64,000 nt of DNA from the NCBI RefSeq assembly GCF_019320115.1, contig NC_089581.1, forward strand, positions 70,762,448 to 70,826,447, read 5' to 3'. Both the position numbers and the translations under genes were made by a program. Source of the DNA: Miscanthus floridulus (lineage: Eukaryota > Streptophyta > Magnoliopsida > Poales > Poaceae). Positions 1 to 64,000 of the stretch are shown piece after piece; the first letter of the stretch is position 1, and each line of letters begins with the position of its first letter. Under the pieces are notes generated by a model. The model saw only the letters and a program-made list of their open reading frames with translations. It was not told where the DNA came from and did not search any database.

Positions 1-1001
1 AGCTCGACAGTGCATCATTGGGAAGGCCATAACTCAGCCATCTGGAGTGCGATCGAGGTCAATGAGAACTTGATGGAAAGCTTGTTTGATAAGATTTCAA
101 ATAGATCTAGTCTCATCTCAATATCACATCAGCAAGGCCTCCAAACCATCAACATATTCTGTTGCTGTTTCTGCTGGGAGCTACACTGTCGTTATGGGCT
201 TGTTATTCATCCTTGGGACCCTGGCCCAAGTGGGAGCACACCCCAAGAACTTGGAAAACCCACCAAGAAAGCCCTTGGACGTCCTCCTCCTTGGCCACCA
301 CCTTAGGAGGCCAGCAAAGACGTCCAAGCCAAGCCGGAGGCCCAGTCCAACTTGAGTTCGAGTCCATCTCGGGCTTCAGAACCAGTGTGTAGTAAAATAG
401 ACGTCCAGGTCGCATACGGACTCCGTTTTTGATGATCCACATATGGATGGAAAGATAATTTCATAAGGAAACCAATGGAAGTGGTCCCACATCAAAATTA
501 CATCAGAATCAATGGGAATCGTCGAAACAATTTGATGTCCAGAATCTGTCACGACGCTACGTCATCGTCTTTTAGGCCGTTGGGCCTTGTAACGTGTTGG
601 GACACCTTTAGGACGTGAAGAGGGATCCTTGGACGTCCCTTAGGCTATATAATCAGTAGCCACCACCTACTTTAGGTTTTGGGTTTTGCTTAGATTAATC
701 TATCAAGAACAGTTTCGCCGTTCTTCGGTTTGTGAGACCCCAACTTCGTGAGTTTAATCATTCATCTGTAATTTGGTTGCGTTCTTTCTTGTTCTTGCTT
801 GTGTTCTTCATTGCGCAGGCAGGGATTAGCCTTCTTGGTGAGGTCAACCATGTTCGTGACTCAGTTGATAACTAGAGGAGCTGTGGTGCTAAGATTGCAG
901 GGTTCGATCTTTCGATCTGAAGTCGGATCGGTGTGTCATTCTCCGCCACAACGATAGTTACTATCACCTGACGGAAGATCGGGATCCCCGTCTCCATTAG
1001 T
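1..1001 (+). mobile_element. Ty3/gypsy-like LTR fragment
   Basis: Non-coding sequence with the look of an LTR read on the plus strand. A TATA-like box (TATATAAT) lies at 645-652, followed by a T-rich leader with a 'gagaccccaacttcgtgag' type segment (~725-745) and an end near 1000 at 'cccgtctcca'. This order resembles the U3-R-U5 ends of grass gypsy LTRs. I cannot find the left end, a primer binding site or a target duplication, so it may be a solo or truncated LTR. Short ORFs here are not convincing proteins. The family assignment rests on recalled similarity. Confidence 0.4.
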
Positions 1002-1003
1002 AA

Positions 1004-2228
1004 GCACATGGTCTCGGTCTTGTGACTAGACGCTGGCGTGTAAACTGACTAGAGGCTCATGGTCTGAGTCCGGTCAGTGCTGACGTACGCTGACGTGAGG
1101 CGCACAGAGGAAACGTTGAGTGACCGGACGCTAGGTGAGTCCAGATGGTCATGAAATTTTGCGTTTGGAACCTTACTAGAAACGACTGAATGCTAGGGTC
1201 CTACATCTGGTCACTTTCTAACTAACGCATCCGGTCATCACTTGACCGTTGAGATCGGGCGATCGGCGTTTGAAGCCAATGACACGTGGCAAGCATCGGG
1301 CGATCGGCGTTTGAAGCCAATGACACGTGGCGTTTGAAGCCAATGACACGTGGCGATCATTGTGAGCTTAGCCAAAGCCCTCCCACTCATCTCCATCATT
1401 GATTCATCATCTTTGTGAGATTGGGAGAGGATCCAAGTGCATTGCTTGAGTGATTGCATCTAGAGGCACTTGGTATTTGTGTTTTGCTACGGGTTTCAGT
1501 TGTTTCTCTTCGTGGTTGCCGCCACCTAGATGGCTTGGAGCAGCGAGGATCGTTGAGCGGAGGTTGGTGATTGTCTCCGGCTCCGATCATGGTGATTGTG
1601 AGGGGTCTTGTGCCTTCCCCGACGGAGCGCCGAAAGGTAACTCTAGTGGATTTCTCATGTCATTGAGTCACCGCACTTGTGGGTAGGTTCTTGCGGTGTC
1701 CTATTGTGTGGATGAGGTTCGTGCAACACCTCTTAGCCGCCGAACCACCAAGTGTTGGTCGACACAACAGGGACTAGCGTGCCGGCAAGCACGTGAACCT
1801 CGGGAGAAAACTTAGTTGTCTCTTGCCCTTTGGTTTTCTCCCGGTGATTGATTTAGTATTCATATTGTGATAGGTTCACCCCTCTACACGATGGTATAAT
1901 CACCCTACTCACTCATTTATATTCTTGCAAACTAGTTGTAGCAAGCTCTTTAGTGCAACTAGAATTGAGAGCTTGCTTTGTAGTTTAAGTTCATCTAGTG
2001 GAGCTCTTTAGTGTAGCAAGTGTGAGAGCTCTTAGTGAGTAGTGAAATATCAAATCGTGTGTTTAGTGATCATAGCATCTAGAATTGTTGGATAGGTGGC
2101 TTGCAATCCTTGTAGAGCTAGAGCAAGTTTGCATTTCGCTATTTGTTATACTAATCAAATTGCTCTAGTTGATTTGTAGATTTTTAAATAGGCTATTCAC
2201 CCCCCTCTAGCCATATTTGGACCTTTCA
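1004..2228 (+). mobile_element. SIRE/Maximus-like copia LTR remnant
   Basis: The first third carries many degenerate 'ccggtcagtgctgac' and 'ccggacgct' type words (~1020-1135). The right end reads 'ctattcacccccctctag' and ends 'acctttca' at 2228. Both are characteristic of grass SIRE/Maximus (Opie/Ji-type) copia LTRs, whose LTR would normally be followed by a Met-tRNA primer site. That site is absent after 2228, and no TG start is obvious at the left, so this is a 5'-truncated or solo LTR. Nothing in it is convincingly coding. Confidence 0.6.
1267..1353 (+). repeat. three 23-bp repeats each with CCAAT and a G-box
   Basis: The 23-bp unit starting cgtttgaagccaat and ending gacacgtgg occurs at 1267-1289, 1308-1330 and 1331-1353. 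The first two copies are part of a longer 41-bp direct repeat; the third abuts the second directly. Each copy holds CCAAT followed 4 bp later by CACGTG (1283-1288, 1324-1329, 1347-1352), inside an ACACGTGGC word that matches an ABRE/G-box core. They lie upstream in the LTR, where U3 regulatory sites are expected. Confidence 0.85.
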
Positions 2229-2565
2229 TAAGATGGCATCGATGAATCCATGCCTTGTCTGTACATGGCCTTTTTCCAAATGCACACCACAATGGATGGC
2301 TCTGTGAACCTCGTGGCATCTCCAATCTTCGGCGTTGCTCTATCTTCAGTAGCATTCTTCTAGTACCTCTTGTGTGCACCATTTTGGTGAACTACGACAC
2401 ATAACGATATCTGTGGTTTGTTGTGAGAGGAAAACACTATATCATGGCTGATAAGCCCTGGCTAAAACCAACATGCATGGAGAGGCTCCCTAGCAGGGCG
2501 CCATTTTATAGGCTAGCTATCGCGGTAGGTGGGAGCAGTGCTCCTACTGTGGTGATTAGCAGGAG
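2229..2565. other. unassigned spacer between LTR remnant and CACTA element
   Basis: No gene is supported. A TATA-like word on the minus strand (TATAAAAT around 2500) and a short minus ORF (2197-2382) suggest old promoter-proximal sequence, but I recognise no product. A 9-bp inverted repeat (AGTGCTCCT 2537-2545, AGGAGCACT 2561-2569) overlaps the left CACTA terminus. Confidence 0.4.
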
Positions 2566-2589
2566 CACTACTGGCCCATGAGGGAATAT

Positions 2590-2975
2590 TCATATCACTG
2601 TCAGTTTTGTTAAAAACCGGTAGTGATAGGAGTCATTAGTGCCAGTTTTTAGAACCGGTAGTGATTCCATGTATCACTGTCGCGAGGGGATTGACAAACC
2701 GACAACTTTTTTTTAAATTAGAGCCACTGCCGTATCACTGTCAGTTTTGTTAAAAAACCAGCAGTGATAGGGGTCATTAGTGCTAGTTTTTAGAATCGGC
2801 AGTGATTCCATGTATCACTATCGCGATAGGCTTGACAAACTGATGGCTTTTATTTTTTTTGAAAGCAGAGCCACTGCCGTATCACTATCGGTTTTATTAA
2901 GAAACCGGCAGTGATAGTGACCATTAGTGCCGGTTTTTAGAACCGGTAGTGATGCCATTTATCAGTGTCGGTTTT
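2590..2975. repeat. left subterminal repeats of CACTA element 1
   Basis: Three imperfect ~130-bp units repeat the pattern 'tatcactgtcagttttgtta... aaccggtagtgatagg... cattagtgccagtttttagaaccggtagtgat'. Each pairs an atcactgccggttt word with its inverted complement. Such inverted words near CACTA ends are the usual binding sites for the TNPA-type protein of this superfamily; that role here is inferred from the family. Confidence 0.8.
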
Positions 2976-3000
2976 AAAAAAAAAATAAAAAAAAACTGTC

Positions 3001-3075
3001 CCGCCTTGGTTTCGAACCGAGGGAGCGAGAAAGAGGGATTAGTGGCTTAACCGCTGTGTTAAAGGAGGATTTACG
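3001..3075 (-). other. tRNA-like segment (pol III A/B-box-like) in CACTA arm
   Basis: On the minus strand an A-box-like stretch (ACACAGCGGTTAAG) is followed about 35 bp later by a B-box-like GGTTCGAAACC and an AAGGCGGGA tail. The spacing resembles a tRNA D-arm and T-arm. I could not form an acceptor stem, so this is a tRNA-derived relic and not a tRNA gene. A similar segment follows at 3145-3225. Confidence 0.45.
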
Positions 3076-3144
3076 TTAGGAAATGTTTGTTATTATTTTT
3101 ATAGTTTAAGTTGAGGTTCATTTAATTCTGTAAAAATATAAAAA

Positions 3145-3225
3145 AAGTTTGCCGCACCTAGGATTCGAACCAAGGGCGCGGGCTTCACAGTAGCTGGCTT
3201 TTATCGCTGCGCTAGCATTAAGGAT
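3145..3225 (-). other. second tRNA-like segment in CACTA arm
   Basis: On the minus strand GCTAGCGCAGCGATAAAAGC (A-box-like) is followed by TTGGTTCGAATCCTAGG (B-box/T-arm-like). The T-arm stem can form with one mismatch, but the 3' GTGCGGC has no complementary 5' acceptor strand. It has the same orientation as the segment at 3001-3075. A tRNA-derived relic is the best reading. Confidence 0.45.
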
Positions 3226-3501
3226 TACGTTAGTTTAGTTTATGTTTTTTCTTTTATCCATTTAGTGCATGTAAATACATATAATTTATTGTAAAATAAT
3301 ACAAATATTTGTGTCTCAATTATTTAATTCCATGATAATTAATTAATGGTCTATAATTATCAAATAATAGTGTTTCTGAACATCATCTCAATATTTGATT
3401 ACATAGTCAATTATTTAATTTTAGAGAAGCGCACAAAATATAAATTAGATTACATAGTTGGTGAACAACGTCCGAATAATGATTACATAGTTAACAATAA
3501 T

Positions 3502-6500
3502 TTAACTATCTTTAGGTGCATCAACAATGAGGGCCTCATTGTGATCAAGCCGTACGTAAGCAGGTTCATCACCCTCTTGAAGGATAGGTAGGGGTACATT
3601 CGCCCCGAATGGAGGCATTTCCTGATAGCCCCTGTAGTCTTCTTCGTCCGTCACTCCATCGACACCGACAATCTTCCTTTTCCCTTCTAGGATTACTTTT
3701 AGCCTTCCTTTTGTCTTGTTGTCCCTTGCATAGAAGACTTGCATAACATCTCTTGCAAGGACGAAGGGGTCATCTCTGTATGCGGTCTTAGTGAGATTAA
3801 CGGTAGTGAACCCTTCGTTATCAGTGTTGATTTCCTTGAGCCGGACCCACTGGCAGCGAAAAAGAGCTGCCTTCAACAGACCATAGGCTAGCTCCCATAT
3901 CTCCTCTATGAAACCATAGTATGTCGCCTGCACATTGCCATTTTCATCGTGAGCATCAAAATGAACACCACAATTTTGGTATGTGCACTTTCTATCTTGT
4001 TTTTTTTGTGTAAAATATGAATCCATTGATCTCATACCCTTGGTACTTAAGATATGTACTCGAAGGTCCCTTGGCTAAGGCATCCAGTTGATTACCCAAC
4101 TTTATTCCAAGCAAGCGATGTCTCAACTAGTTAACAAATTCCTCCTTATTTTTTTATCCAGCCAAGCCTGTGACCTGCTCGGATATAGAGTTTGCAGTGA
4201 TTGCCTGTGCTCATCAATGTATGGCATCACACCCTCGACTTGCCGGAGAACAACGAACTATGCCTATCTGAAAGAAACATGGTCATCTATTGTAACAGAT
4301 TTCTCCCCGATCGTTCCTTTGCCACGTAGTCTTCCCTCATGATGAGATTCTGGAACTCTGACCCTTTTGATGTCCAGATAATATGTGCAGAACTCAATGG
4401 CCTCCTCCATTGACCATCTTTCAACCATGCCCCCCTTCTGGCCTGAATCTATTCCTAACATACCTCCTAAAAACTCTCATCAATCTTTTGAAAGGGAACA
4501 TCTAATGCAGGTACATTGGGCCAAGGGCTCTAATTTGGTCAACAAGATGAATGAGCAGATGCAATGAGATATCAAAGTAAGTCAGCGGGAAATGCATCTC
4601 AAGCCTAACAAGAGTTTCGGCTATGTCCTACTGCAGCTTCTCTCGCATTGACACATCAATGACCTTTTTTGAGATCGCATTGAAGAACGAGCAAAGTTTT
4701 ATGATTGGGGCACAGACCTTTGGGGGGAGGATACCACATAGGGCAATAGGGAGCAACTGAGTCATAATGACATGACAGTCATGGGCCTTCACAGGGCCAT
4801 AGTTGAACTTGAGTTCTCTCATGTTCACTAGCCTCTTCGGGTTCGCACAGTAGCCCATCGGGACTTTGAGTTCATTGAAGAAAGAAATAAGCGCACGCTT
4901 TTCTTCCTTCTTCAATGTCCATGACGCAACCAGAAGTTTGAACTGACCATTTTCTAGCTCCATAGGATGCAGCTCCTTCCTGATTCCCAAGTGTTGCATG
5001 TCCAAGTGTGTGGCTAGTGAATCCTTTGATGTCCCCCCGGTGTCCATCAAGGTGTCAAGAGTGTTAGCGCACACATTTTTAGTGATGTGCATGGGATCAA
5101 GACAGTGGCGTACACTCAGAAATGGCTAGTAAGGTAGTTTCTAGAAAACTGACTTTTTCTTCCAAACGCTCCCATCAGGCGTTGCTACTGCATTGTCCCC
5201 CTTCCCAAGGACAACCTCTAGTTTGTTGAGTTCTCGAAGTATCATAGGCCTGTCTCGATATTTTGGAGCTAAGCATTTCTCAATAGTACCGTTGAAATCT
5301 TTTTTATTCCTGTGGTAAGGGTGATCCTTAGGTAAGAACCTACGGTGTCCCATATAAACTATCTTTGAGTTGTTTGGCAGATTTACCGCATCGGTGTCGT
5401 CCAAGCACTTGACACATCTAGTATAGTCTTTTGTCTTCTCTCTGAACAACAAACCTCAACCTGGCAGGTCAGTGATTGTAGCGATAAGTACTCCCTTGAT
5501 CATGACATGTTCCTTTTTGTACTTGTCGCAAACATTCAGCATACCCTTTTCAAACATCTCCACTAGTTCATCGATCACTGGTTCCAGAAACACATCGATG
5601 CCATTCCTAAGTTGTCTTGGCCCTTGGATTAGTAGTGGCATCTGGATGTATGACCACTTCATACAGACCCAAGGTGGAAGGTTGTATATACAGAGCGTCA
5701 CTGGCCAGGTGCTATGATTACTTCTAACCTAGTCGAAAGGATTCATCCCATCTGTGCTCAAAGCAAACCAAAGGTACCTTACCTCTCCACCGATGTCCTT
5801 ATAGAACATAGTATTGACAGTCCTCCAGTCATGCCGATCGGTGGGGTGCCTCATCATTGTATCTTTCTTACACTCTTCGCCATGTCAGCGCAACAGCTTT
5901 GCAGACTTTGCACATGCAAACAGCCTATGCACCCGAGGAGCTATAGGGAAATACCAAACTACCTTTACGGGACCTCCTCTGGTCTTGGTACCCTCATCTG
6001 ACGGCCCTTCCTTGTACCGTGGAGCTTCACACTTGGGGCACTTGTCGAAGTCTTTGTATTTTTCTCCACGGTACAATATGCAATCATTGGAACACGCGTG
6101 GATTTTTTCAACCTCGAGGTCGATGGGGCAGATCATTTGCTTAGCCAAGTATGTCTTTTCTGGCAACTCATTTTTTTCTGGGAGCATTTTCCTTATTATA
6201 CCTAACAACTGATCGAAGCCTTTATCGCTCAATCCGTTTGTCGATTTGAACTCTAACAGCATGATGTCGGCTTCTAGTTTGCTCATTGGACAATTCCTAT
6301 ACAATGGTGTTTTGCCATCTTGTCTCATTTTCTCTAGCTTTCTCAGCTGTCTTTCACTAAGACATCCGGTCTCTACATTACGTAGCAGCTGAGAAATGCC
6401 ATCGTTATCCTCGGTGTCATCAACTAGCGTGTTCCTAAACACATTATTAATTGTGGCCATAGGTTCCATGTTGACACCGGGTTCCTCATCAGCATCATGG

Positions 6501-6889
6501 ATGGCTATGTCAGGCATCTCCATATCATCATCGTTTTCCTGTAGAACATTCACACCAACCTCGCCATGCATAGTCCATATCATATAGTTTGGCATGAACC
6601 CCCTGGTAATCAAGTGCAATCGTATAGACTCAATTTGATGAAAGTTCCTTTGATTCTTGCTATGTTTGCATGGGCAGAAGATAGGGTTCCCATTCCCAGC
6701 ATGGGCTTTGGCATCGGTGATAAACTGGCTAACGCCATGCATGTACCGCTTGTCCATTTGGGACAGATGCATGCACTCTCGATCCATCTCTGCACAAAAA
6801 ATACTGAGACAGTAATTACAAAGAATTAATAAGAAATCGAGCTTCATGAACAATAATTGTAGCTCGAAAGTACCATTTTTGGAAAACAT
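3502..6889 (-). pseudogene. TNP2-type CACTA transposase, broken
   Basis: TNP2 is the catalytic transposase of CACTA elements. Reading from 6889 downwards, fragments appear in the expected order. First is the transposase-associated domain with a CPCKHSKN motif (~6800-6580). The Transposase_21 core follows, with IHACSNDCILYRGE and CPKCEAPRY (~6110-6000), DVFLEPVIDELVEMFE (~5600) and DPMHITKNVCAN (~5100-5060). DUF4218-type sequence with KAHDCHVIM follows (~4790). A DUF4216-type end is near 4035-3502 (EEIWELAYG, ALFRCQWV, DPFVLARDVMQVFYA). The reading frame changes several times and is stopped between 5885 and 5700, near 5453 and near 5140; some breaks may be introns, but not all. The gene cannot make a full protein as read. 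Confidence 0.85.
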
Positions 6890-7419
6890 TATTGTACACT
6901 AATTATTGGAAAATTGAAATTGGTAGCCCCGGCCCTGTAAATTGAAAATCGTAGTAAAAACAATTATTGCACAATAATAAAGAACATCTATTCTACTCTA
7001 CTTCTAAGAACTAATTATAACATCACATACTAAGAATGATGATCTTGACCACCATGGAATAATTAGCTAGGAATTTAAATGTGTTCATAGACACCGACCT
7101 TTTGGATGATGGATTCACCACAATTTGAGCCTTGCACAAATGTCTAATTCGAAAAGTGCTCTCTAGAATGGAGAAAGAACTAGAATGAGAATCAAGCAAT
7201 GTAGCCATCAAAACAAAGATAATTAAGCAACAAAATCAAAGGAGTGGATGTTTGTTACTAACCTTAAAGCAAAAAGATCAAGCCATTCTTCAAAATCCAA
7301 GCGCTAGCTTCATGGTGAAGAGCAGACGCAACAATGGAGGGAAGGACCCAAACATGCGCCTCTGTTCTCAGGATGGAAGAGAGGAGGAAGCAGAGGACGA
7401 CTGTAGCCTTTTTGTGTTG

Positions 7420-7696
7420 TAGGCTTATCACCATCGGTTGTTAGCTAGAATCGACAGTGATAGATCAAAATCATTGTCAGCTCTTGGCTTAAATTGGCAG
7501 TGATGAGTGGCCACCAAAACACTACTGGTTCAAGCCACAAACCGGTAGTGATGTGGTCCTTCACTGCAGGTTTTAGCCCGGCCCCAATCATTTTCTCATT
7601 TTCAAGCACATAATCGGCAGTGAAGGTACATCACTGCCGGTTGTCACAAATCCGGTAGTGATGAGGCTGGCAGTGATGTCCAAATCTGGGGTAGTG
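7420..7696. repeat. right subterminal repeats and TIR of CACTA element 1
   Basis: Words such as aaccggtagtgatg, cggcagtgaagg and ctggcagtgatg recur between 7430 and 7680. The terminus is ctggggtagtg, ending at 7696. This is the 5' end of the element relative to its transposase. Confidence 0.75.
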
Positions 7697-7738
7697 CTTG
7701 CTAGTGAGAATAGTTAAGAAGGTCGTGCATTTGGATAA

Positions 7739-8150
7739 GGGTTATTTGGATTGGTACCATTACAATTCTCAGAACTTTGAGATGTACCATTAAAATTCAC
7801 CTATTTTGAGTTTTACCATTATAATTCAATGTTTCACTGAGTTTTGCCATTTTTTACGTCTTCCAGCTGCTTAGGCCCACTAGCAGGCATATGCATACTA
7901 TTCGCTTTTCTATATGGATGTATTTGTCCCCATCCTGAAGTTGAAAGAGCCCTGTGCCCGTGGCCCCATCTCTCAGTCTGTTCTCCTCCTCACGCTCACT
8001 CTGTCTCTCACTCTCTCGTCCTCCCGACACGGCGATGATGGCGGAACCCTAACCCTAGCCGTCGGCGTCCTAGAGCCTGAGTCAACTGCCGCCGCCGCCC
8101 AACTCCACTGCCGCCCAACTCCACTGTCGCCCACGCCTGAGCTGTCCTCC
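7739..8150 (+). repeat. left MULE terminal inverted repeat
   Basis: About 412 bp, matching the inverse of 12893-13300 with only scattered substitutions and a few short indels. It contains tandem telobox words (aaccctaaccctag, 8045-8058) close to where transcription into the plus-strand gene would begin. The TSD copy TTTGGATAA lies immediately outside at 7730-7738. Confidence 0.92.
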
Positions 8151-8267
8151 TGTGGCCCCATCTCTTGGTCTGTAGGCTCTGCTCCGTGGATGCGCCGAGC
8201 TTTTGAAGCCATGGGCGAGTAGTGGACTGGAAGCCCGATGAATGTACCTTCGATGGGCTCGAGCGCG

Positions 8268-8771
8268 ATGGCCAGCGGCAGATTGGAGTGCCCTTATCAC
8301 CTTGTTCCTTTGGTCCGGATCTAGAGTAAGCAGCCAGCGACAAAGGATCAGTGGTTTCTCATGTGCCCGTACAACATTAAGGTTAGGATTCTTGACATTG
8401 TTGACCTTACTATTTCTCTTGATGCTACTCTGATTGATGCATTTTTGTGTGTAGGGTGATCATACTACCTGCGGCTTCATCTACTCTGAGTTGTAGATTG
8501 AGCCTTGGAAGCAAAGGAACGCCGGTTGCAGACTGGTAAGGAGACATCAGCTGACTGTTATGCCGAATTGAAGGAAGAATTGCAAGAGTTGAAGCAAACT
8601 GTGGATAGTGTTGTAGTTGATCTGTGGAAACTAAAGGTCCAACCTACTAAGCCTGAGCTAGACACGAAGAAATGCCATATTGTGCTTGATTGTTCAGTTG
8701 TATCGCTAGTTTTTTTTGGCTTTGTAGGTGTCCTGATTGGTGCATTTGTTGTTGCTGTTATGTGGAAGTGA
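8268..8771 (+). pseudogene. GRF-type zinc-finger / coiled-coil / membrane protein, broken
   Basis: ATG at 8268 opens MASGRLECPYHLVPLVRI, then an in-frame TAG (8322-8324), then SKQPATKDQWFLMCPYNIK. A well-formed intron (gttagg...gtgtgtag, 8382-8454) joins phase 0 to GDHTTCGFIYSE. The C-P...S K..W F..CP....CGFIYS spacing fits a GRF zinc finger. After a second stop and a frame change near 8500, the frame continues with AYAELKEELQELK-type coiled coil (~8550-8640) and a hydrophobic segment VVSLVFFGFVGVLIGAFVVA that predicts one C-terminal membrane helix; it ends at 8771. The gene starts just inside the left TIR and converges on the transposase, the position of mudrB in MuDR. Its function in the element is unknown. 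The stops and frame change make it a relic as read. Confidence 0.65.
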
Positions 8772-8882
8772 ACAGCTAGAATGTGTGTTAGTCGGCTAAT
8801 GTAAGTGTGGGTTAGCTAATGTGTGACTGTGTGTATGTATGTTATCCTGGAATTGAAATGAAATGAAATGTGTTCTGTTGAA

Positions 8883-9145
8883 TCAATTGACATCTTGTGT
8901 TTTGAATACCAGATATCTTCTTTTCTTTCTAGAATCTTCGAGCATTAGATCTACTTCTTTTATTCTATGTTCAAAGCATTTTCTTGCCCTCAAAGCACTA
9001 CTCTCTAGTTCTTGAATATGTGTCTTATGAGATTCCCGATCTAATGAAAGCTCTTGCCTGAGTTTTGATATTATATTGTCACTATTCTCCTTGTCCTTCT
9101 GAAGCTTAAGCAACTCCTCCTTTGTAGATTCTAACTGGTTGTGGT
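8883..9145 (-). pseudogene. captured kinesin (KIN-14-like) coiled-coil fragment
   Basis: The minus strand is open across LESTKEELLKLQKDKEN, ISKLRQELSLDRESHKTH and EHRIKEVDLMLEDSRKK. The final motif resembles the neck/stalk coiled coil just upstream of the motor in plant KIN-14 kinesins, where 'LE..LKE.E.LL.DSR..' is usual. No motor domain follows. The open frame continues beyond 9145 only as antisense of the receptor-kinase fragment, so I end this fragment there. It is probably transduplicated host exon sequence, and the family call is moderately certain. Confidence 0.55.
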
Positions 9146-9171
9146 TCGCTAGGACAGTTAGGCCTAAAGCA

Positions 9172-9462
9172 CTAATGAAGTTTGGAGAGACGGTGGAGAA
9201 ATGCCTTGCAGAGTATGGTGTCGAGCATCCTACCATGGGGGATGTGCTATGGAACTTGGAGTTTGTGCTACAGATGCAGGAGGCAGGTCCAGACATGTCC
9301 AACATCGACAGTATGAATCAGATCTCTGAACTCCCTTCAAATGCAAACAGAGTAATCTCCCTGGATATTAGCACTACAGATCAAAGCCGTATGCCGATCG
9401 AGTACTCCGACATGTCGACAAGTAACACCTTCTCGTAGCTAATCAATGCAGAAGGAAGGTGA
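9172..9462 (+). pseudogene. captured CrRLK1L receptor-kinase C-terminus
   Basis: The plus strand encodes KFGETVEKCLAEYGV, then PTMGDVLWNLEFVLQMQEA, then a ~70-residue polar tail ending NTFS, a stop, LINAEGR and TGA. This is the end of the kinase domain (the RPTMGDVLWNLE block) and the C-terminal tail of a FERONIA/THESEUS-type (CrRLK1L) receptor kinase, whose usual end is FSQLVN..GR. The TAG at 9436-9438 replaces the expected Gln codon. Nothing of the rest of the kinase is present. It abuts the kinesin fragment head to head, so two unrelated genes supplied these pieces. Confidence 0.75.
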
Positions 9463-9571
9463 ACTGGATAGAAGTGTTCTAGAGGCACTAAAAAATACAT
9501 AAGGAAGGTGAACTGGATAGAAGTGTTTAAGACACTGAAAAATGTTGAGTGATAGAAGTGTTTGAGACACT
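9451..9571 (+). repeat. short tandem repeats after the captured fragment
   Basis: The words ggaaggtgaactggatagaa and gaagtgtt(t)..agacact recur three times (starting near 9453, 9503 and 9549), the last copy partial. They look like local duplication of the 3' end of the captured sequence. No coding role is evident. Confidence 0.6.
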
Positions 9572-9810
9572 TATACAGAACTGAGCATAGCGTACCAGCA
9601 TATCAGGTTCACAACCACTTAAATCAACATAATAGCATACCAGGTTCACAACCATACAAGGTTCCAGCATTCTAACTACAAGGTTCTAGGAATCCAACTA
9701 CAATGTTACACAAACAACAAGGTTCAACTACTGATCTTACAAAAGCATACCGGTAGCAGCATACATGTTCTTTTTTATTACAAAAGCATATCATAAGCTA
9801 CTAACAAGCT

Positions 9811-12800
9811 CTAGTCTTCATAGACTAGACTCCTAAGGCTACTAACAATAGTAGTAGGTGGGTCAGCTGTAGCCTTCTTGAGCTTCTTCTTGATGGGTGT
9901 CTTCTTCTTTGGTGTGCCCTTCTTCTTCTTCTAAACATTCTGTTTCTTGGCTTGGGAGGGACCAGCTGCATCTATTGGAGCTTCTTTCCTACATTTTAAA
10001 GGTGACATTACATATTGTGAAGTGAAAAATAATGAGACATATTTAGTGCACAGAAACATACCTTTTGTTAGCCTTGTTCCTTGGTGGAGCTCTCTCACCA
10101 TCTTCTCCAATCTCTGCCTGTTTGCAAGTTTTTGAAAAGTGGCCAAAATCACCACATCTCCTACATTTGACCTTCTTTTTGGATGCCCTTTTCTCCAAGC
10201 AACCTCCTTGCCTTTGAACCTTTGGTCTTCCTGCTCCTCTGCCTAGCAACGATGGATACACTTTGAATCCAAGTTCCACAATAGGCCATTGTGACCTATC
10301 TGGGATAGGTTCAATTCTATCCTCATAGGTTGCCTTGAACCTAGCCACTGAGTAATACTCATGGACAAAATCTTCAATTTTCACCCCTCTGTTGGATATG
10401 ATCCATGCCAAAGCATGTTTGTAGGGCTTCCCTATCAACTGTCACTCCCTGCAGGAGCATTTATGGTTCTGCAAGTCAACTGTTTGTCTTTTCTGATTGT
10501 TCCACTCATCCAAGATGGTCACTTCTACAATATCAACATCACTAACTGATACCTTGACCACTTTGAGGTTATTGCTGATCAAGTTGAGCTCCTTCATCAC
10601 ATTTAGGAGTATTCCATCTGTCCACTGCCTAGCAAGCATCTTCCTAGTGTATCTCTTCTCCATGATCAGCTCTCTGATTCTATCAACTAATTCATGCAGT
10701 AGCAGACCTTTGAACTTCTTTATTTGTGCATTGAAGCTCTCTGAGATATTATTTGTCAAGTAGTCACACTTGCTATTTTCTGAAAATGCACACCTATACC
10801 AGATCCTATTGTGGTGCTCCTCAAGGTACTCAATGGTTTCAGGTGCAAACTCAAAAATTTTCTTCATGTGCCACTGAAATAGCCCTTGTGTGTAGCTTCT
10901 AGCTGTAGGGCACAAGTGATCAGTGAACACCTCACCGGAATACTTCTTTAAAAAATTCTAATACAAATGCCTCATGCACTCCCTATTTTTAGCTTATGGG
11001 AAGACAGACCCCACTGCAGTCTCTAGTCCTTTACATTCATCTATACATATAACCAGATTTGGAACATCTCCTACAACCTTATGTAACTACTGCAGAAACC
11101 ATTTCCAATTATCTTCAGTTTCTGACTCAAAAATTGCATAAGCTATATGGTACAATCAATTGTGTCCATCCACACTAGTAGCTAAAGCTAACTGACCCCT
11201 GTATTTACCATGCAAACAGGAAGCATCTACCCCAATAAAAGGTCTACAACTAGATAAGAATCCATCCACACATGGTCTAAGAGCAACAAACATCCTCTTG
11301 AATCTATTTTTGGTGCCAATCTTCTTTAACTCTATCTCTACTAAGCTACCAAGGGATACTTTCTCAATTTGAGCAACCCAATTAAAAAGCAACTGAAAAC
11401 TCTCCTCATATTTACCATGGATCTGCTCTAAAGCTACCTTCATACCTGACCATGCCTTGGAGTATTTCAACTTAATGCCATAGTCACCCTCCAATTTGTC
11501 CCTGTAGTCAGTTGCACCTTTGGTTGGATTCTTCTTCTGCTAGTCTGCCAACCTATCTGCACACCAACCTTGGGTGGCCATCTTCCCTTCTCTGAGTTTT
11601 GTGGTAGGACAGTTGTGTTCAAAAGGTAGCCTTTTGATCTATACAAACAAATGCAATAGGACATTAGTTGCATAAATAACAAATTTAATAAACAAACAAC
11701 TCCAACAGTAATGACAAATTTACCTCTATTGTCTTGCCATAAGAATTTCTAGAAGCATGTATACACCAAGGACATCCCTCTGCTTTACACTTGGCAATAA
11801 ATCTAGTCTGGTCAGTTTGCAGATTAGCAAACACAAAGCCTGTCTTCACTGCATGATGCCTAATTGCCTTCCTGAATGCAGCAATATCAGGAAAGAGCCC
11901 TCCTTTCACAATCTTGGGGTTTTATGGATCATGAACCACATGGACCTCCTGTGGATCTGCATCATCAATCTCTACCTCAAGAGGAACACCTCCTTCAGCA
12001 GCACCAGAATCATTTGCATCAGCATTAGCACATGGTTGTGGGTGAGAACTGTTAGCAGCTTGTGCATTGTTAGTGTACTGATGAGGAGGTACTGGCATGT
12101 ACATTCCCTCATCATTGACACCCACATACTCCTCCTCATTATCAAACATGTCTAGCTCCCTGTCAGGCTATAGTTCAGGCTCTAAAGGATACTCTGGTCC
12201 TTCATCTGGCTCAGCAGTAGGCTTGGTAGCAGGGCTAATAGGAGGATTAGGCTGCTCAGCAGGATCTAGAATAGGATTCTCATGCCTATTGGGATCTAGC
12301 ATAGGATTCTCATGCTCAACAGGAGGAATCAAACAAAGAGGCTCTAGGGTAGCAAACTCATCAACATCTGCAACTTTTCTTTCAAAAACTCCTACAACAA
12401 CTTGGCAATGCATCTGATCCTTATACATTTCAAACACATCATTCAGCTAGAAGTCATTAACTAGTCTAACGTCTTCACACATCCTTTTGTCAAAGAACCA
12501 CACACAAGGACTCTAGGTAGGGGACCATTTGAACTGATTGGTCAAGCTTTGCATCAGCAACTCAAAAGTGAATGATCCTACCTCCACATCCCATTTAATC
12601 ACACTACCCTTCGTGTAAGCTTTCCTACCATTACTGTCTATAGTACAAAAACCTTCAACTTTAATCTCTAAGGAAAACAACCGAACCCTAGCAGCAAACA
12701 AACAAGTCGCAAAAAATACACTAGGGTCAACGCAATTCCTCGACCTACTCGCATCACTACTCAGACTCAAGAGATTGAAGGTTGGAGATCCATACCTCTC

Positions 12801-12842
12801 CTCGCTATGCTCCATGTCCATGGGGTCAGCCATTGCGGTCAA
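9811..12842 (-). pseudogene. mudrA-like MULE transposase, broken
   Basis: Reading from 12842 down: an N-terminal region; a proline/acid-rich linker with repeated HENPMLDPNR-type units (~12310-12240); a MuDR DNA-binding block (GGLFPDIAAFRKAIRHHAV, CKAEGCPWCIHAS, ~11900-11750); and the MULE transposase domain. Catalytic residues are visible: Asp in FIGVDASCLHGKY (~11240-11200), Asp in VICIDECKGLE (~11040) and Glu in NNISESFNAQIK (~10740). A SWIM-like CSCRE..GKPYKHA motif follows (~10450-10420); the usual Cys of 'PCKHA' is Tyr. Next are a CCHC knuckle CRRCGDFGHFSKTC (~10170-10130) and a lysine-rich tail (~9930-9870). Stops break it: three between 11160 and 10930, one at 10444-10442 (a Trp codon turned TGA), and one at 9931-9933. 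It cannot encode an active enzyme as read. Confidence 0.88.
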
Positions 12843-12892
12843 TGGAACACCATCGTGAGGTCACTGGAGAGGCTCCAATTGTTCGGGATTCG

Positions 12893-13300
12893 GGAGGACA
12901 GCTCGGGCGCGGGCGGCAGTGGAGTTGGGCGGCGGCGGCAGTTGACTCGGGCGCGGGCGCGGGCTCCAGGACCCCGGTGGCTAGGGTTAGGGTTCCGCCA
13001 CCGTCGCCGCGTCGGGAGGACGAGAGAGTGAGAGACAGTGTGAGCGCGAGGAGGAGAACAGACTGAGAGATGGGGCCACGGGCGCAGGGCTCTTTCAACT
13101 TCGGGACGGGGGTAAATACGTCCATACAGAAAAGCGAACAGTACGCATACGCCTGCCAGTGGGCCTAAGCAGCTGGAAGACATAAAAAATGGCAAAACTT
13201 AGTGAAACATTGAATTATAATGGTAAATATCAAAATAGGTGAATTTTAATGGTATATCTTGAAGTTCCGAGAATTGTAATAGTACCAATCCAAATAACCC
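12893..13300 (-). repeat. right MULE terminal inverted repeat
   Basis: Inverse of 7739-8150, about 408 bp, GC-rich in its inner half, with the telobox-like ctagggttagggtt at 12981-12994. The transposase frame starts just inside it, so the TIR likely supplies the promoter. The TSD TTTGGATAA follows at 13301-13309. Confidence 0.92.
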
Positions 13301-13309
13301 TTTGGATAA

Positions 13310-14280
13310 TGTGTCAGACTGCCTCTGAGGTCTGTGTTAGCAAGGACTCACCTTGCCAATGCCGGAGAGCAAAATTTGCTCGCCTACCTTAGCAAAGTTT
13401 GCCTTATCTGTCAAAGCAAAATAAGGCAAGCTAGCAAATAAACGGAAGGGTGCCTTAAGTGCCAATGCTTTACTTTTGAATTTATGTTATATTTATTCAT
13501 CACAAAAGTAATATATTTATACAATATTGTTAACCCTTATATCGTTTCCTACACATATTATTTTTATAAACCCGCCACACCTGAAAAATATTCCTGCCTC
13601 CGCCACTGCAACTTCGGCTCGTGCCCATGCTTTCTAGCTGGACTTTACACTAGAGCGGAACAGCATGTGTGCCGAGTGCATAATAACACTATCCTAGGTT
13701 GTGTTTGGATGCGAGGACGAGGTGGGACAGGACGGACGGCTCCGGGATTACCTACGTTTGGTTGGGAGGCTTCCAGGGACGAGGATGTCCTACCCGCAAA
13801 TATTCGCGAGATGCGGGCTCACCTCGCCCAAGAGAAGGAGCGCACTGGTGCATCCCACCTCAACGGCGTCCCCTCTCCACGCGTGCTGCAGGCGACAACG
13901 GCGCAGATGAGCCCCGAGCAGCCGTCCTAGTGAGCTACGCCGCGGCCTGCCAGGGGAGCTCCGTGGGGACGGCCATGGCACACGGAGCAAGTAGGCGGGC
14001 TCTGGCACGGTGGTGGTGGGCCATTGAGCCCAGCCTTCGGCGCGGTGGCGGGCGGGCTAACAAGCCTCGGCCTCTGGCAGGGTAGTGGGCGGCCAGCGAC
14101 CCCAGGCCTCTGGTGCAGTGGCCGCATGAGCTCGACGCACGTAGACGGATCTTCGTGGAGAATGCATGAGCTCAGGGCACTTGCTGTTTTCTAGCAATTT
14201 TTGAAAACACTATTGGGGAGTATCTGCATCATGGTTGGACAATGCATGTAACTGCGCAAACTGACATAATATAGCTATTT
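13310..14280. other. unassigned repeat-like intergenic sequence
   Basis: No supported gene. 13690-14130 is GC-rich and open in several frames on both strands, as GC-rich DNA tends to be; no domain is recognisable. The rest is AT-rich without structure I can name. Confidence 0.3.
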
Positions 14281-14289
14281 TTCACGCTG

Positions 14290-15260
14290 GCTAGTCAGAG
14301 ATCACAACTGGCTGCACTTCCTTTATTTACTGTCAATGAAGAATTACTCATCCTGCATAGGTCTGGTTGTCTGGACTCTGTAGGGTGTGGCTTGTGTTGC
14401 TCAAAATTAATTTCTTCCGGGCCTTCAGTCTCCACCAGATGTCCGATCCTAGAGACGCAAACCAGACCTCTGATCAAATCCGATAGAGGCTCTCGGGTTG
14501 CTCGAAAAATTATTTTTTGGACCTCCGATATTTATCGGATTTTTGGTATGAGAGTTAATTGGGTGGTTCTTACACTGTATTTCTGGATGTACAGTCATAT
14601 AACTGTTGGATTTTAGGGGTCAAGTATATATACTCTAACACCACCTTCTCTAGTGGCTGCTCTTCACAACACAAGGACACACCTTAGAGCCTAAAGAGTA
14701 AAGAAGCTCTCTTTCCTCTTGTGAGACTTCTGCGATCTGTGAGAAATCTGAGGTTTAAGTTCAGAGGTTGGGTGATTAAGGGCAAGAGAGAGCAATGGAG
14801 CACTAGTGGGCTTTGTCAAGGGATTCATGAAGCGTTTGTTACTCTTGGAGGCGAAGGCTCCTAGACGGCAAGAAGTTACCCGATGAGCTTTCATGTTTGC
14901 GGTGAGCCATAGACAGTTTGTGAAGGCCCCTATCTCACCTCTACAAGGGGAAGAGATCAAGACAGTGAAGCAAGAAAAGTGGTTGAAAGCGACCCAATTC
15001 CCTTGGGAACTCCTCAATGGAGATGTAGGAGTCACGGAGGTGAATATGAACTTCGGTAAATTAATCTTGTGTATTTTTGCTTTGATCTTGTGTTTTTATT
15101 GTGCATTTTGACTTTTGGGCAAATTTGCTCCAATCTACTTGTTTTTGTGTTTCTGCTTGTATATTTTGGGAGGAATTAACTCACTGTGTCTCCATGCAAC
15201 CTTTGGTAACAAGTAGAAACAATTAAATAGGTAAAATCCCTTTTTATTTGTGATCTTTCC
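14290..15260 (+). mobile_element. possible degraded LTR-type sequence
   Basis: A TATA-like run (agtatatatactc, ~14624-14636) is followed by a non-coding leader with phrases such as cttgtgagacttctgcgatc and ttgtgtatttttgctttgat, a style seen in LTR R/U5 regions of grass copia elements. No ends, primer site or target duplication are visible. A low-confidence guess from style alone. Confidence 0.25.
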
Positions 15261-15799
15261 GTCATCCAGTATCAGACCTTCGATCTAGACAAACATCCAG
15301 TATAACATAGATATGGTGGAGATCATATTTCATGTCACTTTTTCTAGGAATGCCTAATTCACCTACTCAAGATTATCTAGATCCGTTCGGAAGGTAAGTT
15401 AAACAATTTTGAGAGTTGAAAGAGTTAAACAATTTTGAGAGTTGAAAGAGGTGGTTTACCCAATTATAATATTTGAACGTGGAGTATAACTGTACTTCAT
15501 GGCAAAAAGAATTTTCCTCCATGTATCTGCCATAGGATCATCCTAGATTTAGGTCTAATTTTAGGAAGAAGTCCAATTTACCTCACATAACTATCACAAT
15601 CATCTGATTTTCCTCCCTGATCCACAAATCAGTTTTTCAATCCAGCGATTCTAGCACCCGGACGTCCGGCGCTCGAGTGCGTCCTGACGCTGGTCCGCTT
15701 CCGAAACCCGCCCGCCCCTCGCACGGAAATAGAACGGAACCCGCCCGCCCCCACGTATAGAATGGAACCCGCCCTTGTCCTTCGCTCCCCACCACGTCC

Positions 15800-16060
15800 C
15801 ACTACTACAAAAAGCATTTCTAGGGGCGGCTGGTAACCCTTTGTAGGGGCGGTTTGCCCAGCCGCCCCTACGCAAGGGTCTCTACAAATCATGCATTTGT
15901 AGGGGCGGGTTTCAGGCCGCCCCTACAAATCGATTTGTAGGGGCGGTTCGTATGACCAGCCGTCCCTACAAATCGATTTGTAGGAGCGGCTGTAGTACCA
16001 GCCGCCCCTACAAACAGGTATTTGTAGGGGCGGTTCAATCTAGAACCGCCCCTACAGTAC
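15800..16060. repeat. CACTA element 2 terminus with subterminal repeats (3' side)
   Basis: Five or more copies of (a)tttgtaggggcggnn and inverse ccgcccctacaaat lie between 15820 and 16055, often as inverted pairs around a short loop. The same words recur at 34331-34620 and internally at ~23425 and ~29272. They are the likely binding sites of the element's TNPA-type protein by family analogy. Confidence 0.88.
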
Positions 16061-16084
16061 ATTTTCCCGCAAAAAAAATTCAAA

Positions 16085-16282
16085 TTTACAATTCAAGATC
16101 GCGTTGCTGAACGTCCCATGACCAACGTTCCGAACCGCGTTCGCATTGCCGAACGCCCCGCGACCAACGTTCCGAACCGCGTTCGCGTTGCCAAACGCCC
16201 CGCGACCAACGTTCCGAACCGCGTTCGTGTTGCCGAACGCCCCGCGACCAGCATTCGCGTTGCCGAATGCCCCGCGACTACA
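16085..16282. repeat. 42-bp minisatellite
   Basis: About four copies of a 42-bp unit (gcgaccaacgttccgaaccg followed by cgttcgcgttgccgaacgcc and cc), the last shortened. Because 42 is a multiple of 3, both strands carry open repeat peptides (a 14-residue unit TNVPNRVRVAERPA on plus). The repeat lies between the CACTA subterminal array and the protease exons. I see no sign that it is translated. Confidence 0.85.
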
Positions 16283-16648
16283 AGCACAAGAGTATTCTAT
16301 AAACTACAATTACAAGTCCAATTCACAAGAATATATACAATCCATCATTAAATATACAAATTCCATACACATTGTTATCAACGTCCTAGAGCTAGCCTTT
16401 CAGTCTCACGAAGGTGTTGGTACTGAGGATTTGTACCTAACTCAGACTCTCGGTCATGGTAGGCGCCTCTGACGTGTACAATCTGGTCCAATATGAAGTT
16501 GCAAAGGTCGCCGACGAGCTCTAAGAGTTAGTCATCCTTGTATGGGCCTCTTTTCATTCCTTTCTCTTCTCTCCACTACAAGAGAACAAGTTTCGGTTTA
16601 GTATTTCATACCATTTATGAAGTTTTTATACTACAGGTGAAGAGGTTC

Positions 16649-17491
16649 AAACTTACCCTTAAGGGGTGTCTCCTGTAGCCACCGGTGTTACTCATTATAG
16701 AACATATATAGTATCCACAATGTACACTCCCAGGCTTCTGCTTGGGGCACTGTGTGTTTTGCATATGAAAATGTTAAGTAATGCTTTTGACAGCCATGTA
16801 ACGGAGTACTGAAGAAGTAAGTTACACTTACCGCACATAGTGTTTTTATAGCTAGCTTTTCCTTCCTTGCTGGATCATGCCTTCCATGATGATTAGTGAC
16901 ATAGAACCTAAATGCCCTGCTCAAATTATTTTAGCAAATACAACTTGTTAGTATCCAAATGTGAATGTTACAAGTATGTATACAAACATATAAACTAATG
17001 AGGATTATCGATATGTATGTCTTTAGAATCGATATGAAGTCTTTGTATGTCACCATGTCCTTATCTAATGAATCAAAGACCCATGCCATGCTCCTCCCGA
17101 CATCGACGGCTATACAAATCCAGTGGTTGCTGCATGGATTTAATCATAGAACTAGATAAGCTCTTTTGCATCGAATAAAATATATCGAACAAAGCTTTAA
17201 GTATAGAGTTGAGCTTACTCGAAGTTGTATGATAGCCATATAGTAGTGTTGTTGGAGATTTTTGAAAGCCAGGGCAATGTATGCTGCAACCTTAAGGGAC
17301 TCTTCCCTTAGTTTCGCCGTACGGATGTGCTCTTTCTCCCGAAGAGTATTTGCAGTAGCTAGCTCTTTGGCATCTAGTGTCCACCGTTTAGGGTAATTAA
17401 AATTTTTTTGGGCTATAGCTTGAGGGTACACATACCCGGCTTTCACACTTGGCATTTGTTTGACAATGTGCACTTGCATTCTACAAATCAC
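16649..17491 (-). pseudogene. Ulp1-type (C48) cysteine protease domain, 3' part of the TNPA-like gene
   Basis: Ulp1 proteases cut SUMO or related isopeptides using a His-Asp-Cys triad with an oxyanion Gln. On the minus strand the pieces appear in order: NHWICIAVD (His codon 17123-17125), VFDSLDKDMVTYKDFISIL (Asp 17072-17074), RAFRFYVTNHHGRHDP, then after an intron (gtaagt...cacacag, 16750-16831) CPKQKPGSVHCGYYIC with Gln and the catalytic Cys at 16717-16719. All triad residues are therefore present. The upstream helix-rich part (17491-17220) belongs to the same domain family. The splice joining 17220 to the His exon, and the donor after FISIL, are unclear, so integrity is uncertain. Confidence 0.7.
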
Positions 17492-17554
17492 GACGTGGGT
17501 TAGTTACAACAAAATTCAAAGATTACATTCATATCATATCGGGAGGACAAGGAC

Positions 17555-20177
17555 CTATAGGCACCACGTGCGAATTAGATTCATCTCCATTTCTCCCAGG
17601 TGAAAGCATGTTTGCATGTCATTGAAGTCAAAGACAATTTTCTCGGCTGGGCTTCCAAATGTGCCGGTGGGGAAGCATGCTTGTATGATATCTATGCTCG
17701 TTGGGAGAACACGCAAGTACCAATCATGGAACCTTCTCATTCCAAGTGGTAGGCGCTGGATGTCCCGGTTTGGTAGGAAGGGCTTGCCTCTTTCATATGT
17801 TTTCGGGCAATCCTTTGACCATTTGATGGCATCAACATTTGGATATTGTTTTGCAATTTGGTGGAGTTTGCTAGTGATGGCCTCCTCAGAACCTCGTGAT
17901 GGGACTTTTTTAATTTGGTTCTTAGGCTTGAACTGGTCATGGGAATACCACTTGGACACCGATGAGACGTCTTTGATTGGAACATAAACTGGCCTTATGG
18001 TGATTGGATGCTTCTTTCGAAGTTCCCATTCAGGCACGTCCTCATCTTCTTGTGCTGCAGCTTCTTCAGGAGGCACTCGTTGTTCATGTATCGGCTGTGC
18101 TTATTGAGAAGACTGTGGTATCTCATGATGCACTTGCTCGGTACGAGCTGGAGAAGGTTGTGGCATCTCATTAGGCACATGCTCGCTAGGAGGCGGGGAA
18201 GAATGTGGCATCTTAGGAATGTGGGGGTCATGAGACAGTGAAAATATCTCCCCGACCTCAACAACTCGCTCCAAATTTGGGAGGGGGGGGGGGGGGCGGC
18301 GAAGAAGCAGTCAATATAATGTCCCATTTGTGCCTGAGGATGAACTGCCCCATAACATCTCCGAGTAACACTAGCCCCTCGGGAGTTGCATAGTCTATCC
18401 TCCACTGCATGAACTCAGGCTTCACTGTATGCACCTCAACCCTAGTATAGTCCGGCGGTATCTTATTATTGTGGTGTAAGCCACCGGGAGGATGTGCCAC
18501 ACCCGTTGCCACCTCCATCACAGTGTTCTGCCGGCCGCTGAGAAACACCAAGGTGCAACTAGTTGGTTCCCATATGCGATCGACTGGGGTTGTGGCTGCA
18601 GTGGAACCTTGGTTGCTAGGAACTTTCGGAGGGGTACCAACTAATGCCAGTTCTCCTGGCGGCATCACTAATATCCGTGGCTCCGTAGATAGTCCTTGCT
18701 CCTCCAGAGCCTTCGCAACTAGAGCCTTCACTTGGAGCTCAAGACTAGTCTCCCGGTCTTGGCCATGTTTCTTGTACATGTGCCTATCCTCTTCAAATCC
18801 TTGCTTCCATATCGTCCTTTTCCCTAGCCCCCTGGTGCGGCCTGTGTGCTCCTTGTTTTCCAAGCCAAGGCTAAGCTCGTCCCTCTCTCTGGAAGGATTG
18901 AATGAGCCCTTCTCCTTGTCTTCAGCATATTTCAGTATCCTTGATACCGCCTCTTGGGTCTCCGGCTTATCAAACTTAAGATTACTACCGGATGATTCTG
19001 TACTCCTCGCATATATCCAGTTCCTTGAGCGTACCTTCAAATTCGTCACATCGATATTCCCAGCAGCTGTGGCCTCTTCGTCCATCTTCCTAAACAGCTC
19101 TTCCTTGACATAGTAGCCACCGGGGCCTAGATGATAGTGATGTTTGTTCCTCTTCGTCAGCTTGGTGTTACGGGCACTGAGCTCTAATGCCTCCGGTGAA
19201 GTCTTCTAAGCCACGAGCTCCTCTCATTGACTAGGAGTTATTTTGCCGAACTTGTTGAAGGGAGTTAACCCCTTTTGGATATACTTTGTGTTGAGCTCTG
19301 ACCTCCAACGTCGGAATGACTCTCCCATCATCCTGATAGCATTTTTTTTACCAATTCATGCTTACCCTTCGGAAATCTAAAATTGACCTTCAGCTGCCTA
19401 TCCCATAGTGCATTCTTTGTGTTCTCTGGTACCTCTTTCCAGTTAGGGATTGCTGGGTTCAATTTATCTCTTACTAGGGCTCCGATCGCATTACGGAATT
19501 TTCCTCTTAATTCCTTCGGCTCAAGGATCTCCCCTGCTGGCCCGACCTCTGTTATCACATAGCATGCCTTATCTAGATATAGATTTCCTTTTCTATCCCC
19601 TCGTTTCCTCTTAGGCTTGGTAGTCGAGGTTGTGTCTTGAGTTTGTGGAGCAGAGGCATCGTGATCCATCTCTATGGCTGTTGCCTCTGCTCTCCTTTCC
19701 TCTACTCTGTCTTGTCCAGCGAGATGTCGCGGACGTTGACGTTGTCTTTTTCGAGTTTCAGGAGGGACCTGTATATACGATAGGTCAAAGTGTTAGCAGA
19801 GGTAACACAGTCAAAGCTTTAGCAAAATTTACAAGCTAAGGCTTTTTTCCTACCTCCTCGTTCGGTTCAAAATCCTTGTCCAAATCTTTCTCCGTTGGCC
19901 TCCTTCTGGCTTCACGTGGGAAAGGATCCTCGGGACTTTCATATCCCTCTTCTGAGTCATCATCATCATCATCCTCTTCTTCTTCATCTTCAGTAGCCTC
20001 TCCTTCGGGGCCTTCCTCCTCGTCACACTGCTCCCAAGTAACCATCACTTCTAGATCCTTTTCTACCTCGTTATCGAACTATTCCTGAGTAAGCTGGTCC
20101 TCTAGTGCTTGCTCCTCAAGGGTTGGCTGCTCATCAGGCTCGAGACATCGGGCTACACTGTCTGGTGTCCATGACAT
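17555..20177 (-). pseudogene. TNPA-like (En/Spm plant transposase, Transposase_24-type) gene
   Basis: The likely start is ATG at 20177 (MSWTPDSVARCLEPDEQ), followed by a very acidic block (EDEEEEDDDDDDSEEG, ~19990-19950). The Transposase_24-type core follows: CYVITEVGPAGEILEPKEL, RNAIGALVRDKLNP, NWKEVPENTKNALWDR (~19570-19400). Next come ELSARNTKLTKRNKH (~19180-19140), a stretch with NWIYARS (~19010), a proline run from a poly-G tract (~18280-18298), and finally FDFNDMQTCFHLGEME (~17640-17580), which leads into the Ulp1-type domain. The TNPA class of proteins binds subterminal repeats in CACTA elements; here that is inference. In-frame stops near 19224-19226 and 19206-19208, plus one after LTQE near 20080, show damage, although introns could remove some. 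Confidence 0.75.
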
Positions 20178-20404
20178 TATTTTGCACTTTGTTCTAATAG
20201 ATGCAAGAAAGTGTGCTTTAGGTACGCGAGAAGGTATAAGAAATAAAAAAGATCTATAAACCAAAGTAGTCCTATAAAACAACAATATATCAAAAAAACG
20301 AGTAGTGGCAGTAGTAGAGGCCTCAGAAACATGTCAATCATCATTTGATCATGAACTTGGAGCATCAAGGCATCCTAACAGAGAAGAGAGGAGAAGGTAA
20401 TGTT

Positions 20405-21020
20405 GGGGCGGCTGCTAATGATGCCAAGTTCCTCACAAGTTCTTGATCATTAGCTCATATTCCATATAATGTATGGACTTGGACAATTTCATCATCGGCA
20501 AAACAAAGGAGAGGAGAGGAGAGGAGAGGGGAGATTTGACAAAAAAAGCAGGTGCTGCTTCCAAAACATAGAGGATAGGAAAGGTGGCAACAAATAGAGG
20601 AGAGGGGAGATTTGGCAAAAAAAAGCAGGTGCTGCTTCCCAGAAAAAGCAACATGACAATGTAAGAACATCATATGCTTAATATCTTCCGAACTTGATAA
20701 GCAGATCAGACAATCAGAAGTAGTAGATAGTAGTAGTAGGGAAGTAGTAGAAGTAGCAAAAAAGCAACAACTGCTTAGGAGAGGAGAGTAGAGTGGAGTA
20801 GAGGAGAGTAGTAGTAGAAGAGGAGTACAGAGAAGACAACAAGTACAGAGAAGATTAGCAGGGCGACTGGTAATGATGCCAAGTTTCTCACAAGTTCTTG
20901 ATCATCAGCTCATATTCCATATAATGTATGGACTTAGACAATTTCATCATCGGCAAAACAAAGGAGATGAGAGGAGAGGGGAGAGTTGGCAAAATAGGCA
21001 CCAGCTGTTTACCAAACATA
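20405..21020. repeat. direct repeat inside each large unit
   Basis: A ~170-bp sequence from 'aatgatgccaagttcctcac' through 'catcggcaaaacaaaggag' and the following gaggag-rich run (~20417-20600) recurs at ~20873-21040, and again in unit 2 at ~26260 and ~26716. On the minus strand these are long pyrimidine tracts, in what would be an intron of the TNPA-like gene. The short ORFs here are products of the low-complexity sequence. Confidence 0.75.
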
Positions 21021-21159
21021 GAGGATAGGAAAGGTGGCCAAGAAAAGCATATGAAGCCATAGAAGCATTTGCTCAGTGAGTAGAATAGACAGAAGAGCAG
21101 CCAGCAGGAGCCATAGAAGAGAGAAGAGAGTAGATAGTAGAGCACCAGCAACATTAGGC

Positions 21160-22400
21160 AAAATTCAGTTAAGACTAGTATCTAATATCCAGTGATAGAG
21201 CAACAAATAGAGTAGTAGTAGTAGAATTCAGTTAGAATTCAGTTTGGAGTAGTAGTAGAAATCGAAAACTCAGTTAGGATTCAGTTAGGATTCTTTGACA
21301 TCACAGATCAGAACACTAAATCAAGTGTAAGCCGAGAAAATAGTAGTAGTATGAAAAGGAAACTGACAGTAACTTCACAAAAGCATATCTAGAGTTCTAT
21401 TCCTCCAACAAACATGATCCTTAACATTCTAGAAAGATTATTAAGTTATCTAAAACTTCCTTATTATCATCTCAAGAGGATACAATAGATAACAAGACCA
21501 AACATCATGTACCAGCAAATCTGTTCAGACTTGGATAGATCTTGACATTAACTTTATACACTCATATCTAGAGTTCTAGACCATGAAAAGGTGTGTTCTT
21601 TAACATTTTAAAAAGCTTAAGAAAAGCACTACAACTCTTTTATTTTCATCAAGAGGTGATTCATAGGTTATCTGCTAAACTGAAAGTTAACTGGAACTGA
21701 GCATTTGGACAGTAGCAATTCAGTCAAAATAAATTGTAGCCGGAGTTGTAGACCATGGTAAATTATGTACTTAACCATTTTGGAAAGCTTAGGAAAAGCA
21801 CTAGAACTACATAGTGTGCAACAAGAGCTAGTTTTGATGTTAACATGGTAGAAATACAAAAAATTGCAGAACTATATAGCACACGGTGAAAACCTGACAA
21901 TGACATCAAAAAAATCATATCTCCCAAAAATGGACAGCTCTATATGTATCTGGGACCAGAACAGCTAGGATTAATGAGCTAATGAGCTGTTGCAAATGGC
22001 AGGAAACGAGTACAAGCACTTAAGACAGAGAAAAGCAGCAAGACAAGCACTCAAGTAGGACAGCTAAAATAAATCAAATGCAGTTCTTAATAAACAAGTT
22101 TGTTCTTTAGCTTCATCCATGTGCCACATCTTCTACAAATGGGAAATAATACTATTAAGAATGTATAGAAACATCATTGCAAAGTGCCTTAGGTCTCAAT
22201 TAATAACCCAAGTTCTCGTCAAAGCTACTAATCAGTCCACAGATACCAACAGGAAATAGTGCTAATTAGACAGGGAGGATGCACTAAGGGGGTGTACTGA
22301 TTATTAGCTAGCAAAAATTGCAGACAACAATCGTAAGTAAGGTGCGGCTGCCGCACCTAAGGGTGCTCCTCCTGCGCCTAAAAATCTAACATCATTGACC
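21160..22400. other. non-coding intron-like sequence, unit 1 (mirrored at ~27000-28240 in unit 2)
   Basis: AT-rich sequence without a supported gene, between the putative GC-rich first exon of the TNPA-like gene and its first coding exon at 20177. A short inverted repeat ggtgcggctgccgcacc lies at ~22340-22356. Confidence 0.5.
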
Positions 22401-22739
22401 TAAGGCACTTTGCTCAGTGTGAATCAAAATGGGCATGAACATCATGTATAGTTCCCGTTACTCTAGGCACTTTGCTCAGCGTGTAAAAATCGAAATAGCC
22501 ATCATCATGTCCAAGATAAGCATTAACAGCTTCTACAATTGGAAGCCTATTTCAATTTTGAGCAGCAAGCAGCAAGCAGCAAGCAGAGCGGAGCAGTGGT
22601 GGATCCAAATTGGGGCATCCAATTGTACAAGCATGCCCAGTTGTACAAGCAAACCAATTTGTAGTATTGCATATATGTCAACAATGCACATATAACTGAG
22701 CACTGGTGGATCGGAGTGCTAGAGCAGTGAGCAACATTC

Positions 22740-23412
22740 AACGAGTAGAGCAGTGGTGGATCCAAACCTATCGTTTGTAGGGGGAGCTATGGAGGAGCAT
22801 GGACGCCGGTGGAGGACCGCAGATGCTGGGCAGCACTGGCAGCTTGCCCGCCCACCGGTGGAGGTGCGCGCACGCCAAACCCTAACATGGACGGCGAAGA
22901 GCTCGGGGGAGGGAGCGAGGACACTAGGGGGAGGAGCACAGACGACGAAGAGCTTAGGCACCAGGGCGCTCGCCTGGGGAGGCAGCACCGGGGGCAGATC
23001 GAGATGGGGCGGCGGTGGCATGTTAGCTGGCCGGGGAAGGGAGCAAGGACGGCAGGGGAGGAGCGCGTGGACAGCGGAGAGCTCAGGCACTGAGGCACTC
23101 GCAGGGTGAGGGAGCACCACGGTCCCTCGCCGGGGGAGGGAGCACCGGGGGCAGATCGAGATGGGGCGGCGGCACGTGTCGGCCGGCCGGGGCTCTAACC
23201 CTAGCCACCATGGCAGCTCGAGGATGTCGCGCTGCGGCCCAGGGGTGCAGAGAGGGGTCGCCGGCATTGGGAGAGGTCCGGGAGGGTGCACCGGCAGCGC
23301 AGGGGTAGGGGGCCGGGTGTGGGACGCCGGGGGCCGGGCATGGGCGCGGGACAGCCTGACGGCGTCGGAGGATGAAGACAGTGCCCAAATAGTCTGACTC
23401 CCGTGCACCCTC
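22740..23412 (-). other. GC-rich leader/first-exon candidate of the TNPA-like gene, unit 1
   Basis: A sharply GC-rich block starting about 30 bp downstream (minus strand) of a TATA box. A 229-codon proline/arginine-rich frame (23408-22719) is open, but the opposite strand is also open across much of it and no domain is recognisable. An untranslated or weakly coding first exon is more likely. Its copy in unit 2 differs by several 1-bp indels, which argues against coding constraint. Confidence 0.4.
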
Positions 23413-23421
23413 TTATTTATA
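23413..23421 (-). promoter_or_regulatory. internal TATA box, unit 1
   Basis: TATAAATAA on the minus strand, immediately downstream of the internal subterminal-type repeats and immediately upstream of the GC-rich leader. The order matches the terminal promoter at 34323-34330. It likely starts the TNPA-like transcript. Confidence 0.6.
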
Positions 23422-23424
23422 CTT

Positions 23425-23507
23425 GGGAGTATTTGTAGGGGCGATTTCTGATCCAGCCGCCCCTACAAATGGGCGGTTCCTAATCCAGCCGCCCCTACAA
23501 ATAGTTT
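23425..23507. repeat. internal subterminal-type repeats, unit 1
   Basis: atttgtaggggcgatttct, ccgcccctacaaat, gggcggttcctaatcc and ccgcccctacaaat: the same words as in the element ends, here in the middle of the element just upstream of a TATA box. Unit 1 has lost a few bases compared with unit 2. Confidence 0.85.
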
Positions 23508-23509
23508 CT

Positions 23510-24215
23510 ATTTTTTAAATTATAAATTCTATATTTTTTATCATAAAAACACAAAGTAATATAAAAAAATTATGTATATGCACAAATATAATATTTTGTA
23601 TTATTCTATATATGAATAAATATATATATATATATATATATATAAACAATTGTAGTCAAAACAATATAAAAAACAAAAAAACTAAAACTAAAAATTTGAA
23701 TTTTAAAACTTCGACTACAATTTTATGACATTAAATAAAATAAAATGAAAATGTTGTAAATATAAAAGTTGTATAACTCATCGACATGTACAACTTTTAT
23801 TTTGGTCATCTTGTCATGTGACTTTGTTTGAATGATTCAAATTTTGAAATTGAAACAATTTCAACTTGAAACAATATTTTGAAAGAGTAAATGATTTCAG
23901 ATGAAAAACTCATGAATACCAAAGTTGTAGAACTCATCAATATGCACAACTTTTATTTTGATCATATTTTCATTTGACCAAATTTGGATAGTTGAAATTT
24001 TGAATTTTAATAATTGGCAACTTCAAACAAGATTTGCAACTTCAAATAGAGTCATCTGGATGTTGCAAAGGGTAGTCTCACACACATGCATAAATGTAGT
24101 CTCACACACATACAAAAATATGTAGTCTTACACACGTACATAAATATATAGTCTCACACGCATCCATAAATGAAGTCTTACAAACACACATTTACATAAA
24201 CAGTCCACGTTAAAC
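23510..24215. other. AT-rich intergenic region with TA microsatellite, unit 1
   Basis: No gene. Contains a (TA)n tract at ~23622-23642 (mirrored at ~29469-29490) and short repeats of 'gtagtctcacacacatgcat' type (~24070-24190). This is the spacer between TNP2 and the internal promoter. Confidence 0.6.
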
Positions 24216-24217
24216 AA

Positions 24218-25990
24218 CTAGCTAGCCCGCTGTAACGACTTTCCCCTTGACACCTTTTCATTCCCATGGCAATATGTCTTTGGGGAGGTTCTTTTCCACA
24301 ATACTGATCTTCTTAGGAAAGTCTGTGAATAGCGGCATCTCATCGTAGTTATTGTAAGCTTCAACATCATCCACGCCATCAACTCTAATAATGTGCTGTT
24401 TTCCAGAGGCAACCACGTGCTTTGTCTTCTTCTTTGGGGGGAGGTTACTTTGTGGGTCAGACATATAGAAAACTTGTGCGACACGTGAAGCGAGTACCCA
24501 AGGGTCATCTTGGTAGCCTAGATTCTCGAGGTCCATGGCTCTTAATTTGATCTCATTCAGTTGGTGTTGTTTGATCCAGTGGCATCGAAACAGGGCCACC
24601 GTTATATCCCTTCCATAGTCAAGTTCCCATATCTCTTCAATGATGCCAAAGTATTGGATCTTTCGCCCTAATCCATCGAGAGCCTCTATTCAAACGCCGT
24701 TGTTTTGGTTCACATATTTACTATCCTTTGCGTGGGTATAGTACGTATACCCATTGATGTCATAAGCATTCCAAGATGTCACTTGTCTCGATGGCCCCTC
24801 CGCCAACCTACTGATGGTAATGGAGTCTATAGTTTCTCTAGGCGGTATGTTTTGGTCCTTCAACCATGTAGTTAGTCATTGCTTGTATTGTTTCATGACC
24901 CAATATCTGAATGGCCATTTCTCTCCGCCATAATGATAGCCAAGTGTTCATCAATATACGGTTGCATCAGTTGTGTACTCTGCAAGACAATATAATGTGC
25001 CCGACTCACCTCTTTGTAATCATGGTTGATGAACACTTTTCTACCACTGGTGCCCTTCCCAGCCAGCCTACCCTTGTGATGAGAATCGGGTTTACCAATC
25101 CCTTTCTGTACTCTTAGGTACTCTTGACAGCACTCGACGACTTCTTCAGTACTATAACCCTCTATCATAGAGCCCTCTGGGTATGCTCGATTATGCACGT
25201 ATCGACTTAGAACTGACATGAACCGCTCGTAGGACCACATTTCATGCAAGTAGCAAGGGCCAAGCGCTTGTATTTGATGAACCATGTGAATCATGAGATG
25301 TGGCATTATATAAAAAAAAGCAGGAGGTAAACACATCTCCAGTTGATTTTGTGTCTCCACCACAAATTCATGTAAGTCACTTAGCTCTTCCTTACCAATC
25401 GTCTTCTATGAGATCTTCGAAAAGAAGTAGCACATGCAGGTGATGACCATTTTCAAGAACTCTGGCTTTATAGCCCTGATTGCAATAGGTAGAAACACTG
25501 CCAGCATCACATGGCAATCATGAGCCTTGCAGTGTGTTATTGACAAGTCCTTCATCGACACTAGCTTCTTCACATTTGCTGAAAACCCAGTCAGGACTTT
25601 GACCCCCCTCAGAAAAGTGCATATAGCTCTCTTCTCATCTGGTGTTAGGTTGAAGCACACCATGGGTATAGTGTATTTTCCATTAGCCTCAGGTACCGGG
25701 TGAAGCTGTGGCATCACGTTTAGCTGCACCATGTCTTTCTGTGCTTTTAGACCATCCTTTGACTTGCCTGTGTCCATCAAGGTAGCAATGAGACTCTCAA
25801 AGACATTCTTTTGCACGTGCATAGCATCAATGGCATGGGGGACCTCCAAGTCTAGACAATAAGGCAGATACTGAAAGAAGATCGATTGTTTCTTGAAAGG
25901 TATGCCTTCGACAGGAGGTGTGCTTCTATCTCTGTTCGTCCCATCCGGATTCTTCTTTCCATAGACAACGCGTATGTTTTTCACCATTCT
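24218..25990 (-). pseudogene. partial TNP2 copy (3' half) in duplication unit 1
   Basis: Minus strand. It starts abruptly at the duplication joint with MVKNIRVVYGKKNPDGT, then HAIDAMHVQKNVFESL (Transposase_21 end), KAHDCHVML..FLPIAIR and LHEMWSYERFMSVLSRYVHNR (DUF4218), and ALFRCHWIKQ, QDDPWVLASRVAQVFYM (DUF4216). The N-terminal half is missing, so it has no start of its own. At the joint the ATG of the copied TNPA-like exon (26018-26016) reads into it in another frame and stops. Frames shift relative to unit 2 at several 1-bp indels. Confidence 0.88.
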
Positions 25991-28589
25991 GGGCTACACT
26001 GTCTGGTGTCCATGACATTATTTTGCACTTTGTTCTAATAGATGCAAGAAAAGTGTGCTTTAGGTACGCGAGAAGGTATAAGAAATAAAAAGATCTATAA
26101 ACCAAAGTAAGTCCTATAAAACAACAATATATCAAAAAAACGAGTAGTGGCAGTAGTAGAGGCCTCAAGAAACATGTCAATCATCATTTGATCATGAACT
26201 TGGAGCATCAAGGCATCCTAACAGAGAAGAGAGGAGAAGGTAATGTTGGGGCGGCTGCTAATGATGCCAAGTTCCTCACAAGTTCTGATCATTAGCTCAT
26301 ATTCCATATAATGTATGGACTTGGACAATTTCATCATCGGCAAACAAAGGAAGAGGAGAGGAGAGGAGAGGGGAGATTTGACAAAAAAAGCAGGTGCTGC
26401 TTCCAAAACATAGAGGATAGGAAAGGTGGCAACAAATAGAGGAGAGGGGAGATTTGGCAAAAAAAAGCAGGTGCTGCTTCCCAGAAAAAGCAACATGACA
26501 ATGTAAGAACATCATATGCTTAATATCTTCCGAACTTGATAAGCAGATCAGACAATCAGAAGTAGTAGATAGTAGTAGTAGGGAAGTAGTAGAAGTAGCA
26601 AAAAAGCAACAACTGCTTAGGAGAGGAGAGTAGAGTGGAGTAGAGGAGAGTAGTAGTAGAAGAGGAGTACAGAGAAGACAACAAGTACAGAGAAGATTAG
26701 CAGGGCGACTGGTAATGATGCCAAGTTTTCTCACAAGTTCTTGATCATCAGCTCATATTCCATATAATGTATGGACTTAGACAATTTCATCATCGGCAAA
26801 ACAAAGGAGATGAGAGGAGAGGGGAGAGTTGGCAAAATAGGCACCAGCTGTTTACCAAACATAGAGGATAGGAAAGGTGGCCAAGAAAAGCATATGAAGC
26901 CATAGAAGCATTTGCTCAGTGAGTAGAATAGACAGAAGAGCAGCCAGCAGGAGCCATAGAAGAGAGAAGAGAGTAGATAGTAGAGCACCAGCAACATTAG
27001 GCAAAATTCAGTTAAGACTAGTATCTAATATCCAGTGATAGAGCAACAAATAGAGTAGTAGTAGTAGAATTCAGTTAGAATTCAGTTTGGAGTAGTAGTA
27101 GAAATCGAAAACTCAGTTAGGATTCAGTTAGGATTCTTTGACATCACAGATCAGAACACTAAATCAAGTGTAAGCCGAGAAAATAGTAGTAGTATGAAAA
27201 GGAAACTGACAGTAACTTCACAAAAGCATATCTAGAGTTCTATTCCTCCAACAAACATGATCCTTAACATTCTAGAAAGATTATTAAGTTATCTAAAACT
27301 TCCTTATTATCATCTCAAGAGGATACAATAGATAACAAGACCAAACATCATGTACCAGCAAATCTGTTCAGACTTGGATAGATCTTGACATTAACTTTAT
27401 ACACTCATATCTAGAGTTCTAGACCATGAAAAGGTGTGTTCTTTAACATTTTAAAAAGCTTAAGAAAAGCACTACAACTCTTTTATTTTCATCAAGAGGT
27501 GATTCATAGGTTATCTGCTAAACTGAAAGTTAACTGGAACTGAGCATTTGGACAACTAGCAATTCAGTCAAAATAAATTATAGCCGGAGTTGTAGACCAT
27601 GGTAAATTATGTACTTAACCATTTTGGAAAGCTTAGGAAAAGCACTAGAACTACATAGTGTGCAACAAGAGCTAGTTTTGATGTTAACATGGTAGAAATA
27701 CAAAAAATTGCAGAACTATATAGCACACGGTGAAAACCTGACAATGACATCAAAAAAATCATATCTCCCAAAAATGGACAGCTCTATATGTATCTGGGAC
27801 CAGAACAGCTAGGATTAATGAGCTAATGAGCTGTTGCAAATGGCAGGAAACGAGTACAAGCACTTAAGACGGAGAAAAGCAGCAAGACAAGCACTCAAGT
27901 AGGACAGCTAAAATAAATCAAATGCAGTTCTTAATAAACAAGTTTGTTCTTTAGCTTCATCCATGTGCCACATCTTCTACAAATGGGAAATAATACTATT
28001 AAGAATGTATAGAAACATCATTGCAAAGTGCCTTAGGTCTCAATTAATAACCCAAGTTCTCATCAAAGCTACTAATCAGTCCACAGATACCAACAGGAAA
28101 TAGTGCTAATTAGACAGGGAGGATGCACTGAGGGGGTGTACTGATTATTAGCTAGCAAAAATTGCAGACAACAATCGTAAGTAAGGTGCGGCTGCCGCAC
28201 CTAAGGGTGCTCCTCCTGCGCCTAAAAATCTAACATCATTGACCTAAGGCACTTTGCTCAGTGTGAATCAAAATGGGCATGAACATCATGTATAGTTCCC
28301 ATTACTCTAGGCACTTTGCTCAGCGTGTAAAAATCGAAATAGCCATCATCATGTCCAAGATAAGCATTAACAGCTTCTACAATTGGAAGCCTATTTCAAT
28401 TTTGAGCAGCAAGCAGCAAGCAGAGCGGAGCAGTGGTGGATCCAAATTGGGGCATCCAATTGTACAAGCATGCCCAGTTGTACAAGCAAACCAATTTGCA
28501 GTATTGCATATATGTCGACAATGCACATATAACTGAGCACTGGTGGATCGGAGTGCTAGAGCAGTGAGCAACATTCAACGAGTAGAGCA

Positions 28590-29254
28590 GTGGTGGATCC
28601 AAACCTATCGTTTGTAGGGGGAGCTATGGAGGAGCATGGACGCCGGTGGAGGACCGCAGATGCTGGGCAGCACTGGCAGCTTGCCGCCCACCGGTGGAGG
28701 TGCGCGCACGCCAAACCCTAACATGGACGGCGAAGAGCTCGGGGGAGGGAGGCGAGGACACTAGGGGGAGGAGCACAGACGACGAAGAGCTTAGGCACCA
28801 GGGCGCTCGCCTGGGGAGGCAGCACCGGGGGCAGATCGAGATGGGGCGGCGGTGGCATGTTAGCTGGCCGGGGAAGGGAGCAAGGACGGCAGGGGAGGAG
28901 CGCGTGGACAGCGGAGAGCTCAGGCACTGAGGCACTCGCAGGGTGAGGGAGCACCACGGTCCCTCGCCGGGGGAGGGAGCACCGGGGGCAGATCGAGATG
29001 GGGCGGCGGCACGTGTCGGCCGGCCGGGGCTCTAACCCTAGCCACCATGGCAGCTCGAGGATGTCAGCGCTGCGGCCCAGGGGTGCAGAGAGGGGTCGCC
29101 GGCATTGGGAGAGGTCCGGGAGGGTGCAGCCGGCAGCGCAGGGGTAGGGGGCCGGGTGTGGGACGCCGGGGGCCGGGCATGGGGGCGCGGGACAGCCTGA
29201 CGGCGTCGGAGGATGGAAGACAGTGCCAAGATAGTCTGACTCCCGTGCACCCTC
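28590..29254 (-). other. GC-rich leader candidate, unit 2
   Basis: Counterpart of 22740-23412 with several single-base indels. Downstream of it, on the minus strand, the transcript would reach only the orphan first exon at 26018 and then the partial TNP2 copy. Confidence 0.4.
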
Positions 29255-29263
29255 TTATTTATA
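29255..29263 (-). promoter_or_regulatory. internal TATA box, unit 2
   Basis: TATAAATAA on the minus strand, same context as 23413-23421. Because of the duplication, this promoter now faces the truncated TNPA-like exon and the partial TNP2 copy. Confidence 0.6.
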
Positions 29264-29271
29264 CTTGGGAG

Positions 29272-29357
29272 CTATTTGTAGGGGCGGATTTCTGATCCAG
29301 CCGCCCCTACAAATGCATTTGTAGGGCGGTTCCTAATCCAACCGCCCCTACAAATAG
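29272..29357. repeat. internal subterminal-type repeats, unit 2
   Basis: atttgtaggggcggatttct, ccgcccctacaaatgcattt, gtagggcggttcc and accgcccctacaaat. More complete than the copy in unit 1. Confidence 0.85.
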
Positions 29358-30082
29358 TTTCTATTTTTTAAATTATAAATTCTATATTTTTTATCATAAA
29401 AACACAAAGTAATAAAAAAATTGTGTATATGCACAAATATAATATTTTGTATTATTCTATATATGAATAAATATATATATATATATATATAAACAATTGT
29501 AGTCAAAACAATATAAAAAACAAAAAAACTAAAACTAAAAATTTGAATTTTAAAACTTCGACTACAATTTTATGACATTAAATGAAATAAAATGAAAATG
29601 TTGTAAACATAAAAGTTGTATAACTCATCGACATGTACAACTTTTATTTTGGTCATCTTGTCATGTGACTTTGTTTGAACTGATTCAAATTTTGAAATTC
29701 AAACAATTTCAACTTGAAACAATATTTTGAAAGAGTAAATGATTTCAGATGAAAAACTCATGAATACCAAAGTTGTAGAACTCATCAATATGTACAACTT
29801 TTATTTTGATCATATTTTCATTTGACCAAATTTGGAATAGTTGAAATTTTGAATTTTAATAATTGGCAACTTCAAACAAGATTTGCAACTTCAAATAGAG
29901 TCATCTGGATGTTGCAAAGGGTAGTCTCACACACATGCATAAATGTAGTCTCACACACATACAAAAATATGTAGTCTTACACACGTACATAAATATATAG
30001 TCTCACACGCATCCATAAATGAAGTCTTACAAACACACATTTACATAAACAGTCCACGTTAAACAACTAGCTAGCCCGCTGT

Positions 30083-33000
30083 AACGACTTTCCCCTTGAC
30101 ACCTTTTCATTCCCATGGCAATATGTCTTTGGGGAGGTTCTTTTCCACAATACTGATCTTCTTAGGAAAGTCTGTGAATAGCGGCATCTCATCGTAGTTA
30201 TTGTAAGCTTCAACATCATCCACGCCATCAACTCCTAATAATGTGCTGTTTCCAGAGGCAACCACGTGCTTTGTCTTCTTCTTTGGGGGGAGGTTACTTT
30301 GTGGGTCAGACATATAGAAAACTTGTGCGACACGTGAAGCGAGCACCCAAGGGTCATCTTGGTAGCCTAGATTCTCGAGGTCCATGACTCTTAATTCCGA
30401 TCTCAGTTCAGTTGGTGTTGTTTGATCCAGTGGCATCGAAACAGGGCCACCGTTATATCCCTTCCATAGTCAAGTTCCCATATCTCTTCAATGATGCCAA
30501 AGTATTGGATCTTTCGCCCTAATCCATCGAGAGCCTCTATTCGAACGCCGTTGTTTTGGTTCACATATTTACTATCCTTTGCGTGGGTATAGTACGTATA
30601 CCCATTGATGTCATAAGCATTCCAAGATGTCACTTGTCTCGATGGCCCCTCCGCCAACCTACTGATGGTAATAGAGTCTATAGTTTCTCCAGGCGGTATG
30701 TTTTGGTCCTTCAACCATGTAGTTAGTCGTTGCTTGTGTTGTTTCATGACCCAATCATCCGAATGGCCATTTCTCTCCGCCATAATGATAGCCAAGTGTT
30801 CATCAATATACGGTTGCATCAGTTGTGTACTCTGCAAGACACTGTAATGCGCCCGACTCACCTCTTTGTAATCATGGTCGATGAACACTTTTCTACCACT
30901 GGTGCCCTTCCCAGCCAGCCTACCCTTGTGACGAGAATCGGGTTTACCAATCCCTTTCTGTACTTTTAGGTACTCTTGACAGCACTCGACGACTTCTTCA
31001 GTACTATAACCCTCTATCATGGAGCCCTCTGGGTATGCTCGATTATGCACGTATCGACTTAGAACTGACATGAACCGCTCGTAGGACCACATTTCATGCA
31101 AGTAGCAAGGGCCAAGCGCCTGTATTTGATGAACCATGTGAATCATGAGATGTGGCATTATATAAAAAAAAGCAGGAGGTAAACACATCTCCAGTTGGTT
31201 TTGTGTCTCCACCACAAATTCATGTAGGTCACTTAGCTCTTCCTTACCAATCGTCTTCTATGAGATCTTCGAAAAGAAGTAGCACATGCGGGTGATGGCC
31301 ATTTTCAAGAACTCTGGCTTTATAGCCCTGATTGCAATAGGTAGAAACACTGTCAGCATCACATGGCAATCATGAGCCTTGCAGTGTGTTATTGACAAGT
31401 CCTTCATCGACACTAGCTTCTTCACATTTGCTGAAAACCCAGTCAGGACTTTGATCCCCCTCAGGAAAGTGCATATAGCTCTCTTCTCAGTCTGGTGTTA
31501 GGTTGAAGCACAGCCGCGGGCAGAGTGTATTTTCCATTAGCCTCAGGTACCGGGTGAAGCTGTGGCATCACGTTTAGCTGCACCATGTCTTTCCTGTGCT
31601 TTCAGACCATCCTTTGACTTGCCTGTGTCCATCAAGGTAGCAATGAGACTCTCAAAGACATTCTTCTGCACGTGCATAGCATCAATGGCATGGGGGACCT
31701 CCAAGTCTGGCCAATAAGGCAGATACTGAAAGAAGATCGATTGTTTCTTGAAAGGTACGCCTTCGACAGGAGGTGTGCTTCTATCTCTGTTCGTCCCATC
31801 CGGATTCTTCTTTCCATAGACGACGCGTATGTTTTTCACCATTCTGTACACATGTTCTCCGTTATGACAGTCTCTCCGGAGGGGGTTCAATCTCTAGGGC
31901 ATTGTCATAAAATCTAAAGAACAATTTGCTGCGGTACTTGTGACTTGTCTTTAAGAAGCGTCGGTTCCTTAGGTAAACTATCTTCTTGGATGCATCCAGG
32001 TACACCCATGTAGTACCATCCAAGCAAACCAAGCATCCCGTCTTCCCTTTGATCTGTCCAGACAAAGCAAACAGCGCGGGGTAATCATTGGTAGTAACAA
32101 ATATTATTGCTCTACATATGAAGTCCTCCTTTCAGGAACACATCGTACATCTGCTCCCCATGCCTCCATAGCCTCTCCATTTCTTGCATCAAAGGCTCGA
32201 GGAACACGTCTATATCAATGCCTGGTTGTTTAGGGCCAGAAATAAGAATAGTGAGGAGAAGGTACTTTCTCTTCTGACACAACCATGTTGGGATGTTGTA
32301 CATGGTCAAGATCACTGGCCATGTGCTGTGGTCGCTCATCCTCTCATTGAAGGGATTCATTCCATCGGTGCTCAAGCCAAACCATACATTCCTTGGGTCA
32401 TCGCTGAATTCTTTGTGCTTCTCATCAAACCTTTGCCACTGACTACAATCAGCCGGGTGTGCAATCTTATCATCATCCACCTTGCGCTCATCATCCCACC
32501 ATGTCATGAGTGTGGCTTCTTTAGGGTTTAGGAAGATACGTCTCAAGCGGTCGGTCACTGGCAGGTACCACGTTACTAAGGTAGGAATTCTTCTCTGCTT
32601 TGCATCGTTGCCTAATGGAGTGTCCTCTGGGGGCTGAGATTCTTGTACCACCTTTTTTGTACCCTTCTTATTCCTCTTTTTCCCCATGGAGGCTTCATCC
32701 CCACCGTAAAGGTCATTGTTCTTGTACCGGCTGGCCCCACACCGGGGACATTTATCCAGTGACTTGAACGTTTCGCCATGAAAAAGTATACAGTGGTTGG
32801 GGCATGCATGGATTTTTTCAACCCCCATTGTCAATGGACTTATGACCTTCTTCGCTTGGTATGTGTTGGTGGGAACTGAGTTTGGTTGTGGCAGCACCCA
32901 TGACAGGAGATGCAATAGATCATTGAAACTACAGTCTGACCAGCCGTACTTAGCCTTCAGGATGAGCAGCTCAAGCACAAAACGTAGCAATGTCCAATGT

Positions 33001-33578
33001 GTCGGACAACCCTTTTCAACACCATACACAGTCTCCTTCGATGCTTTTGTCACCCTTTCCAAATTTTCTAGACCTTTCAGGCTATTTAGTAAAATCTCTG
33101 GTCCAAGGGCTCGAATCATGTCCTCCAAATCATCTTCATCCCCGACACGTGCTCCACCATCATTATTGGCACCACCTTCGTCGTTACCATCCCAACCACC
33201 AGCATCACCACCTTGTTCATTGCCAAACTCAAAATCCATTCGTGCATCAAGCTCTGCTGAATATTGGGATAGGGATTCTATGGTTTCGTCGTCGTATTCC
33301 TCCTCATCCTCGTCGTTAACAATAACCATTTCACCATGATGAATCCACACTGTGTAGTCCTCAACAAATCCTCGCATAATCAAATGTGATCTGATGATAG
33401 TCACATCTGTCCATGCCATACGGTTCTTGCAATCTTTACATGGGCAAATAATTGTATCCTTATTCTCTTTCAATGTCGTTGCATGCTTCTTTGCGGCTTC
33501 AATAAATTTATCCACCTCTTCACGGAAACCTGCCTTGAACCTTAACGAACCATACATCCAAGAGTTCCTGTACTCCAT
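30083..33578 (-). pseudogene. TNP2 transposase of CACTA element 2
   Basis: This is the catalytic transposase. ATG at 33578 opens a 488-codon frame: transposase-associated domain (YGSLRFKAGFREEVDKFI, CPCKDCKN, HLIMRGF; residues ~10-85), an acidic glycine-rich linker (~90-155), then Transposase_21 with EKIHACPNHCILFHGE, CPRCGASRY, DIDVFLEPLMQEMERLW. It continues at 32065 (GCLVCLDGTTWVY) and 31890-31543 (HAIDAMHVQKNVFESL), then DUF4218 (LHEMWSYERFM, 31130-31080) and DUF4216 (ALFRCHWIKQ, 30450) to about 30083. Frame changes near 31860 and 31590 and a stop near 32110 break it, unless one is an intron. A TATA box at 34323-34330 precedes it. Confidence 0.85.
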
Positions 33579-33579
33579 C

Positions 33580-34320
33580 TTTTACAACAACAACAAAACA
33601 AACATTAAAGGACTACTTATTCAGATATATATAAAAATGAAACAAATTAATAATTACTTGAGAATAATTGTATATACTTCAGATATATATGAATATAAAT
33701 CTAATATAATTACATGAAGCATACAAACACACCATGGTAAAGGAAAATTAATTAATGGCCCATTTATCCATAAATAATTAAAATACATATTTATTGATTA
33801 CAATAAATAATTTCAAAGACAACAATTAGCAACAATTATACTTTACCCAATATCTTTCATACAAACCCTAGTCCAATTTCATCAAACATAAATTTACAAA
33901 AACGAAATTAATAAAAAAACCAAACCCTAGATCTAGATCCACATGCACATGAAACATCCATAAAACTAACTAATTGTTCACTAAAATCAAGAAACATGGA
34001 CCAAATAAGGGTATGATCTTGTTCCCCTCCCTAATTTACCCTAGTACATTTAAAACTTGGGTCTAATTTGCTTCATAAATAGCTCAAGCACCATAGAAGA
34101 GAGAGAAAAACAAAACTCTAATTACTCACTAACCAACCATTAAAACTTCAAAAAAAAGTATGGAATAACATTTTCTTACCTTCTACAACCTCTCCACCAA
34201 AGGATTTGAGACCAAAACCTTCCCCCTTAGTAGAGCAATTTTTGGGAGGTGCCCAAGGCCTCCCCACCTTTCTTTCACGGGTTGGAGTGAGTGACCCGAG
34301 GAGTAAGAAGGTGCTGCATC
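33580..34320 (-). other. 5' untranslated/intron region of TNP2
   Basis: AT-rich, non-coding, between the terminal TATA box and the TNP2 ATG (both minus strand). Nothing else is recognisable. Confidence 0.5.
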
Positions 34321-34322
34321 TG

Positions 34323-34330
34323 TTTTATAT
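34323..34330 (-). promoter_or_regulatory. terminal TATA box of CACTA element 2 (TNP2 promoter)
   Basis: ATATAAAA on the minus strand, directly downstream of the terminal subterminal-repeat array and ~745 bp upstream of the TNP2 start. It has the same arrangement as the internal boxes at 23413 and 29255. Confidence 0.6.
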
Positions 34331-34650
34331 GGGGGCATTTGTAGGGGCGGCTGGTGATTGAGCCGCCCCTACAAATCGAAGCTATAAATACGGGGCCATT
34401 TGTAGGGGCGGCTCAATCACCAGCCGCCCCTACAAATACCATTTCTAGGGGCGGCTAGTGATTGAGCCGCCCCTACAAATTAGACCCCATTTGTAGGGGT
34501 GGCTCATAACACCAAGCCGCCCCTGCTGTTCCATTTGTAGGGGCGGCTGGTGTCTGGGCACCTGAGCACGCCACTGTAGGGGCGGCTCCATCACCAGCCG
34601 CCCCTACAAAAAAAATCGTACCATTGCTAAAAATTGTTTTTTACGTAGTG
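34331..34650. repeat. CACTA element 2 terminus with subterminal repeats (5' side)
   Basis: At least five inverted pairs of catttgtaggggcggct / agccgcccctacaaat between 34336 and 34612, then the TIR ending ttttttacgtagtg at 34650. Flanked by TCC. Confidence 0.9.
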
Positions 34651-34724
34651 TCCCTATCCCCCGTTCCCCAATGCACCCCATTCCCCCGCCGTGCCCCTGT
34701 CCCAAAAAAGAGCACAAAATACTT

Positions 34725-34946
34725 CAAGTGCAACATTGCAAACATATCGAAAAACTATGTAATGCAACAATGGGATATAAATATTGCAACATCACAAAAA
34801 TATGTAGTGCAACATTGAAAAACATGTGCTGTAACATCAAAAAATATGTACTGCAACATCGAAAAATATGTACTGCAACATTGAAAAACATGTACTGCAA
34901 CATCGAAAAACATATACTGTAAACATAAAAAAAGATGTGCTACAAC
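34725..34946 (+). repeat. ~24-bp minisatellite 'gcaacatcgaaaaacatgta'
   Basis: About eight degenerate copies of (t)gcaacatcgaaaaacatgtac between 34730 and 34940. With the C-rich sequence at 34654-34690 it looks like the continuation of the GC-rich sequence at ~15640-15799, so CACTA element 2 probably inserted into an older repeat that supplied both flanks. Confidence 0.7.
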
Positions 34947-35850
34947 CACTACTAGAAATATCCGCTTTTATGACAAAAATGTTAATGATGAATCCGAAAT
35001 CGTCATAGAAGATTGTTTTTTATGATGAATATTTTCGATTCATCATAGATCAGTGGTGACGATCCTGCAACCCTCTCTTTCTATGATGAAATCAGGCATC
35101 GTCACAAAAAACATTATAGAAGAGCGCAGTGTTTCGTCATAGATCACTCGCGTGACTCATCTATGATGATCTCGTTTAAACCTATGACAAACAGGGCTTC
35201 GTCATTGAACTAATTACACATCTACGATGGATAATATTTGATCTATAATGAATGGCTTCATCATAGATCTTCACACTGTACTTTCTCCATCCGACATGTA
35301 CCTATGGGACCTACAGTTACTCATCCATGATGCTTGCAATTCATCATAAAAGTCTCCGCTCAATCCTTTCTCCATGCGACGTGTACCTATAGGACCCTTC
35401 TCCATCCGATGTGTACTTGTGGGACCTGCAGTTACTCATCCGTGACGTTTGCAATTCATCATAGAAGTCTCCACTCGGTCCTTTCTCCATCTGATGAGTA
35501 CCTGCAGGACCCTTCAACATCCGACCTATGGGACCTGATGTCTTATGTGTCACGTGTACCTATAGAACTGTTCCCTATCTCCATCCGACATGTGAGACCC
35601 GACGGCTTGCGTGTCACATGTACCTGTGGAACCATCCGACCTTTGGGACCCGGCAGCCAGTGGGATATTTCTCCATCTCCATCCTTCCTGTGGGACCCGA
35701 CGGCTTACGTGTCACTTGTTGCCGCCGGGTTTAATAAATTCAAACTAAAAAAAAACCATGAGACTTGGGAGTGGAACCCAGGACCCAGGTCAAGGAATAG
35801 ACCGTCTTCACCATCGCGCTAGACGCCTAGTTGTATTGACATGTCTTTGA
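34947..35850 (+). mobile_element. one arm of a third CACTA family
   Basis: Starts CACTACTAGAAATATCCGC at 34947. It is followed by many tctatgatga / tcatcatagat and cgtcatagat words (34990-35260) and a set of ~80-bp repeats built on 'ctccatccgacatgtacc' and 'tgggacc' (35280-35700). The terminal CACTA, inverted words and following tRNA-like segment are CACTA-like. I find no matching second terminus in the window and no transposase, so it is a truncated or non-autonomous copy. Confidence 0.6.
35755..35830 (-). other. tRNA-like segment in the third CACTA arm
   Basis: Minus strand: GGCGTCTAGCGCGATGGTGA (A-box-like), then about 30 bp later TCCTGGGTTCCACTCCCAAG (B-box/T-arm-like). It is the same type of relic as in CACTA element 1 at 3001-3225, in a different element family. 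Confidence 0.45.
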
Positions 35851-36975
35851 AGTCCTAATAGTAGTTTATGTTCTCTATGTGGACATGTTGACTTATATAT
35901 TGGATGTATCCCCTGCAAGTGGAAACAAATCTGTGCCTGTTGGACTTGCGGCGGTGGCGGCGACGGCAACGGAGGATCCCTAGTATGTTGTGGTTGCTCA
36001 GGCATCCTTTTGGAGGCTAGGTGATGGGTCTTCCTAGTGGACTGCGGCGGCATTGGCATCTGTGTCCATGGTGTGCCATGGTAGAGGCGATAGATCTGAT
36101 TCGCAGGTCTCCTTTCTCGTCTTTTCCTGCCTTCACTCCTTGCTTGAATATGAGGTATACAAGAAACATTGTCGCGTTGTAGGTCTAGTTAGGCCAATGC
36201 TGATGAAAAGAACTAGGAGGTGGCACTGTTTGGTTTTTCTGCATATGTTCAGTGTTCTTACTGTAAATGCCTGTGTGTAACTAGGTCTGTTAATTGTCAA
36301 GTGCTTGCTTGATTATACCTATCTATCTAGGCAAACATACAGGCCCTTAGCTTCTGCCTTAAACTTTTTTTTGTCCAGTGCTTGCTTTATTCTACATTTC
36401 TGGTTCGTATGCTCTAGTGCCACCGGTGAGTCCTTATGGTATTTTGAACTTGTAACATATTTGAGGCCACATTTCTATGCCAATGGTGTCTACATGGGTG
36501 CTAGATGTATTAGGATGTAGCTCATATGTTTGCTTTCTGTGTCTTCTCCTTGTTGACAACCAAGTTATCCATTTGGTTCCAAACAAGAGGAAGGCATCGG
36601 AAGCAAATCAATGCTTTGTGTCCATCATTCATATCTCTGAGGCCAATAATGTTTAAGCTGCACATATTGCTACTGATGCCAATGATGATCACTACCACTT
36701 GTTCACTGACATTCTACTTGTGAAAATTGAGGAAGCTCAATTAACTGCTAAAATTATAATGGTTATAGCTCCATTAACTGCTACTCTAGTTTGAGTTATA
36801 TATATATCTATGTGGTGCTACTCTAAATTTACATGAGGTCATACCATAAAAATTGTTAATGGTTGTTTAAGTTGCACTTTGGTATGAGTTATGGACTTCA
36901 CTGATGGATCTTTGTTGGATTATGTTCCTCTTCAGTGATCTCAAGGAAGCTTTCATTGTACTGCACACTAACAAA
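35851..36975. other. unassigned sequence upstream of the F-box pseudogene
   Basis: No supported gene. 35940-36060 is GC-rich with (ggcggc)-type triplets. The remainder is T-rich with short ORFs that show no domain. Part may be the old promoter and leader of the F-box gene. Confidence 0.3.
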
Positions 36976-37142
36976 ATGGAGGAGGCCCCCAACAAGAGGA
37001 ACACACTAGCCAACCTCATGGAGGATGTCATTTTCGAGATCCTCCCCCCCCCCCCCCCCCCGCCGATCCTTGTTTTGCTACAAATGTGTCTATCACTCTT
37101 GGAAAAACCTCATCTCAGACTCCAACAACCATAAGAAGTTGC
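36976..37142 (+). pseudogene. F-box gene, 5' piece (F-box domain)
   Basis: F-box proteins are substrate receptors of SCF ubiquitin ligases. ATG at 36976 opens MEEAPNKRNTLANLMEDVIFEIL; the last eleven residues are the start of an F-box. An 18-nt poly-C run (37044-37061) then replaces the usual 'RLP' region and shifts the frame, after which SLFCYKCVYHSWKNLISDS and NNHKK complete the domain up to 37142. There the LTR element starts. The rest of the gene resumes at 40237. Confidence 0.8.
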
Positions 37143-37547
37143 TATGGGGGTATGACCCCCGGTATCCATAGGATAAGACATGGGCCGCACCATCAGATGT
37201 GGTCCAACCTACAAGATCAAGGCGTGTGGCGCACGACACTGGTCGACATGCACCATAAGGCTACAAGAAGATATTGTAATACAAAATATGATATTTTCCT
37301 TGTAACCCTACCCCTCTAGAGTATATAAGGAGAGGCAGGGGTCCCCTAGTGGGCATCTCCATATATCTCAATGCAATACATCAAAACACAGGATGTAGGT
37401 ATTATGTTATACGGACAGCTGAACCTGTCTAAATCTTATGTCTTGGTGCTTGTATTACCATCTAGTTCATATCTCGCACACCTCCACCGATTCATCTAGT
37501 ACCATGGGCATACCCCTCGGTAGACTGTCGGCCGTATTTTGTCGATA
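37143..37547 (+). repeat. 5' LTR of the non-autonomous element
   Basis: Begins TATGGGGGTATGACC (the TG start is TA here; TG in the 3' copy) and ends tcgata. Contains TATATAAG at 37322-37329. Confidence 0.88.
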
Positions 37548-38217
37548 GTGGCATGCTAGGTAGGAGGCATGCTTGCTGATTCATGGCAAACCAGATGAGA
37601 ATATTTTCTTCAACCAACGACGCCGACAACTTGGCATTCGGCGGCAACTCGATGCTGGCACACAGCGGATTGCTTTCTTTGGTGAACGGCCGCACGTGTT
37701 GGAGTCCGATGCCTTGCCATGCGCCTCCAACAGACGCAACACACGAGAACAAGATCGGAGTCAAGCAATCTAAGAAAGCTAAGTCAAGTCGCTTTCTAAT
37801 TAAATATTATTATTATACTTCTAGATATACCCGTATGTCTGCATGATTTTGGTTGGGAGAAACCTAATCGCATCTTGTTGTTGCTCATGATTTTTGATCA
37901 GATACACAAGATCATTTCCGCGGATCACAACAACTAGCAATAGGAAAGGCGGCCGGCGATAACGCGATGTAGAGTAGTGTTTCCACCAAAGAAGCTAGTC
38001 GGCCATACAAGCTAATTGGAGTAGTTGAAGAGATATACAAGCACATATGCATCTGGATCTACACCACCATGCAAGCAACCTCACATATCTCAGGCATGCA
38101 AGGAAGATTTTGGACTATGCCCTCACCTTGGTCGGACATGCTCAAGGGCCCTCCCCACGCGGATTGACTCCGTAAGGCTCCGATTATGCTTGTTCGCCTA
38201 TGATTCCACATACCCGT

Positions 38218-38395
38218 CCAAGCTATCAAGCGAGCTATCTGAGCTATCAAGCGAGCTATCCGAGCTACCAAGCGAGCCATCTGAGCTGTCAAGCGAGCAG
38301 TCCGAGCTGCCAAGCGAATCATCCGAGCTGTCAAGCGAGCCGTCCGAGCTATCAAACGAGCCGTCTGAGCTATCAAGCAAGCCATCCAAATCACA
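38218..38395 (+). repeat. 21-bp minisatellite in the non-autonomous element
   Basis: About eight copies of gagctatcaagcgagctatcc and close variants. As 21 is a multiple of 3, several frames stay open (plus: SELPSEPSELSSE type; minus: SSDGSLDSSDG type). No evidence of translation. Confidence 0.85.
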
Positions 38396-39832
38396 CCCAT
38401 CTACTCAGACATCATGACTCACTGGCTCCTCTACTACACTCAGCATCAATCAAGCTAAGTCACGCTTTAATATTCTTCTAAATATTCTCTAATCTTCATA
38501 CATCTCTGATATCGCTCCATGCTATTTTCTCCATAATCATTCTCCAAATGACTTTTTTCTCCGCGCATACCATCTTAAAGATGACACGCTTGCGACTCAA
38601 TAAATCCCCGAATAGGCATGTTGACGCTCGGATGTCCCCAGAGACAACCCTATCTCTGGCTTCTCCCTACACGTGCATGAGCATCTGCACTCTGCGTTAT
38701 GGGTGGTCGGCAGTGGCTCCTTGATGACGCTTTGTTCTTCGTATACGCACACGGGCTCCGTGTTCCATGTTATGGTTAACGGGCTAGCTAGGGCTGGAGA
38801 CTCCACTATAAACTAACTATTCAGATGGTCTATATGAAATATAAACACTTCATCCAAAAATGAACACAATGTTCATCTACCTCTCATTGCTGAGCTACAT
38901 ATGCTATTTTATCACTATTGATTTTCCTCCGGGTTTCATATATTTTATTTTTACATCATGAACTACCCATTTTGCATATTTTTATTTTAGGGGCCTGGTT
39001 TAGTCAACAAGCTTATACTCAGGAACTGGATCCATCAGGAAGGACAAGAGGATCATCGTCTGGGTGGTCACGCCACTTGGCACTCGGACTTCACCACCGA
39101 CCAACTGGTCGGACCATTTAGCTCATCGACTTCATCACCGACTAGTTGGTTGGACTGTTCGATGCTCACTTCTGCTCAGGCATTCACTTCACCACCGATT
39201 AGATTGCTCGTCGCTTTGGCTTCATCGATAGCTATGCTGGGGACTTGCCAGCTATACTAGGGACTCCTCAGCGCTTGGATTCTTCGTACAAGAGTCGCCA
39301 GCTAAGCTAGGGACTCCCTTGGCGTTTGGATTTTGCTACGTCTCATCGCTGTGCTTTCAAGTTGCTCCATGCTATTCGGATTAGGGTGCTGATCTTAGGT
39401 AGCATGTCTAGGGTCTTGATAAGTACATGACATATGTCATTGACAAGCTTTCAGATTTATTTCCTTTGACCCTGCTACAAGATTTATTTCTTCATCTTCT
39501 AGTAGGCTCGAGGACTAAGTGGCTACACTTCACCTGACGGTGAATGTAGTGCTTTTTTCTAATTTACCCTCCTTATTCACTAAGGAGTCTAAGTGGCTAC
39601 ACTCCACCTAAGGTGAAGAATTTTCAAATTTTATCTTGAGCCCCTTACATCCTTCTAGCAAGCCTAACTCATGCAAGTCCGAGGCCTGCCAACCAGTTTG
39701 TTTTAATCTTCACCACTCAATTTACTAATCAAACTGGTCAGTTTCAATCTTCACCGCTTGACTTCATGATAAACTTCTTGGACTTGATCAAGATAGCGTC
39801 GCCAAGCAGATATAAGGCGCTTGGGGACTAGC

Positions 39833-40236
39833 TGTGGGGGTATGACCCTCGGTATCCATAGGACAAGACATGGGCCACACCATCAGAGGTGGCCCAGCCC
39901 ATAAGATCAAGGCGTGCGGCGCACGGCACTAGTCGGCATGCACCGCAAGGCTACAAGAAGATATTGTAATACCAAATAGGATATTTTCCTTTTAACCGTA
40001 CCCCTCCAGAGTATATAAGGAGAGGCATGGGTCCCCTAGTGGGCATCTCAACATATCTCAATGCAATACATCGGAACACAGGATGTAGGTATTACGTCAT
40101 ACTGATGGCTGAACCTATCTAAACCTGTGCCTCGGTGCTTGTATTACCATCTAGTTCATATCTCGTGCACCTCTGCCGATTCATCTACTACCATGGGCAT
40201 ACTCCTCAATAGACTGCCGGCCATATTTCATCGATA
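39833..40236 (+). repeat. 3' LTR of the non-autonomous element
   Basis: Begins TGTGGGGGTATGACC and ends tcgata. Matches 37143-37547 with a few dozen substitutions, suggesting an old insertion. Confidence 0.88.
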
Positions 40237-40902
40237 GCTGCCCTAGACTATGGCCAGCTTCTTCTACGACAGTGAGAATGGAATCAAAACTTCACCAGCA
40301 TCGTCCATGGTGTATGCCCCCACTCCTTGGAATTCTTGCGATTCAACATTGATAATGTAGCTCTCTTAGATTGTTGCAATGGCCTCATCCTATGCTTGTG
40401 CCTTGGGGATGATGGATACCGCTATGTCGTCTACAATCCAATGACCCAGAAGTTTAAAATTCTACCGCCTAACACCCATGATGTTGGGCATGCTGTTCGT
40501 GGGGCTCGCTTGTCGTTCGATCCGATAGCCTCCTCGCACTTCCATGTGATTGAATATGTGGATGTCAACACTACATGCACAGGTGTGGAGATCTACTCAT
40601 CTCAAACTGCAGCATGGATCTATAGGGAATCTGAATGGGATGAGTATACTGATGTGACATTTTACAGACAACCAAGTGTGTTTCTTAACGGTTGTTTGCA
40701 CATTATGGGGCACTCTAGGGGGTACTCTATGATACTTGCTATGGATATGGATGGAAACACATGGAGGAAAATTGATATGCCAGATGGTCTTCACCACTCC
40801 ATGCATCAAGCTCAGGGTAACTTGTGTGTATGTACTGTTAATGGTCCCAATCATTCCAAGCTTTCAATCTGGATCTTTGAAGATTATGGTACTGATAATT
40901 AG
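40237..40902 (+). pseudogene. F-box gene, 3' piece (F-box-associated domain)
   Basis: Continues the gene cut at 37142: after one target-site copy the frame gives ..KKLP, a TAG (40244-40246) where Gln is expected, then TMASFFYDSENG. A 1-bp shift follows, then FTSIVHGVCPHSLEFLRFN. From 40327 the frame is open for 191 codons: LLDCCNGLILCLCLGD, YVVYNPMTQKFKILPP, SFDPIASSHFHVIEYV, VEIYSSQTAAWIYRE, FLNGCLHIMGH, WIFEDYGTDN. These are the F-box-associated (FBA/kelch-like) repeats of large grass F-box families. The stop at 40900-40902 replaces a Trp codon (W-TLKH continues after it), and the true end is lost to the next element. Confidence 0.82.
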
Positions 40903-42339
40903 ACATTGAAGCATATGGTCACCGTTGATGGTAGTTAACAACCATTATAAACCATCAATATAACATGCATAAGGGCATAAATATAATCACCAATGAAGGT
41001 CTAGGGGTTTAAACAAACAAATTCCATGAGTTTTGGTGAATCTGTACTTTCTACAGGGTTTATCTAGAAAACCATCAAGGTGGACCTAGATGTCAGACTT
41101 AATCGCGCTTATCCACAGCGAAAATGACCCCAAAAGGTTCCAAAAGACTCGAGAGGACTCTACACCAAAGCGAAGGGCGAGGCGCTGCTAGGTGGGGCCG
41201 GCTAGCCCTTGGGGCCCACATGTCAGCCCCTCGTTGCTATGTCGGTTCTCCACCACCTTCTAGATTGCATCTATGCCATTTATTCAAGTCAGTTTGATCC
41301 GAGGGCTTAGGATTGATGCTCTGGCCTATATATACCAGCCCTTGCCACCCCCCTGAGGCATAAGTCATTTGAGAAGACAGAAACCCTGATCATCCTCAGA
41401 GATCCACCATATTCTAGGGCATAGCTAGTTAGGTTAGGTCTAGAAGGAGGCAAGCAGGCTTCGCTTGGATTCCCAATCATATCAAGAGCGTGGTTTGGTA
41501 TAATCTTTGTACCCCCTCTCTTTTGTATCTCTCATTACTTTTATATGTTTGCTACAATTGTTATGACATTCATCTTCATATTTATCATATTCCTAGTTAT
41601 GATGTTCATCGTCTACTTTGATTATATACTTAGTATAGTTAGATTATCATCATATTTATGCATAAGTTCGTATAGCGCTTGGTCTAAAGTACAAGGGGTA
41701 AGTGGTAGACATTGTGTAAGTGTGGTGCTTATACATTGTTTACCTATGGATACACCCTATATTTTGGGCAATGTGGTACATCACGGATGTGACACTCCCG
41801 TTGAGTCCTTTGTAGTCCACTCCTCGAATATAGGTCTACAAGTTGGATCTAGTTATGAAGGAAGACAAGCTCTATTCTTAATCTTCCTTAGTAATATTCC
41901 TTATGTGTAGATATGAAGTTGATCTTAGCCATGATTACTAGGTGTAATTGCACTAATCAATGTATGCTTTGACTTGTAATTAAGAATGACTTAGGAATTA
42001 TTCCTCTAATATTCTACTTAACCATGCTAATGCCATAGAAAGGAGTACTCTAAGTTATTATGCACCATTCATATATACATTTACCTCTTGACTTACCCCT
42101 GTTGTGAGTAGAATATTGGTTATGGTTTACTTCTCCATCAATAGTATAAGTTATCAATACATGTCCTTGCCAAACATTCCCTGTGGTAAAAATATAAATA
42201 ACAATATCTGGAATACTCCCGGGTGAAGTGCAACACTGGTATATTATCTATGCGCTTGTAGACTCCTTTCATTCATATATATCTATATATTCTTCCTAGT
42301 CACATAAAATATTAAAGAACTACTCTAGTAGTAATACTA

Positions 42340-42495
42340 GGTAGTACCAACAAGCATCTCTGGCTTCATCACTAGGGATGACAACCTGGTAAAGTAAGGT
42401 TAAGAGATGTAGACATATATTAGGTGGCTACTAAAACAAATGACAAGTTAATAAATACCAACAAGCATTTCTAGTGCCATTGCTGAGGAAGGTAG
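42340..42495 (+). repeat. duplicated primer-site region
   Basis: 'taccaacaagcatctctggcttcatcactaggga' style sequence at ~42346-42380 recurs at ~42457-42490 as 'taccaacaagcatttctagtgccattgctgagg' type sequence. Both copies sit where the primer binding site is expected, so the LTR/leader joint has been duplicated by about 111 bp. Confidence 0.55.
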
Positions 42496-42615
42496 CTAGG
42501 CAAAGGAAGAATTGATAAGCTTATACTTATTGATGTGATCGAGATAACCATTGACCTCTGCTCAAATAGGCTTACCCTTGTGTTGTCTACTTGTGTATCT
42601 TATGCAGGGTAATGT

Positions 42616-44083
42616 ATGATCGGTTTCGACCTTCCGACAAACTATGTTGATGATCTAGAAGCATTACTTAAGAGAACTAGAGCTAAACTCAAGAAAGTTT
42701 TAGCTTTAGAGTCAGAAGACAACCGGATAAGGCATAGCTTAACACTAGAATTTGAAGCTATGTCTAACAAGACTCTCCATGAATTCTCTGCTCCAACTAC
42801 AGCCAACATCCGTACTAGACCAACAGTCAATGGTGGAGACAATGGATTTGAGCTCAAGCTAGATTTCATCAACATGGTGCAAGCAAGCCAGTTTTGTGGA
42901 AAGGCACAGGAAGATACGAGTGCTCATCTCCAACACTTCCTGGAGATCTGTAGCACTTTCACCATCTAAGGAGTGACCCAAGACGCCATACTACTTCTCC
43001 TTTTCCCATTCTCACTCTTGGGGAAGGCAAAGCAATGGTTCTACGCCAACAAACATAGAAATACTATAATGGATAACTGCTCCACTACCTTTCTAGCCAA
43101 GTTCTCTCCCACAGGCAAGACCAATGCTCTGCATGGGAGAATCTCAAGCTTTCAGCAACAACATGATCAATCTGCCCCTAAGGCGTGGGAATGTTTTCAA
43201 GATTACATTGCAGAATGTCCTCATCATGGGATGGAGAATTGGTTACTCATGTAGACTTTCTACTATGGGTTGACCAATAGTACCCATGAGACTATGGATG
43301 CTGCTGCTGGAGGTGCATTCCTGACACTCACCATACCAGCTACAATAGCTCTCGTGGAGAAGATGGCCTCTAACCAAGGTTGGAATGAAGAATGTCTTTA
43401 GACCCACAAGAGAGGTGGAGGTATGCATCAACTCAAGGAGGTAGACATGCTGTCTACCAAGATGGACCTACTGATGAAGAAGCTCGAAGATCGAGCCAAT
43501 GAGAAGCAAGAAGTCATGCACATTCATGATTCCCGCATGACATGTGAAGAATGTGGAAACACTAGGCATTTAGGGAGCAACTGTCCTAAAACCCATGAGG
43601 ATGTGAACTTTATCAACAACAACTATCGTCCTCAACAACTATCAAGGTAATTACCAAGGTAACTATCAAGGTAATAATTACAATAGTTTTAATAACCAAC
43701 CACCCTTGAGAGAGTTAATTTCTGGCCAAGTTAAAATTATGGAGGGCTTATCTAGAAAACTAGTTTCCAATGATAAAATCTTAGAAAATATAAATAATAG
43801 AATGGATAATTTCTCCTCTACCATTAAAAACCAGCATAGCTTTAATAAAATGATAGAATCACAAATAGCTCAGCTGGCGGCTGCTGTTCCCCTGACCGAC
43901 AAAGGTAAGATTCTAGGGCAACCGGAAGATCTAGAAACTATAAATCTTGTCAATATTCACAATACAACATACTACTATGTACAACCATCGATAGGAAGGT
44001 GGATAGATTATACCCTGCCGAAAAAGAAGAGCTATCCAGGAAGACCTATCATCCCCATTGCTATTGGACCTCACATTTTCTAA
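42616..44083 (+). pseudogene. Athila-like gag, broken
   Basis: Structural protein of the element. After an N-terminal coiled region (DLEALLKRTRAKLKKVLALE), the gag core reads LDFINMVQASQFCGKAQED, HLQHFLEICSTFTI, a stop (42967-42969), then LLLFPFSLLGKAKQWFY, SWxTF-like NCSTTFLAKFSP and WECFQDYIAECPHHGMENW, a stop (43252-43254), then TFYYGLTNSTHETMDAAAGG, the usual Athila block. A zinc knuckle CEECGNTRHLGSNC follows at ~43545-43590, and a coiled region MEGLSRKLVSNDKILENINN to ~44080. The first core stop sits where Gln is usual; the one at 43252 replaces the Gln of a QTFY motif. Confidence 0.8.
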
Positions 44084-44510
44084 GAAGTTGTTTGTGACTT
44101 TGGAGCAAGTGTCAAAATCATGCCTAAGGTAATCTATGATAAAATTAATGGAGATACTTTGTTGTACACAAATATGCGTCTATAGCTTGCAGATCAGTCA
44201 CTTTGCTACCCCAAGGGAGTTCTTGAAGATGCTATTGTTTGAATGGGACAATCATATGTTCCCATAGACTTTGTGGTTTTGGAAACCGGTGGAGATGAAA
44301 GGGCACCCATTATCTTGTGCTAACCTTTCCTAAGCACCGCAAAAGCCATTATCTATGCGGATAGTGCCAAGATCTGTTTCACAATCAAGGATAAAAAGGA
44401 GAAGTTTTCTTTCAAGAATCATATCCTGCAATCTCCTGGACATCCACAGATGTTGTACCCATCCGAAGAAACAACAGTGACCAAAAAGAAGAACAACAGG
44501 AGGAGGAAGA
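44084..44510 (+). pseudogene. first retropepsin-like domain of the Athila-like element
   Basis: CDFGASVKIMPKVIYDKI (the active-site D-x-G-A-S block; Asp near 44095), ADQSLCYPKGVLEDAIV, VPIDFVVLETGGDERAPIIL, PFLSTAKAIIYADSAKI. This is an aspartic protease of the gypsy type. In-frame stops (after RL near 44180, after AIV near 44240, after ILC near 44322) break it; a second, better-preserved domain follows. Confidence 0.7.
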
Positions 44511-44594
44511 ACTAGGTCAGGCAGTCACAACAAGAATCAGTTAACATGATCAACACACTAAGATCAGAGTATGACCACCTCCTCGCTTCACCAT

Positions 44595-45023
44595 TCCTTG
44601 CTAAGAAGGATGATCTAGGTGTACCCACGATCGAGTGTACCATTGGACAAAGAATCTTCCACAAGACCTTTTGTGATATTTGGCTTAGGTGTCAATATAA
44701 TGTCCATGGTAATGTATGAATATTTATTTGGTGACAAACCTTTGTTCCCTACATATATGCAATTACAGATGGCGGATCAATCAATCTAATTTTTGGAGGG
44801 AATAGCAAAAGATGTCATGGTAAGAATACATGATCACTATGCCCCTGCCGACTTCATGGTTCTAGACATGGGTGAAGAAGAAGATGATACAACCATCATC
44901 TTGGGAAGACCATTCCTCAACACCACCAATGTGATCATCTATGTCGGATCTAGACAAGTCCACTTCCAATTCCCTAGAGAAAAGGTACGCTATTATTTCA
45001 ATAGTTATACCACTTATGAATAG
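44595..45023 (+). pseudogene. second retropepsin-like domain of the Athila-like element
   Basis: VPTIECTIGQRIFHKTFCD (Asp of the active-site block near 44670), a short frame break, GVNIMSMVMYEYLFGDK, LQMADQSI, stop, FLEGIAKDVMVRIHDHYAPA, FMVLDMGEEEDDTTIILGRP, FLNTTNVIIYVG, ending at a TAG at 45021. It repeats the fold of 44084-44510 in diverged sequence (ADQS, V.(I)DF(M)VL, IIL(GR)PFL), so the element carries two protease-like domains in series. Confidence 0.72.
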
Positions 45024-46111
45024 CAAAAGAAGTCCTACTCTAGGAGGGGATGTCGATCATCCCAATGCCAAAAGAATCAATCTCAGAATGGATGGGAGGA
45101 AGATGAAGAACCTGTGAAAAATGAACCTACTCCGCCTAAGACCAGTCTACAAATGAAGCAGGTCTGGAAAGAAAAGGTGACATCATTTGAGTCACCATCA
45201 CTTAAGGTGCAATCATCATGGTCTCCATCTTCGAGACCGATAGAAGCACCAAAAGAATGAATAAGATAGGAGAAGAGTCCTGTCCGAAGGACTTAAAAAT
45301 CTAAACCCTCGCTGGAAGAAAACTTATAAAAACTCTAGAATAATGGTTGAGCAAAGAACTTGAGCCATAGTGGTTGACTAGATCATTCTATCTTTTAATT
45401 GCTCAAGACCCAAGTGAAAGCTAAGAAGCCCCATGGTTGAAGGTAATATGGGTAAGTTTGAAAGTCAGATCAGTTCATTCTAATCCAGAGGAGAATTCTT
45501 GTTTGAACACATGTGTACTTTTGAGGAGTGAAAACATTGAAGCAACTGCTAATCCATTTACTGAGTTTAGCTTTGCTAAGTGTTGGCGGTCACTAATGAC
45601 CAAATCCGACCACCAATTATAGTCCAAAATAGGAGAAATAAACATACTTTTGACACATATGCATGTACTATTGACCTAGTTCCACTTGTATTGGAGAAAA
45701 CATGTTTTGCATGTCACATATTTGAATACAAGTGGAAAATAAACAAAACTAAGCAAAAGGCGCAAAGAAGAAAGTGTAATACAGAAATGTGCAAAGGAAA
45801 TAAGAAGAGAAGCCCACCTACACATCTTACCGGGGTAGAACACCACCGAGGATGTGACCCTAGGCCCAGCCAGTAGCCCACTAGAGCAAGGCAGTGGCCA
45901 GTGGGGCTAGCCCTAGTTCGGCCGCACTAGAGGTGCGCCCGCACCACCAGCACTACCTTTTAGGCCCACACTTCTCCAACGGTTGCATGCCACCATGCAT
46001 AGGTGGTTCCCAGGTGTTTCCTAATTTATGAGTGCCAAACCATCATCACTCCACTATATAAAGAGAGCTAGAGCTCATTCTCAAAACACATAACATTTTG
46101 GAGATATCACC
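45024..46111 (+). other. 3' non-coding part of the Athila-like element
   Basis: No domain. 45840-46100 is GC-richer and has a TATA-like actatataaagag (~46053), resembling the U3 of an LTR, although it does not match 40933-42355 closely. The Tat element interrupts it after tcacc (46107-46111). Confidence 0.4.
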
Positions 46112-47595
46112 TGTCGGGGACCTAATACTGGGGTACCCCAGGAGGTGGAACCAATAACCATCGAACGTTAAAAACTTCTGGATGGACAAGGGCGCCGCTG
46201 CGTTCCTTGCCCAAATGACGGAAGTTTGGTTCTGTCTCGCCCGACGCCTTTGGGCTAGCCCCGCCTCGCCCAAGGGATAAACGCTAGTCTCCGACTCACT
46301 CGACGTCTTTGGGTCAGCCTCGCCTCGCCCGAGGGCTAAGGGCTGGCCTACGTTCCGCCCAACGCCTTTGGGATGGCTCCGCCTTGCCTGAGGGCTGAAG
46401 GCTAGTCTCCGCCTCACCCGACGCCTTCGGGACAGCTCCGCCTCGCACGAGGGTTGAGGGATACACTCCGCCTCACCCGACCCCCGAGGGGTGGGCTCAG
46501 TCACACCCAAGGGATAAGGACTAGACTCCGCCTCGCCCGACGACCGAGGATGAACCTCACCCCGTTCGATGTCCAAAGACTGGTTTCATCTTACCTGATA
46601 ACTTCTCTCCCGTTCCCTCATGATGATGGGTACAGAGCAAGACGAGACGTTCGAGTCAACCACAGCTTCAAGGACCATACCCTGCGCCCCGACAGGAAAG
46701 GTTCTGCCAGGGAACGACTGGACAGGTGCTTTAGACCCTTCCGGGCGCCGTAGAGCCCAAAAGGTATTGTAGGCGCATGCTCCTCGCCCTGTAGAGTTGT
46801 AGGCGCCGCCTTCAGCTCTAGGACACGGAACCCGATGAAGATATACGACAACCACTACACTCCAGAAAAGGATTTGTGATCTCCACGAATGATGGACATG
46901 CCGTCACCACGTTATGGACCCAAGGGAGCGGCGCTCGCTTCCCGACCCCTTGGGTCCACCAAATCAAAGGACCTTGCCCACAGCGCTACTCCAGACCCCG
47001 ACCCCGCGTCCCTCCGACAGAGACTCATAGGAGCCAAAAGGCATGCGGAGCAAGGCTGGGCAAGGTTCATAAGTCAAAACCACTGTACTACAGCCCATAC
47101 CCTGCGCAGGGCAGTATTCTGTAACCATCCTGACATTCTATAGGGGCATTGACAGTATTGTAGGTGCTTATCATCCTTTCACACCCATCAGAATGAGAAA
47201 CCAGGCTGGGTAGACGTGAGCCACAAGACTAGGTAGAGTACGCATCCTAAGCCCTCACCCTTGTAAAGCCAGCCCCTTCATCTATAAAAGGGATGCGCTT
47301 CCTTCAACAGAAAATGAGACCGAACGACACAAGACACACACACACAGTCAAGCTGCTACCAAGCTCTTGGCCTCCTTTTGACCCTTCCATCAGAGACTTG
47401 TGATCTATCCCTCTCTCGATCATTTGTATCCCCTACTACAAACCATTCATGGTGCTAATAACACAAGCAGCAACAAACTGGACATAGGGATATTTAGCCT
47501 GAACTAGTATAAATCTTGTGTCCTTTAGCGCACCATCCGAGCCTAACACGCATTATTATAAATTTACTTGCCGGTGCTTGTATGAAACACCGACA
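46112..47595 (+). repeat. 5' LTR of the Tat element
   Basis: TGTCGGGGACC at 46112 to ..caccgaca at 47595 (1484 bp). A TATA box (TATAAAAG) lies at 47283-47290. The preceding 5 bp, tcacc (46107-46111), would be the target-site copy. Confidence 0.88.
46225..46555 (+). repeat. ~60-bp tandem repeats in the Tat LTR U3
   Basis: Six units begin with variants of tctccgcctcacccgacgcc (starting near 46231, 46288, 46350, 46406, 46466 and 46525), each with a cctcgcccgagggctaaggg-like second half. GC-rich U3 repeats of this kind are usual in Tat LTRs. Confidence 0.8.
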
Positions 47596-47597
47596 GT

Positions 47598-47615
47598 TGG
47601 CACGCCAGGTAGGGG
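47598..47615 (+). promoter_or_regulatory. primer binding site of the Tat element
   Basis: TGGCACGCCAGGTAGGGG, two bases after the LTR end. It is the common primer site of grass Tat-type elements. Confidence 0.85.
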
Positions 47616-47642
47616 CCTTGCGTGTTCCAAATTAGGCCTTGG

Positions 47643-50453
47643 ATGGCCACCCACGCAATCAGCTAGGCCCCGGGCGCACATGTGCGTTTTGGTGACCTAG
47701 ATTTCATCGTCACACTAGGAGGAGAACTGGTGCTGACCCACACGGCCGCACAGTCTCTCCCTTCCATCAACCTCAGCCGTCTGAGGCTTGAGGACCTACG
47801 GGGCGACTCCCTTGGACCCTAGTTATCTAGGGAGCCCCCGCGTAGCATCACCCTGTTTCCGAAAGGCCCCGTACGAAGCGCCCCGACAGCGTTTCCATTC
47901 GGTCTCCGCAATGCCACGGCGACCACCGGCCACCTTCTGGCACTACGCATGGTTCAGCCACCTACGGACAGCGAGTTCATGGGGGTAATCGAACACGATC
48001 CGAAGACACTCTATGGGCTCCTCACGGAGGAACCAGAGTCGTCCTCTAGCTCTGACTCTAGTAGGGGGAGCCATCACCCTTCCTGAGAGTGCTTCATGGT
48101 GCGGACCCCCGAGGGGCATGTCGAGGATGTCTCCAGGGATGAGGCTACCCCATCTCGTTTGGGGATGGAGCAACTGAGAGCCCGCAAGTAGGAGATCGAT
48201 GAGGCCGAACAAGGGCTCGTCCAGGAGTATGTGGACATCAATCGCGAGATTGAACGTCGTGAAGGCGGTGGGCGCGCACGCACCATGGCCCGCACCATAC
48301 ACCAGAGGATCCTCACTAATTACGGGGGCCTTCCTCACTTCGCTCGGGCAAGCCAAAACATTGCCGCAGCGAAGGCCTTGCTGCACGGCCTTCTAGAGGC
48401 TGCAACGTCTGAGGATCGCCATGCCCGTTGAGAAATTCGCATGTTGCTCGAGCGTGCAGTGGCGCAGCAGGCGGAAAGCTCGTTGTCTTGATGACACGAA
48501 CCCGACACTAGCCAGTGCATGCCCTCAGTGCATCCGACCAAGGACGCATCTGTTTACCAAACACCGCCAGGCGGCAAGCAGCCCTCTGCCGTCCCGGTGC
48601 ATCAACGCCTCGGCCATGACCGCGACGTACGCAGCACCATCGACGCTCACAAATGCGCCCACGGCAACGATGGAGAGGCAGCACGCCACGGCTACCATCC
48701 CCGATGTGGCGGATGCTATGACAGCAACGAGGACCAAAGCCCGAGCCCTGGCCTGCCAGGCCCTCAGGCCTTTGGCCGACACATCCTCAATGCTACGTTC
48801 CCGCTAAGGTATCGACTGCCTACCAACATCCCTAAATATTCTGGGGAAACAAACCCCGGGCTTTGGCTCGAAGACTATCGGCTTGCATGTTAGGCCGGTG
48901 GTGCAAGTGATGATGATTTCATTATTCGCAATCTCCCACTATTCTTGGCCGATTTGGCACAAGCATGGTTGGAGCACCTACCGTCCAACGCCATTCAAAG
49001 TTGGGCGGATCTGACAAAGATCTTCGTGGGAAACTTCCAGGGCATGTACAAATGCCCTAGAAGCCCATGGGACCTCAAGAACTGCCGCCAGAAGGCCGAT
49101 GAAACCCTCCGCGAGTACATCTAGCGCTTCTCTCGGTAGTGCAACGAGCTCCCTAACGTTGCTGACGCCGACGTGATAGGAGCCTTCCTATCTAGGACAA
49201 CCTGCGAGTCTCTGGTACACAAGTTAGGGCGCAGGGGCCCGTGGACCACCAAGGAGCTCCTAGACATCGCCACCAGTCATGCCTCAGGAGAGGAGGCGGT
49301 CGGAGCCATCTTCGACCGTTCCGATGGCAAGGTGAGGCGGGACGAGGATGCCGACGAGGGCGCTTCCAACCATCCCGCCAAAAGAAAGAATAAGAAGCAA
49401 TGGCGCGACAACTCGCTCATGGCCGTAGCCAGTCGCAAGGGTGGCTGGAAGCCTGCGAAGGGCGTTCTGAACCAATTTGAGAAAATGCTCGAAGGGCCAT
49501 GCCTAAACCATGCCTTCCCGGCCAAGCATCTATACAAGGATTGCGGCCTCATGCGCAAATACTTGTCCGGGGGCCTCAATAAAGGGGAGCAGGGGAAGGA
49601 ACCTACCCCCACTATAGACGACGCAGAGGAGAAGGACGACGCCTTCCCAATACCGACTGGTGTGCTCATGATCTTCAGAGGATCAGTGGCCTACGACTCC
49701 AAGCGCCGTCAGAAGGTCACGCGCCGCGAGGTCTATATAGCCGGACCGGCCATATCTACTTTCCTTCGGTGGTCAGAATCCGCCATAACCTTCGACCGGA
49801 CCGACCATCCGGATGCCATCCCACACCTAGGAAGGTACCCGCTTGTTGTCGATCCGATCGTTGGCCCAAAGCGGCTCACAAAAGTACTGATGGACGAAGG
49901 CAGCGGCCTCAACATCATGTACGCCAAGACGCTCGACGAGATGGGAGTCGACCGAACCAACCTCTGCCCTGTCCGAGCACCTTTCCATGGCATCATGCTT
50001 GGTAGGTAGGCCATGCCACTAGGGAAGATCGATCTACCCGTCACTTTCGGGGATCAGTCCAATTACCGGACTGAGACCCCCACCTTCGATGTAGTGGGGT
50101 TCCTGGGAACTTTCCACGCCATCCTGGGACGACCATGCTACGCGAAGTTCATGGCCATCCCCAACTATATGTACCTCAAGCTAAAGATGCCGGGCCCCCG
50201 CGGGGTCATCACCATCAGCACCTCCTTCCGTCGTGCTTACAAGTGCGAAGTCGAATGCTGTGGCCATGCCACAACAGTCGTCGCCTCTGAAGAGCTCGCC
50301 ACCCTCAGGGAGGAGGTTGCCGAAAAAACGCCCGACACCGAGAAAACAATTGGGTCATTCAAACCAGCAGAGGGCACCAAGGAGGTCCTCGTGGACCCCA
50401 GTAGCTCCGAGGCTAAGAGGGTATGCATCGGTACTACGCTCTCCTCCGAATAG
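47643..50453 (+). pseudogene. Tat gag-pro, interrupted only by stop codons
   Basis: One reading frame runs from ATG 47643 (MATHAIS) to 50453 with twelve in-frame stops: 47661, 47820, 48084, 48189, 48429, 48489, 48492, 48891, 49122, 49137, 50007 and 50451. No frameshift occurs within it. The N-terminal half is low-complexity. The gag core starts near 48805 (LPTNIPKYSGETNPGLWLED, ~48814-48875; FLADLAQAWLEHLPSNAI; NCRQKADETLREYI). A retropepsin-like region follows at ~49840-50180 (VLMDEGSGLNIMYAKTLDE with the catalytic D-x-G/S block, and HAILGRPCYAKFMAIPNY). All stops are TAG or TGA where the family has Gln or Arg. The 1-bp shift into pol is just after 50453. Confidence 0.88.
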
Positions 50454-53400
50454 GAAAGCGCCGCTCGTTGACTTCCTCCGCAATAACAAAGACATCTTTG
50501 CGTGGAAACCCTTGGATATGCCAGGCATCCCAAGGGAAGTCGCTGAGCATACCTTAAAAATCCACCCAGGCTCCAAGCCGGTGAAGCAACGGCTACGCCG
50601 CTTCGACGAGGAAAAGCACAGGGCCATCGACGAAGAGATAGCAAAACTGTTGGCTGCTAGGTTCATCAAAGAAGTATACCACCCAGAGTGGCTAGCAAAT
50701 CCCGTTCTTATACGAAAGAAAAGCGGGAAATGGAGGATGTGTGTCGACTACATGGGCCTCAATAAGGCGTGCCCAAAGGACCCGTTTCCTCTGCCATGTA
50801 TTGACCAAATAGTTGATTCCACCTCAGGGTGCGAAACCCTCTGCTTCCTTGACGCATACTCCGGCTACCACCAGATTGCAATGAAAGAGTCCGACCAGCT
50901 CGCGACATCTTTTATCACCCCCTTTGGATCGTTCTGCTATGTTTCAATGCCGTTCGGACTGAAGAATGCTGGGGCAACTTACCAGCGCTGCATGCTCAAC
51001 TGCTTCGGCGACCTCATCAGGCGGACCATTGAGGCCTATGTCGACGACCTTGTCGCTGACCTTAAACAAACCTTTGCGAAACTCCGGGCTAACGGCATCA
51101 AACTCAATCTCGAAAAATGTGTTTTCAGGGTCCTGAGGGGCATGCTGCTCGGCTTCATTGTCTCCGAGCGCGGCATCGAAGCCAACCCAGAGAAGATATC
51201 AGCCATCACAAAGATGGGCCCGATCCAAAACATAAAGGGGGTTCAGCGGATCACAGGGTGCCTTGCCGCCCTCAGCCGATTCATTTCGTACCTCAGCGAA
51301 CGAGGACTCCCCCTTTATCGACTCTTGAAGAAATCTGACCGCTTTGAGTGGACAGCCGAGGCTCAGGAGGCGCTTGACATGGTTAAGCAATTTCTAACTA
51401 AACCTCTGGTCCTAGTTCCTCCATGCAATGGAGAATCCCTCCTACTGTATATATCAGCCACCATGCAAGTGGTCAGCTCCACCTTAGTGGTAGAGCGAGA
51501 GGAAGAGGGGCATGCCTTCAAGGTACATCGCCCTGTGTATTTTATTAGCGAGGTGCTATCCGACTCCAAAACCCGTTACTCCCAAATCCAGAAACTCCTC
51601 TACACTGTCCTCATCACCAAGAGAAAGCTACGCCACTACTTCGAGTCACACCCTGTGACAGTCGTGACGTCTTTCCCCCTTAGCGAGGTCGTCCATAGCC
51701 AGGATGCTACAGGAAGAACCGCAAAGTGGGTGCTCAAGCTATTGGATCAAGGCAGTACTTATGCCCCCCGAACAACAATCAAATCCTAGGTGCTGGCTGA
51801 CTTCATCATGGAGTGGACCGAGGTCCAGATGCCACCAGCAGTCGTCAATCAAGAGTACTAGACGATGTACTTCGATGGATCACTGATGAAGAAAGGCGTC
51901 GACGCGGGACTAGTCTTCGTATCTCCCCTCGGGGTTCTCATGAGGTACATGGTTCGGCTCCATTTTCCCTCATCAAAGAATATCGTAGAATACAAAGCGC
52001 TCATCAACGGCCTATGAATCGCCATCGAGTTGGGCATCCGACGTCTCGACGTCAGAGGTGACTCCCAGCTGGTCGTCAACTAGGCCATGAAGGAATCAAG
52101 CTGCCACGATGCCAAGATGGAGGCATACTGTCAAGAAGTTTGATGGCTGGAGGACAAATTTGATGGCCTCAAACTCAATCACATCCCAAGGCACCTCAAC
52201 GAAGCAGCCGACACACTTGTGAAAGTAGCATCCAGCCGAGAGCTAGTCCTAGTAGGTGTCTTTGCCAGCGATCAATGCAAACCCTTGGTATGCTATGCGG
52301 GGTCGGAACAAGCCCACGATGGCCCATCTAGCCCAACCCTAGGAGCCAATCCGCCAACTGCTCCGCCTGACCCTAAGGTTATGGAGCTTGAAGAGGACCC
52401 AGTAGCGGAGTCCGATCCTCCCGACGACTGGAGAATGCTTTACCTTGACTACCTCCTCTGCGACATACTACCAGCAGACAAGATGGAAGCCCGACGGCTC
52501 GCACATCGCGCCAAGTCCTCCATTCTTATAGAGGGCGAACTCTACAAACAGAGTCACATCGGGATCCTGCAGCTCTGTATCCCTGGCGAACAGGGAAAAC
52601 TCCTGCTAGGCGATATCCACAGTGGGGCTTGTGGTCATCATGCCATAGCAAGGACCTTGGTTGGGAATGCATTCCGACAAGGCTTCTACTGGCCCACCGT
52701 AGTAGCCGATGTCGAGCAAATTGTGCGCACCTGCGAAGGATGTCAGTACTATGCTCGGCAGACTCACCTCCCGGCCCAGGCGCTCTAGATGATCCCCATC
52801 ACATGGCCCTTCATGGTCTGGGGGCTCGACCTAGTTGGGCCACTCAAAAAGGCACTCGGGGGCTTCACCCACCTACTTGCCACCATAGACAAGTTTACAA
52901 AATGGATAGAAGCTCGACCGATCTCCACGATCAAATCCGAGCAAGCTGTGCTATTCTTCCTCGACATCATCCATCGCTTTGGAGTACCGAACTCCATCAT
53001 CACAGACAACGGCATATAGTTCACCGGTAGGAAATTCATTCAATTCTACGATGAACAACACATCCGGATCGATTGGGCAGCTGTCGCATACCCCCGGACG
53101 AATGGGTAGGTCGAGCGCGCAAACGGCATGCTCCTTCAAGGCCTTAAGCCCAGAATTTTCAACCGGTTGAACAAGTTCGGCGCTCGCTGGCTCGCTGAGC
53201 TTCCGGCCGTGCTCTGGAGCCTAAGGACAACTCCTAGCCAGGCCACTGGCTACACACCCTTCTTCATGGTCTACGATTCCGAGGCCATTCTCCCAACGGA
53301 CCTCGACTATGGAGCACCAAGAATCAGAGCATACGACGAATAGGGGGCCGAGGCATCTCACCAAGACACCATGGACCAGCTAGATGAAGCCCGCGACATC

Positions 53401-53664
53401 GCCCTCCTCCATTCGGCTAAGTACTAGCAGGCGTTGCGATGGTACCACAACCGACGGGTGCGGGGTCGAGCCTTCAACGTCGGGGACCTCATCCTCCGCC
53501 TTGTATAGAGCAACAAGGACCGCCACAAACTCTCCCCGCCCTAGGAAGGGCCCTATGTCATTGCAGAAGTACTTCGCCCGGGCGCCTACAAATTGAAAAC
53601 CATCAACGGCGAGGTCTTCGCCAACGCCTAGAACATTGAGCAGCTACGTCGTTTCTACCCTTAA
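50454..53664 (+). pseudogene. Tat pol (RT, RNase H, integrase), interrupted only by stop codons
   Basis: One frame to a genuine TAA at 53662-53664. Reverse transcriptase (~50580-51110): LLAARFIKEVYHPEWLANPV, MCVDYMGLNKACPKD, LDAYSGYHQI, MPFGLKNAGATYQR, AYVDDLV. RNase H-like sequence follows (FEWTAEAQEALDMVKQFL, ~51345; and MYFDGSLMKKGVDAG at ~51863, DVRGDSQLVVN at ~52050, the second RNase H common in Tat). Integrase: HHAIARTLVGNAFRQGFYWP and CEGCQ zinc motif (~52635-52750), catalytic Asp in VWGLDLVGP (~52820), Asp in SIITDNGI (~53000), Glu in VERANGML (~53115). Thirteen premature stops (51787, 51859, 52015, 52081, 52141, 52786, 53017, 53107, 53341, 53425, 53506, 53542, 53629) inactivate it. 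Confidence 0.92.
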
Positions 53665-56600
53665 ATAAACGCATACTCTTCCTTATCAGTTTTTGTCATT
53701 ACAAAACCTCGATCCTTAGTGACTTCTGACCCCTGCAAATTACGAGGGGTCAGACCTCACTCGGGGGCTGACATGAATGATACAAGTACGCTTGCAAAAA
53801 CTTCCTATGTTATATTTGCAAACATTCTCTAAATTTTCCATTCTTCTCATAAACAAGCCCTAAGGACTAAGATTTCGGGGAACAAATTCTGAGTACAACT
53901 GGTAGGACTGCGGGAGACCCATGCCCCAGCGGTTGCGACCTCTTTGCTCACCAGCGCGATTAGAATTATTTCACCTGCACTCCTAGTTTCTTACGACTTG
54001 AACCATGGGAAGGGTCGGAGGGCACAAAAACCTTTTTTACAGAAAGAGGAAGCTGAAAGGCCATTTGTCGTCACAAAAGATGAAAATTTGTTCATTTTTG
54101 CACAAATTCGCCACCTACAAAGTGATTTCATTACAAAAAGGACTAATATACTTGTAAATTCAGAGGACTGTTTACTTAGGGGCTCCCCCACAAATTTATT
54201 CAATTACAGTCTCTGCCTAGCTTTACTACAAGTACTGCTACGATCGCCGTGCCATGCTCTCCATTGGCAACGTCCGGGCATGTACACGGACCAGTTCGTC
54301 TACTACGGCCGCCGCACCATGCTCTCCATTGGCGATGTCCTACCACTTCGTGGGGTCCTCGAAGGCACCATCACCTGTAATGTTGAGCTCCACGTCGGCA
54401 ACTGCAGTGCCTCCGCCGGGGCGACCGGGGACTACGCCATTGGCGTCAGCCGCAACCCCGATAGCGACACCTCCGTCGGGGCATCCAGGGACTACGCCAT
54501 CGTCGTTAGCCGCAACCCTGACAACGGCGTCAGGGCAGGAAATGCCTCCCACCAAAGGAGGGACACAGCGAACGACGACAAAGTCGACGACGTACGGCGC
54601 CCTCCAGCGCTCCTTCCCCTTCGACAATAGCGACTCCTCAGCAAGGGTGGCTCGCACCATCTCATCTATGTTGGATGACCTCTGGCTTGACATCACACTC
54701 CAGATTCACGAGCGGATTTGTGAATTTTCTCTCCCCCTGGTATCACCCTCTCTTACTTAGGAACCGAGGCATTTGGTGGAAAGGAACGAGGAAAAGGGGT
54801 GGCGGCTCAGAGGTTGGCAAGGAGGTGGGACGAAAACTCTTCCCCCCCTATTTAAAGAAGGGGCTTAGCAGCTAAGGAAAGGCGAAAGGTTCAGCCGAAA
54901 AGATCTCTACCCTCCCTTATTCAATACAAATGCGAAATCAATGCTGATAGGAATCTGAGGTGACGCACTGGAAACGACGAGACGCGCTCTGATCGACGGG
55001 ACACCACCTGGTAAGCCAGAACGTCACTCGGGCATGGCCCACCACTAATGCGCCCCGGACGCAAGAACCAGGGCACATTCACCTATAGGCGACTCTCCGC
55101 TTCCCCAGGTAGGACCAGGGACGATCCAACAATGGAACCTCATCCGAGGGAAAGCCCAACGGCCCCCCTGGGTCAATCGGTCGGCCCAAGCAAAACAACG
55201 AACGACCAGCCATAAGATAAGCACCCTTGTTTATTTACTTTGAGTATTGAATTCTTTGCCGAGCTTTTGACCCCAGCAACGGCAGGGACATGAACATCAC
55301 TCGGGGGCTGCCAAGGGTGTCTACCAGTCTAGACATCCTCCTCACCCAACCCCTCCGTACGCTTGAAACCAAGGGCACGGAATACGGGCATAGAACTTTG
55401 AGTAAAACTAGACGAACTAGTAGACCCTACGCCCCGGTAGCTACGGTGTTTCTGTTCACCAGAATAATCATACTCAACGCCCCCCGCACCTGCAGCTTCG
55501 ACATCTGCCTTCTCAAGAAGGGTTCAGAGGGGTCCGCCTACAAAATCTCCCCCAAAGGAGAAGCTGTCAGGTCGCCCAAGTCAATCGAACGGCTCGGACC
55601 GCCACTGAGATACAAAAAAACAAAGAATAGCCATTCTTATGCAGGTTACTCCAACCTCGTCACAAACATCAGGGCCCAAACCCCACACGAACACATCTGG
55701 TAGGAGCTTTCCATCACTCATGCCGCCAAGGTAAACGTTACCGACCCCGCCTTCATTTCGATTAAATTATACATTCAAACATTACATATGCAAAACGTTG
55801 CATCCCAATGCTTCATGTCACGTCATGAAATGGCCATTGCCTCATTCAATATAGGTGGCAGCAGGCCAAGGTTCGAAGGCCGACCTATGAAGGGCTCGAG
55901 GCTGCCTCGTGCTAAACAAGAGCTAGGGAGAAATAACTGAGATGAGCCCCAGTGGCCTTGCCCGACCCCGCTCAGAAACGAATAGGGACGTCTCAACCTT
56001 TTCTCGTTCGATTCTAACCCCGAGCCAAACCCACAAAATCTCCATCAAGGAGAGGCCATCGGGCCACCGGAGCCTATCGAATGGCTCGAGCATCTGCCGG
56101 GAGGCGGGTTAAGAAGTTGTGGAGTGCCACCAGAGGGCTCTGCCGACCCCATCAGCAAATGATGGACCCTGATTCCACACGAACGTACCCGTTAGCGAGC
56201 TCATTGAGCGCGATACTCGAGCCATTGAGGCAAGTGTCGTTTACTCAGCCCCTCCAATTGCGAAAATCGAGGACGGGGTAACACGCAAATTATGGCCGAC
56301 CCCTATCAGACCCTGACAAGGCCCGGGGGCTCGAGCCGCTCAATACAAGGACACAGGTTCAAAGGCCCTCCCTTGCCGAGCCCATAGAGTCCCCATTTGG
56401 GGAATTCTATTGGAAGACAGGGCGGGGAATATTGCAACGCCATCCAAGGACTTCGCCGACCCTATCACAAAAACCATGGAATGGGATTCCATCTGAACGT
56501 TCCGGTCTCCAGTAACACCCGACCCTAGCAAATGTAGGGGGTCAGACCTTACTCGGGGGCTGGTTAAGGTACGGCTACCTCCCTTCCTTTATTTGAAACA

Positions 56601-56772
56601 ATCTCCTCACATCAAGACCAGCGGCAAGATTTGGGGGAACAGATTGGTAAGATCGCAAAAAACCAAACAAAACAAAATTATGAAGCAAAATCACGAAACT
56701 GCTTCTAGACTCGATAGTACCGAGACTTGTTCACATATTACATATAAGTTTTGTTCAAAATTATTCGACTGA
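53665..56772 (+). other. 3' spacer of the Tat element
   Basis: Between pol and the antisense gene. The phrase cagacctcactcgggggctg and close variants recurs at ~53748, ~55290 and ~56537, a repeat typical of Tat 3' regions. A second antisense frame (54696-54340, MMSSQRSSNIDEMVRATLAE onward) lies downstream of a TATA-like TTTAAATAG on the minus strand (~54850-54858); its GC-rich centre is open in several frames, so coding is uncertain. Otherwise no gene is supported. Confidence 0.5.
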
Positions 56773-58392
56773 CTACTCCCACGAAGGGAGAACCATTTCT
56801 TTCAGATTATCCGCCAGGTTCTTCGCAAGAGGAGCCACCACCTTCTCAATCGCCTCCAGCTCATCATCCTCATAAGTAGGCGGGAAACCTTCGCTCATCA
56901 CCACCAGGTTGATCTCCTCGTAATGAGCATGGGCGATGGTGAAGGCCTGGGTGATCCCGGCGTGAAAAGCACTCTCCTCAAGCTGGCCTACTCGGGCCGT
57001 GATACTAGCGGCATGGGTCGCAAGCGAGCTGGTCCCCTCCTCTTGTGCCACCTACAGGTTGTCGCAGACCGCTAGAACAGTGAGGGACAGGCGATCATAT
57101 TCATCACCTTTAGCTTGAAGAAGCCGCCGCGCCTTGGCAAGATCAGTGCGCAAGCCGACAGAAACTTCCTCGGCATCCAACCGTTGGGTCACCTCGACTC
57201 CAAGATCCATCTGGCGTGCCTTGGCCTCCCGACGCGCTTCATCGCGCTCTTAGGTCATCCGCCCGATCACTGCGGCATCCTGGTTCGCCTTCTCCTGCAA
57301 CGTCATGGACTCTCCTCAGCCTTTAGCTTGAGGTCCTGCTCTATCTGTAGCTCTACTAGGAGCTCGCTGGCTTTCTCACCAGCCATGGCATTCTTCTGCA
57401 ACAGCTCGTCTCGCTCCTTTTGGAGCCTGGCGATCTCCTCCTCATCTAGCTTTGTCATCGCCGACAAGTCCTAAAACATCCCATGGGCATCCTCCATGTC
57501 CTGACGCGCTTGGACCTCCTGCTGCTGGGCGACAACAAGCTACGTACCCACATCTCCTCACAACCGGGCCTCCTCGACAAGGCAATCCCATTCCGCTTTC
57601 TGTTCGCGGAGGAACTGGGATTTGCTCCGACTATGAGCAACAATGACCTAAAAAGAAGACCGGTGTTAGAAATACGAAAACACAAAAATACTTGGAGGAG
57701 GAGGAAAACGAGGAAGAATGAGCAGATACCTGGCTAGTAGGAATGACAATTTCATGCAGGGCCCCTCTGACCTGGTTCAGGGCATTCATCATAGTCAAAA
57801 GCCCAAAGTTGAGACTCTCCCACTCCATGCTCTCAGCATGGTCGTCGAGCGTGAAGAGAGCCAACGTTGGGTCCTGAGCGGCCATCCACTGAAGCGGTGG
57901 CTTGCCCCACGTAGGGGAGCGGCTGCCTCCCAACATAGGGGCAGGAGGTGACTCCCTCCTGGTCCTCTGCACCACCACCATGACACCCAAGGGCCCTTTG
58001 ACCAGATCCTCCTCCATCTGGTCCGCTTCGAGCGCCACGGGTGGATCCACTTGGGCCCCCGGTGGCGCGGACTGCACTACGCCCTCAAGCACCACCGTGG
58101 CTGCGCCTGGCTGATCCTGGCTTGGCGCGGTCATGGCCACCTCCACCAGCGATATGCGACCCTTGGCCGGCTGTACCACGCCCACCACAGAGGATGCCGC
58201 CTGCTCAGCAACCACCGAGGGCGTGGGTGCCACCACAGGCGCCGTCGGATCGGCCAAAACGGCTCCAACATCGGCACCACTCCTGCCCGAAACAGGGGTG
58301 ATGCCGGGCAGCGCCATCCGTCCCGCCTGAATGGTGAGGCTCTTCTTGGGCGCCAGCCCCAGGGAGTGTCCCGTCCGCAAGAACCTACACAA
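56773..58392 (-). pseudogene. antisense ORF of the Tat element, broken and cut by Tekay
   Basis: Tat-lineage elements often carry a gene on the opposite strand between pol and the 3' LTR; its role is unknown. Minus strand from 58392: a proline/valine-rich region, LQWMAAQDPTLALFTLDDHA, ESLNFGLLTMMNALNQVRGA (~57800-57740), an intron-like break, then a long coiled coil (LREQKAEWDCLVEEARL, LDEEEIARLQKERDELLQKN, DLGVEVTQRLDAEEV; ~57620-57120), ending EEINLVVMSEGFPPTYEDDE and VVAPLAKNLADNLKEMV near 56773. Several stops interrupt the coiled coil (near 57560, 57475, 57250 and 57050). The 5' end continues towards 58530, where Tekay begins. Confidence 0.7.
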
Positions 58393-58530
58393 AGGTAAAA
58401 GCCATTAGGTCAAAATAGAAAGGGAAAAAGGATGAAAATAAGGGAATCAGCGGCTTACGCTGACGCCTTCGTCCGGCGGAAGCGTTTTGGGGACGGATCC
58501 CCAGATCCCTGCCCCGACTTGTCTGGGCGG

Positions 58531-61500
58531 TGTAACACCTCTGGTGTTTTGACCTAATACTAAAATTTGACATGTCATCATGTGCATTGCAAAGCATTCA
58601 TATAGTATAAAGTTTTGAATGCATTCACTAAATAAGGTTTATTTCATAATGTTGTTATTTCATGTGATGTGTTTCAAAAACCTTAAACAAAGATCATGAC
58701 CACAAGGGTCAAATTTCATGTGATCATGTGAGACCATGTGTCATTTGACTCAAATAACCCTAATGGGCCATGTTACTGGTCAAAAATCAAAATTTAAGTA
58801 AAAGGAAGACAAATCAAATTTGAATTCACATTCAAATCATAAAAGTCCTTTTTGCCCCTTTTAATTAATTCAAAATCCATGAGGAATTTGGGGTTGAGGC
58901 AAAAAGCAAAGTTGGAGATTATTTTATGGAGATCAACTTTGGTATTCAAAGTTTTTCAAGTTTACATATAAAATTTGGAGTAATTTTGAAATGATTCAAA
59001 TCTTTAAATGTACCCCAAATTTGAATTTCAAAATGGAGGCAAAATTTGAAAATGTTTCTTAAACCAAAGTTGTAGTACTTGAAAAATTGAACAACTTTCA
59101 TTTTTGGAGATTTTCAACTTCTTTAGAAAATTTCTGAGTAATTTGAGAAATGAATGCAGTGGCAGTTCTGTAATTATTTCAAAAATCATCTCCACCTCAC
59201 TGCTTGCCGCCGGCGCCACGCGGGGGGGTCACCGCCGATCAAATTTCGCTGCTTTCCCATGTGCAGGCACGTCACCGTCGCTGTGGCGTCTCCGTCGTGC
59301 GCTGTCGCAGCCGGGCGAGCTCATCCCGGCTATAAATAGCCACCGTCGCCGCCGTCGTCATCGTTTTCCCCTCTGCTCTGCTCCGCCACCGTATAGCTCC
59401 GCCGCTCGCCGTAGGCCTCGTCGAGCCGCGTCAGCCGTTCCCAGCTACGTCAACGTGATCGCATTGGTCTTGCGCTCCTCCTCGACTTGCTCTCGTCGCT
59501 GGTGTTGGCCGGAATCGCCCGGCGCAACCCGTCTTCCCCGTGACCGGTCAGAGCTCCGCCGCGACTGCCCTCACCGTGGCCAGGCTGCTCCAGACCATCT
59601 CCGACTGCTCCAAGCACATCATCGTGATCACTGTGAGCTCCTGAGCATGTTGCTCACTCTTCCTTTGACTCTACCGCGCCGTAGCCCTAGTTACATCGAC
59701 CGCCGTCGGGTCCGAGCCACCATGGTCGGCGTCGAGTTCCATCCGGTGTGTCCTTTTCTGTTCTGAGGCTTGGGATAGATGCGCGACTTGGTGTAGATCA
59801 TGTAGGAGCAGTCCGTGTCGCCGGAGAGTCACCACCGGCGCGTTTTGCTGGCCGGAGCTGGCCACGCCGCCGCGTCTTGCCCACTGTCGCTGACACGTGG
59901 GGTCAGGCTGTCAGTGATGCTGAGGAAGAAGAATAGTAAGCTTTGGTTATTTTCTGATTTTGAATAGTGCAGCAATTTTGCAATTTTGTAGGAATTTATT
60001 TACACATCCAAAAATTCTGAAAATTTTTGTGTAGCTTCTGTACATGTTCTAGTATGATTTAAAAATTTGAAATTTGAAATTTGGATAAATTTTGAATGTT
60101 CAAATATTCAGTCCATTAATTGAAAAATGCAATTTCCATGATTTTTGTAGGTCACTGTATAATTCCAAAAATTATGAAATTTGTTTTGGTACACTAATTT
60201 GTCATAAGGAAGCTTACATAAAATTTTCAGGTCATTTGGAACAAGTTTATTTTTGGGCTTAATTCCAAATTAATTCAAAAATAGATAAAAGCAAACCCTA
60301 AGCGTTTGATTAGTGTTGGATCTTGTTTTGGTCATGTTTTGTGACTAGTAGGGTTCCAAGATCCATTAGGTCAAGTCACATGTGTGGTTCTTAATGATAG
60401 GGTTACAGGTTGGTTTTGTTGGCTTGTAACTGTACCGCGAAATCAAATCGGTTGCGGGTGTTTTTACATTTCATGTGCCGTGAAAGCATCATGTTTACAT
60501 TATCATCATGTTAAAGCATATGTTGTTATTTCGTGTAGAACCCGAGAACGAAACAATTCTAGTTGAGCAAGTTCTGGAAGAATCCCTCGGTTGTCACGGG
60601 ATTTGATAATTGTGGTACTAATCTGGAACCGGAAATCGTCAACGAAGGCAAGCCCCGGTTTATGCATTAAGCCATCACCTTGTTACTTTGAAAAGTTATC
60701 ACCTATGTTACTTATTGCATTAAGTTGATTAATTCAAATGTTACCTACTTGATGCATTAGCCTACCTTGATAATTGTTTACCATCCTTGAAGATGTTTTA
60801 TTTACAAAGGCGTAGAATGCTTAGTATGCTTTATGATAGGCTTTCAAAGTAAAAGTTTTGATACAATCAAAGATGGCATACTGGCCAAAGAAAGAAAGAA
60901 GGTAGAATGAACTAGAGACTAGTCGGGTGACTTATCTTGAATGTTGGGTAATGTTGCCGACTATGTCGCTTAAAGGCCACTCATTGTGGATCTTCTGAAC
61001 GAGACACTTTGTAGTACTGGTCACATACTCCGGTAAGCCTACTTCGGCTAATCCGATACTAAGACGAATGCCCGCGCACTGGGAGTGGAGAGATGGCGGG
61101 AGTAGCGTGTACCCTCGTGGCTGGAATGTGGCCGGATTTGAGGTGTGCTGTGCTCTCGGGTGGCGTGGAGACGGCTTAGTATAGGAGGATCCGGTAGCGA
61201 GGTTGATATATGCAAGATTTAGTTCTACATATGTCGTGTGATAAGGAATCCCCAGCTGGACTTGAATCAATTCGAATTGCCGGTGCTCCGCGGATATGGA
61301 GACTCGATTCATTACAGAAGCAATGTAGTACTGGTGAATTACTAAAATATGAGAAAAAGAATGGAATGAGAAGGAATGGAATATGGGAAATGTATATTTA
61401 GTTGAGATAATGAACTAAAAGAACTTAGTGGTAGACTTGAAAATAGAATGAAGGATAGTAAGCTTTTGGCAAAGAACTTTTGAATCTTGCTACATCCTTA

Positions 61501-62035
61501 CCTTGCCCCAAATCCCTGCATCTCTAAAGTCTTACACCCCGTTACGTCGGGTTAGTCTTGTTGAGTACCTTTGTACTCAGGGTTTGTTAACCCTTGTTGC
61601 AGGATGAGTCGCATGCGCAGGCTTGTTTTGGTCCCTGCTGCATGTCTGTGTTTGAAGTCAATGACGATGAGGAGTGATGAATGGCCTTTGGACAAGGCAC
61701 TAGTTTGTATGATAAATAAAGTTAATGTAATATTATCCCGCTACTATGGTTGTATAACACTTATGGTATTGTAAGTTTGAAAACAACTAGGTTTGTAATT
61801 ATGTTATCTTAAGACTTCCGCTATCTTTTACTCTGGTATATATTTGAATAAACTGTTGTAATCTGCAATGACTGTGATTGGGATCCTGTTTGAAAAGAGA
61901 ATCGTGGATGATTCGGGTTTCCCGAGGACACCCGACAGACCTGTTGAGTTGTTGGGAACTCGTGTACGCTATCCGAGGTCTGTTAAGACAACGATAGGTG
62001 TATGTGGGCCCGATTCCTTAGGAGGTTCTGCCACA
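58531..62035 (+). repeat. 5' LTR of the Tekay element
   Basis: TGTAACACC at 58531 to ..tctgccaca at 62035 (3505 bp). A TATA box TATAAATA lies at 59331-59338, followed by a GC-rich island (59340-59930) that probably starts the transcript. The GC-rich island is open in several frames (for example 59104-59766), but I see no domain. The remainder is AT-rich U5-type sequence. Confidence 0.85.
59331..59338 (+). promoter_or_regulatory. TATA box of the Tekay LTR
   Basis: TATAAATA preceding a GC-rich leader, about 800 bp into the LTR; the expected transcription start is near 59360-59370. Confidence 0.65.
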
Positions 62036-62037
62036 GC

Positions 62038-62052
62038 TGGTATCAGAGCAGT
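62038..62052 (+). promoter_or_regulatory. primer binding site (tRNA-Met) of the Tekay element
   Basis: TGGTATCAGAGCAGT, two bases after the LTR end; complementary to initiator tRNA-Met, as in other Tekay elements. Confidence 0.9.
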
Positions 62053-62422
62053 TCCCATCTAAGATCATTGTAGGTTACTTTGGAAAACCTTCAAAATGAT
62101 TTGGATCAAGGAAAGTAAACATGATATTTTGAAAGTTCAATTTCTTTCTTCTTACCTTTGATCTAGACTCAATCCTAACTTATTTGAAAAGTTTGTGGCG
62201 GATAATATGATTAGGTTTGTCCTATGTATTATGAAAATCTAGTACTTATGATTATATTAATCTTTTGTACTTAGATTCGTAAGATCGATTCATGCATCAT
62301 GCTTGAGCACATTGCATAATAATTCCCCTTAATAGTGGTTGGGTAAGTAATGTCAATCCCATTCTTGCTAACCTCCATTATCCTCAAGCTATTCTTATAG
62401 TCCTACCTAAATCGTATAGGCT

Positions 62423-62960
62423 ATGGCAAAGACCAAGAAAACCGCACGCAAGTCCACGGGACCTCACGGAGTCCCTCGTCACTAGTTGGCACCACGAAAC
62501 CATGAGCTTGGTGAAGGAAGTGCCAAGACCCTAGGAGAGGAAGGATCTTCAAGCAACCCCGTCAACGTCGAGAACCTTAACAAGGAGCTCAACACTCTTC
62601 GTCGAGCTCATGCTAAAGATCAAGAAGAACTGGCGGAAATGCAAAGGGGTATCACCATGACCATGGAGCTGCGGAATGAAGCCTAGGACACGAGAAGATG
62701 CGGCCAATGAATGCGTCAATGAGTTGGAGTTCTACGTAGAGGACCTGGAGATGGACAATGCCATCCTTCATGAAAATGTCCATATGCTGTATGCTCAACT
62801 TCATCCTCCTCATGGGGATGGTGAAGTTACCGATGAAGAAATGATTGTAGCTCCAGGAGAAGTCGAGAATGAAGAAGAGGAGGAGGATCCTGAGGAGTTA
62901 GTGTACTTCTCAGATGAAGATGAGGTTTCATCTGATACGGGCACGGATGCCGAAGACTGA
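62423..62960 (+). pseudogene. leader ORF with histone H3 tail-like N-terminus, coiled coil and acidic tail
   Basis: ATG at 62423 gives M-AKTKKTARKSTG-PHGVPRH, then TAG (62483-62485) where Gln would restore the H3-like QLA, then LAPRNHE. After the initiator Met, ten of the first twelve residues equal histone H3 (ARTKQTARKSTG), keeping the K4, R8, K9, S10 and T11 positions; the VPR-H-QLA context echoes H3 APRKQLA. A helical, coiled-coil-prone part follows (NVENLNKELNTLRRAHAKDQ, ELAEMQRG). A second TAG (62684) and a 1-bp frameshift come next, then ELEFYVEDLEMDNAILHENV and a very acidic tail (ENEEEEEDPEEL, FSDEDE) to TGA at 62958-62960. About 178 codons if intact. It lies between primer site and gag. 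Function unknown; this copy is broken at codon 21. Confidence 0.8.
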
Positions 62961-63079
62961 AAACTTGGAGTAGTAGTAGTTCCTTTACTGCTTTCCTAGA
63001 GAACCAGGGTTGTCTTGTGGGGTACAAGACATGTAATTTAAATAAGAACCCTTTGTAACATGCAACCTTTTAAAAGCTT

Positions 63080-63100
63080 TCAATAAAGAATAATGTAAGT
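63080..63100 (+). terminator. possible poly(A) signal between leader ORF and gag
   Basis: AATAAAGAATAATGTAAG, about 125 bp after the leader ORF and 35 bp before the gag ATG. It could end a short leader-ORF transcript, or be chance in AT-rich sequence. Confidence 0.3.
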
Positions 63101-63119
63101 AAATGTGTTTCTCTAACAG

Positions 63120-64000
63120 ATGCCTCGTCCTATCACCCGAACTGGTGCTAGTGGCTCGCATGATGATGATGAGTGCCCAAATCCTCCACCAATGCCCTCG
63201 ACTATGGCAGATGCCATAGCTGCACTCGTCAACGCAACGGCAGAGAATGCTAGGCTGTTAAGGGAGTTGGCGCAGAACCAGCAGGCACCATACCCTAATC
63301 GTGGCCATCATAATAATGGAAACGACGAGTCAACTTATGTGGATTTTACTGACACACGTCCGCCTGTGTTCTCAAAGGCAGACGAACCTTTAGAAGCTGA
63401 TGATTGGCTTAGGACAATAGAGCAAAAGTTCGAGCTAATCCACTGCACTGAGGTTCAAAAACCAAGGTTTGCGGCACAGCAACTCCGAGGAGCTGCTGGT
63501 GCTTGGTGGGCAAATTTGGTAGCAGTACAGCCCGTTGGTCACCAAATCAACTGGAGGGAGTTCAAGGATGCCTTCAGGGCACATTATATTCCAGACGGTG
63601 TGATGACCATGATGTTGGAAGAGTTCTTGGCTCTTAAGCAAGGGGAGCACCCAGTGATGCAGTATGTTGGGCGTTTCAACCACCTGTCTCAGTATGCTAT
63701 TGAGTATGTCAATACGGATAGGAAGAAAAAGAATCATTTTCTTCGAGGCTTGAACACTAAACTTCAGACAATGATGACAGCCTGTGGTAATGCAACTTAC
63801 CATGAAACAATCAACATTGCTATCGCTTCGGAAGAAAATTACCGCCGACACAAGGAGGCGAAGAAGAAGAAAATATTTGCTTCCGGATCATCAAGTGGCA
63901 AGCGTCAGAAGATAGTATACCATCCTCAGAATCATGGCCGTACGCCATTCCACCCACAACAAGGCCAAAGCAGGCAACAAATCTTCATTTGCCCTGCAAC
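63120..64000 (+). CDS. Tekay gag (partial, open to the window end)
   Basis: Capsid/nucleocapsid precursor that packages the element's RNA. ATG at 63120 gives MPRPITRTGASGSHDDDE and an uninterrupted frame of 293 codons to the window end. The gag domain occupies residues ~75-240: FTDTRPPVFSKADEPLEADD, DWLRTIEQKFELIHC, RFAAQQLRGAAGAWWANL, INWREFKDAFRAHYIPDGVM, LKQGEHPVMQYVGRFNHLSQ, HFLRGLNTKLQTMM. It ends with a basic stretch (HKEAKKKKIF) leading to the expected zinc knuckle beyond the window. These blocks are those of Tekay/Del chromovirus gag. It is the only long unbroken retrotransposon frame here. It starts about 1.08 kb after the primer site, because the leader ORF lies between. Confidence 0.92.
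   Translation, partial: MPRPITRTGASGSHDDDECPNPPPMPSTMADAIAALVNATAENARLLRELAQNQQAPYPNRGHHNNGNDESTYVDFTDTRPPVFSKADEPLEADDWLRTIEQKFELIHCTEVQKPRFAAQQLRGAAGAWWANLVAVQPVGHQINWREFKDAFRAHYIPDGVMTMMLEEFLALKQGEHPVMQYVGRFNHLSQYAIEYVNTDRKKKNHFLRGLNTKLQTMMTACGNATYHETINIAIASEENYRRHKEAKKKKIFASGSSSGKRQKIVYHPQNHGRTPFHPQQGQSRQQIFICPA

Follow-up and report, generated by a model that had tools for sequence, protein, structure and literature searches.

What is a histone H3 tail doing at the start of a retrotransposon reading frame? This question is raised by the last few kilobases of the window, the 64,000-nucleotide stretch of Miscanthus floridulus DNA analyzed here, in which a Ty3-type element carries a separate reading frame, ORF0, upstream of a gag that runs past the window edge. 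An earlier note on this DNA had described this frame as a leader ORF opening with an H3-tail mimic. The parts of the element lie as follows.

58531..62035, + strand: 5′ LTR of about 3.5 kb, starting with TGTAACACC and ending with CA (alignment of the 3′ LTR start, L029)
62038..62049, + strand: primer-binding site TGGTATCAGAGC, which we take to be of the tRNA-Met type (sequence)
62423..62482, + strand: ORF0 head, the H3-tail mimic, codons 1-20, up to an in-frame stop (sequence, PDB search, shuffles)
62483..62686, + strand: ORF0 read on past the stop without a change of frame, covering the remainder of the head, the linker and the helix as far as its middle, and closed by a second stop, codon 88 (sequence)
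62676..62960, + strand: second half of the ORF0 helix and acidic tail, in another frame (matches to the C-terminal half of intact relatives, P0050)
63120..64000, + strand: gag, running off the window (Pfam Retrotrans_gag, E 1.3e-19; Ty3_capsid, E 1.2e-10)

The start of the 3′ LTR (L029), which lies past the window, is 98.9% identical to the window from 58531 over 1138 bp, with 12 mismatches, and the end of the 5′ LTR was fixed by the primer site located just 3′ of it. Because the LTRs are 98.9% identical, the insertion is young, about 0.4 million years old at a substitution rate of 1.3e-8 per site and year. The integrase chromodomain that the earlier note expected of a Tekay element was found beyond the window: a chromodomain is present at the integrase C-terminus (Pfam PF00385, E 4.9e-7 in copy L031), as in Tekay (Del) elements. 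In the grass elements Retrosat2, RIRE3 and RIRE8, an ORF0 has been described that was found in grasses only, is of unknown function, and evolves faster than gag-pol (PMC3485330). The window element resembles them in being a grass element with an extra ORF 5′ of gag-pol, here a separate frame between the primer site and gag, and in its LTRs of about 3 kb or more, here about 3.5 kb. By ORF position and LTR length, the window ORF is an upstream ORF0 of the Retrosat2/RIRE3/RIRE8 type of grass elements. Elsewhere, the window contains pieces of CACTA-type transposase on the minus strand (30406-33581 and 5888-6898; Transposase_21 (tnp2), Transpos_assoc and DUF4218) and a second retroelement at 49140-51789 on the plus strand, with RVT_1 and RNase H domains at 50185-51786.

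The frame at 62423 reads MAKTKKTARKSTGPHGVPRH. Ten of the twelve residues after the Met are those of H3, as the earlier note had counted, and the likeness indeed runs on, with PR-x-QLA next and one extra residue. The same note had treated 62423-62960 as one ORF and had given the residue at codon 21 as a bracketed Q; this does not hold, since codon 21 is TAG (62483-62485) and the frame shifts near codon 88. Intact copies read QLAPRN where the window ORF0 has its stop, and the window copy is thus broken although its insertion is young. The coiled coil and acidic tail that had also been proposed are recognizable in intact relatives as a long helix followed by an acidic tail. Many ORF0 proteins from metagenomes (P0002, P0004, P0005, P0008 and others) stop at exactly 87 residues (...NEA), close to the break of the window copy, and the first stop falls after 87 or 89 codons in 4 of 37 genome copies; this end is either a recurrent decay site or a spreading short form.

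The likeness of ORF0 to the H3 tail is real. In a search of 177,635 distinct PDB sequences with the window's first 20 ORF0 residues, histone H3 was the best match (E 0.041), and the best 60 of the 114 matches were all H3 or H3 variants. The full 187-residue ORF0 P0109 also had H3 as its top match among PDB sequences (E 0.047), 59 of its best 60 matches being H3-like, and its first 26 residues, a family B head, retrieved H3 first at E 5.6e-4, with an alignment starting from the Met. No H3 was present among the 6 PDB matches of P0010, a family A protein with two head changes. The alignment of ORF0 with H3 spans the Met to K23, with one extra residue. When the window head was shuffled with its composition preserved, 4 of 20,000 sequences equaled its score (z 5.9); for the heads of seven relatives, z ranged from 5.6 to 8.8, and 0 to 5 of 20,000 shuffles equaled the score. 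These data demonstrate that, as in the histone mimics of parasites, an H3-tail sequence is present beyond chance in an unrelated protein. ORF0 gives no indication of a histone fold: even with E values up to 1 allowed, no histone family of Pfam matched it, and it had no Pfam match above cut-off. Weak Pfam matches to ATG16, Bestrophin and FAM76 look like coiled-coil noise and were discarded.

ORF0 is not confined to this insertion. With the piece 62423-62686 as query (stop read as X), 49 relatives were retrieved; a profile search yielded 467 proteins at E up to 10, the best 120 of which include intact 178-residue proteins and more distant families, and a third search yielded 1816 proteins at E up to 10, the best 120 being mainly of family D (P0119 type). 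A search of viral contigs and prokaryote genome contigs returned no relative. Many of the family D proteins (P0122-P0238) lie on long metagenome contigs under names such as 'glutamine synthetase type III', 'chromosome segregation ATPase' or 'RmuC', and are probably plant retrotransposon proteins mislabeled as bacterial.

In the window's own genome (2.68 Gb, 2420 contigs), two ORF0 families, A and B, were found. A DNA search gave 40 ORF0 matches that were scored; in 37 copies, the first stop came after 178 codons (24 copies), 177 codons (3) or fewer (10), so that the frame, whose integrity across copies the earlier note had proposed to check, is open for 177 or 178 codons in 27 of 37. The best 150 protein-search matches for each of families A and B were practically all full length, and by our own count 131 of those for family A are stop-free. 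Family D was absent from the best 150 matches to the D query, which reached at most 41% identity, and the three that were read belong to family B. The candidates of the first look (1189 in the DNA search; 8833, 9198 and 8010 with the A, B and D queries) are not copy numbers, since the A, B and D sets overlap and the D query gave 8010 although family D was not found; a genome holds hundreds and probably thousands of ORF0 copies. In family A copies with the exact motif, the primer site lies 382-388 nt 5′ of ORF0. At two places, ORF0 copies with identical scores are evenly spaced, by about 6.1 kb (G000:C2259) and about 14.5 kb (C9:139104791-139134378), which reflects either tandem element arrays or an assembly effect. 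A one-off gene capture, named in the earlier note as the case that would undo its reading, is excluded by the recurrence of ORF0 in many copies and in diverged families.

Five family representatives (P0050, P0109, P0119, P0111 and P0099) share 19-22 of 25 residues in their heads; their bodies, which still match one another when the head is left off, are only 26-44% identical. In an alignment of 20 chosen sequences from these families, 11 of the 15 invariant columns fall within the first 23 residues. Comparing 57 distinct intact copies of family A with 22 of family B, we obtained a pN of 0.171 and a pS of 0.619 for the head, and pN values of 0.62, 0.395 and 0.405 for the linker, the helix and the tail, respectively. 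This comparison had taken intact frames with T6 and K9; picking copies by body and start codon alone (68 distinct A and 23 distinct B, after 5 A copies with an indel or lost start were dropped) gave practically the same head values, pN 0.170 and pS 0.621. The low pN and high pS show that the head protein is under selection, and the frequent use of different codons in A and B for the kept residues indicates that selection acts on the protein rather than on the DNA. Purifying selection, which the earlier note had proposed to look for, is thus apparent in a head that is the slowest-evolving part between families and recurs in diverged ones. Within family A, by contrast, the helix (pN 0.021) and the tail (0.022) evolve more slowly than the head (0.032). 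Among 73 distinct sequences from 87 A copies, the N/S ratio was 0.83 for variants common to at least three copies and 1.32 for singletons, with about 2.5-2.8 expected from the codons without selection, bearing in mind that copies chosen by similarity favor conserved ones and lower N in all classes. The ratio for shared variants is also 0.83 in codons 1-26, on small counts (10 N, 12 S). We therefore read ORF0 as an accessory protein that Tekay/Retrosat2-type elements of grasses have conserved.

Which residues of the H3 tail have been kept? Heads could be scored in 184 of 238 proteins; most of the other 54 begin at a later Met, several D proteins start one codon late (V), and a few were missed by the pattern. 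Of the scored heads, 169 were labeled A, B or D, labels that are rough in that many of the 15 'other' heads are D. K9 is kept in 67/68 A, 11/11 B and 89/90 D heads, and T6 in 68/68, 11/11 and 82/90, respectively. R8 is kept in 58/68, 9/11 and 75/90; it is lost to C or H, the residues that decay of methylated CpG yields, and in one head to S. R8-K9-S10-T11-G12 forms a well-kept core. Q5 and A7 are variable, with P, Q, T or W standing in for A7 in families B and D. At the extreme N-terminus, R2 is K in 61/68 A heads, T3 is A in 21/23 distinct B copies of the window's genome, and K4 is R in 45/90 D heads. At position 14, family B has K (11/11), whereas H prevails in A and F, H or Q in D; none of the 169 heads retains K18 (H in 165), and position 23 is R in 157/169 and K in 2. 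In short, K9 stays, and the lysines that accept acetyl or ubiquitin are mostly gone.

The boundary of the likeness points to its source. In each of the six intron-containing H3 genes that were read from the window's genome, K23 is the last residue of the first coding exon and GT comes next, and the likeness of ORF0 to H3 stops at that same exon boundary. At 15 synonymous positions, the modal head of family B has the codon of H3 gene L127 in 12 cases, where the codon use of the element itself predicts 5.3 (P 0.0003; another run gave 0.0001), and that of L131 in 11 (P 0.002), values to be read in the light of 16 modal-head comparisons and of the apparent close relationship of L127 and L131. Single B copies share 10/14 (L124, P 0.005), 9/15 (L125, P 0.03) and 8/15 (L123, P 0.10) codons with L127. 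The family A head shares 7-8 of 15 with the six intron-containing genes, and the two intronless H3 genes share 3-4 of 15 with the modal heads, none of which is significant; the significant codon similarity is thus largely that of the modal B head to a single pair of related H3 genes. Exon boundary and codon use make it likely that the head is an old capture of the first coding exon of a host H3 gene with introns, which for that reason would be of the H3.3 type. CAG directly precedes the start codon in two of the six H3 genes (L128 and L133), as YAG stands near the ORF0 start, and the captured exon may have included a splice site.

Three sequence signals flank ORF0 in the window.

62417..62419, + strand: candidate 3′ splice site just before the ORF0 ATG (sequence signal)
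63082..63087, + strand: AATAAA, a poly(A)-signal-like site between ORF0 and gag (sequence)
63117..63119, + strand: candidate 3′ splice site (CTAACAG) touching the gag start codon (sequence signal)

A YAG lies within 3 nt of the ORF0 ATG in 57/57 A and 22/22 B distinct intact copies, and where the interval is available, AATAAA is found between ORF0 and gag in 27/28 A and 20/20 B copies, the last one in family A lying 22-38 nt before the gag ATG in 23 copies and 129 nt before it in 4. CAG adjoins the gag ATG in most copies and is absent in a few. In family A copies with a delimited leader, 6 to 11 ATGs precede ORF0. This arrangement suggests two alternative spliced messages, one that would end after ORF0 and one that would skip ORF0 for gag. 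Only families A and B speak for splicing, as five D-family proteins (P0183, P0194, P0223, P0228 and P0234) have YGD before the Met and so cannot have a YAG within 3 nt of it. Expression of Retrosat2 has been detected by RT-PCR in rice leaf, sheath and flower (PMC3485330).

The predicted shape of ORF0 is a disordered H3-like tail on a long helix: AlphaFold2 modeled a helix at residues 46-126 of P0050 with high confidence and at residues 36-135 of P0119, with low-confidence ends in both. The last 52 residues of P0050 include 23 D/E and no K/R. This acidic tail is present in families A and B and cannot be essential, since it is absent in D.

We propose, with a confidence approaching but not reaching even, that ORF0 is an H3-tail copy on an oligomeric helix that acts as a decoy for host silencing enzymes or readers. 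The first 25 residues (Met, residues 1-23 and one inserted residue) would be a copy of the H3 tail kept since its capture, and the long helix would probably form a coiled-coil oligomer, so that several H3-like tails may be displayed together. These tails could occupy the host H3-tail enzymes and readers of the silencing system, above all H3K9 methyltransferases, or VIM/UHRF1-type proteins, and would thereby reduce H3K9 and DNA methylation of the element while it is active. With lysines 18, 23 and mostly 14 replaced, the bait would be unable to take the marks placed there. As K9 is kept and the other lysines are lost, a bait for K9 writers or VIM/UHRF1-type proteins appears favored over a chromodomain ligand. 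A strict N-terminal reader would not be served in all families, given the changes of R2 to K in A, K4 to R in D and T3 to A in B. Against a decoy for K9 enzymes stands the retention of P16, Q19, L20 and A21, which such an enzyme need not read. Plant VIM proteins are described as lacking the Tudor domain by which UHRF1 reads K9 methylation (PMC8594673). A more detailed scenario, in which the element took the first coding H3 exon, perhaps with its splice site, and kept it as a separately spliced bait, with K9 intact but without the lysines that accept acetyl or ubiquitin, against the loop of H3K9 and DNA-methylation silencing, is somewhat less likely than not.

Other uses of the head have to be weighed. 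The H3-like tail might be a chromatin tether that binds host H3 readers and brings gag or integrase complexes to chosen chromatin. PHD-type readers grip an A-R/K-T-K N-terminus, which most family A heads and at most half of the family D heads retain, and the helix could join ORF0 to other element proteins. Against this, gag and integrase have coding regions of their own that showed no link to ORF0, and K4 is R in half of family D; a tether is unlikely. A borrowed signal for nuclear entry is an equally unlikely purpose. Histone importins use the H3 tail as a cargo signal, and the head is short, basic, disordered and N-terminal, with R17 and a basic residue at 23 mostly kept. Import, however, would need only basic charge, and T6, S10, T11, G12, P16, Q19, L20 and A21 are kept too; moreover, K14, K18 and K23 of H3 are important for importin binding, and K18 and K23, as well as K14 outside family B, are replaced.

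The earlier note had put forward a third use, in which the methylated head is bound by the integrase chromodomain of the same element. The element family does have such a domain (PF00385), with a chromodomain stretch in 4 of 5 translated copies, some with stops (the fifth is L033). Canonical chromodomains bury A7 of H3, a residue that varies in the heads and is replaced in families B and D. Aligned with MPP8, the L031 chromodomain keeps W at the second cage position and has H at the third, the first lying outside the alignment; the aromatic cage thus looks incomplete. Chromoviruses of seed plants are reported to lack the methyl-lysine cage (Neumann et al. 2019, PMC6317226). The partner of type II chromodomains is given as unknown in that paper, and a 2012 paper states that the interacting factor of plant CHD_II chromodomains had not been found (PMC3350952), which leaves a place for such a ligand. 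Yet type II domains are described from many seed plants (PMC3350952) and ORF0 from grasses only (PMC3485330). The apparently incomplete cage and the replacement of A7 speak against this use, which we consider improbable, and a decoy for host H3-tail enzymes in silencing is the most likely reading of the sequence.

That the head is a captured exon with no present function, conserved through the youth of its copies or as a DNA signal for packaging or splicing, is very unlikely: ORF0 does begin at a possible splice site, where cis signals are often found, but A and B have diverged at the silent sites of the head (pS 0.62, median dS about 1.3) with little change in its protein, and the head is kept in five diverged families. 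Chance resemblance of a basic peptide to H3, whose tail is simple in composition, was already refuted by the PDB searches and the shuffles (0 to 5 of 20,000 same-composition sequences equaling the score for the 8 heads tried), and is scarcely conceivable given that start-codon register, recurrence in five families and exon boundary all agree.

The decoy reading has relatives among known systems. VANC of VANDAL21 is likewise an accessory transposon protein proposed to counter silencing; unlike the proposed ORF0 decoy, it acts on its own DNA, and we know of no histone likeness in it. Among viruses, influenza NS1 (ARSK) and SARS-CoV-2 ORF8 (ARKS) are described as parasite proteins bearing an H3-tail motif (PMC10208167); ORF0 resembles them in this, but their motifs have 4 residues, whereas that of ORF0 has some 23, in start-codon register and matching one exon, and is carried by a transposable element. 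H3-like segments in non-histone proteins are also described for PAF15 and LIG1, whose H3 mimics act in DNA-methylation upkeep by engaging its machinery (PMC8594673); these are host proteins of the DNMT1/UHRF1 pathway, whereas ORF0 comes from the kind of element that such machinery silences. The Retrosat2-type ORF0 proteins are presented in PMC3485330 as metabolic enzymes on the basis of structure models, in contrast to the H3-tail head found here, and the words 'histone' and 'mimic' are absent from the main text of that paper; our ORF0 is linked to that of Retrosat2 by its position and by LTR length. A 2019 survey of extra ORFs applied a minimum of 250 codons (PMC6317226) and would miss ORF0, whose frames have 178-205 codons. 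Among the best-ranked titles in the open-licence literature, we recognized no earlier report of the H3 likeness of ORF0 or of an H3 mimic in a plant transposon.

If the more detailed scenario of a captured exon kept as a bait is true, ORF0 would be, as far as is known, the first histone mimic in a transposon. ORF0 has been described without an obvious function, and a selected H3 head provides a concrete and cheap starting point. If the decoy is true, it would show how an abundant type of grass element may live with the silencing system, would extend histone mimicry from viruses to transposons, and would supply a natural tool for interfering with H3K9 or VIM function in plants.
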